From the NCBI GenBank assembly GCA_005880445.1, contig VBGJ01000154.1:1-39523 (forward strand): 39,523 nucleotides of DNA, read 5' to 3'. Positions 1 through 39,523 of this stretch are shown here, piece after piece; position 1 is the stretch's first letter; every line of letters begins with the position of its first letter. The notes under the pieces were generated by a model. That model saw nothing but the letters and a program-made list of their open reading frames with translations. It was not told the DNA's origin and did not search any database. This DNA is from Chloroflexota bacterium (GTDB taxonomy: Bacteria > Chloroflexota > Dormibacteria > Aeolococcales > Aeolococcaceae). Both the position numbers and the translations under genes were made by a program.

Positions 1-311
1 AGGCGCCCCAGCCGCCCGGTGGACACGACGCGCACGTCGTCCACTTCTACGCGCATCACGGTGACATCCCCGACGGGCATGCCGAACACGCTGACGCCGC
101 GCACCTCGAACTCGCCGGGACCGCTCACCTCCTGAACATGCCCGTCGCGCGGGCGGAGCTTCTCAGGATCTGTGACGCCCTCGGTACGCACCACGAGGCT
201 CGCGGCCGAGCGAGCGAGTCCCGGAAGCTGCGCTTGCGGCGGGTCGACCACCACGGTCATCTCGCGGCCGCGTAGCCGTACGCACGACAGGCCGTGGTAC
301 GTCAGCTCCAT
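1..311 (-). CDS. MBL-fold (COG2220/UlaG-like) protein, degenerate, 3' end cut by window edge
   Basis: An open minus-strand frame starts at ATG 309-311 and runs without a stop off the left edge (103 residues visible). The opening MELTYHGLSCVRLRG and the later SGPGEFEVRGVSVFG resemble the first strands of COG2220 metal-dependent hydrolases of the beta-lactamase fold, where a YEIKGV-type segment follows the first metal site. At the place where the family carries its HxHxDH-like ligand motif, this protein reads VVRTEGVTDPEKL, so the visible ligands are absent. The gene begins 12 nt after the HtrA-like gene and probably shares its transcript. No function can be assigned. The family call rests on the fold pattern only, and the C-terminus is not visible. 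Confidence 0.6.
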   Translation of the reverse strand, partial: MELTYHGLSCVRLRGREMTVVVDPPQAQLPGLARSAASLVVRTEGVTDPEKLRPRDGHVQEVSGPGEFEVRGVSVFGMPVGDVTVMRVEVDDVRVVSTGRLGR

Positions 312-323
312 GGCCGCCGCATC

Positions 324-1415
324 CTACGACTGCGCGCTCGGGCTCGTCGAGCCGACGGTCAGCGCGATCGTCTTCGTCACGCCGCCTCTGACGACGGTGA
401 GTGTCACCTGCTGATCCACCGCGAGGCCGAGCGCCACGGCGTCGAAGGGATGGCCGGCGTCCACGGCGACGCCGTTCACGGCGGTGACGACATCGCCCTG
501 CACGAGCCCGGCGACCGACGCCGGACCACCCGCGTCCACCGACAGGATCAACCCACCCTGCGGCAGCATCGCCGCCGCCCCCGTAGCACGATCAAGGATC
601 AACGCCGCCGCGCCGAGCGTGGCGGAGCCCGACGTCGCGCCGCCCGAGGCGAGCTGCACCAGTGCCGCGGCATCGCGACCGGACAGCGCCGCCAATCCGG
701 GTACCGCTCCGCCGGCATCGACCACCACCCCGATGACGACGCCGGCGCCGCTCACCAGGGGCGCGCCGTCCTTCCGGGGATCCGCCGTCGCGTCTACCGA
801 GAGCACATTGCTCAGCTGCGGCTCGCCGTCTGGAAGGCTGAGCGTCCGCCCCGTGCTGCTGACGGTCCCGGTGCTGAGGGTCAGCGCGCCCGGCGGTGCG
901 TGGGCCACCGCGATCGCCAGGTCGCCCACGGTGGCTGTCGTGCCCGCAAATGCCAGCGCCGTCAGGTTCTGCGCACCGACGGCTCGCAGAATCGCAATGC
1001 CGTGCGCCGGATCTGCGCGCACGATCGTCGCGGCGAACGCGTGTCCGTCTTCAGTGGTCACGCGCAGCGCCGTAGCGCCGCGGATCGCGTGGATGCTCGT
1101 CACGATCAGGCCGTCCCCGCTCGCCACGAAGCCGTCGACGATGCCGGTGTCGCCGGCGATCAACGTCTGCGCGGTCACCGGTCTCGTCGATATCTCCACC
1201 ACGGATGCGCCCACCTGCTGCGCCAGCTGGATTACGGTGGGGCCGCTCCCGGACGAGCCGCCAGACACGGTGATCGGCTGCGTGATGACGCGCTCGACCG
1301 GGCCGAATCGCGCGTAGATGGCCCAGGCGGCGAGCGCGCCACCGATCAGCCCCACGCACGTGCTGAGCGCCACCACGGCAAGAAGTGGCGGCCGGCGCGG
1401 CGCGTGCGCCGTCAC
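324..1415 (-). CDS. Membrane-anchored HtrA/trypsin-like pseudoprotease with PDZ domain
   Basis: 363 residues with a GTG start that overlaps the upstream MBL gene by 4 nt (GTGA), implying translational coupling. A single N-terminal membrane segment (about residues 11-35) anchors an extracytoplasmic trypsin-like domain (about 60-240) and a C-terminal PDZ domain (about 265-355, with SVAGLVQGDVVTAVNG). The fold matches HtrA/DegP, but only the catalytic His is kept (VTSIHAI, H109). The Asp position of the DPxxDIAVL motif is Gly (DPAHGIAIL, G139), and the GNSGGP serine is Asp (RKDGAPLV, D216). Proteolysis is therefore unlikely. Binding of peptides or unfolded proteins through the PDZ domain, or a scaffold role, remains possible. 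The fold call is firm and the loss of catalysis is inferred from the missing residues. Confidence 0.85.
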   Translation of the reverse strand: MTAHAPRRPPLLAVVALSTCVGLIGGALAAWAIYARFGPVERVITQPITVSGGSSGSGPTVIQLAQQVGASVVEISTRPVTAQTLIAGDTGIVDGFVASGDGLIVTSIHAIRGATALRVTTEDGHAFAATIVRADPAHGIAILRAVGAQNLTALAFAGTTATVGDLAIAVAHAPPGALTLSTGTVSSTGRTLSLPDGEPQLSNVLSVDATADPRKDGAPLVSGAGVVIGVVVDAGGAVPGLAALSGRDAAALVQLASGGATSGSATLGAAALILDRATGAAAMLPQGGLILSVDAGGPASVAGLVQGDVVTAVNGVAVDAGHPFDAVALGLAVDQQVTLTVVRGGVTKTIALTVGSTSPSAQS

Positions 1416-2341
1416 TCGGGGACGACCGCTGCCCGGCGATTCAGATACCGCACGATCCCTGTCGCGTTGCTGTGCACGCCGTTGAGCACCTCGAACTTCT
1501 TGAGCACGTCATCCGGAAGCGCCGCGGGTGCGGTGGCGAAGGCATTCGCGAGCGCCGCGGCCACGGCATCGACTCCGGCGTCCGCGTGCTCCGCCATGGT
1601 GCGCTCGGCCACAGCGACCCAGCGGTGCAGTACCTCCTCCGCCTCGGCGAGCGTGTCGTCTGCACGGTCCACCGGGCCGAAATGCGTCAACACGACGCGC
1701 TCGGGCTTCAGCTCGCGGAAGCGGCGCAGGCTCGCCGTCGCCTGCTCGAGGTCGAAGTCCGGCGGCGGGGTTGCCGGGCGCAGCACACCGATGTCAGGCA
1801 GCTTGACGCCGACCGCGTCTCCGACGAACAACGTGCCGGTCATCTCGTCGAGCACCGCATGATGATGTTTCGCATGGCCGGGCGAGTCGATCATGCGCAG
1901 CGTGCGGCTGCCGCCCACGTCGACGCGAAATCCATCGCCCGCAGCCGCGAGCCGGTCCGCGGGTACCGCGTCCATGCGCCCGTACAGTCCGTCGAGCAGC
2001 GGCCCATATACACGAGCCGCGCTGTCAATCAAACGCGACGGGTCGACGAGATGGCGCGCACCTTTCTCATGCACCACGACGGTCGCCTTGGGAAACTCGC
2101 GTGCCAGGTCCCCGACAGCGCCGGCATGATCGAGATGAATGTGCGTGACGATGATCCAGCGGAGCTCGTCAGGACCGACTCCGGCAGCAGCGAGCGCGTC
2201 GCGAACGGTTGCGGTGCTGCTCTGCGAACCGGTCTCCACCAGCGCGGGCTCATCGCCGTCGACGAGGAATCCCGCGGTCATGCCATCCATGCCGCCCAGC
2301 CGCGTGTCCAGCTGCCGGATCCCGGGCGCGATCTCGTCCAT
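1412..2341 (-). CDS. MBL-fold metallo-hydrolase
   Basis: 309 residues from ATG 2339-2341. The complete two-metal site of the metallo-beta-lactamase superfamily is present: THIHLDHAGA, then SPGHAKHHHAV, GDAVG and finally LTHFG. This is the glyoxalase II/flavoprotein-like branch of broad-specificity hydrolases; the substrate cannot be told from sequence. The C-terminal part is helical (FRELKPERVVLTHFGPVDRADD onward), as in many actinobacterial and Chloroflexota paralogues. A TACGCT box lies 8 nt upstream of the start, overlapping the 3' end of the UPF0182 gene, so the gene probably has its own promoter and a leaderless mRNA. It overlaps the HtrA-like gene by 4 nt and likely heads a small operon with it and the left-edge gene. 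Confidence 0.88.
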   Translation of the reverse strand: MDEIAPGIRQLDTRLGGMDGMTAGFLVDGDEPALVETGSQSSTATVRDALAAAGVGPDELRWIIVTHIHLDHAGAVGDLAREFPKATVVVHEKGARHLVDPSRLIDSAARVYGPLLDGLYGRMDAVPADRLAAAGDGFRVDVGGSRTLRMIDSPGHAKHHHAVLDEMTGTLFVGDAVGVKLPDIGVLRPATPPPDFDLEQATASLRRFRELKPERVVLTHFGPVDRADDTLAEAEEVLHRWVAVAERTMAEHADAGVDAVAAALANAFATAPAALPDDVLKKFEVLNGVHSNATGIVRYLNRRAAVVPE

Positions 2342-2349
2342 CCGCGGTC

Positions 2350-2355
2350 AGCGTA
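2350..2355 (-). promoter_or_regulatory. -10 box (TACGCT) of the MBL hydrolase gene
   Basis: TACGCT on the minus strand sits 8 nt before the ATG, and there is no Shine-Dalgarno sequence. The spacing implies transcription starting at or within a base or two of the start codon. The same arrangement recurs at several genes in this window. Confidence 0.5.
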
Positions 2356-5273
2356 CTAGGAGGGCGACGGCGATGGAGTCGGCGAGCTGGTGGATGACTG
2401 ACCGAGCAACGACTGCACCTTTGCGATGTCGGCCTTCACCTTGTCCTCAGCGGCTCCGAACGCGGTGAAGTTGCCGGCCTTCAGCGCAGCCTGTGCAGCG
2501 TTCTCGTCGCTGACCAGCTGGTTCAGCGCGGCGAGCACCTGCTGGGACAGCGAGCCCGATGGAGTGGGCGATGGGCTCGCCGACGGCGACGGAGAAGGCA
2601 GAGGTCCGGTGGGCACGCCGGGAGCGAGACCTGGGATCGGCTGGGTCGTGCTGTACAGGGTCTGCAGTGCCGAGGTGAATGAGCCACCCAGCGCAACCGC
2701 ATTCTGCGTACCGACGATGACGTACTGCAGCACGGGGAAGCTGGTCCCGCTGGTGGTCGAGGCGAGCACGTAGAACGGCCGCACATAGAGGAAGGAGTCG
2801 TTGTTGAACGGCAGGATGATGACGTTCCCGAAGACGACCGTTGAGCCCTGCTGCGAGAGGGACGGACCGCCACGAGGTGCGGGTGATTCGTCGTGGTGTA
2901 GTCGCACTCCGCGGCAAGCCACGCGGTCATGTTGTTGGCTGCCGTGCCGCTGCCGCTTGCACCAGGTGAGAAGGTTTGCAGCAGCACGAACGACGGCGTC
3001 TGGGAGCCGGGAAGCGTCGCCTCCACGTAGTACGCCTGCGTGTTCTGCTGCTGCCCATTGAGCTGTTCCTGGGCCACCTGATACCGGTCGCTCCCGTTGT
3101 AGAAGACGATCGGGTCTTTCACATGCACTAGCGAGAACGTCTGCGCCTGCGCCTGGAACAGGTCTTCGGGGTAGCGCAGGTGCGAGCGCAGGTATGCCGG
3201 CATCTGGGCAAGTGGCTGCAGCAGTCCCGGATAGATCGCGTTCCAGGCGGCGGTGATCGGCTCGTTGAGGTCGACCGCGTAGAGGGTCGTGGCGCACGTC
3301 CTGGCGTCGACCACCGCCTTGACCGCGTTGCGCATGTACGACGTGCCGTCGTTGGTCAGCTGACGCGACTCAGGGAGCAGCCCCGTCTTCACATACGCAT
3401 CCGCGATCCACATCAGGTGCCCCGACTTGGGGTCGACCACGACGTACGGATCGCCGTCCACCGTGAGCCACGGCGCCAGCGCGTTGATCCGATCCGCGAC
3501 CGCGCGATGCACCAGGGCGCGACTGTTCTGCGTGACCGAGTTGTTGAGGAAGAGATCGAAGCCGCCGAAGTCGGCGATGGACACCGCGAGCTTGTCGATC
3601 GGGTTGTTGACCGGAATGCCAGCCTGGCCGGGACCGGCCTGCGTCGTGTTGTCCGCGCTGCCCGCGGGGTAGTTGAACTCTCGCTGCTGCGTGCCGGACA
3701 CCACCGGCTGCGTCGTGCTGAGCCCGCAATAGATGCCTGGGTCGGCGCTTGCGTTGCCGTCGAAGTACAGATCGGGGGGAGCCGTCGGCGCGACCTGTGC
3801 CATCGGCTGGTGGCCGACGAGGACCTGGGGCTTCCCCTCGAGCGCCACCTGGTTCACCGACACCGCGGTCACGCCGTATCCGTGCGTGAAGTTGAGCGCG
3901 CTGTTGACGAACGACGGGTTGGGGATGTCGCCCTCGGCGATCTCCCGTGGGCCGAGCATCACCTCGGTCTGGCCGCCGGTCGCGGGGTCGGCGTACCGGT
4001 CGACGGTGATCGTCGGGTACGTCTGGTAGCTGCGGCTGCGGTCGATCTGCGCGAACGTGTCCGGCAGTTGACGGTAATCCTGGATGCGGACGTTGCGCAG
4101 GGTGCCCTGGTCCGCCGCCAGGTCCTGCAGCGTCGGGGGATGCGGCGCCCCGAACGAGCGGTTCTCCACCGTTGCGCTCGATCCCGTGTCCTGCAGGTCC
4201 CACGCGTACCGGCTGGTGGTCAGGAAGTCGTTGATGGGGGTCATCTGCGCCGACTGCTCGTTCGGTCCGACGCTCGTGCCCTGATAGATCGCCGCCGGGA
4301 TGCCCTGGGCCAGGCCGGCGACGATCAGCCAGCCGAAGAGAACCCCGCCGAGGGTAATCGCGGTGCCAACCCCCGGGGTACGCCACCGGCGCACGAGCAC
4401 GACCACGACGGCCGCAGCGAGCAGCAGGGCGACCACCTGCAACCCGCCCAGCACCGGGCGGATCACGTTGCGCTGGGTGGCGTCGAGACCGACGAAGCTG
4501 TTCGGCGAGTGGGTCGATGTGGCGAGGTGGTACACGCCGAAGTGCGCGCCGGCCACCGCGAGCAGGAAGATCCCGACCACGCTGATGCCCGCATGCCGGA
4601 TGGCGACGTGGAGCGCGTCGCGCGCTGTCTTCCCCGGCGGCGGGCTCAGCGGGATCGGCACCTCGTCCGGAGCGTTCTCGATGACGAACGCGACGAACCC
4701 CACCGCCAGCGCCCCCAGCAGTCCGAGGATCACGCCGGCCCACACCAGCGCGACAAATGCGTCGATCACCGGCAGCGTGAAGACGAAGAACGAGTAATCG
4801 GAGTGGAACACCGGATCGGTCGCGCCGAACGCAGGTGCGTGGAGCCAGACGAGCACCTGCTGCCACGATCCGGCGAGCGCGGCTCCTCCGATGATGCCGG
4901 CCAGCAGCGCGATACCGGCGCCCACCCACGTGACGATGCGCGCCGCCCGCGGATCCAGATTCCGAGCCGCGAGCCGCCATCCCACCACGCTGAGACCCAC
5001 GAGCCCACCGGTGATCGCGAGGCCGATGAGGAAGAGGACGATCTCCGCGACGAACGGGGTCCAGAAGACGTTCGTGTGCCCCAGGCTCTTGTAGAAGAGG
5101 TAGTCGGCGCGCAGCCCGAGCAGCCAGCGCGCGAGGAGCACCAGCAGGACGATGCCGACGACGATCCCCGCGATGATCCAGCGCCGCCGCCCGTGTCCTC
5201 CCCCCTGCCGCACCACGCGTGGCCGTGGGCGCCGCCGGAAGATCTCTTCCGGGTCGAAGCCGAAGGCGCTCAC
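2356..5273 (-). pseudogene. UPF0182 family (COG1615) membrane protein, disrupted by internal deletion and frameshift
   Basis: From a GTG start the first about 802 residues read as a complete UPF0182 protein: a short cytoplasmic N-terminus, seven hydrophobic segments (about residues 30-330), then a large extracytoplasmic domain with family landmarks such as RYPEDLFQ and a REFNYPAG segment. Near 2860-2868 the frame is lost. After HLVAV the expected 28 or so residues (LPT...GPQQ...region) are missing and the homology resumes in another frame at SLSQQGSTVVFGN, continuing to a stop at 2356. The missing length is about 85 nt and is 1 mod 3. The restored tail ends in a Ser/Pro-rich stretch (PSPSPSASPSPTPSG), a helical segment and another Ser/Pro tail. 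The family's function is unknown. The lesion may be an assembly error. Confidence 0.85.
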
Positions 5274-5279
5274 CCGAGG

Positions 5280-5285
5280 AGTGTA
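5280..5285 (-). promoter_or_regulatory. -10 box (TACACT) of the UPF0182 gene
   Basis: TACACT on the minus strand lies 6 nt upstream of the GTG start with no ribosome binding site between them. This is the leaderless pattern seen repeatedly here. It lies in the gap between the 97-aa gene and the UPF0182 gene. Confidence 0.5.
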
Positions 5286-5319
5286 GCGACGGCTGTGTCG
5301 GTCTCCGGCAGCGTCCTGA

Positions 5320-5613
5320 TCAGCGCCGCTGCAGGAGAAGCCGGACGTCGAACGGGTCGCGGCGGCGGCGGATGCGGCGTGTGACCTCGGGCCGGAGCTG
5401 GACCATGTACGGCTCCTGGTGCCGCAGCACCTCTTCGATGGCGTCGGCGATCAGCATGCCCGCGTGGATGGTCGGCACCCTCTCGCCGACGGCGTCGGCC
5501 ATGCGGTCCGTCACCACGGTCAAGTCGAGCTCGTGGGCCTGCTCGAGCAGATTGAGGCAGTCGTCCAGACGGCGCAGCCGCTGCCGCCGTTCGTCCCCTT
5601 CCGGCGAGATCAT
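5320..5613 (-). CDS. Small hypothetical protein, 97 aa
   Basis: ATG start preceded at 6 nt by TAGGGT, the leaderless -10 pattern of this genome. The product is charged and predicted helical, without membrane segments or cysteines (MISPEGDERRQRLRRLDDCL at the start, an Arg-rich C-terminus). I do not recognise a family. The gene lies 46 nt upstream of the UPF0182 gene in the same direction. Its support is the promoter-like box, the amino-acid composition and the absence of a better frame on either strand; it could still be spurious. Confidence 0.55.
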   Translation of the reverse strand: MISPEGDERRQRLRRLDDCLNLLEQAHELDLTVVTDRMADAVGERVPTIHAGMLIADAIEEVLRHQEPYMVQLRPEVTRRIRRRRDPFDVRLLLQRR

Positions 5614-5619
5614 GGGGTC

Positions 5620-5625
5620 ACCCTA
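5620..5625 (-). promoter_or_regulatory. Possible -10 box (TAGGGT) of the 97-aa gene
   Basis: TAGGGT on the minus strand is 6 nt before the ATG. It is a weaker match than the TACGCT/TACACT boxes elsewhere, but the spacing is the same. Confidence 0.35.
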
Positions 5626-5685
5626 GCGCACCTTCGCGCGGAGGGGAATCCCCCCAAGCGCTCGAAACGGAGCGTACGAGCGTCC

Positions 5686-5895
5686 TCAGAGGGGCAGCAG
5701 CACCCTCTCGACCAGCGGCCGGCCGGCGGCGTCCGGCTCTGCCGGCGGACTGTCCGTGCCTGCCGCGTGCACCACGCCCTTGTCGGCCACCAGCGCGTAG
5801 TCGTCGGCGGCCGCTGTCACTCGATCGACGGGCCCCCCGGGCGAGACGAGCGCCTCACCCGCAAGCAGCTCCGCGATGGTCAGCATCGTGTTCAT
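5686..5895 (-). CDS. Small hypothetical protein, 69 aa
   Basis: I chose ATG 5893-5895 because AGAGAGGA stands 6 nt upstream as a ribosome binding site. A longer in-frame start at 5979 also exists and follows an AGAGGTGATC sequence, so the true N-terminus is open. The product (MNTMLTIAELLAGEALVSPG...) is acidic to neutral with no membrane segment and no recognisable domain. It lies 109 nt downstream of uvrA in the same direction. The 5896-6004 gap holds only its upstream region. Confidence 0.45.
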   Translation of the reverse strand: MNTMLTIAELLAGEALVSPGGPVDRVTAAADDYALVADKGVVHAAGTDSPPAEPDAAGRPLVERVLLPL

Positions 5896-6004
5896 CGCGT
5901 GTCCTCTCTGTGGCTTGCGTCCGCCCATCCTGACACACATGCGCCGCCTGATGAGTCCTCCAAGCGAGACGTTGATCACCTCTTAACGCGGTCTTCGGCG
6001 CGAC

Positions 6005-8932
6005 CTATGCGGAGACGGCAACGCGCCCGCGAGGTCGGGTACGCGCCGGGCGGGCCGCGCGATCGGAGACGGTCGCCACGGCGGCGCTGGGAGCTCCGCG
6101 AAGCATGCGCGCCAGATACTCACCTGTGGCGCTCCGCGGATCGGCGGCGACGTCCGCCGGGGTCCCCGCCGCCACCACCTCACCGCCGGCGTCACCTCCG
6201 CCGGGACCGAGGTCGATGACGTAGTCGGCGGTCTTCAGCACATCCAGGTTGTGCTCGATGACGATCACCGTGTTGCCGGAGTCGACGAGCCGGTGCAGCA
6301 CGCTGAGCAGCTTCTCCACGTCGGCGAAGTGCAACCCGGTGGTCGGCTCGTCGAGGATGTACAGCGTGCTGCCGGTGTCGCGCCGGCTCAGCTCGGTGCT
6401 GAGCTTGACGCGCTGCGCCTCGCCACCGCTCAGCTGCGTCGCCGGCTGGCCCAGCCTGATGTAGCCAAGACCGACGTCCTGCAGCGTGCGCAGCCGGCGC
6501 AGGATGCGCGGCTGATTCTCGAACAGCTTCGCCGCCTCGTCGACGGTCATGTCGAGTACGTCGGCGATGCTCTTGCTCCGGAACTTCACCTCGAGCGCCT
6601 CGCGGTTGTAGCGCTTTCCCTTGCACACGTCGCAGAGCACGTAGATGTCGGGCAGGAAGTGCATCTCGATCTTGATCATCCCGTCGCCCGAGCATGCTTC
6701 ACACCGCCCTCCGACGACATTGAAGGAGAACCGTCCGGGCCGGTAGCCTCGGACCCGCGCCTCGGGCAGCTTCGCGTAGAGATCGCGAATGTCGGTGAAG
6801 ACTCCGACGTAGGTGGCAGGGTTGCTTCGAGGCGTCCGCCCGATGGGCGACTGGTCGACGTCGATCACCTTGTCGATGTGCTTGAGGCCGTCGATCCGAG
6901 CGTGCTTTCCCGGACGCACCTTGGCGCGGTACAGGTGCTGCGCGAGCTTCCGATACAGGATGTCGTTGACCAGCGTGCTCTTGCCGCTGCCGCTGACGCC
7001 CGCTACGCAGATGAACGTGCCCAAGGGAAACGCGACGTCGATGCTCTTGAGGTTGTTCGCCTGCGCCGCCCGCACGACGAGGGCATCGCCTGACCCCGGA
7101 CGGCGGATCATGGGGATGCCGATGCTTCGTTCACCACGCAGGTACTGCGCGGTGATGCTCCGCGGCTCGGCGAGCACCTCATCGAGCGTGCCCGCCGCAA
7201 CCACGTGGCCTCCATGCTCACCTGCGCCCGGCCCGACGTCGACGACATAGTCCGCGGAGCGGATCGTCTCCTCGTCGTGCTCGACCACGATGAGCGTGTT
7301 GCCGATGTCGCGCAGACGCGTGAGCGTGCGGATGAGCTTGTGATTGTCGCGCTGATGCAGTCCGATCGACGGTTCGTCGAGAATGTAGAGCACACCCATG
7401 AGCTTGCTGCCGATCTGGGTGGCGAGGCGAATGCGTTGGGCTTCACCTCCACTGAGCGAGGTCGCGGCGCGGTCGATCGTCAGGTAGCTGAGCCCCACGT
7501 CGTTGAGAAACCCGAGGCGCTCTCCGATCTCCTTGAGGACCTGCCTGGCGATCACGTGCTCGCGCTCGCTCAGGTGAAGGGTCTCCAGGCGCTGGAGGGC
7601 TGCCACGATGCTGTTGGCGCAGAAGTCGGCAATGCTCATGCCGTCGATGGTCACGGCCAGGTACTCGGGCTTCAGCCGCTTGCCGTCGCAAGCGGGGCAC
7701 GGCTTCTGCATCATCAGTCGCTCGATGTCCTGCTTGACCCAGTCCGAGTCGGTCTCGCGATACCGGCGCTGCAGGTTGTTGATCACACCCTCGTAGCCGG
7801 CGTCGAAGCTCCGGGTGTGGCCACTGTGGGTCACGTACCGCATGCGCACCGTCTCGTCTTTCGGCAGCCCATACAGGACGAGGCGCTGCTCCTTCGCGGT
7901 CAGCTCCTCCCATGGCACGTTGAGGGGAACGCGAAACTTCCGGCAGACGGTATCGAGCACCTCCATGAGCCAGTGCTGTGATGGCCCGCGCGTCCACCCC
8001 GAGAGCGCTCCCTCGTTGATGCTGAGCGTCGGGTCCGGCACCACGGCGTCCGGGTCGACCTCCATGCGCATGCCGAGGCCGGTGCAGACCGCGCACGCAC
8101 CGTGCGGGTTGTTGAACGAGAAGTTGCGCGGCGCGGGCTCTTCCATCGAGATCCCGTCGTAGACGCACGCGTACTCCTGTGAGAAGAGCATCTCCTCGAC
8201 CCCGGCGTTCTGGTCTGCGGGAACGAGTAGGATCAGCCCGTCGCTGAGCTTCGCGGTCTGCTCGAGCGAGTCGTTCAGCCGCGAGCGAAGGTCGGGCTCG
8301 ATCACGACCCGGTCGACCACGATCTCGATGTCGTGCTTGAAGTTCTTGTCGAGGACGATCGACTCCGACAGATCAAGCACCGCGCCGTCCACACGGGCGC
8401 GCACGAATCCCTTCCGCCGCGCCTCGTCGAAAACGTCGCGATGCTCGCCCTTGCGGCCCTGCACCATGGGCGCGGTGACCAGCAGGCGCGTCCCCTCCGG
8501 CAGTGCCAGCACCTGGTCGGCGATCTGCTCGATGGACTGCCGTCCGATCTCTCGACCGCACTTCGGACAATGCGGGTGACCGATGCGCGCGTAGAGCAGA
8601 CGCAGGTAGTCGTAGATCTCGGTGACGGTGCCGACGGTCGAGCGCGGGTTCTTGCTGGATCCCTTCTGGTCGATCGATATCGCCGGGCTGAGGCCGTCGA
8701 TGTGATCCACATCCGGCTTCTCCATCTGACCCAGGAATTGCCGCGCATACGCACTCAGCGACTCCACGTAGCGTCGCTGACCTTCGGCATAGATGGTGTC
8801 GAACGCCAGCGATGACTTACCACTGCCCGACAGACCGGTGATGACGATCAGGCGGTCGCGCGGCAGGGTGAGGTCGATGTTCTTGAGGTTGTGCTCGCGC
8901 GCGCCATGGATGGCGATCTGATCGTTGGGCAT
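6005..8932 (-). CDS. uvrA: Excinuclease ABC subunit A
   Basis: Damage-recognition ATPase of nucleotide excision repair; it works as a dimer that loads UvrB on DNA lesions. 975 residues, full length. The first ABC module has Walker [10 protein letters not shown] (33-41) and an LSGGEAQR signature; the second has GVSGSGKST and a second LSGGEAQR. Zinc-binding cysteines are visible as [18 protein letters not shown] and CPACDGKRL in the first half, and as [15 protein letters not shown] with [10 protein letters not shown] in the second. The C-terminus carries an extra Arg/Ala-rich tail of about 30 residues. The ATG is preceded at 9 nt by TACGCT and has no ribosome binding site, so translation is probably leaderless. 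Neither uvrB nor uvrC is in this window. Confidence 0.98.
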
Positions 8933-8941
8933 TGACCCTCT

Positions 8942-8969
8942 AGCGTACCCAAGTCCGCGGGGCGGACAA
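8942..8969 (-). promoter_or_regulatory. uvrA promoter (TTGTCC-N16-TACGCT), leaderless
   Basis: On the minus strand TTGTCC (8964-8969) and TACGCT (8942-8947) are 16 nt apart, and the -10 ends 9 nt before the uvrA ATG. A short hairpin, GTCCGC/GCGGAC with a 3-nt loop (8953-8967), lies between and across the -35. It could be the end of the clpC transcript or an operator. No T-run follows it. Confidence 0.55.
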
Positions 8970-8994
8970 CAAGCCGCTTGAGCCCCCCGGACGG

Positions 8995-11520
<2,526 letters not shown>

Positions 11521-11590
11521 CGGTGGCCTCCGCCCCGCCGGCCCCCCCGAAGATGGAAGGGGTCAGTCCCGGGCAGCTGGGAACGTGACC

Positions 11591-11621
11591 ATTATGCCCG
11601 GGCCGCGCACGAGCTAAGCAA
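11591..11621 (-). promoter_or_regulatory. Candidate clpC promoter (TTGCTT-N19-CATAAT)
   Basis: In the 167-nt gap between rpsA and clpC the minus strand reads TTGCTT (11616-11621) and CATAAT (11591-11596), 19 nt apart. Transcription would begin about 60 nt before the TTG start, leaving room for the GGAGG ribosome binding site. The wide spacing lowers confidence. Confidence 0.4.
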
Positions 11622-11687
11622 CTTTCCAAATACGGCCCGGTACCCCGGACGCAACGGCCACATCCCTCCGCGGATGTGCTAGAGGGC

Positions 11688-13007
11688 TCAGCTGCCCGGC
11701 TCTTCCTCGGGCGCCACCACCGGCGCCGGCTCGGTCTCGGGTGCAGCCGTTTCTGACTCAGCGTCGGAGGTCACCATGCCGTTCGGGCTCGCATCCTCAA
11801 CTTGCTGCACCGGCTCCGTCGCTCCACTCGCGGCCGGGGCCGGCGACTCCTCCTCGTCCTCGTCGTCTTCAGGAAAATCGTACGAAGGCGGCTCGTACAC
11901 GCCGCCCTCACCCGTCGGCCCGCCCCCATGGAGCTGGCGCAGCGACAGGCTGATGCGCCGGCGCACCTTGTCGGCGCTGAGCACCATGACGTCGACCTCG
12001 TCGCCGACCTTGAGCACGTCTTCCGTGCGGTCGACGTGATCCCACGAGAGCTCGCTGATGTGCAGCAGCCCCTCCACGCCGTCGGCGATCTGCAGGAACG
12101 CGCCGTACTTCTTCGTCTTGGTGACGACCCCACTCACCGCCTTGCCGGGGGCGAAACGCTGCTCGATCGTCTCCCATGGGTCATCCGACATCTGGCGCAG
12201 TGACAGGCTGATGCGCGACAGCTCGGCGTCGAGCTTGATCACCTTGACGCGCACCTCATCACCGACGTTGAGCACGTCGCTCACGTTGTTGATGCGGTCC
12301 CAGGAGAGCTCGCTGATGTGGATCAGCCCGTCCGCGCCCCCGAGGTTGACGAAGGCGCCATACGACGTCACACCGCTCACCTTGCCCGTGACCACGTCGC
12401 CCATCTTCAACTTCTCGAAGAGCTCTTCGCGCTGACGGGCCCGGTCCTCATCCTGCGCCGCACGCTGCGACACGATGAGACGATTGCGCTTCCGGTTGAC
12501 CTCGAGGATCTTGACCGGAATCTTCGTCCCGACCAGCTCCATCAAGTTGCCTGAGAACTGTCGTGCCACCTGGCTGCTGGGCAGAAACCCGCGCAAGCCC
12601 ATGATGTTGACGATCAGCCCACCCTTGTTCTGTTCACGCACCTCGGCGTCGAGGATCTCGCCCTCTGACTCCTTCTGCGCCACCGCCTGCCAGATGCCCT
12701 CGGCACGGGCCTTGCGCAGGCTGAGGACGACATTCCCTTTCTCGTCCTCCGGCTGGATGATGTAGACCTTGACCTGATCGCCGGGGTTGAGCGAGACCTG
12801 CTGCTCGCCGCGCGCCGACAGCTCACGGTTCGAGATGACACCTTCGCTCTTCGCGCCGATGTCAACCAGCACCTCGTCGGGATCCACGCGGACCACCACG
12901 CCATCGACGATGTCGCCATGGGCCAGTGCCCGAATCGAGTTTTGATCCTCCTTGAGGAGGTCCTCCATCGTGAGGGTCTCGGGCTCCTGGATGGCTGTCG
13001 GGGTCAA
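11688..13007 (-). CDS. rpsA: 30S ribosomal protein S1
   Basis: Protein that binds mRNA on the 30S platform. 439 residues with four S1/OB-fold repeats at about 28-100, 115-180, 200-270 and 285-355. Repeats 3 and 4 are the canonical ones (SYGAFVNLGGADGLIHISEL and KYGAFLQIADGVEGLLHISE). An acidic, Pro-rich tail follows. Four repeats are usual for terrabacterial S1, against six in E. coli. The TTG start is supported by AAAGGAG 5-6 nt upstream; an internal ATG 14 codons later (MEDLLKEDQNSI) is the alternative. The upstream leader is long and hairpin-rich, which suggests post-transcriptional control. Confidence 0.95.
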   Translation of the reverse strand: MTPTAIQEPETLTMEDLLKEDQNSIRALAHGDIVDGVVVRVDPDEVLVDIGAKSEGVISNRELSARGEQQVSLNPGDQVKVYIIQPEDEKGNVVLSLRKARAEGIWQAVAQKESEGEILDAEVREQNKGGLIVNIMGLRGFLPSSQVARQFSGNLMELVGTKIPVKILEVNRKRNRLIVSQRAAQDEDRARQREELFEKLKMGDVVTGKVSGVTSYGAFVNLGGADGLIHISELSWDRINNVSDVLNVGDEVRVKVIKLDAELSRISLSLRQMSDDPWETIEQRFAPGKAVSGVVTKTKKYGAFLQIADGVEGLLHISELSWDHVDRTEDVLKVGDEVDVMVLSADKVRRRISLSLRQLHGGGPTGEGGVYEPPSYDFPEDDEDEEESPAPAASGATEPVQQVEDASPNGMVTSDAESETAAPETEPAPVVAPEEEPGS

Positions 13008-13033
13008 ATGTCTCCTTTGTGCCGTTTGGTCCT

Positions 13034-13087
13034 CGCGCGAAGCGCGGCCGGCGGTCCACGCCGCCGTGATACGGGCCTGCCACCCGT
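13034..13087 (-). promoter_or_regulatory. Three-hairpin 5' leader of rpsA
   Basis: Between the probable rpsA promoter and its start codon lie three successive stem-loops: ACGGG/CCCGT (13071-13087, 7-nt loop), CGGCGG/CCGCCG (13049-13066, 6-nt loop) and CGCGC/GCGCG (13034-13046, 3-nt loop). The last ends about 15 nt before the AAAGGAG site. Autoregulation of S1 through a structured leader is known in E. coli; that the same happens here is inference. Confidence 0.5.
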
Positions 13088-13151
13088 GAACGCGATCGCA
13101 CCTGGGGCCTCACTGGGGCGCGTTTGCTCCATTGCCACTGCGATCGTGGCG

Positions 13152-13157
13152 AGTGTA
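13152..13157 (-). promoter_or_regulatory. Probable rpsA -10 box (TACACT)
   Basis: The minus strand reads GGTACACTC here, identical over those nine bases to the sequence upstream of rpsU in this window. It would give a leader of about 140 nt that includes the three hairpins. No good -35 stands at 17 nt. Confidence 0.45.
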
Positions 13158-13255
13158 CCACCGCTGTCAGTCGTCGAATCGTTGCAACGCGTTGGCGGCG
13201 GCGCGACAGTGCGATCAGAGGGCGCGTCGCACAGCCGTGGGACGCTGCCGTCGCA

Positions 13256-13477
13256 ATGCGGGTCACCATCACTTGCGAGGACTGCGGCGAGCGGCACCGC
13301 CTCGAGCGGCGCGTCAGCGAGCCGGGACCCATCTGGATCATCTGCCACAACTGCGAGCTGCCGCTGCAGGCGCTGCTCGAGGGGCCGATCGCGGCCGAGA
13401 CCGCGTCCGAGCCGTCGCCGGCGCCGGTGCGCCCCTCGGCCTGGTCCGGAGTCCTCGACTTCTCCAGCGCGGCGTAG
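13256..13477 (+). CDS. Small zinc-ribbon protein, 73 aa
   Basis: The sequence MRVTITCEDCGERHRLERR followed 21 residues or so later by WIICHNCELPLQALLEG gives two CxxC knuckles, a typical zinc ribbon. The rest is an Ala/Pro-rich tail. The frame is open upstream to 13124, but the ATG just before the first strand is the natural start; no strong ribosome binding site is seen. It is the first plus-strand gene facing away from rpsA and lies 67 nt before clpS. Small zinc ribbons of this type bind nucleic acid or metal; the role here is unknown. Confidence 0.6.
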   Translation: MRVTITCEDCGERHRLERRVSEPGPIWIICHNCELPLQALLEGPIAAETASEPSPAPVRPSAWSGVLDFSSAA

Positions 13478-13534
13478 CCGCAGACGGGACCGCCGGGCGA
13501 AAGCCGGCCCTCCCCCTCTCGCCTGTCGCTGGAT

Positions 13535-13540
13535 TACGCT
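13535..13540 (+). promoter_or_regulatory. -10 box (TACGCT) of clpS
   Basis: TACGCT lies 7 nt before the clpS ATG (4 nt before an in-frame GTG). This is the same leaderless arrangement as uvrA and the MBL gene. Confidence 0.5.
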
Positions 13541-13544
13541 GTAG

Positions 13545-13841
13545 GTGATGGCGACCACCACCGCCCCCGCCCCGGTCAAGGACCCGGCCCGGCGAGAGCG
13601 AGTCAGCCGCGAGTTCGGCTGGAACGTGCTCGTCTGGAACGACCCCATCACCCTGATGTCCTATGTCGTCCTCGTGTTTCGCCGGCTCTTCGGCTACGAC
13701 CACGAGACCGCGACCCGGCTGATGCTCCAGGTCCACAACGAGGGCCGCGCGGTGGTGGCGACGCAACCGCGCGAGCAGGCCGAGGTCTCGGTGGCCCGCC
13801 TCCACGCGTTCGGTCTGCAAGCCACGCTCGCGCGCCCCTGA
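13545..13841 (+). CDS. clpS: ATP-dependent Clp protease adaptor ClpS
   Basis: N-recognin that delivers N-degron substrates to the Clp-N domain of ClpC/ClpA. 98 residues from GTG 13545, or 97 from ATG 13548. Family landmarks are WNVLVWNDPITLMSYVVLVF (substrate pocket, with the N-D pair), LFGYDHETATRLMLQVHNEG, and GRAVVATQPREQAE. The 25 residues before the domain are flexible and basic. clpC is nearby on the opposite strand, and the next gene encodes DUF2017, the usual actinobacterial partner of clpS. Confidence 0.95.
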   Translation: MMATTTAPAPVKDPARRERVSREFGWNVLVWNDPITLMSYVVLVFRRLFGYDHETATRLMLQVHNEGRAVVATQPREQAEVSVARLHAFGLQATLARP

Positions 13842-13848
13842 CCTCACC

Positions 13849-14298
13849 GTGGCACAGGTGCTCCGGCGACGGGGTCGCATCCAGATGAAGCTCGACTCGC
13901 GAGAGCGCGAAGCACTCGCAAGCATCCTCGACCAGCTCACGCCGCGCGTCGCCGGAACCCTGTCCGCGGGCCGTCGAGCCTACGACGACCCCACGCTGCA
14001 GGCCGAGTACGACCGCTGGGTGCGCCCCGAGGTCGAGCACGGCCGGGAGGCCGACATCGACGTGGTGCGTAGCGGGCTCTCCAGCGGCGAAGACACCCTG
14101 CCCCTCACCGAAGCTCAGGCGCTGTGCTGGCTGCGGGCCTTCAACCACCTGCGCGCCGCCGCGGGCGAGATCCTCGGCATCGACGCCGACGGCTGGGAGG
14201 AGCAGACCGACGCCGCCACCCGTGCGCGGCCCGAATTCGGCATCCTCATCGCCCTCGGCTGGATCCAGGAAGAGCTCGTCGCCGCTCTGGAGTCCTAG
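13849..14298 (+). CDS. DUF2017 family protein
   Basis: 149 residues. GTG 13849 is preferred because the N-terminal pattern (VLRRRGRIQMKLDSREREALASIL) matches the usual DUF2017 start; an internal ATG 12 codons later is the alternative. The protein is helical, with the family-like LCWLRAFNHLRAAAGEILGI in the centre and a hydrophobic C-terminal helix. Function is unknown. DUF2017 genes regularly follow clpS in Actinobacteria, and here the gap is 7 nt, so co-transcription is very likely. The stop codon is 3 nt from the convergent nadC stop, with no terminator between. Confidence 0.85.
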   Translation: MAQVLRRRGRIQMKLDSREREALASILDQLTPRVAGTLSAGRRAYDDPTLQAEYDRWVRPEVEHGREADIDVVRSGLSSGEDTLPLTEAQALCWLRAFNHLRAAAGEILGIDADGWEEQTDAATRARPEFGILIALGWIQEELVAALES

Positions 14299-14301
14299 AG
14301 C

Positions 14302-15186
14302 TCAGTAGCGCGTGACCTTCATCGAGAAGTCGAGCGCGCTGGCGGAATGCGTGAGGGCTCCGACGCTGATGTAGTCGGCGCCGGCGAGCGCGTAGGCACG
14401 CGCGTTGGTCACCTGGACGCCGCCGCTCACCTCGACCACCGCGCGGCCGCGGATGATCTGCATCGCCTCGCGCACCTGGCCGCAGGAGAAGTTGTCGAGC
14501 AGGACGCGGGGGGCCTTGTCGGCGAGCGCCTGCTCCAGCTCCTGCAGGTTGCTCACCTCGACGATGAGGTCCGCTTCGTCGGGATAGGCCTTGCGCGCCG
14601 CACGCAGCGCCGGGCTGATCCCGCCGACCAGCGCGAGGTGCGTGTCCTTGACCAGCACCGAGTCCCAGAGGCCCATGCGGTGGTTGACGGCACCGCCCAT
14701 GCGAGTCGCGTACTTCTCGAACCCGCGCAGCCCGGGAGTCGTCTTCCTGGTGTCGAGGATCTTGGTTTTCGTGCCCTCCACCGCTTTGACGAATCGCGCG
14801 GTCGTGGACGCGATGCCACTGAGATGTTGGAGGAAGTTCAGACCGACGCGCTCGCCCTTGAGGATGCCCCGAGCCGGACCGTGCAGCCGGGCGACGATCT
14901 GGTCCTCCTGGACCTTCTCACCATCCTTGACCTTCGCGTCGAACTGGATGCGCTCGTCGATCAGCTGGAAGACACGCTGCGTGATGCTGAGTCCCGCGAT
15001 GACACCATCCTGCTTGCAGACGATCTTGCCCCGACACGTCGTGTCCGCGGGGATGACGGCGTCGGTGGTCACGTCACCGGGACCGATGTCCTCCGCGAGC
15101 GCAGCAGCGATGATGGTATCGATCGTGTCAGGGGCGAGCGCATCGGTGATCGGCTCAAACGTCGTGGTCAAGGTGTGCTCCTTCAT
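14302..15186 (-). CDS. nadC: Nicotinate-nucleotide pyrophosphorylase (carboxylating)
   Basis: Quinolinate phosphoribosyltransferase: converts quinolinate and PRPP to nicotinate mononucleotide, the last step of the de novo pathway served by the adjacent nadB. 294 residues from ATG 15184-15186. Motifs include EDIGPGDVTTDAVIP, the PRPP-site LNFLQHLSGIAS, ILDTRKTTPGLR, and the C-terminal VVEVSGGV and ADYISVGALTHS. A second start, TTG at 15171, has AAGGAG 6-7 nt upstream and also gives a normal N-terminus, so either is possible. The gene overlaps nadB by 17-32 nt. nadA is not in the window. Confidence 0.96.
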   Translation of the reverse strand: MKEHTLTTTFEPITDALAPDTIDTIIAAALAEDIGPGDVTTDAVIPADTTCRGKIVCKQDGVIAGLSITQRVFQLIDERIQFDAKVKDGEKVQEDQIVARLHGPARGILKGERVGLNFLQHLSGIASTTARFVKAVEGTKTKILDTRKTTPGLRGFEKYATRMGGAVNHRMGLWDSVLVKDTHLALVGGISPALRAARKAYPDEADLIVEVSNLQELEQALADKAPRVLLDNFSCGQVREAMQIIRGRAVVEVSGGVQVTNARAYALAGADYISVGALTHSASALDFSMKVTRY

Positions 15187-16741
15187 CCTTGTGCATGACG
15201 AGCGAGCCATGCCATTGGCCGGTGCAGTCCGGAAAATCCATACGCAGGTGACATCCGCGGCTCTCCTCGCGCGCGAGCGCGGCAGCGCAGACGAGTGACG
15301 CGGCGGTTGCCGCCGCGCGCAGACGTGTCGCTTGCAGTGACGAGTCGCCGTCGCAGTCCGCGGCGATGCCGTCGCACACCGACGCTGCCTGGTGGAGCCC
15401 GTCCGCGTCGCGCACGACGCCGGCACCCTCCCAGAGCGCATCCTCGAGGGCCTGCCACCGTGGCCGGGGGTCGATCGACGGCGATGCCGCGCGACCACCG
15501 TCTCCGCCTACCGGCGGCGGAGGAGCCTCACCGATGTCGGTGAGCGCGGACTCGGCGGCGCGGCGCCCGAACACCACAGATTCGAGCAGGCTGTTGCTCG
15601 CCAGACGGTTGGCGCCGTGCACCCCGCTCGACGCCGCTTCGCCGCAGGCGTAGAGGCCGTGAACGCTCGTCGCCGCGCGCAAATCCGTGCGCACACCGCC
15701 GATGGTGTAGTGAGCTGCCGGTGCGATCGGAATCAGGTCTCGCGTGATGTCGATGCCGTACTCGAGGCACGTGCGATGGACGCCCGGGAACCGGACCGTG
15801 GCGCGCGCACCGATCGGCCTGCAGTCCAGGAACACGTGCGACGCGCCGCTGGAGCGGAGCTCATCCCAAATGGCCCGGGCGACGACGTCCCTGCCGCCGA
15901 GCTCACCGTCCACATGCTTCTCGAGGACGAACCGTCTTCCTTCCTGATTCCGAATCACCGCCCCCTCTCCACGCACCGCTTCGCTGATCAGAAAGTGCGG
16001 TGCACGGTCGAGGGTGAGCGCAGTGGGATGGAACTGCATGAACTCCATGCCTGCGAGCTCTGCGCCGGACTCATACGCGAGCGCGAGCCCGTCACCGGTC
16101 GCCGACGGCGGATTCGTCGAGTTCCGCCACAACCGCGCTGCCCCGCCACTGGCGAGCACGACCGCCCGAGCGGCCAAGTGATGCACCACACCGTTGTCGG
16201 CGTCGATCATCTCCACGCCCACGCAGCGGCCCGCATTGTCGACACTCAAGCGCGTCACCTGGGCATGCTCGAGCACGCGCACACCAGAGGTGCGCACACG
16301 GCGTATCAGCACACTCTCGATCTCGAGTCCAGTGCCGTCACCGCGCGCGTGGACGATGCGCGCTCGTGAATGCGCGGCCTCGCGACCCAACGATAGCTCG
16401 CCATCCTGTGTGTCGAACACCACACCCCATTCGGCCAGCTGACGAATGCGCTCGGGACCTTCCTCGACGAGCACGCGCACTGCTTCCGGATTGCTCAGCC
16501 CGCGACCGGCTGCCATGGTGTCGTCGTAGTGGCGTTGCACGCTGTCGTCGCTGGCTATGGCGGCCGCGATGCCTCCCTGTGCCCAACGGCTGCAACCGTC
16601 GTCCAGCTCACCCTTGGTGAGCAGGGCCACGCGCGCACGCGGCGCGGCGGTGAGCGCTGCACACAGTCCAGCGATGCCGCTCCCGATGATGATGACGTCG
16701 AACGCATTTCGCGCGGTGGTGAACTCGGCCGCGATGTTCAG
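15155..16741 (-). CDS. nadB: L-aspartate oxidase, probable CTG start
   Basis: FAD enzyme that oxidises L-aspartate to iminoaspartate for quinolinate synthesis. The dinucleotide-binding motif FDVIIIGSGIAGLCAAL lies upstream of the first GTG (16630), so the gene must start earlier. No ATG, GTG or TTG exists in frame before the preceding region. The best candidate is CTG 16739-16741, whose CTGA overlaps the panD stop just as ATGA and GTGA overlaps join other genes here. That gives 528 residues. Further landmarks are DGCSRWAQGGIAAAI, the HPTAL segment (MEFMQFHPTALT), AVRGEGA, and APAAHYTIGGVRTD followed by GLYACGEAASSGVHGANRLA. Identity is firm; the start is inferred. Confidence 0.93.
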   Translation of the reverse strand: MNIAAEFTTARNAFDVIIIGSGIAGLCAALTAAPRARVALLTKGELDDGCSRWAQGGIAAAIASDDSVQRHYDDTMAAGRGLSNPEAVRVLVEEGPERIRQLAEWGVVFDTQDGELSLGREAAHSRARIVHARGDGTGLEIESVLIRRVRTSGVRVLEHAQVTRLSVDNAGRCVGVEMIDADNGVVHHLAARAVVLASGGAARLWRNSTNPPSATGDGLALAYESGAELAGMEFMQFHPTALTLDRAPHFLISEAVRGEGAVIRNQEGRRFVLEKHVDGELGGRDVVARAIWDELRSSGASHVFLDCRPIGARATVRFPGVHRTCLEYGIDITRDLIPIAPAAHYTIGGVRTDLRAATSVHGLYACGEAASSGVHGANRLASNSLLESVVFGRRAAESALTDIGEAPPPPVGGDGGRAASPSIDPRPRWQALEDALWEGAGVVRDADGLHQAASVCDGIAADCDGDSSLQATRLRAAATAASLVCAAALAREESRGCHLRMDFPDCTGQWHGSLVMHKDEGAHLDHDV

Positions 16742-16821
16742 TGGAGTACGCCCAAACTGCGCAGTCCTTCGTAATCGAGAGCCGCCCGTGTCACGGTGGC
16801 ACGGTGGATCTCCGATCTCAT
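16738..16821 (-). pseudogene. panD: Aspartate 1-decarboxylase remnant (27 codons)
   Basis: The ATG overlaps the panC stop (ATGA). The product begins MRSEIHRATVTRAALDYEG, a clear match to the PanD N-terminus (K/S-x-IHRATVT...YxG). Normal PanD is 110-140 residues and self-cleaves between Gly24 and Ser25 to make the pyruvoyl group. Here the sequence breaks exactly after that Gly, near 16765, and continues LRSLGVLH to a stop that overlaps the nadB CTG. The overlap suggests that the last codons are the original PanD C-terminus, so the missing 270-330 nt would be an in-frame deletion. The product cannot make beta-alanine. Assembly error is the main alternative. Confidence 0.82.
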
Positions 16822-17741
16822 GAGGACCCGTTGCATTCTTGTTGTGGCGCGCCGCAGACGAGAGGCGCCTCGTCGACCCCCAGGCGCAATGTATCGATCA
16901 GCCGAGTGCTTCCTATGGTAGCAGCCACCAGGATTTTGCATCCTGGGCCTGCGATTTCAACATCCGTGAAGCCATCAGGCTCGACCAGCGCGACGTAGTC
17001 GATGTCGAGACCAGCGGTCTCGAGCGCTGCGCGCACCGGCGAAAGCAGCTCCAACGCGGCCCGCTGTCCCGCTCCGAACCGGCATGCCGCGGCCGCCAAA
17101 CCGGCCGGGATGGCGCCGGCACGAGCGCGCTGGCCGGCATCGAGATACGCGTTGCGACTGGACAGCGCGACGCCGTCCGAGTCACGAACGGTCGGGCATT
17201 CGATAACCGCCACACCCGTGTCGAGGTCCGCCGCCAGGCGGGTGACCATCGCGCACTGCTGCGCATCTTTGGCGCCGAAATACGCGCGGTCGGGCCGGGC
17301 CGCGACGAACAGCTTGGTGACCACCAGGGCGACGCCGTCGAGGTGCCCCGGCCGGCTCACGGCCTCCAGACTGCCGCCGAGCGTGCCCTGGATGTGCACA
17401 GACGTGATGCCGCCGGGCGGATACATCGCCTCGGCTGACGGCGAGAAGGCGGCATCGACGCCCAGCTGCTCCAGCGCACTCAAATCGGCGTCCAGGGTGC
17501 GCGGATACGTAGCGTAGTCCTCAGTCGGGCCGAACTGAGTCGGGTTGACGAAGATACTGACCACAACGCGATCGCACTCTGCACGCGCTCGGCGTACAAG
17601 ACTGAGATGTCCCTCGTGGAGCGCGCCCATGGTCGGCACCAATCCGACGCTCATCCCGGCGGCGTGACACCGCAGCGACCAGCGGCGCAGTTGGTCGGGC
17701 GTCGCGAGACGGACCAGCCGGTCAGTGGAACGAGTGGGCAT
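16818..17741 (-). CDS. panC: Pantothenate synthetase (pantoate-beta-alanine ligase)
   Basis: Condenses pantoate and beta-alanine with ATP to give pantothenate. 307 residues. Landmarks: VPTMGALHEGHLSLVRRA (ATP-binding HxGH), VSIFVNPTQFGPTEDYATYP, ARPDRAYFGAKDAQQ, and SSRNAYLD with the KMSKS-like loop. The start overlaps the panB 3' end by 20 nt, and the stop overlaps panD by 4 nt. The encoded enzyme looks fully functional, which contrasts with the broken panD that should supply its beta-alanine. Confidence 0.97.
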   Translation of the reverse strand: MPTRSTDRLVRLATPDQLRRWSLRCHAAGMSVGLVPTMGALHEGHLSLVRRARAECDRVVVSIFVNPTQFGPTEDYATYPRTLDADLSALEQLGVDAAFSPSAEAMYPPGGITSVHIQGTLGGSLEAVSRPGHLDGVALVVTKLFVAARPDRAYFGAKDAQQCAMVTRLAADLDTGVAVIECPTVRDSDGVALSSRNAYLDAGQRARAGAIPAGLAAAACRFGAGQRAALELLSPVRAALETAGLDIDYVALVEPDGFTDVEIAGPGCKILVAATIGSTRLIDTLRLGVDEAPLVCGAPQQECNGSS

Positions 17742-18528
17742 CGTCGGGAAAGGTTCCCTCGCCTACCGCTGCAGCGAATGCCCGGGCGGCGCCGACAACC
17801 TGGTCACCGACGTCGGCAAATGTGCGGGCGAACTTCGGTAGCGAGCCGCGGGTGTGCGGGGTGATGCCGAGGAGGTCGTGCAGGACGAGCACCTGCGCGT
17901 CGCAGTCGGGTCCAGCGCCGATGCCGATCGTCGGGATGGTCAACATGGCGGTGATGCGGGCCGCCAGATCGCGCGGCATCCCCTCGAGCACGATGGCGAA
18001 GGCGCCGGCGCGCTCCAGGGCGATGGCGTCGCTGACGATCTGCTCCCGGGAGTCTTCCGTCCTGCCCTGGACGCGCATGCCGCCAAATGCATTGACCGAC
18101 TGCGGCGTGAGGCCCAGGTGGCACATCACCGGAATGCCCCGCTGGGTGAGGCGGGCGACGAGATCGAGGACCCAGCCGCCCTCCACCTTGACCGCGTGCA
18201 TTCCCGCTTTCAGGAAGTCCACCGCCGCGGCGACTGCCGCGTCACATCCGGATTGGTACGTCCCGAACGGCATGTCACCCACGAGGAGCGCGTCGGGCGC
18301 CCCGCGGGCGACGGCGCGAGCATGGTGAAGCATCTCGGCCATCGACACGGGAAGCGTGTTCGCGTAGCCAAGGACGTTGTCGGCGAGCGAGTCGCCGACG
18401 AGGATCACGGGAATCCCGGCCTCGGTGAGCAGCCGTGCGGTCGGCCAGTCGTAGGCGGTGAGCATGGCGAATCGCCGCCCCTCGCGCTTCGCCGTGGCGA
18501 GGTCGTTGATGGTGACGCCCACGATCAC
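17722..18528 (-). CDS. panB: 3-methyl-2-oxobutanoate hydroxymethyltransferase
   Basis: Ketopantoate hydroxymethyltransferase: adds a hydroxymethyl group from methylene-THF to 2-oxoisovalerate. 268 residues, normal length, TIM-barrel. Landmarks: AMLTAYDWPTARLL, VGDSLADNVLGYANTLPVS (metal-binding Asp), GDMPFGTYQ, VKVEGG, HLGLTPQSVNAFGG, and IPTIGIGAGPDCDAQVLVLH near the C-terminus. It overlaps both the DUF2520 gene (4 nt) and panC (20 nt), so it is translationally coupled in one operon. Confidence 0.97.
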   Translation of the reverse strand: MIVGVTINDLATAKREGRRFAMLTAYDWPTARLLTEAGIPVILVGDSLADNVLGYANTLPVSMAEMLHHARAVARGAPDALLVGDMPFGTYQSGCDAAVAAAVDFLKAGMHAVKVEGGWVLDLVARLTQRGIPVMCHLGLTPQSVNAFGGMRVQGRTEDSREQIVSDAIALERAGAFAIVLEGMPRDLAARITAMLTIPTIGIGAGPDCDAQVLVLHDLLGITPHTRGSLPKFARTFADVGDQVVGAARAFAAAVGEGTFPDDAHSFH

Positions 18529-19406
18529 GCCACCTGGGGCATCGGCGCGACGGCGAGGCCCAGTTCGGCGACGTCGCGGCCGGCCAGGCGGGCCGTTTCG
18601 ACGGCGAGCATCACGTACAGGTCGCGGGCATCGGGATACGGCGCCAGCGCCCGCAGGTGAGCGGCGATCGTGGCGGCGTCGCCGCGCACGGCGGGGCCGG
18701 TCAGCGCTGCAGCAGCGTCACCGGCCCTCGCGTTGGCAGCCGTGCCATGCAGCAGCGCGGTGAGCGCCGGCCGTGCCACGTCGCGCGCGACCCCCGCCGC
18801 CTCGAAGAGCGCGACCGCACGGTCCAGCAGCGCCACCGAGCCGCTGGCGACGAGCACGGCGGCGGCGTGGTACACGGCTCGGCCGCTCTCGGGCACGACG
18901 ATGCGCTGGCCGCCGAGCGCATCGACCAGCTGCAACAGATCGGCCTCCAGGTGCCCGTCCGCCTCGACGCGGAAATACGAGCCACGGAGCAGATCAGCGC
19001 TACCCGCGCCGGCAAGCGCCTGCAGGGGATGCAGGACGCCGACGTCGGCGCCAATCCGGCGCAACGCGCCGAGCGCCTCGGGCCCGAGGCTGGCCGCGCA
19101 GTGCACCACGGAGTGTTCTCGCAGCGCCGGGCCGCGGGCTGCGATCTCCGCGGCGACGACACTGATGACGCCGTCGGGCACGGTAAGGAAGGTCAGATCC
19201 GCAGACCGCACCACCGCGAGCGGAGTCGATCTCAAGCCTGCACCGACCGATGCCGCAAGCCTGCCCGCGCCGGCTGGATCTCGGCTCGACACCGCAACCA
19301 CGCGATAGCCGGCACGCGTCGCGGCTAGGGAGAGCGCAGTGCCGGCGCGTCCCGCCCCCACCACGCCGAGCGTAGGCGCACCCACGCGCGCGGCGGTGTC
19401 CTTCAC
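18525..19406 (-). CDS. Rossmann-like / DUF2520 protein, possible ketopantoate reductase substitute
   Basis: 293 residues from GTG 19404-19406, with AGGAG about 10 nt upstream; the frame stays open upstream to 19499. An N-terminal NAD(P)-binding Rossmann fold (PTLGVVGAGRAGTALSLAA) is followed by HPLQALAG and a helical DUF2520 domain (VYHAAAVLVASG... to the end). It belongs to the 6-phosphogluconate dehydrogenase-like superfamily. DUF2520 genes often sit in pan operons, and a ketopantoate reductase role (PanE) has been suggested from that context; nothing here proves it. It is first in the panB-panC-panD-nadB-nadC operon, downstream of a TACACT promoter box. Confidence 0.85.
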   Translation of the reverse strand: MKDTAARVGAPTLGVVGAGRAGTALSLAATRAGYRVVAVSSRDPAGAGRLAASVGAGLRSTPLAVVRSADLTFLTVPDGVISVVAAEIAARGPALREHSVVHCAASLGPEALGALRRIGADVGVLHPLQALAGAGSADLLRGSYFRVEADGHLEADLLQLVDALGGQRIVVPESGRAVYHAAAVLVASGSVALLDRAVALFEAAGVARDVARPALTALLHGTAANARAGDAAAALTGPAVRGDAATIAAHLRALAPYPDARDLYVMLAVETARLAGRDVAELGLAVAPMPQVA

Positions 19407-19469
19407 GTCTCGGTCACTCCTGGATCCAAGCGCTTTTCCACCTGGCCCGTTGCGGGTCAGCCTGCTCGA

Positions 19470-19475
19470 AGTGTA
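19470..19475 (-). promoter_or_regulatory. -10 box (TACACT) of the pan-nad operon
   Basis: TACACT on the minus strand would start a transcript about 57 nt before the GTG of the DUF2520 gene, leaving room for its AGGAG ribosome binding site. It lies about 40 nt downstream of structured element A, which would therefore fall upstream of this promoter. Confidence 0.45.
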
Positions 19476-19516
19476 CGCGCGTCCCTCGGCGCTCGGCATG
19501 CGGGAGCGACTTCCAA

Positions 19517-19638
19517 GGAGGGTTGGGTCGGGGGTTGCCGAGGGCGTAGGAGGCCGCGGCTGCCCCCGCGGCCGAGGGGAGCGGCAGCGGACACCAGTCA
19601 GGGTGTCCGCGCAGCGGCAACCAAGGCGACCACCCTCC
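19517..19638 (+). repeat. Structured element A (three-way junction), plus orientation
   Basis: An outer stem of about 20 bp pairs 19517-19540 with 19615-19638: GGAGGGT/ACCCTCC, GGTCG/CGACC and GGTTGCCG/CGGCAACC, separated by small bulges. It encloses two perfect hairpins: GGCCGCGG/CCGCGGCC with a 6-nt loop (19552-19573) and GCGGACACC/GGTGTCCGC with a 6-nt loop (19587-19610). The 13-nt linker between them is GAGGGGAGCGGCA. Element B, read on the minus strand, has the same plan and a matching linker. The element lies between the dedA stop and the pan operon promoter. Whether it acts as RNA or DNA is not known; no coding frame or T-run explains it. Confidence 0.7.
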
Positions 19639-19656
19639 CAACCCCTCGTCGATCAA

Positions 19657-20355
19657 CTACCCAGCCTGCTGCTCGACGTGCTGCCCCAACGCGCCCACAG
19701 CGAGACACAGCGGGCACGCCCCGCCGCTCCAGTCCTCCACCGCCGAGCGGCGACCGCGGCGGACAGCCCATACGCCGAGCCCGCCGGCAAGCAGCGCGGC
19801 GACGCCAATGGCCACCGGCACGGTCCAGTGGGCGAGCGCGTACTCCGCCGCAGGACCCAGGACGATCCCGAGAACCAGGTGGCTCTGCACGAAGATGGTG
19901 CTTCCCGCAAGCAAAAGAGGGAACAGCCACCGCAGCCGTAGCCCGGAGGTGCCGGCGGCGATCACGGTGGCGGTGCGAAGCCCAGGTGTCGCTCGCCCGG
20001 TGATGACAGCAGCGGCCCCGCGCCGGCGCAGCAAGGCACCGACGCGGTTCAGGCGAGGCTCGGTGAGCCCGACCCGGGCCCCGAACCGGCGGACCAGGAC
20101 GCGCCCCGGGCCGTGCGCAGCCAGCAGCAGCGCCCCGGTCCCGATGACGGCCGCGAGCTCGCAGCCGATAACCGCCGCCCACACTGGGAACCCGCCGGTG
20201 GCCACTCGGGCGCCGAGCACGAGCACGACGATGTCACCCGGCAGCGGAATCGGCACGCCTGCCTCGACGAGCACGACGACCCCAAGGATCGCGGGCCCGC
20301 CGGCAGCGGCGATGCCGCTGGCCGCCGCCGCTGCGACCAGTCCGAGCGGGCTCAT
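19657..20355 (-). CDS. DedA family (VTT domain) membrane protein
   Basis: 232 residues from ATG 20353-20355; a TTG three codons upstream is possible. An N-terminal hydrophobic segment is followed by the DedA/VTT signature (VVLVEAGVPIPLPGDIVVLV, re-entrant loop), a VIGCELAAVIGTGALLLAAH helix, an Arg-rich loop with RATPGLRTATVIAAG, and two C-terminal membrane helices. The tail CPLCLAVGALGQHVEQQAG is unusual. DedA proteins act in membrane lipid carrier recycling or proton-coupled transport; the substrate here is unknown. The gene is framed by elements A and B, and its start codon lies in a perfect 14-bp palindrome. It has no clear ribosome binding site. Confidence 0.85.
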   Translation of the reverse strand: MSPLGLVAAAAASGIAAAGGPAILGVVVLVEAGVPIPLPGDIVVLVLGARVATGGFPVWAAVIGCELAAVIGTGALLLAAHGPGRVLVRRFGARVGLTEPRLNRVGALLRRRGAAAVITGRATPGLRTATVIAAGTSGLRLRWLFPLLLAGSTIFVQSHLVLGIVLGPAAEYALAHWTVPVAIGVAALLAGGLGVWAVRRGRRSAVEDWSGGACPLCLAVGALGQHVEQQAG

Positions 20356-20366
20356 TGGATCCAATG
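20353..20366. promoter_or_regulatory. Perfect 14-bp palindrome CATTGGATCCAATG over the dedA start
   Basis: The sequence equals its own reverse complement over 14 bp and contains the dedA ATG at one end. It lies immediately beside element B. It could be an operator or chance; a 14-bp perfect palindrome is rare enough to note. Confidence 0.4.
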
Positions 20367-20370
20367 GAGA

Positions 20371-20497
20371 GGGCCGGCATGACGGGGGTGCTGGACACGC
20401 GGTCGGCGACGGCAGTCGCCGTCGCTCGCCGCTCGCGCTCGGCCCGACGGACCGGTCGGGCCTGCGCGATGGTCCTGCACCCCCGTCACCCCGGCCC
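20371..20497 (-). repeat. Structured element B (three-way junction), minus orientation
   Basis: The outer stem pairs 20371-20396 with 20472-20497: GGGCCGG/CCGGCCC, an internal loop, GACGGGGGTGC/GCACCCCCGTC, one T/T mismatch, and GGAC/GTCC (22 bp in all). Inside are two perfect hairpins: GCGACGGC/GCCGTCGC with a 4-nt loop (20406-20425) and GGCCCGAC/GTCGGGCC with a 6-nt loop (20441-20462). Read on the minus strand, the linker between them is GAGCGCGAGCGGCGA, close to the element A linker. The enclosed segment is 75 nt against 74 in A. It fills the gap between ftsH and dedA and would be transcribed in the same sense as those genes. Confidence 0.7.
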
Positions 20498-20516
20498 CCT
20501 GTTTAGGACGAGCTGG

Positions 20517-22427
20517 TCACGCTCCGGCTGCTTCGGCGGCGGCCTCGGCACCGGCCGCTGCGGCGGCCGCCTTGGCTTCCACCGCGGCGATGATCCGATC
20601 CATCTCCGGAGCGTCCATCGTCTCCACCTCGACGAGGCGCTCGGCCAGCGCTTCGAGCACGTGCTGCCGTTCGCGGAGCACCTGCTTGGCGCGGAGGAAC
20701 GCATCGGCGACCAGCTGATGCACCTCCTGGTCGATCTCGCCGGCGACGTCCTCGGAGTAGTTCCGCTGCTCACCGAAGTCACGCCCGAGGAACACCATCT
20801 CCTGGCGTTCACCGAACGTGAGCGGGCCGAGCTTGTCGCTCATGCCCCACTCGGTGACCATCTTGCGTGCGAGCTGCGTAGCCTTGCGAATGTCGTCCGA
20901 CGCGCCGGTCGTGATGTTGTGCTCGCCGAATATCAGCTCTTCGGAGCACCGGCCGCCGAGCATCTGCGCCAGCTGATCGATCAGCTCGGCCTTGCTCACG
21001 AGGTAACGGTCCTCCGTCGGCAGGCTCATGGTCCAGCCGAGCGCCATGCCGCGGCTGACGATCGTGATCTTGTGGACGGGATCCGTGTGCTCGAGTGTCT
21101 TGCCGACCAGCGCGTGGCCCATCTCGTGAAACGCGATGGTGCGCTTCTCCTTCTCGCTGATCATCCGGCTGCGCCGCTCCGGGCCGGCGATCACGCGTGC
21201 GATCGACTCCTCGAGGTCGTGCATCGTGATGACCTTGCGATTGGCGCGGGCGGCGAGGATCGCTGCCTCGTTGATCAGATTGGAGAGGTCAGCACCGCTG
21301 AACCCCGGGGTCTGCTTGCCCAGGACCTCGAGGTCGACCGATGAATCCAGCGGCTTGTTGCGCGCATGTACCTCGAGGATTGCGCGCCGCCCGCGAATGT
21401 CGGGCCGGTCGAGCATGACGTGGCGGTCGAAACGGCCGGGACGCAGCAGCGCGGGATCGAGGACGTCCGGACGGTTGGTCGCCGCAATGACGATGACATG
21501 AGTCGCCGTTTCGAAGCCGTCCATCTCCACCAGGAGCTGATTGAGGGTCTGCTCGCGCTCGTCGTGACCGCCGCCGAGTCCGGCTCCGCGCTGGCGGCCG
21601 ACCGCATCGATCTCGTCGACGAACACGATGCACGGTGAGTTCTTCTTCGCCTGATCGAAGAGATCGCGCACGCGGCTCGCGCCGACGCCGACGAACATCT
21701 CCACGAACTCAGAGCCGCTGATGCTGAAGAAGGGCACACCGGCTTCGCCGGCGACGGCCTTGCTGAGGAGAGTCTTGCCCGTCCCGGGCGGGCCGACCAG
21801 CAGCACCCCTTTGGGGATGCGCGCTCCGACGGCGGCGAACTTGTCCGGGTACTTGAGGAACTCGACGATCTCACCCAACTCCTGCTTTGCCTCGTCGACG
21901 CCGGCGACATCATTGAAGGTGATGGCCGGCTTGTCACCGGCGAGCAGGCGCGCCCTGCTCCGCCCGAAGGACAACGCCTGATTGTTGCCGCTCTGCGTCT
22001 GCCTGAAAATCCACAGGAGGATCAGCGCCATGAGCACGAACAGGATCAGGTTGGGAAGGATGACACTCAGCAAGAAGTTGCTCCCGCTGCCGGAATCGAT
22101 CTTGAAATTGTAGAAGTTGTTGGAGGCGAACTCCCGGCTGACTTCGTCACCAGAGGCAATCGTGGTCGAGTAGCGGTCGCCGTTCTTGTCGTACCAGATG
22201 ACTGTTTGACCATCGCCCTGAACCTCGGCAGCCTGGGTAGGGTTGGTCGCAATGCTGTTCGCGGCGTCGCTGCTGCCTCGAGCCGTGTTGGCCAGAGCCA
22301 GGTACAGCGTGCCGGCGGGTTGGTCCTTCGCCGACTCGCTGGGCAGATTCCTGTACAGGAGCGCAGCGATGATGATGACCGCGGCACCGATGAATAGGTA
22401 CGTGAGGCTGCGGCGCGAAGCTGGCAT
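20517..22427 (-). CDS. ftsH: ATP-dependent zinc metalloprotease FtsH
   Basis: Membrane-bound AAA+ protease for quality control of membrane and short-lived proteins. 636 residues. Two membrane segments (about 8-26 and 119-141) enclose a periplasmic domain. The AAA+ module has Walker A GPPGTGKT (212-219), Walker B IVFVDEID (267-274), the pore motif [10 protein letters not shown] and the [22 protein letters not shown]. The zinc site is HEMGH (434-438), with Met where many homologues have Ala. An Ala/Glu-rich tail ends the protein. The ATG is preceded at 8 nt by TAGACT, so the mRNA may be leaderless. In Firmicutes hpt usually lies between tilS and ftsH; it is absent here. Confidence 0.98.
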
Positions 22428-22435
22428 TGAATTTC

Positions 22436-22441
22436 AGTCTA
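22436..22441 (-). promoter_or_regulatory. -10 box (TAGACT) of ftsH
   Basis: TAGACTGAA on the minus strand lies 8 nt before the ATG. The same nine bases stand 9 nt before the GTG of the RNase Y-like gene. No convincing -35 is seen. Confidence 0.5.
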
Positions 22442-22448
22442 TCAGGGG

Positions 22449-22485
22449 CAAAGCGAGCGAACGCCATAGCCGTTCCCTCGCTTTG
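22449..22485. terminator. Hairpin between tilS and ftsH
   Basis: CAAAGCGAG (22449-22457) pairs with CTCGCTTTG (22477-22485), and after one mismatch GAACG pairs with CGTTC around a 7-nt loop. The hairpin is 34 nt beyond the tilS stop and just upstream of the ftsH -10 box. No T-run follows on the minus strand, so it may be a factor-dependent stop or an operator rather than an intrinsic terminator. Confidence 0.4.
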
Positions 22486-22518
22486 TGGCTTCGCGCAGGG
22501 GCCCGGCGTACCAACCCT

Positions 22519-23235
22519 TCACGGTGATTCGCAATCCCGTTCCCCGCGCAACAGCTGGCGCTGGCGGTCGGCGAGGGCGAGGAGCCGTCGTCGAGCTCCC
22601 GGCAGCACCGCCTCGATGGCGGGCAGGAGCTCATGCCGCACGCGAGTGCGCAGGAACCGGGCGTCACGGTTGCTGGGATCGTCGACGACCGCCAAACCGA
22701 GGGCGCGGCAATAGGCTTCGGTGTCGGTGCGCCACAGACGGAGCAGTGGTCGCGACAGCGGGCCGTCGCGCTCGCCCATGGCCGCCAGGCCGCGCGGTGA
22801 TCCCGAGGTGAGCGCGCGCATCAACACCGTCTCAGCCTGATCGTCTGCCGTGTGACCCAATGCGATCGCCGTCGCCCCCGCCTTCCGCGCGGCCGCGTGA
22901 AGCGCCCCGAGGCGCGCCGCGCGGGCGCGCTCCTGCAGCGAGCCGGCGGCGGCGGCCACCTGGACCCGGAGCCGCCGCAGCGGCAGGTCCGCGCGAGCAG
23001 TCAACGCCGCGACGACATCGGCCTCGGTGTCCGAGCCCTTTCGGAGCCCGTGATCCACGTGCGCCACCTCGAGCCGCCAGCCGCGCGGCGGTGCGAGCCG
23101 GATCAGGGCGTCGAGCATTGCCATCGAGTCGGGACCACCGCTGCACGCCACGAGGACGCTCTCGCCCGGACGGACTACCGCGCGGCGGTCCGCCGCTGCC
23201 GCCACCGCGCGCCGCACCCGGGCGACCGCCGCCAC
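22519..23235 (-). CDS. tilS: tRNA(Ile)-lysidine synthetase, short form
   Basis: Modifies C34 of the CAU-anticodon tRNA-Ile to lysidine with ATP, changing decoding from AUG to AUA. The PP-loop motif ACSGGPDSMAML, VAHVDHGLRKGSDTEAD, GHTADDQAETVLMRAL and VDDPSNRDARFLRTRVRHELLP are all present. GTG 23233-23235 was chosen because the open frame upstream runs through the two tRNA genes. That gives 238 residues, limited to the N-terminal catalytic domain and a short following region; the C-terminal domains of the longer E. coli-type enzyme are absent, as in other compact forms. It sits 32 nt after tRNA-Met. Confidence 0.93.
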   Translation of the reverse strand: MAAVARVRRAVAAAADRRAVVRPGESVLVACSGGPDSMAMLDALIRLAPPRGWRLEVAHVDHGLRKGSDTEADVVAALTARADLPLRRLRVQVAAAAGSLQERARAARLGALHAAARKAGATAIALGHTADDQAETVLMRALTSGSPRGLAAMGERDGPLSRPLLRLWRTDTEAYCRALGLAVVDDPSNRDARFLRTRVRHELLPAIEAVLPGARRRLLALADRQRQLLRGERDCESP

Positions 23236-23267
23236 CCGCTCGTTCTTGGGGAGCGCCGCGCCGTGCG

Positions 23268-23340
23268 TGGCGGTTCCTGGACTCGAACCAGGGACATACC
23301 GGGTATGAACCGGCTGCTCTACCACCTGAGCTAAACCGCC
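23268..23340 (-). tRNA. tRNA-Met(CAU), elongator type
   Basis: A 73-nt cloverleaf on the minus strand. Acceptor stem GGCGGTT/AACCGCC, D-arm GCTCAGGTGGTAGAGC, anticodon loop TTCATAC (CAU), T-arm CCTGGTTCGAGTCCAGG, discriminator A. CCA is not encoded. A paired 1:72 end (G:C) separates it from the initiator next to it. A CAU anticodon could also belong to the tRNA-Ile that TilS modifies, and sequence alone does not fully settle this. Confidence 0.93.
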
Positions 23341-23357
23341 GTGTGGGAGGGCTGGTG

Positions 23358-23429
23358 TTGCGGCGGCCGGACTCGAACCGGCGACCTTCGGGTTATGAGC
23401 CCGACGAGCTGCCACTGCTCCACGCCGCT
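23358..23429 (-). tRNA. Initiator tRNA-fMet(CAU)
   Basis: A 72-nt cloverleaf on the minus strand. The acceptor stem pairs GCGGCG/CGCCGC, but position 1:72 is an A/A mismatch, the bacterial initiator signature. The anticodon stem shows the three G:C pairs (GGG before loop CTCATAA and CCC after it) that direct the tRNA to the P site. T-arm GCCGG/CCGGC. CCA is not encoded. Confidence 0.94.
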
Positions 23430-23469
23430 CGAAGAGGATACCGCAGGCTCGATCAGGGTCAGGCCGACG

Positions 23470-23874
23470 TCAGCGCGGCGATGGCGAGGGGCTCGCGGTG
23501 GGGCTGGCGCGTGGTGACGGCGATGGAGAGAAGCTCGGCAGCGGTGCATAGACACCACCGGACGCCGGCGCCGTCTGGCCCGGCGGCGTTAGAACGAAAA
23601 TCTTCTCTCCTGGCAGAACGTATCCGAGCTTGCGCGCTTCCTCCTCGAGCCAGGCCGCGGTCTGCGCCTCGACGATCTCTCGCTGACGGTCGGATATTTG
23701 CTGCTGCAATGCGCTGTTCTGCTGTTGCAGCGCGGCCACCTGCGCGTCGAGGTGCCCCCCCTGCGCCGCCTGGCTGTAGATGCCGAATGCGACGACGCCG
23801 CAGAAGGCCGCGGCGATTCCGAGCCAGAGACGGCGTGCTGTGCCGCGGTTGGCGGTTGCACCGCGCTTGATGAT
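23470..23874 (-). CDS. Septum formation initiator (DivIC/FtsB-like) protein, start unclear
   Basis: A bitopic cell-division protein: a basic cytoplasmic stretch (KRGATANRGTARR), one membrane segment (LWLGIAAAFCGVVAFGIYS), a coiled coil (HLDAQVAALQQQNSALQQQI), then EEEARKLGYVLPGEKIFVL, the hallmark end of the FtsB/DivIC domain. A Ser/Pro-rich extracytoplasmic tail follows. No ATG, GTG or TTG precedes the membrane segment in this frame. The interval given starts at an ATC (23872-23874) that follows GAGGAA at 3 nt; the true start may differ or the 5' end may be damaged. The position between mazG and tRNA-Met/tilS matches divIC of Bacillus. About 134 residues. Confidence 0.75.
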   Translation of the reverse strand: MIKRGATANRGTARRLWLGIAAAFCGVVAFGIYSQAAQGGHLDAQVAALQQQNSALQQQISDRQREIVEAQTAAWLEEEARKLGYVLPGEKIFVLTPPGQTAPASGGVYAPLPSFSPSPSPRASPTASPSPSPR

Positions 23875-23933
23875 GGGTTCCTCGCTGAGACGTGAGCTGG
23901 ATCGTTTGCAGTCGCGCGACGAAAGGCGCCAAT

Positions 23934-23962
23934 AGGATGCGGGCTCCCGCGTCTTTTGACAA
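23934..23962 (-). promoter_or_regulatory. Candidate divIC promoter (TTGTCA-N17-CATCCT)
   Basis: The minus strand has TTGTCA at 23957-23962, just after the mazG stop, and CATCCT at 23934-23939, 17 nt apart. An overlapping TCCTAT at 19 nt spacing is an alternative. A leader of about 50 nt would follow. Confidence 0.35.
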
Positions 23963-23967
23963 GAGGA

Positions 23968-24780
23968 TCAGGTGGCGCGCCACCGCCGTCGCCACTCGGC
24001 GATGTCGAGGTCGTGTAGGTCCACGCCGTCCGCCCGTGCCTGGGATTCGAGCGTGCGAAAGCGCTCGGCGAACGCAGTGGACCGGCGCCGCAGAGAGTCC
24101 TCGGGGTTCACACGAAGCCGGCGCGCCAGCGCGACCACCGCGAAGAGCAATTCGCCGATCGCGTCCTCATGGCGCTGCGGGCTTTGCGTCCAGTCCTGAC
24201 CCTGCGCGTTCTCAGCGGTGACGCTCACCGCCATCGACTGCACGTCGCCAAGCGCGTCGTGCACACGCTCCAGCGCAGACTGCACCGATGGCGTCTCATC
24301 GAAGCCGACGCGCGCCGGGCGTTTCTGCACGCCTTGCGCAAATGCAAGCGCCGGCAGGGCATGCGGGACACCATCGAGCAACGACAGCCGAGGGTGATTC
24401 TCGGAGCGTTTCAGCTTCTCCCAGTTGACGACGACCTCGGCCGTCCCGTCCACCGCGACGTCGCCGAAGACATGCGGGTGGCGATGGATCATCTTGGCGC
24501 GGGCCACGTCGGCAACATCACCGATGTCGAACCCGCCGTCATCCTCCTGCGCGATGGCACAGTGCATGAGCACCTGGAGCAGCAGGTCGCCGAGCTCCTC
24601 ACGCAGAGTCGGCGCCCCCTTGTCATCGATGGCATCCAAGACCTCGTACGTCTCTTCCAGGAGATAGGGACGCAATGTGTGGTGCGTCTGCTCACGGTCC
24701 CACGGGCAACCACCCGGCGCGCGCAAGCGCTCCACTACCTCGTTCAGCGCCCGCATCGCGTCCACCGCTTCGTCTCGCAT
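23968..24780 (-). CDS. mazG: Nucleoside triphosphate pyrophosphohydrolase MazG
   Basis: Hydrolyses (d)NTPs to the monophosphates and pyrophosphate, as a house-cleaning or ppGpp-related enzyme. 270 residues from ATG 24778-24780, the normal two-domain length. The first domain shows the CPWDREQTHHTLRPYLLEET opening with EExxE metal ligands and EELGDLLLQVLMHCAIA; the second is similar but more divergent (DAIGELLFAVVALARRL with NPEDSLRRRSTAFAERFR). The gene begins 16 nt after the mfd stop and sits in the conserved mfd-mazG-divIC order. Confidence 0.95.
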   Translation of the reverse strand: MRDEAVDAMRALNEVVERLRAPGGCPWDREQTHHTLRPYLLEETYEVLDAIDDKGAPTLREELGDLLLQVLMHCAIAQEDDGGFDIGDVADVARAKMIHRHPHVFGDVAVDGTAEVVVNWEKLKRSENHPRLSLLDGVPHALPALAFAQGVQKRPARVGFDETPSVQSALERVHDALGDVQSMAVSVTAENAQGQDWTQSPQRHEDAIGELLFAVVALARRLRVNPEDSLRRRSTAFAERFRTLESQARADGVDLHDLDIAEWRRRWRAT

Positions 24781-24796
24781 GTCTGCGAGGGTATCG

Positions 24797-27700
24797 CTAT
24801 GCCGACATCCGCTGCCGCGCGCGTTGCAGGCGACCGAGCTCACGGAGCACACCGATCAGGATGTCACGCCATCCACCGCCACCACTCAGGTGCAGCTGCG
24901 TTGGCGTCGCCGTCACCGTCGACCGCCACTGGGCCGAGATGGCACGCAGGTCGAGGCCGTGGTCCAGCGGCAGCCGCACCACGACGCCCAGGCCACGTTC
25001 CGTCTCGACCGCGAGCGCCCCGGCGGTGGCGGCGAGCAGGCGCGCGCGCAGCGAGTAGATGAGCGCGTCGACGGGCGCCGGGTACGGACCGAAGCGGTCG
25101 ATCAGGCCGCGCACCCGTGCCTCGAGCTCCTGCTCGCTTGTGCACGCGGCCAGATCCTGGTAGCAGCGAAGCCGCAGTCGCTCGTCGGTGACGTAGTCGC
25201 CCGGCAGGTACGCGGCCAGCGGCAGCGAGACCGTCACCTGCGCCGGCGACTCGACGACCGGTCTGCCCTGCAGCGCCGTCACCGCCTGCGCGAGCATGTG
25301 GTTGTACATCTCCAGTCCCACCGCGGCGATCTCGCCGCTCTGCTCCTCACCAAGCAGATTGCCCGCGCCGCGAATCTCGAGGTCTCGCATCGCGAGCTTG
25401 AACCCGGACCCGAGATCCTGCAGGTCCGCGATCACGTCGAGGCGTTTGTCTGCCTTCTCGCTGAGGGAGTATGTCGAGTCCCGACTCGATGATCGTGGTG
25501 CAGAGGAGCACGTCGATGTCACCCGCCGTGAACGTGCGCATCACCGATGCGAGCTGGGCCTCCGGCATCTGTCCGTGCGCCACCTCGATGCGTGCCTCGG
25601 GTACGAGCCGGCGCAGCCGCTCCGCCTCGGCTTCGATGGCGGCGACGCGGTTGTGCACGTAGAAGGTCTGCCCGCCGCGCGCCAGCTCGCGCGTGATGAC
25701 CTCGCGCACCAGCGAGTCCTCGCGAGCGGTCACGTAGGTCTTGATCGGTTGGCGCTCCTCCGGAGGCGTCTGGATCACGGACAGATCGCGGATGCCCGCG
25801 AGCGACATGTGCAACGTTCGGGGAATGGGTGTTGCAGAGAGTGACAGCACGTCTACGGCGACGCGCAGCTCTTTGAACCGCTCCTTCTGGAGTACGCCGA
25901 AACGCTGCTCCTCGTCGATGATGACCAGTCCAAGATTGCGAAACTCGACATCACGCTGCAGCAGGCGATGCGTGCCGATGACGATGTCCACCGCGCCGCT
26001 GCGCAGCCCTGCCAGCGTGCGCGTGATCTCTTCGTCGGTGCAGAAGCGCGAGAGCTGGTGGACGGTGATCGGAAACGGCGCCAAGCGCTCGGTGAAGGTC
26101 ATGTGATGCTGCTGGCACAACACCGTCGTGGGCACGAGCACCGCCGTCTGCCGGCCCTCGATGGCTGCTTTGAACGCGGCACGGACCGCGAGCTCCGTCT
26201 TCCCGAAGCCGACGTCACCGGCCACGACGCGGTCCATCGGCCGCGCACTCTCCATGTCGCGCTTGATGTCTTCCATGACCAGCACCTGATCGGGCGTCTC
26301 CTCGTAAGGAAAGGACGCCTCGAGCTCTTGCTGCCACGCGCCATCGGCACCGTACGCATGCCCGTGCGCCGCCTCGCGCCGCGAGTACAGCGCGAGGAGC
26401 TCGCGCGCAACCTCCTCGGTGCGCTCCTTGACCCGCCGTTTGGTTCGCTCCCATTCGCCACTGCCCAGGCGCGACAACGACGGATGCGACTCTGCGCCGC
26501 CGACGTACCGGTCGACCCGATCGAGGTGCTCCACAGGGACGAAGAGCCGATCGGAGTCCGCGTACTCCAGCAGCATGTACTCGTGCTCCGCGCCCGAGTC
26601 ATCGGTGACGCTTCGCATCTCGATGAACCGGCCGATGCCGTGATCGCGATGGACGACAAGGTCGCCGGGCGCGTACTGGAGGACGAACGCCTCGCGCGCG
26701 GCGCGGCCCGTCGCGGCCCGGCGCGCACCGCGCGCCGACGTCGACTCGGCGCGTCGAACGCCCCGCGCGAGTGGAGAGCCACGGCGCTTGCTGGCGCCGA
26801 ACAGCTCCGTGTCAGCATAGACATCGACACCCGCGGTACCGGCGGTGAATCCCTGCGACAGATCCCCGGGGACGACCAGGCACGCCCCGCTGCCCAGCGG
26901 AGTCGCCGATGCGTCGAATTCGGCGGCGTCGATGGTGTCGAGCCCATGCTCAGCGGCGAGCTCTTCCACGCGACGCTGCTGCCGGGTGACGACGATCACT
27001 CCGTCGCCGCGGGCTTCGGCGTCGCGCACCGCGCGGGTGAACGCGTCGAAGCGTCCCGCATACGAGTCCACGCCGGTCCAGCCGAGATCTGCCAGTGCGC
27101 GCATGCTCGATGGCGCCTCGCGCACCGTGTCGAAGCCGGCTCGCGTGTCGAGCGCTTCCGCGAGCGACGCGACGTCGACCAGCCCGGTCCGCGCGCCGAG
27201 CGGCAGCTCGCCGCGCTCCTCCTCCTGCACCAGAAGTGCGGCGATCTCCTCCGCGTGTCGCTCGGCGACCCGCATGAGCCGCTCTCTGCCACCTGCGTAC
27301 AGCACGAGTCCGTCGCCGATGTGGTCGAGCAGCGTCGCCGGCCGGCTCCCTCCGAGGTACGGAAAGAACAGGTCGACGCCCTCGTCGTACGCGCCGTCGG
27401 CGAGGTGGCCGCGGTCGCGCTCCCACGCCTCGCGCACATCGTCGCGACAGGTGGCGAGGTCGAAGGCCTCGACCATGGAGAGCGCGGCGCGCACGGACTC
27501 GGGACGGAGATCCAGCTCTCGGGCCGGCCACACCTGCACCGCGGCCACCTTCGCCACCGACTCCTGCGTGTCCACGTCGAACTCGCGCAGGTCGTCGATC
27601 TCGTCGCCGAACCACTCGGCACGCCAGGGACGAGGGCGGTCGAGTCCGAAGACATCGACGATTCCCCCTCGCACTGCAAAGTCACCGGGCACCGACACGG

Positions 27701-28226
27701 CGGATTCACGGCGGTACCCGAGCGCGACTAGGCGCGCGAGAAACGCGTCGCGCGACGTGCGCGCACCCCGCGCGATCTCGGTGACGCCGTCGCGGACGAG
27801 CTGCGGCGTCAGCGTGGGTCGCAGCAAGGCCTGTGGTGACGCCACGACGACCAGCGGCGTCCCGCTGCCCAGCGACGCCAGCGTCGCGAGGCGCCGCCGG
27901 GTCACCTCCTCGGACGGTGGGGTGCGATCGAACGGCGGTGTGTCCGCTGCGGGAAACAGCGCCACCGCGGCCGCCGCATCCCAGACGCCGACGTCCGCAT
28001 ACATCGGCTCGATGTCCGTGGTGATCACCAGGACGTTCCGCTGGGTGCGCTCGCGCAGCCACCAGGCGAGCAGCGACACGGCCCCCGAGGGAACCCCGGT
28101 GACCACGTCACCGCGCCCCTCGACCATCGCGCGCAATTGCTCGATTCGGTCGAGCCGCTCGCGCAGCGACGTCGCGACGGCCGTCGCCACCCTGCCGGCC
28201 GCTCCGGCCTCAGAGGTTCGCTGCAC
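24797..28226 (-). pseudogene. mfd: Transcription-repair coupling factor, disrupted by deletion and frameshift in helicase motif VI
   Basis: Mfd removes stalled RNA polymerase and recruits UvrA. The first 919 residues are intact: UvrB-like N-terminal domains, the RNAP-interaction domain ([16 protein letters not shown]), Walker [10 protein letters not shown] (670-678), DEEQ (771-774), SATPIPRT and motif V ending [10 protein letters not shown]. Near 25470 about 45 residues that should contain QLRGRVGRS (motif VI) are missing, and the reading frame changes. Homology resumes at [14 protein letters not shown] and the C-terminal TRCF domain then runs intact to 24797. The missing stretch is about 130 nt and 2 mod 3. 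As it stands no full protein is made. The GTG start overlaps the pth end by 17 nt. Assembly error is a serious alternative. Confidence 0.9.
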
Positions 28227-28785
28227 GGTTGTAAGTGCTCATCGCCTGCTCCGCTCCTTCGCGAATGATGGCGACGACGGCATCGGCCGCGCGGGCGATG
28301 ATCGTTGGGAGGCGCTCGCGCTCCTCCCGGTCGAAGCTGTCGAGCACGTGCTCCACGAGGTCGCCGTCCTCGCCCGGATGCCCGACGCCGATGCGCACGC
28401 GCGTGAAGTCGGATGTGCGCCACGCATCGATCAGCGACTGCACCCCGTGATGTCCCGCCGCGCTGCCGCCGCGCTTGATCTTCATCACCCCCAGCGGAAA
28501 GTCCGCTTCGTCGTGCACGACGATCACGTCGCGCGGAGGGATGCCGAGCTTCGTGGTGAGATGCACGCCGGCACGACCACTGAGGTTCATGTACGTCTGC
28601 GGGCGCGCCGTGATCACGTCGAACCCCTCGAGGGTCCCTACGCTCACAGATGCGGGGCCATCACGACGGCGGCGCCCGAAGCGACCCCGCCGCTCCAGCT
28701 CATCGAGGCACATCCATCCGACGTTGTGGCGGGTGCGCGCGTACTCGCCCCCGCGATTGCCAAGTCCGAGCACGAGCGCCGGCAC
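28210..28785 (-). CDS. pth: Peptidyl-tRNA hydrolase
   Basis: Releases peptides from prematurely dissociated peptidyl-tRNA. 191 residues. Conserved sites are visible: [19 protein letters not shown] (Asn and catalytic His), [21 protein letters not shown] (catalytic Asp) and [13 protein letters not shown]. The second position of the usual GNPG motif is Arg (GNRG), a mild departure. The GTG start overlaps the ybeY stop (TAGTG), and the 3' end overlaps mfd by 17 nt, so the three genes are tightly coupled. Confidence 0.96.
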
Positions 28786-29213
28786 TAGAGGTCGGGCACC
28801 GTCTGCGCGGGCAGGAGCCGGCGCGTGACGGCGGTCATGGTCGCCGCACGCGCACGCTCATCGTGATCGTGACCCAGGCAGTGGAGCAGTCCGTGCACCG
28901 TGAGCAGGCGGAGCTCCGCCACTCCATCCGCGCTCTGGCTCATCGCGCGCTCCACCGAGATGGCGATGTCACCTATGCGGTTCGCTTCGTGCAGCGGGAA
29001 CGCCAGCACGTCGGTCGGCTCGTCGATGGAGAGAAAGCGCCGGTTCAGGTCGCGCATCGTGGCGTCGTCGGTCAGGCGCACGGTCACCGTGGCGCGTACG
29101 GCCACGCCGAGGTCGTCGCCACACCGGCGCAGCAGCGGGCCGAGAGCGGCCGCAGACGCGGCGCGACGGGCGGACGCACCCAGCGAAGAGTCATACAGCA
29201 CGCTTACGCGCAC
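28785..29213 (-). CDS. ybeY: Endoribonuclease YbeY (16S rRNA maturation)
   Basis: Metal-dependent RNase acting in 16S rRNA 3' processing and late ribosome quality control. 142 residues. The zinc site HGLLHCLGHDH is intact, preceded by the usual DEPTDVLAFPL and RIGDIAIS strands. The GTG start lies 55 nt downstream of rpsU, and no clear promoter is seen between them, so co-transcription from rpsU is likely. The stop codon overlaps the pth GTG by one base. Confidence 0.96.
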   Translation of the reverse strand: MRVSVLYDSSLGASARRAASAAALGPLLRRCGDDLGVAVRATVTVRLTDDATMRDLNRRFLSIDEPTDVLAFPLHEANRIGDIAISVERAMSQSADGVAELRLLTVHGLLHCLGHDHDERARAATMTAVTRRLLPAQTVPDL

Positions 29214-29268
29214 GGACGCGTGCGACCAGACCGCCGAGCGTGGCGGATGTGTTCACCCGCTCCCGGCG

Positions 29269-29451
29269 TCACCCTGACTTGACGCGACGCTTCCTGGCGG
29301 CGACGAGCTTTCGCTTGCGACGCACGGACGGCTTCTCGTAGTGCTCGCGCCGGCGAACCTCCGAGAGGATGCCATTCTGTTTGATCTTCTTGTTGAAGCG
29401 TCGCAGCGCGCTCTCGAAGGTCTCGCCTTCGCGGACCTTCACCTCCGACAC
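29269..29451 (-). CDS. rpsU: 30S ribosomal protein S21
   Basis: 60 residues: [20 protein letters not shown], then the basic helix [20 protein letters not shown] typical of bS21. The GTG start is preceded by GAGGAGGTGATTT, an unusually long complement to the 16S rRNA 3' end, as expected for an abundantly translated ribosomal protein. It begins the minus-strand series rpsU-ybeY-pth-mfd-mazG. Confidence 0.96.
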
Positions 29452-29519
29452 GGTCGGAAATCACCTCCTCTCAAAGGGGTCGCGCCGCGGTGGCGCAGAT
29501 ATGTGGTCACCGATTGCAG

Positions 29520-29525
29520 AGTGTA
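29520..29525 (-). promoter_or_regulatory. Probable rpsU -10 box (TACACT)
   Basis: GGTACACTC on the minus strand matches the nine bases at the rpsA promoter. It would give a leader of about 60 nt that contains the long ribosome binding site. It lies close to the sir2 3' end (29541). Confidence 0.45.
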
Positions 29526-29540
29526 CCCGCCCAGCGGCGC

Positions 29541-30323
29541 TCAACCGTGCCCGGCGGGTTCCGCCTCCGAACCAGCGATCACCGCATCGACGAGGGGCGG
29601 CAGCATGGCGCCCACACGACCGGGCACGATCACGTCCGCCATACCGTCGAGCTCGGTCTCTCCGTCGTTGACGACGACGAGTCGGCCGCCGCCGTGCACG
29701 GTGCGCACCGGCACACCAGCCGCGGGCCAGACAGACAGCGTCGATCCGACCGCAAGGCATACGTCGCTGTCTTCCGCCTCGGCCATGGCCCGCTCGAGGT
29801 CTTCGGCGATCAGGTTCTGGCCGAAGCTGATCGTCGCGGTCTTCAGCAAGCCTCCGCAGAGCTCGCAGTGCGGATCCTCGTCGCCCTCGCGAACCCGGTC
29901 CAGCACCACACCGACCGGGAGCCGACGCGCGCAGTCGAGGCAGACCACCTCGAGCGACGTGCCGTGCAGCTCGATCACGTCGCGTGACCCGGCGCGCTGG
30001 TGCAGGCCGTCGATGTTCTGTGTGACGACCACCGGTGCGCGGCCGCACGCCTGCAGCCGGGCCGCGGCCAGGTGCCCCGCGTTCGGCTCTACCCGGTCCA
30101 TCGGGGACTCGAGGCGGTCGAGCCAGCGCTCGCGCCGCACCGCGGACTCGGCGACGTATCGCTGCAGCGTGTAGCGTGCCGGGTCGCGCGTGCGCCAGAC
30201 ACCATTGGGCCCGCGAAAGTCGGGAATCCCTGACTCCGTCGAGATGCCCGCGCCGGTGAACACGAGGATGCGGCGTGCGTGACGTAGCAGCCGCACCGCC
30301 CGATCGACCGAATCCACGTTCAC
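29541..30323 (-). CDS. NAD-dependent protein deacylase, Sir2 family
   Basis: Removes acyl groups from lysine using NAD. The Rossmann-type core has FTGAGISTESGIPDFRGPNG, VVTQNIDGLHQRAG and the catalytic ELHG; the zinc module shows CLDCARR and CELCGG; GSTLSVWPA and VVVNDGET complete the NAD site. GTG 30323 is chosen (260 residues) because upstream codons to 30395 would nearly abut the divergent helicase and carry no conserved residues; GTG 30317 is also possible. The standard zinc module argues for a CobB/SrtN-like deacylase rather than a defence NADase. Confidence 0.92.
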   Translation of the reverse strand: MNVDSVDRAVRLLRHARRILVFTGAGISTESGIPDFRGPNGVWRTRDPARYTLQRYVAESAVRRERWLDRLESPMDRVEPNAGHLAAARLQACGRAPVVVTQNIDGLHQRAGSRDVIELHGTSLEVVCLDCARRLPVGVVLDRVREGDEDPHCELCGGLLKTATISFGQNLIAEDLERAMAEAEDSDVCLAVGSTLSVWPAAGVPVRTVHGGGRLVVVNDGETELDGMADVIVPGRVGAMLPPLVDAVIAGSEAEPAGHG

Positions 30324-30399
30324 ATCGATGCCACCGATAGGTCTCCGTGCCGGCGCAGCGACACGCATCTGTCGCCCGGCTCCGCCATCATGCACTCAG

Positions 30400-33276
30400 A
30401 TGATCAGCGCGAGCCCGACGCCGCTCGAAACGGACGTCACCGCCGACGCGGAGCAGCAGCGCGCGATCGACCATCTCGAGGGGCCGTGCCTCGTCCTCGC
30501 CGGTCCTGGAAGCGGAAAGACTCGCGTCATCGTCGAGCGCTTCATCGCGCTCACCCGGCGCGGCTTCCCCCCGGAGCAGCAGCTTGTGCTCACATACACG
30601 AACAAGGCCGCTGCCGAGATGCGCGAACGCGCGGAAGCGGCACACGGACCGTTTGCGGGCGAGCCGCCGCTGACCACGTATCACGCATTCGCATATCGTG
30701 TGGTGCGCGACTGGGGATGGCTGGCCGGCACCTCGCCCGCCGTTCGCATCGCCGACGCCGCAGAGCGCTGGCTGCACGTGGCCGCAGTACTCGAGGAGCT
30801 GCGCCCGCACACCCTGTGGAACCCGCTCCGCCCGCACGACCTCATGGATCCGCTCCTCGCGGTGATCGGATACGCGAAGCAGGAGCTCGTGCCGCCGGAA
30901 GCGTACGCATCGTGGGCTGTGCAACACCTCGAGACGTGCGCCGACCCGGCCGAGCGCATGCTGCTGGAGCGGCATCGGGAGGTCGCCGATGTGTACCGGC
31001 GGCTCGACGAGCGGTACCGGCGCCACGGCGTGTTCGATCACGATGACTGCATCCTCTACGCGGAACGGCTCATCCGTGAGCAGCCGGCGGTTCGCAGCGC
31101 CGTCGCCGGCCGCATCCGGTACGTCATGGTCGACGAGTACCAGGACACCAACTTCTCGCAGGCGCGCCTCGTGGAGACGCTGGTCGCGGACCACGGCAAC
31201 GTCCTGGTCGTCGCGGACGACGACCAGTCGATCTACAAGTTCCGCGGCGCCAGCCGCGCCAACCTCGAGCGGTTTTCGCGCACGTATCCGAACCACGTCG
31301 CCATCCGTCTGACGCACAACTACCGCAGCACCGAGCAGATCGTCGACGCGGCGCACGCGATCATCGGTGGCGCCGGCCCGGCAACCCGCATCGACAAGCA
31401 GCTGGTCGCGGATCGCGGCGCCGGCGCCGTGGTGGAGGTATGGGAGGCCGATGACGGGCGGGACGAGGTGCGTGCTGTCGCCACGCGCTGTCGTGAGCTG
31501 CTCGATGAGGGCACTCCTCCGAACGACATCGCATGGCTTTTCCGTCAGCACGTCGACATGCAGCCTGCGATGCATGCGCTGCGTGACGCCGGCGTCCCAT
31601 ATCAGGTGTCGGGGGGACGTGGATTCTTCCAAGAGCGGGAGATCAAGGATGCGTTCGCGCTCCTGGCTGCGGCGGAGGACCCCGGCGACTCGCTTGCGCT
31701 GCTCCGCTGCCTGACTCTGCCCGCGTGGGGGGTGACGAACACCGGGCGCCTGGCCCTGGTTCGCGCGACGCGCGATCACGACGTCGACCTGGCCACGTTG
31801 ATCGCCGGCGCACGTATCGACGATCTCGACGACATCGACACCGCTGCCGCCCGGCGTTGCGTCGACGACGTCGTCGACCTGCACGCGCTGGCGCAGCGCG
31901 ACGACGTGCGCGACGTGTTCTTCGCCGCGATGGAACGCAGCCGCTATCTCGGTGTGCTCGACGAGCAGAGCGGCGCCGCGCGCATGCAGGTGGGTGCGAA
32001 CCTCAACAAGCTCGCAGACCTGCTCGAGACGTTCGCGGACTGGAGCGATGACCGCCACGTCAGCAAGGCACTCGCATACCTGCAGGTGCTGCGCGACAGC
32101 CGGGAAGCGGGAGAGCTCGCCTCGATCGAGCCGATCGAGGATGGCATCGTGCTGCTGACCGCGCACGGCGCGAAGGGGCTGGAGTGGCCTACGGTGTTCA
32201 TCGCACGCTGCACGGCGCACCGCTGGCGGGGGCGTCCCCCGTTGTCCTTCGACCTGCAGCTTCCCGACGAGCTCGTGCCCGAAGCGCCGCCGGAGGGTGA
32301 CGCGGCCATCGACGAAGAGCGGCGGCTGTTCTACGTGGCGGCGACCCGCGCGCGCGATCGGCTGGTGTGCACGTGGGCGCATCGGTATCCCGGATCGATC
32401 GGCGAAGAGGAGCGCACTCCCTTTCTCGAGACCGTGGTCGGTGCCGCGGCGCGCGGCGTCGACGTTCCGGCAACCGGTGCACCGATGATGCGGCCGGCTC
32501 GCGCATCCGGCGCGCCGGCGCCGCAGCGACTGTCCATCGCCGTCTCCGATCTGCGCACGTTCAAAGAATGCCCCCGACGGTACGAGTACCAGCGGCGCTG
32601 GCAGCTGCCGGTCCGCGCCGGCGTGCGCAGCTGGTACGGGTCATTGATGCACCAGGTCTTGCACCAGGCTGGTACGCAGCGCGTGGCCGGCGTCACGGTC
32701 GACGGAGACGTGGTCGCCGCGCAGTGGCACAGCGCGTGGGACGCGTCGCGCGGGCCCAAAGGCCGGCATCGCGATCTGCGGGCGCACGGTGAAGAGCAGC
32801 TCCGTCGCTACATCGCTTCGCCCGCGTGGTCTGAGGCCGTCATCGAAAGCGTCGAGGAGCCGGTGGGACTCGACCTCGACGCGGCGCACGTGAGGGGCAG
32901 GTTCGACCGGGTGGACCGCGGCGCCGGCGGTGCGCCCACGGTCGTCGATTACAAGACGGGCAATCCGCACGACGAACCGTCGCTTCGTCGCGACCTGCAG
33001 CTACGGGCCTACGCGGTGGCGGCGGCGCAGCGCGCGCGAGCTGACGATGTCGCGGTGGAGTTCCACTACCTGCACACGGGGGATGTCACCCGCGTGGTCG
33101 CGGACCGGAAGTTCCTCAACACGGCGTACCGCCATCTCGCGTTGACGGCGCAGGACATCGCGATTGCTACCCGCGAGGGCGTCTTCCCGCCGAAGCCGTC
33201 ACGCTGGCAGTGCACGCACTGCGATTACCGCACCATCTGCGACGAGGGAATTGCCGCCGCACGCGAGTCCGCGTGA
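30400..33276 (+). CDS. UvrD/Rep-type helicase fused to a PD-(D/E)XK (RecB-like) nuclease with Fe-S cysteines
   Basis: 958 residues from ATG 30400 (MISASPTPLETD). Superfamily 1A helicase: Q-motif region ADAEQQRAIDH, Walker A GPGSGKTR (35-42), DEYQDTNFSQ, DDDQSIYKFRGA, LTHNYRST, TAHGAKGLEWPTVF and EERRLFYVAATRARDRL. The C-terminal 220 residues are a RecB-type nuclease: SDLRTFKECPRRYEY, GRFDRVDR, VVDYKTG and QLRAYA. One Cys in ECPRRYEY and three near the end (C938, C941, C947) fit an AddB/AdnB-type iron-sulphur cluster. The layout resembles the AdnA/AdnB subunits of actinobacterial end-resection enzymes; no partner subunit is adjacent. It probably acts in double-strand break processing. Confidence 0.93.
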   Translation: MISASPTPLETDVTADAEQQRAIDHLEGPCLVLAGPGSGKTRVIVERFIALTRRGFPPEQQLVLTYTNKAAAEMRERAEAAHGPFAGEPPLTTYHAFAYRVVRDWGWLAGTSPAVRIADAAERWLHVAAVLEELRPHTLWNPLRPHDLMDPLLAVIGYAKQELVPPEAYASWAVQHLETCADPAERMLLERHREVADVYRRLDERYRRHGVFDHDDCILYAERLIREQPAVRSAVAGRIRYVMVDEYQDTNFSQARLVETLVADHGNVLVVADDDQSIYKFRGASRANLERFSRTYPNHVAIRLTHNYRSTEQIVDAAHAIIGGAGPATRIDKQLVADRGAGAVVEVWEADDGRDEVRAVATRCRELLDEGTPPNDIAWLFRQHVDMQPAMHALRDAGVPYQVSGGRGFFQEREIKDAFALLAAAEDPGDSLALLRCLTLPAWGVTNTGRLALVRATRDHDVDLATLIAGARIDDLDDIDTAAARRCVDDVVDLHALAQRDDVRDVFFAAMERSRYLGVLDEQSGAARMQVGANLNKLADLLETFADWSDDRHVSKALAYLQVLRDSREAGELASIEPIEDGIVLLTAHGAKGLEWPTVFIARCTAHRWRGRPPLSFDLQLPDELVPEAPPEGDAAIDEERRLFYVAATRARDRLVCTWAHRYPGSIGEEERTPFLETVVGAAARGVDVPATGAPMMRPARASGAPAPQRLSIAVSDLRTFKECPRRYEYQRRWQLPVRAGVRSWYGSLMHQVLHQAGTQRVAGVTVDGDVVAAQWHSAWDASRGPKGRHRDLRAHGEEQLRRYIASPAWSEAVIESVEEPVGLDLDAAHVRGRFDRVDRGAGGAPTVVDYKTGNPHDEPSLRRDLQLRAYAVAAAQRARADDVAVEFHYLHTGDVTRVVADRKFLNTAYRHLALTAQDIAIATREGVFPPKPSRWQCTHCDYRTICDEGIAAARESA

Positions 33277-33286
33277 GGCGTCTGCG

Positions 33287-33772
33287 TCAGGGACGCAGCC
33301 GGAACTCTCTCCAGAACCCCGGGCCGATTGCGAATTCATCTCCCTCGACCTCGACGTCTTCGGGAAGCTCGGTGCGCCACGGCAGCATGAGGTCGAAGAC
33401 GATCTCCTGAATGGTCCACAGGATGTCCATCACCTCGGTGATCTTCACCTGGCGCCGCGCCAGCGTCTCCTCCACCGCCGCCATCGCCTCGGCGTTGCCC
33501 GTCTTCCGCACCGCGCCCCGTGCGAAGGTGAACACCTTGCGTGCACGCACCGCGACGTCCGGCGGCACCTCTTTGATGCCCTGGAGGTGCGTCTCTTCGC
33601 ACAGCTCGATGGCGCTGTCGACCCGCTCGACGAGCCGGCGGAGACGCGTCTGCTCCACGACCTCGCGGCGGTGACGTTTGCGCGCGTCGTGCACTTCGCG
33701 CGTCGCGCTCTCGATCAGGAGGCCCGGATCAGCGCTCTCGCGGCCCGCCTGCGAAATCGGTGCTCTGATCAT
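33287..33772 (-). CDS. Hypothetical helical protein, 161 aa
   Basis: ATG 33770-33772 is preceded at 11 nt by TAGGCT, a weak leaderless-type -10. The protein is predicted almost entirely helical with charged amphipathic stretches (ARKRHRREVVEQTRLRRLVE, then ARRQVKITEVMDILWTIQEI) and ends in an acidic segment with GPGFWREFRLRP. There are no membrane segments. I do not recognise a family. It is convergent with the helicase gene (10-nt gap) and divergent from the LysR regulator. Confidence 0.65.
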   Translation of the reverse strand: MIRAPISQAGRESADPGLLIESATREVHDARKRHRREVVEQTRLRRLVERVDSAIELCEETHLQGIKEVPPDVAVRARKVFTFARGAVRKTGNAEAMAAVEETLARRQVKITEVMDILWTIQEIVFDLMLPWRTELPEDVEVEGDEFAIGPGFWREFRLRP

Positions 33773-33783
33773 TGCCGCCGCAA

Positions 33784-33789
33784 AGCCTA
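33784..33789 (-). promoter_or_regulatory. Possible -10 box (TAGGCT) of the 161-aa gene
   Basis: TAGGCT on the minus strand lies 11 nt before the ATG, within the 66-nt gap shared with the divergent lysR-type gene. On the other strand TTGACT (33812-33817) could serve that gene. Confidence 0.3.
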
Positions 33790-33838
33790 CCGGGCCGGGA
33801 CGTTGACTTCAACAGCACGTTTCGGTTGGAATTGATGC

Positions 33839-34750
33839 ATGAACCGCATCAATGCCGATCTGCTCCGCACCTGCGTCGAGGTGGCCCGGGTGGAGCACCT
33901 CGGGCGAGCGGCCGAGGTCCTCCAGGCGGATCAGTCGACCGTCTCGCGCAAGATCGCCAGGCTCGAGGAGGAGGTGGGCGTGCCCCTTTTCGAGCGGATC
34001 GGCCGGAGCATCCGGCTCACCCAGGCCGGGCGGCGCTTCGTCGCCAAGGCCGAGCGGCTGCTCGACGATCTGCGCGATGCCATCGCAGACGCCGAGGGAG
34101 CCGTCTCCGCCGAGACGGGGCAGGTGCACATCGGCTTCCTGCACACGGTGGGCGCCCGCTGGCTGCCGGAGCGGCTCGCCCGTTTTCTGCGTGCGTATCC
34201 CGGGGTTCGCTTCGTGCTCGAAGAGGGGACCGCAGCCGAGGTCGTGAGCGGGGTCGTGGCGGGGGACTTCGATCTCGGCATCGTCGGTCCGCCGCCGAAC
34301 GTGCCCGACCTCGAGATCCATCCCCTGTTTCGGGAGCGCGTCGCCGCCGTCGTGCCCGCCGCTCACCGGCTCGTCGGGCGCAGCTCCTGCACGCTCGAGG
34401 ACCTGGCGCGCGAGCCGCTGATCCTGCCCCGCTCGCGCAGCGGCCTGCGCAAGGTGATCGACGAGGCCTTCGCCGTCCAGGGCCTGTCGCCGCGGGTCGC
34501 CTACGAGGGGGACGACCTGGCCATCGTGCAGGGCCTGGTCGAAGCAGGTCTGGGGAGCACGCTGCTGCCGATGCCTCTGCCGGTGCCCAGCACCCGGGTC
34601 GCGGTCATCCCGCTCCGCGAGCCGCCGATCGCCAGGACGATGGTTCTGTGCTGGGATCGCCGGCGCACCCTCCCTCCCGCCGCGAACCTGTTCGCGACGC
34701 GCCTCATGTCGCAGGTGAGCGAGCCCTTCGACCTGCCGGTGAGCGCCTGA
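33839..34750 (+). CDS. LysR-family transcriptional regulator
   Basis: 303 residues. An N-terminal winged helix-turn-helix (HLGRAAEVLQADQSTVSRKI, about residues 20-39, then LEEEVGVPLFERIGRSIRLT) is followed by the linker helix and a two-lobed effector-binding domain (from about residue 90, GQVHIGFLHTVGARWLP, FDLGIVGPP, and GLGSTLLPMPLP). LysR proteins usually control a divergent neighbour; here that is the 161-aa unknown gene 66 nt away. The effector cannot be told from sequence. Confidence 0.94.
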   Translation: MNRINADLLRTCVEVARVEHLGRAAEVLQADQSTVSRKIARLEEEVGVPLFERIGRSIRLTQAGRRFVAKAERLLDDLRDAIADAEGAVSAETGQVHIGFLHTVGARWLPERLARFLRAYPGVRFVLEEGTAAEVVSGVVAGDFDLGIVGPPPNVPDLEIHPLFRERVAAVVPAAHRLVGRSSCTLEDLAREPLILPRSRSGLRKVIDEAFAVQGLSPRVAYEGDDLAIVQGLVEAGLGSTLLPMPLPVPSTRVAVIPLREPPIARTMVLCWDRRRTLPPAANLFATRLMSQVSEPFDLPVSA

Positions 34751-34767
34751 GCCTCGCCGGCGGCCCA

Positions 34768-34773
34768 TAGACT
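34768..34773 (+). promoter_or_regulatory. -10 box (TAGACT) of the RNase Y-like gene
   Basis: TAGACTGAA lies 9 nt before the GTG start and matches the box at ftsH. There is no ribosome binding site, which is consistent with a leaderless mRNA. Confidence 0.5.
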
Positions 34774-34782
34774 GAACGCGTC

Positions 34783-36399
34783 GTGCTCGCCGCCATCATC
34801 CTGGCCATCGCAGTCGTCCTGGCCGTCGCGGGCGTCGCCGCGCTCGTCGTACCCCGGTCGCGCCACGCAGGGCCGCCTGCGACGCGCGCGGAGCGCCGGC
34901 TTCAGCCCGCCGACGCCACCGCTGAAGGCGCGCGCATCGTCTCCGAGGCCCGCGGTGCCGCGCTGCGGACGCGGGAGGCGGCCCTGGACGAGCTCGCCGC
35001 CCGCCGCGCGTCGGTCGAGAGCGGCGAGGCGGTGCTCACCGAGCGCGACCGTCACCTCCGAGAGCGACGGCGTGTCTTCGATGACCGCCGCTTCGCCTTC
35101 AAGAAGCGCCGCGAGGAGATCGACGCGCGGCGGGCCGCCCTGACGGACGAGCGGCAGGAGATCGCTGCGTCCGTGGCCCGAACCGCCGATCTCGACCACG
35201 ACGCCGCGGTGCGCGCCGTGCTCGAGCGCCTGCAAGCGGAGCTGGAGGCCGAGCACGCGTCTCGCGTCGAGGCGGCGATCGCCGACATGATCGGCGATGT
35301 CGACGTCACCGCCGCCATTCACATCACCCAGGCAATCGAGCGCCAGGACGCATCGAACGTCGACGCAGCGCCGCGCATGGCTCCGTTCTCGCTGGAGTCG
35401 CTGGACGAGCACGCGCGCGAGAGATTGCGCAACGCGCTGACGGTGATCGCCGACACCACCGGCATGGAGCTGGGCATCGATGGTGAGAAGGCACAGGCCA
35501 CGCTGCGGGGCACCGACCCCGTCGGGCGCGAGATCGCGCGCCAGGCCGCCATCGAGGTCGTCGAACGGCGCCTCCAGGCGGCGGAGGTCCCACCGTTGCT
35601 GGAGCGAACGCGATCCGCCACGCGACGTCGCATCACCGACCTCGGCGAGCGCGCGCTGTGGGAGATGCAGATGGATGGACGACCCGAGCTGGCCGATCTG
35701 ATCGGCACGTTGCACTACCGCTTTTCGTATGGGCAAAACGCGTTGCTGCATTGTCAGGAGACCGGTTATCTCTGCAGCAGCCTCGCCGCGGAGCTCGGGC
35801 TGCCGCAGGAGACAGCGCGCGAGGCGGGCATGCTCCACGACGTGGGCAAGGCAGTCGACCACGATGTCGAGGGAGTGCACGCGATCATCGGCGGCGAGCT
35901 GTTGCGCGTGCTCGGCGCCGACCCGGCGATCGTCCACGCTGTGAAGGCGCATCACTTCGACGAGGAGCCGGAGACCGAGCTGGCGATGCTGACCATCTGC
36001 GCCGACGCCATCTCTGCGTCACGTCCTGGGGCGCGCCGCGATACGCTCGCCGCATACCTCGCGCGCTTGGAGCAGCTGCAGACAATCGCAACGCGACACG
36101 ACGGCGTCGAGCGCGCGTTTCCGTTGCAGGCCGGTCGCGAGCTGCGCATCTTCGTCAAGGCGTCGCAGGTGAAGGACAGCGACATGCCTCCGCTCACCGC
36201 AGAGATCGCGCGCGAAATCGAGTCCGAGATGCAATACCCGGGCGTGGTCAAGGTGACGGTGATTCGCGAAGCATCGGCCACCGCCACCGCACCGGCGCAG
36301 ATCGTGCCTGTCCGCGACGTCGCGGAGCCGGCATCCACACGCACCGAGGACACCGTGAACGGCGTTCCGGACTCCAACGTCACGGCGCCAGACGGCTGA
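34783..36399 (+). CDS. RNase Y-like HD-domain protein with degenerate KH domain
   Basis: 538 residues. N-terminal membrane anchor (LAAIILAIAVVLAVAGVAAL), long charged coiled coil (about 45-180), KH-like region (about 205-265) and HD domain (from about 310) with H323, AGMLHDVGK (H352-D353), HHFDEEPETELAML, ARPGARRDTL, and the RNase Y C-terminal signature QAGRELRIFVKASQVKDSD and YPGVVKVTVIRE. The order and C-terminus match RNase Y, the membrane endoribonuclease that initiates mRNA decay. The KH segment that should read IIGREGRNIRALE is instead DEHARERLRNALTVIA, with no GXXG loop, so RNA binding through KH is doubtful. The extra tail beyond residue 510 is Thr/Ala-rich. It may be a diverged paralogue rather than the main RNase Y. 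Confidence 0.88.
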   Translation: MLAAIILAIAVVLAVAGVAALVVPRSRHAGPPATRAERRLQPADATAEGARIVSEARGAALRTREAALDELAARRASVESGEAVLTERDRHLRERRRVFDDRRFAFKKRREEIDARRAALTDERQEIAASVARTADLDHDAAVRAVLERLQAELEAEHASRVEAAIADMIGDVDVTAAIHITQAIERQDASNVDAAPRMAPFSLESLDEHARERLRNALTVIADTTGMELGIDGEKAQATLRGTDPVGREIARQAAIEVVERRLQAAEVPPLLERTRSATRRRITDLGERALWEMQMDGRPELADLIGTLHYRFSYGQNALLHCQETGYLCSSLAAELGLPQETAREAGMLHDVGKAVDHDVEGVHAIIGGELLRVLGADPAIVHAVKAHHFDEEPETELAMLTICADAISASRPGARRDTLAAYLARLEQLQTIATRHDGVERAFPLQAGRELRIFVKASQVKDSDMPPLTAEIAREIESEMQYPGVVKVTVIREASATATAPAQIVPVRDVAEPASTRTEDTVNGVPDSNVTAPDG

Positions 36400-36401
36400 G
36401 G

Positions 36402-37199
36402 TCAGTCGCGCAGAAACTCGTCGATGACCCTCGCGCTCTCTTCGGGTCGCTCGTGAAAGAAGAGGTGGCCGCACTGTTCGAACCACCGCGTACGCGCTCC
36501 CGGAACGCGCGCAGCGAGCAGGCGCGCATTGTCGAACGGAATGACCGCGTCGGCGGTGCCGTGCATGACGAGGACCTGGGCGCGCACCTCGCGCAGGTGT
36601 TCCCAGATGCCGGACGCTTCACGCAGCGCCTGGAGCTGCGCGGTGAAGACTCGCCCGCGCACCGGATGCGCCGCACGTATGCGCACCTGTTCGTCGATGA
36701 ACTCGGGGTGCGTACGTTGAAAGTGTGTGGAGTACAGCACCGTGCACGCGAGCCGGTACGCATCGGCCGGCGTCCTTGCACCCTTTCCCAGCAGCGCTTC
36801 GGTGGCGCGTGGATCCGCGGGCACGGCGTGCTCTCCACCTGGCGTGGTCGCCGCCAGGATCAGGTGTCGAACTCGCTGCGGCGAGGTGACCGCCAGCTGC
36901 TGCGCGACGACTCCGCCCATCGAAGCTCCGAAGACGTCGGCCTGCGGAGTGGTGGTGGCGTCGAGCACTGCCTCTGCATCGGCGGCGAGCAGCGGCATGG
37001 TGAACGGACGTGTTCCAGCGTCCGAGTCGCCGACGCCCCGCGGGTCGTACACGATCACTCGACGAAGCCGTTGCAGGGACGGCACGATCGGGTCGAACAC
37101 GCTGCGCGTCGATCCGAGGCCCGGGATGAGGAGCAGCGGGGGACCGTCTCCATACACGGACACCTCGAGGTGAGCACCGTCCGCGGAGCGCGCTTGCAT
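36402..37199 (-). CDS. Alpha/beta hydrolase
   Basis: 265 residues from ATG 37197-37199; a GTG five codons upstream is also possible. Typical alpha/beta-hydrolase pattern: PLLLIPGLGSTRSVF (oxyanion region), VIVYDPRGVGDSD, nucleophile elbow GASMGG, acid residue in HGTADAVIPFDN, and the late His in CGHLFFHERPEE. The family includes esterases, lactonases and 3-oxoadipate enol-lactonase-like enzymes; the closest substrate is not visible. It is divergent from rsmE with about 36 nt between starts and ends 2 nt from the convergent RNase Y-like gene. Confidence 0.9.
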   Translation of the reverse strand: MQARSADGAHLEVSVYGDGPPLLLIPGLGSTRSVFDPIVPSLQRLRRVIVYDPRGVGDSDAGTRPFTMPLLAADAEAVLDATTTPQADVFGASMGGVVAQQLAVTSPQRVRHLILAATTPGGEHAVPADPRATEALLGKGARTPADAYRLACTVLYSTHFQRTHPEFIDEQVRIRAAHPVRGRVFTAQLQALREASGIWEHLREVRAQVLVMHGTADAVIPFDNARLLAARVPGARTRWFEQCGHLFFHERPEESARVIDEFLRD

Positions 37200-37235
37200 G
37201 CGACCTGACGACACGCGGTGAGATTCTGAGCGTCG

Positions 37236-37991
37236 ATGCCACGCTTCTTCGTTCCGGCAGCGCAGGTGCACGGGCAGACCGCGGTCATCGGCGGCCGCGA
37301 CGCCGACCACCTGGCGCGGTCGCTGCGCATGCGTCCCGGGGAGACCGTGGTCGTGGTCGAGGAGGGGCGGCGCGAGCACGGAGTCGTGCTGGAGTCCGTG
37401 TCGCCGCAGGAGGTCGGCGGCCGCATCGTGTGGAGCCGGGATGTCACCGGCGAACCGGCCCTGGAGGTGCACGTGGTGCAGGCGATTCCCGCCAAGGGCA
37501 TGGACGAGACCGTCGAAGCCCTCGCCCTCGCCGGTGCCACAGCGATCTGGCCGGTGCTGACGACTCGCGGCGTGGCGCGGCCATACCCCAGGCGCGTCAC
37601 CGCCCGCCTGGAGCGATGGCGCGTGATCGCACGAGAAGCTGCGCAGCTCGCCGGAAGGGCCCGGCCGCCCACGCTGCATCCAACACTTCCGCTCGACGCG
37701 GCGCTGCGCGCGCTGCCCGACGGCTGCCTGATACTCGCGTGCGTGATCGATGCGCCTGGGGCAACCACCGGCGTCCGCTTCGATGCGGGCCGGCCGGTCG
37801 CCGTCGTCATCGGTCCAGAGGGCGGCCTGGACGAGCGCGACCGCGGTGTGCTGCGCGCGGCGCATGCGACCGACGTGCACCTCGGATCGCGCGTCATGCC
37901 CGCGCGGCTGGCCGGCTTTCTCGCGGTGTCGCTGCTGCTGGCGTCGGCAGGCGACCTCGATGTGGCGGTCGCGCCGCCGCCTCGGCCGTGA
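37236..37991 (+). CDS. rsmE: 16S rRNA (uracil(1498)-N(3))-methyltransferase
   Basis: 251 residues, a SPOUT-class enzyme. The N-terminal PUA-like part (MPRFFVPA...RDADHLARSLRMRPGE) and the C-terminal knot (IAREAAQLAGRARPP, VVIGPEGGLDERDRG, DVHLGSRVMPARLAG) are present. In most RsmE the last motif reads LGPRILRxETA; here it is LGSRVMPARLA, so the residue usually Glu before Thr-Ala is changed. SAM binding by the knot may be affected, but length and the GPEGG loop are normal. It overlaps mtaB by 4 nt (GTGA). Confidence 0.93.
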   Translation: MPRFFVPAAQVHGQTAVIGGRDADHLARSLRMRPGETVVVVEEGRREHGVVLESVSPQEVGGRIVWSRDVTGEPALEVHVVQAIPAKGMDETVEALALAGATAIWPVLTTRGVARPYPRRVTARLERWRVIAREAAQLAGRARPPTLHPTLPLDAALRALPDGCLILACVIDAPGATTGVRFDAGRPVAVVIGPEGGLDERDRGVLRAAHATDVHLGSRVMPARLAGFLAVSLLLASAGDLDVAVAPPPRP

Positions 37992-39172
37992 CGACCACCG
38001 TGGTCGGGCGGCCGCCCAGGATCGCGCTCACGTCCCTCGGCTGCAAGGTCAACTTCGCCGAGATGGCCGAGCTCGCCGGGGCGCTGGCCGCAGCGGGATG
38101 CGACATCGTGAATGAGGACGAGAGCTCCGACATTCGGGTCGTGAACTCCTGCACGGTGACCGCGCAGGCAGACGCCACCACGCGGCAGCGTCTGCACCGG
38201 CTGCGACGCGCCGATCCTTCGTCGCACATCGTGCTCACGGGTTGCAGCGTCGACGGCAATCCGGACCGATACCTGCCGCAGCGGCACGAGCCTGGGGCTC
38301 AGCTGCCCGACGGAGTCGATGCCGTCTTCGCGAATCAAGACAAGAACGCCATCGCCGGATACGTCACGTCGCTGCTGCGCCCCGGCTATCTGGCGACGCA
38401 CGGTGCACGATCGGCGGCTCCAGCCCTGCGCGCGCGAGCCTTCATCAAGGTGCAGGATGGGTGGGTCGACCTCGGCTCGTACGGGCGCGACCTCGGGACG
38501 ACGCTCGCCCAACTGATCGACCAGCTTCTCGCCCTCGTCCCTGACACCGCACGCATTCGCCTCAGCAGCGTCAACGCCAACGACGTCACTCCGCAACTGA
38601 TCGAAATGAACGCCCATCCGCGCCTCTGCTCCCACTGGCACATGCCGCTGCAGAGCGGCAGCGACCGCGTGCTTCGCCGCATGCATCGCGGGTATCGCCG
38701 GGCGCAATACCTGCGGGTCGTCCACGAGTTGCGCGCGCGCGATCCCCTCACCGAGTTCACCACCGACATGATGGTCGGCTTCCCGGGTGAGACGGAACCG
38801 GACCATCGGGACACACTGGCACTCGTCGACGAGGTGGGTTTCCTTTCCGGTCACGTCTTCCGATGGTCACCGCGGCCGGATACACCGGCGGAGGCGTATG
38901 CGGATCGGGTCGACGACGCCGTCGCCCGCCGGCGCAGCGTCGAGGTGCGCCGAGCCACGGCACGCACCGGCGACGCGTCGCGCCGCTGTGCCGTCGGACG
39001 TGTGCACGAGGTGGTGTGGGACGGCGCCGCCGAGACGCCACCACGCGGGCTTGCGTCGACCTACCACGAGCTCGTGGTCGATGCACCACCGCCGCGTGCA
39101 GGATCGCTCGCCACCGTGGTCGCCACGGCGGTCGACGGGGATCATCTGCGCGCTACGCTGCTCGCGCCGTGA
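37988..39172 (+). CDS. mtaB: tRNA t6A37 methylthiotransferase lacking the radical-SAM cysteine loop
   Basis: MtaB adds a methylthio group to t6A at position 37 of tRNAs that read ANN codons, using two 4Fe-4S clusters. 394 residues, about 45 short of usual. The UPF0004 domain and its cluster cysteines are intact (SLGCKVNFAEM, VNSCTVTAQ, LTGCSVDG), as are the later blocks (IRLSSVNANDVTPQLIE, HMPLQSGSDRVLRRMHRGY, TDMMVGFPGETEPD) and a C-terminal TRAM-like part. The stretch expected between KVQDG and VDLGSYG, which holds CxxxCxxC for the SAM cluster, is missing in frame (junction G158-W159, near 38461). The encoded protein cannot bind the catalytic cluster. It overlaps both neighbours by GTGA. 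Confidence 0.9.
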   Translation: MTTTVVGRPPRIALTSLGCKVNFAEMAELAGALAAAGCDIVNEDESSDIRVVNSCTVTAQADATTRQRLHRLRRADPSSHIVLTGCSVDGNPDRYLPQRHEPGAQLPDGVDAVFANQDKNAIAGYVTSLLRPGYLATHGARSAAPALRARAFIKVQDGWVDLGSYGRDLGTTLAQLIDQLLALVPDTARIRLSSVNANDVTPQLIEMNAHPRLCSHWHMPLQSGSDRVLRRMHRGYRRAQYLRVVHELRARDPLTEFTTDMMVGFPGETEPDHRDTLALVDEVGFLSGHVFRWSPRPDTPAEAYADRVDDAVARRRSVEVRRATARTGDASRRCAVGRVHEVVWDGAAETPPRGLASTYHELVVDAPPPRAGSLATVVATAVDGDHLRATLLAP

Positions 39173-39516
39173 ACGACGACTGCCTCTTCTGCAAGATCGC
39201 CGCGCACCACGTGCCCGCGACCATCGTCCGCGACGACGGCGACGTGCTTGCGATTCGCGACATCAACCCGCAGGCGCCCACGCACATCCTCGTGCTCCCG
39301 CGCGAGCACGTGGAGTCCGCGGCGCACCTGACCGCAGAGCATGAACGCCTGTGGGGACGCATCCTCACCGTCGCGCAGGAGATCGCGCGCGACGAAGGCA
39401 TCGAGGCGGCCGGCTATCGGCTCGTCAGCAACGTCGGGCGCGCCGGAGGACAGACGGTTGCGCACCTGCACGTGCACCTGCTCGGCGGACGCCAGATGAC
39501 CTGGCCACCCGGATAA
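39169..39516 (+). CDS. HIT family nucleotide-binding protein
   Basis: 115 residues from a GTG overlapping the mtaB stop by 4 nt. An opening CLFCKIAAHHVPATIV with CxxC, then DINPQAPTHILVLPREHV, and the histidine triad HLHVHLLGG near the end mark the HINT/PKCI branch of nucleotide phosphoramidases and related hydrolases. The next seven bases to the right edge (GAGGAGA) look like the ribosome binding site of a following gene. Its exact role is not known; HIT genes of this type are often beside mtaB and rsmE. Confidence 0.95.
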   Translation: MNDDCLFCKIAAHHVPATIVRDDGDVLAIRDINPQAPTHILVLPREHVESAAHLTAEHERLWGRILTVAQEIARDEGIEAAGYRLVSNVGRAGGQTVAHLHVHLLGGRQMTWPPG

Positions 39517-39523
39517 GAGGAGA
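39517..39523 (+). promoter_or_regulatory. Ribosome binding site (GAGGAGA) at the right edge
   Basis: GAGGAGA follows the HIT stop codon directly and ends the window. It suggests another co-transcribed plus-strand gene just beyond the edge. Confidence 0.4.

Follow-up and report, generated by a model that had tools for sequence, protein, structure and literature searches.

Elements A and B, the two palindromic elements that flank a dedA-like gene in the window (the whole stretch of 39,523 nucleotides analysed here), are two subtypes, one A-like and one B/C-like, of a single unnamed family in Candidatus Dormiibacterota. In this family, a terminal-inverted-repeat stem closes a three-way junction of two hairpins and a conserved linker. 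We consider it likely that both represent a non-autonomous, REP/MITE-like dispersed intergenic repeat of ~130 nt, the stem of which is maintained and lengthened by template switching during replication, possibly together with selection.

An unnamed repeat family is thereby added for a little-studied phylum, its hosts being related soil bacteria. Covariation is usually read as a sign of selection on RNA, and the origin of long perfect stems is a standing question. Since dozens of copies exist, and the same loci are found occupied, empty, inverted or extended, mutation-driven and selection-driven covariation become directly comparable. The family cautions that strong covariation alone is no proof of a functional RNA, and provides natural material for testing how hairpins are formed and retained in genomes.

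Architecture and folding of elements A and B

Table 1. Features of elements A and B and of the intervening gene, with positions in the window.
Feature	Position	Strand	Remarks
Element A (A-type copy): outer stem, hairpin 1, linker, hairpin 2	19517..19638	+	fold z −4.95; homologous copies in G000, G009, G003
Left arm of A outer stem, with ~9-nt insertion relative to the other arm	19517..19539	+	two-sided changes across copies
Conserved core of A	19540..19624	+	matches covariance model R1, 108 bits
Hairpin 1 of A, 8 bp, 6-nt loop, GGCC...GGCC	19552..19573	+	4 of 8 pairs with two-sided changes, 0 broken
Linker of A, GAGGGGAGCGGCA	19574..19586	+	
Hairpin 2 of A, 9 bp, 6-nt loop	19587..19610	+	6 of 9 pairs with two-sided changes
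Right arm of A outer stem	19625..19638	+	two-sided changes across copies
dedA-like gene between A and B, VTT domain	19657..20364	-	weak match
Element B (B-type copy)	20371..20497	-	fold z −9.52; homologous copies in G000, G009, G003, G014, G030
One arm of B outer stem	20371..20391	-	19 pairs in 21 positions
Conserved core of B	20394..20475	-	matches covariance model R2, 90 bits
Hairpin 2 of B, 8 bp, 4-nt loop	20406..20425	-	
Linker of B, GAGCGCGAGCGGCGA	20426..20440	-	
Hairpin 1 of B, 8 bp, GGCC...GGCC	20441..20462	-	
Other arm of B outer stem	20477..20497	-	19 pairs in 21 positions

The initial annotation had described two such elements around the gene, and sequence and folding confirm both (Table 1). 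Single-strand folding yields −78.0 kcal/mol for A and −109.8 kcal/mol for B, compared with means of −59.1 and −67.5 kcal/mol for shuffled sequences, and 0 of 200 shuffles were as good as the native fold for either element on either strand. The opposite strands of A and B reach z-scores of −5.31 and −9.39, respectively; both strands thus fold about equally well, and the folding energy gives no choice of strand. For the + strand of A alone, the minimum-energy fold uses partly different pairing.

The nearly shared linker, and the GGCC bounding hairpin 1 in both elements, are likewise as first described, the linker motif GAGCGGC being kept in every A and B copy of the host genome. The long outer stem that had been assigned to both elements holds for B, the arms of which are long and nearly perfect, but only in part for A: its stem is interrupted by ~9 nt and ranks with the weaker ones known for these repeats, with an arm score second-lowest among 22 copies. 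Consistent with the impression that no named family has this plan, Rfam gave no match to A or B at the gathering score, the only matches in the window being two tRNAs.

Distribution of the family

The genome that carries the window (G000) is a draft of 2.2 Mb and ~86% completeness, and all genomes compared are fragmented drafts. G000 contains three close copies of A and a more diverged one at C225, as well as four close copies of B (C25, C33, C221, C72) and a more diverged one at C248; cores within one type are 89–100% identical. In related genomes of other genera, a covariance model of the A core identifies strong copies in G009 (nine) and in G003 (two, besides a reduced copy, C230). Across a phylum-wide sample of 301 genomes it matched only G000 and G009, and the A branch was detected in three genomes (G000, G009, G003). 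The same model also matches two B-type copies (E 5e-5), which indicates that the A and B types are related. Those weak matches of R1 in other genera that were inspected were without the long outer stem and coding-like, and were left uncounted.

Of the 32 genomes and 14 genera of the taxonomic family, 20 genomes and 9 genera are matched by a covariance model built from 12 B/C-type copies (not every weaker match was inspected), with 20 copies in G009 alone. For model R2, which matches the B core (Table 1), the arm-2 structure is off by one, so that R2 is close to a sequence model. Covariance searching of sister genomes, proposed at the outset as a check, thus returned many further copies with the linker kept and with two-sided changes. 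The long outer stem is present in 22 of 22 copies examined, and there are non-orthologous copies with 93% identity. The matches listed from a pattern scan of the genome collection were mostly unrelated, and among them flanking stems were seen only at loci of the Dormiibacterota isolate CP_BM_ER_82.

Inverted repeats comparable to A and B are rare. Within 346 kb of G009, every inverted repeat scoring at least 14 has a loop of at least 87 nt; only 11 are listed. They comprise confirmed elements (25388, 222145) and look-alikes with this plan, and a few are probably due to chance pairing, 7 of that score having come out of an order-2 simulation.

One draft contig of G000 (C33, L006) stops at 32027 inside a B-type core, and assembly breaks may thus hide more copies.

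The outer stem belongs to the element

At L008 and L009 the cores are 100% identical, and the arms score 0.36 and 0.23, compared with 0.39 on average after shuffling. Most stem pairs look unrelated in the same way even around identical cores, although positional similarity is present overall (z 7). The statement that the stems of A and B differ almost completely therefore stands for pairwise comparison only; related copies show that the two stems are homologous and fast-changing.

Unrelated-looking stems around identical cores would also be seen if the core inserted into hairpin loops already in place, such as those of terminators, so that the stem represents the target, and short intergenic hairpins of 10–12 bp do exist in G009. 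However, most copies at different loci in the genus g6 have a common TIR-like stem, GTGGGGAGGGCATG, and terminate in GTGGGG...CCCCAC, which shows that the stem belongs to the element. Moreover, for three g6 insertions the orthologous sites in sister species lack the element, and no more than a few tens of bases, without a hairpin, separate the flanking genes there; hence the element did not enter an existing palindrome. Plain long hairpins are, furthermore, absent from the 346 kb of G009. Insertion into pre-existing hairpins is thus largely refuted, and we give it almost no credence. The empty sites and common g6 stems also rule out a stem built wholly from the local flank, an idea that we retain for the outer extensions only.

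Covariation of the stems

In an alignment of 13 A-type copies with 18 flanking bases, 91.6% of the cells pair; 28 of 35 pairs are altered on both sides, and each of the 18 outer-stem pairs is so altered in some copy. Two-sided cells number 105, compared with 33 after shuffling, and pairing falls to 36–48% when the partner is slid by 1–3 columns. For 14 copies of g6, 97.2% pair, with 47 two-sided cells versus 11 after shuffling. The shuffles leave relatedness in for both alignments, and the slid controls and the orthologous loci carry more weight. At orthologous loci, compensation is seen as a change from GAAC/GTTC to GACC/GGTC in G030 and from GGGG/CCCC to GGCG/CGCC in G023, and a whole stem block is altered in G005 (group 2).

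Covariation of this strength, along with a conserved linker and junction, is what one would expect of a functional structured RNA, that is, an mRNA 3′-end stabiliser or a processing or attenuation element at gene boundaries, with a stem kept paired purely by selection. Retention of the same locus in five g6 species, and of an element between atpA and atpG in five genera, points in the same direction, and a weak hint comes from a slight excess of G-U type wobbles over A-C in the element-sense strand (19 versus 9, not significant). On the other hand, both strands fold equally well, and the orientation of the element relative to the genes is mixed (6 sense and 4 antisense at 10 tandem loci). Two further observations, described below, also tell against a purely selected RNA.

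Core inversion and palindrome growth

In one orthologous group (group 2), G014 and G026 carry the core in the opposite orientation, with respect to its flanks, to that in G019, G005 and G028, although recombination between the arms or independent re-insertion could also have produced this. Extension of the palindrome is clearest at another locus of G014, where the end of the upstream gene (GCTCACCGCGTAG) recurs beyond the right arm as a perfect inverted copy. This copy is missing in the sister G030 and in four empty species, which indicates that the palindrome grew by copying native DNA; a similar inverted copy, CGCTGAG, is found at a third locus in G030. The core inverted at orthologous loci tells against pure selection on an RNA, and inverted neighbouring gene ends are not predicted by it. 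We therefore regard a structured RNA as the sole explanation as unlikely; in the absence of transcription or host-function data, such a role is neither shown nor excluded.

Palindromy around 22 elements reaches ~100 nt per side from the core. Between 26 and 100 nt, the mean score is 18.45 for the 22 loci and 11.37 for 113 element-free gaps (p 1.7e-9), and palindromy was also checked by a cross-locus control. The long outer palindromy of the B copy in the window (B_win) lies in Ala-rich coding DNA, may partly reflect low complexity, and was given no weight. At L059, the conserved end of an HPPD gene (the profile reaches the last residue) contains one arm, and the other is its decayed, noncoding inverted copy. 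At L042, the conserved arm is the start of a ferredoxin gene, with its inverted counterpart in the end of a PII gene, past residue 107 of 123, where the PII profile stops. The initial observation that stems change while the linker is kept is thus borne out by massive two-sided change, with the amendment that the element includes the outer stem, to which copied local DNA has been added at some sites.

Template switching offers a way in which these outcomes may have arisen together. After insertion, the stem-core-stem hairpin would provoke a DNA polymerase to switch template between the arms during replication. Changes would then be copied from arm to arm, so that, according to this proposal, stems vary yet always pair; the switch would also flip the core and would sometimes run beyond the arm, adding an inverted copy of a neighbouring gene end and thus yielding a longer palindrome. 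Selection may contribute by favouring a folded structure of RNA or DNA. Template switching is inferred from its outcomes, the process itself not having been observed, and stepwise compensation under selection could explain part of the pattern; the evidence does not fully separate the two. A bolder formulation, for which we see about even chances, is that of a repeat family with self-renewing arms, in which the mobile part carries the conserved three-way-junction core while switching, after insertion, repeatedly rewrites both arms, adds inverted gene ends and flips the core. Since the arms would be rewritten together, complementarity rather than sequence would be inherited at the ends.

At L042 (2599-3169 in G009), the PII gene carries a C-terminal tail of ~16 residues over the inverted counterpart of the ferredoxin start, and this gene seems to have gained its tail there. 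L215 (G009 C36:193052-193274) contains nested inverted repeats, and its outer arm reproduces in inverted form the 3′ terminus of a cobB-like gene together with the stop codon.

Relation to known repeats

REPs of the GTAG- and CGTC-tagged types are single palindromes of 20–40 bp with conserved sequence (PMC3733652), those with the CGTC tag having been reported without a dedicated transposase. Our family resembles REPs and BIMEs in consisting of dispersed intergenic palindromic repeats beside genes that can fold as RNA or DNA, and B/C-type cores carry a CGTC or CATC motif ahead of hairpin 1. It differs in its length of ~130 nt, its three-way junction with two hairpins and its variable outer stem, and consequently fails the size and single-palindrome criterion. 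A search for the Y1/RAYT transposase (PF01797) in 10 genomes, G000, G009 and G003 among them, gave nothing above the cut-off in these incomplete drafts, and control genomes gave positive matches; identity with a RAYT-REP system was thus discarded.

Two criteria for a MITE are met: (i) the element is short and non-coding with terminal inverted repeats (in g6, the common stem given above), and (ii) both occupied and empty orthologous sites exist in g6. Terminal repeats of MITEs are, however, normally conserved for recognition by a transposase, whereas the ends of the present family diverge strongly and keep their complementarity. One copy in G030 lies between direct repeats of 11 bp, AGTAGCGCCGC, with none obvious at the other loci compared, and no regular target-site duplication was found at the occupied and empty g6 loci compared. 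Mobilisation is thus inferred from dispersal and empty sites, no mobilising enzyme having been found in a search limited to Y1 transposases. A mobile non-coding element is nevertheless the best supported of the three options named in the initial annotation, given the dispersal, the highly similar non-orthologous copies and the clean empty sites.

Template switching is known to create and repair hairpin arms (PMC8794818) and to homogenize arms with inversion of the spacer (PMC8604942), and such mutations have mostly been described as isolated events, in RNA genes and in yeast genes (PMC8794818, PMC8604942). The present family resembles these cases in its two-sided changes of several bases, homogenized arms, inverted spacers and inverted copies of the flank, and differs in that switching is apparently recurrent across a repeat family. 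Criteria for an inverted repeat maintained by template switching are met, as far as outcomes are concerned, by the altered block in G005, the group 2 inversion and the arm growth in G014 and G030.

Integron attC sites combine a variable sequence with a conserved folded shape, and have short conserved end motifs around a variable middle. The present family is arranged the other way round: the middle is kept, and the ends vary.

Genomic context

Elements lie near gene ends, often only 10–20 nt away, and convergent neighbours outnumber divergent ones (~8 versus 3), as might be expected of independent intrinsic terminators or insulators that are alike merely by composition. Yet core and linker are homologous across loci and genera, copies also reside inside the ATP synthase operon and between divergent genes, and no T-run follows the stem, the sequence beyond both arms of A and B being C/G-rich. 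We thus consider this explanation very improbable, and continue to favour a dispersed repeat.

The spacer between ftsH and the DUF2520 gene in G000 holds a ~1-kb insert, B-dedA-A; in the relatives inspected, dedA and both elements are absent from this spacer, and ftsH and the DUF2520 gene are neighbours. The elements may mark how dedA arrived, by recombination between elements, or their position may be coincidence. Although both do flank the dedA-like gene as initially noted, they belong to two subtypes and are not a matched pair built around it. In G002, the same spacer (L180 1790-2360) contains two elements of the same plan with a different core that is similar between the two.

An element of the same plan also occupies the atpA-atpG spacer (L228, L229, L231, L238) in G000 and four other genera, with different stems, partly different cores, and opposite orientation in G009 and G003; in other genera this spacer mostly measures 5–58 nt. 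The site is possibly an insertion hot spot, or else an old insertion in the operon. Two multi-hairpin elements of G009 (C36:58987-59179 and 330447-330596) have a further core type in common (CCGTCACGGAGGCGAG...), which is present at atpA-atpG of G009 as well.
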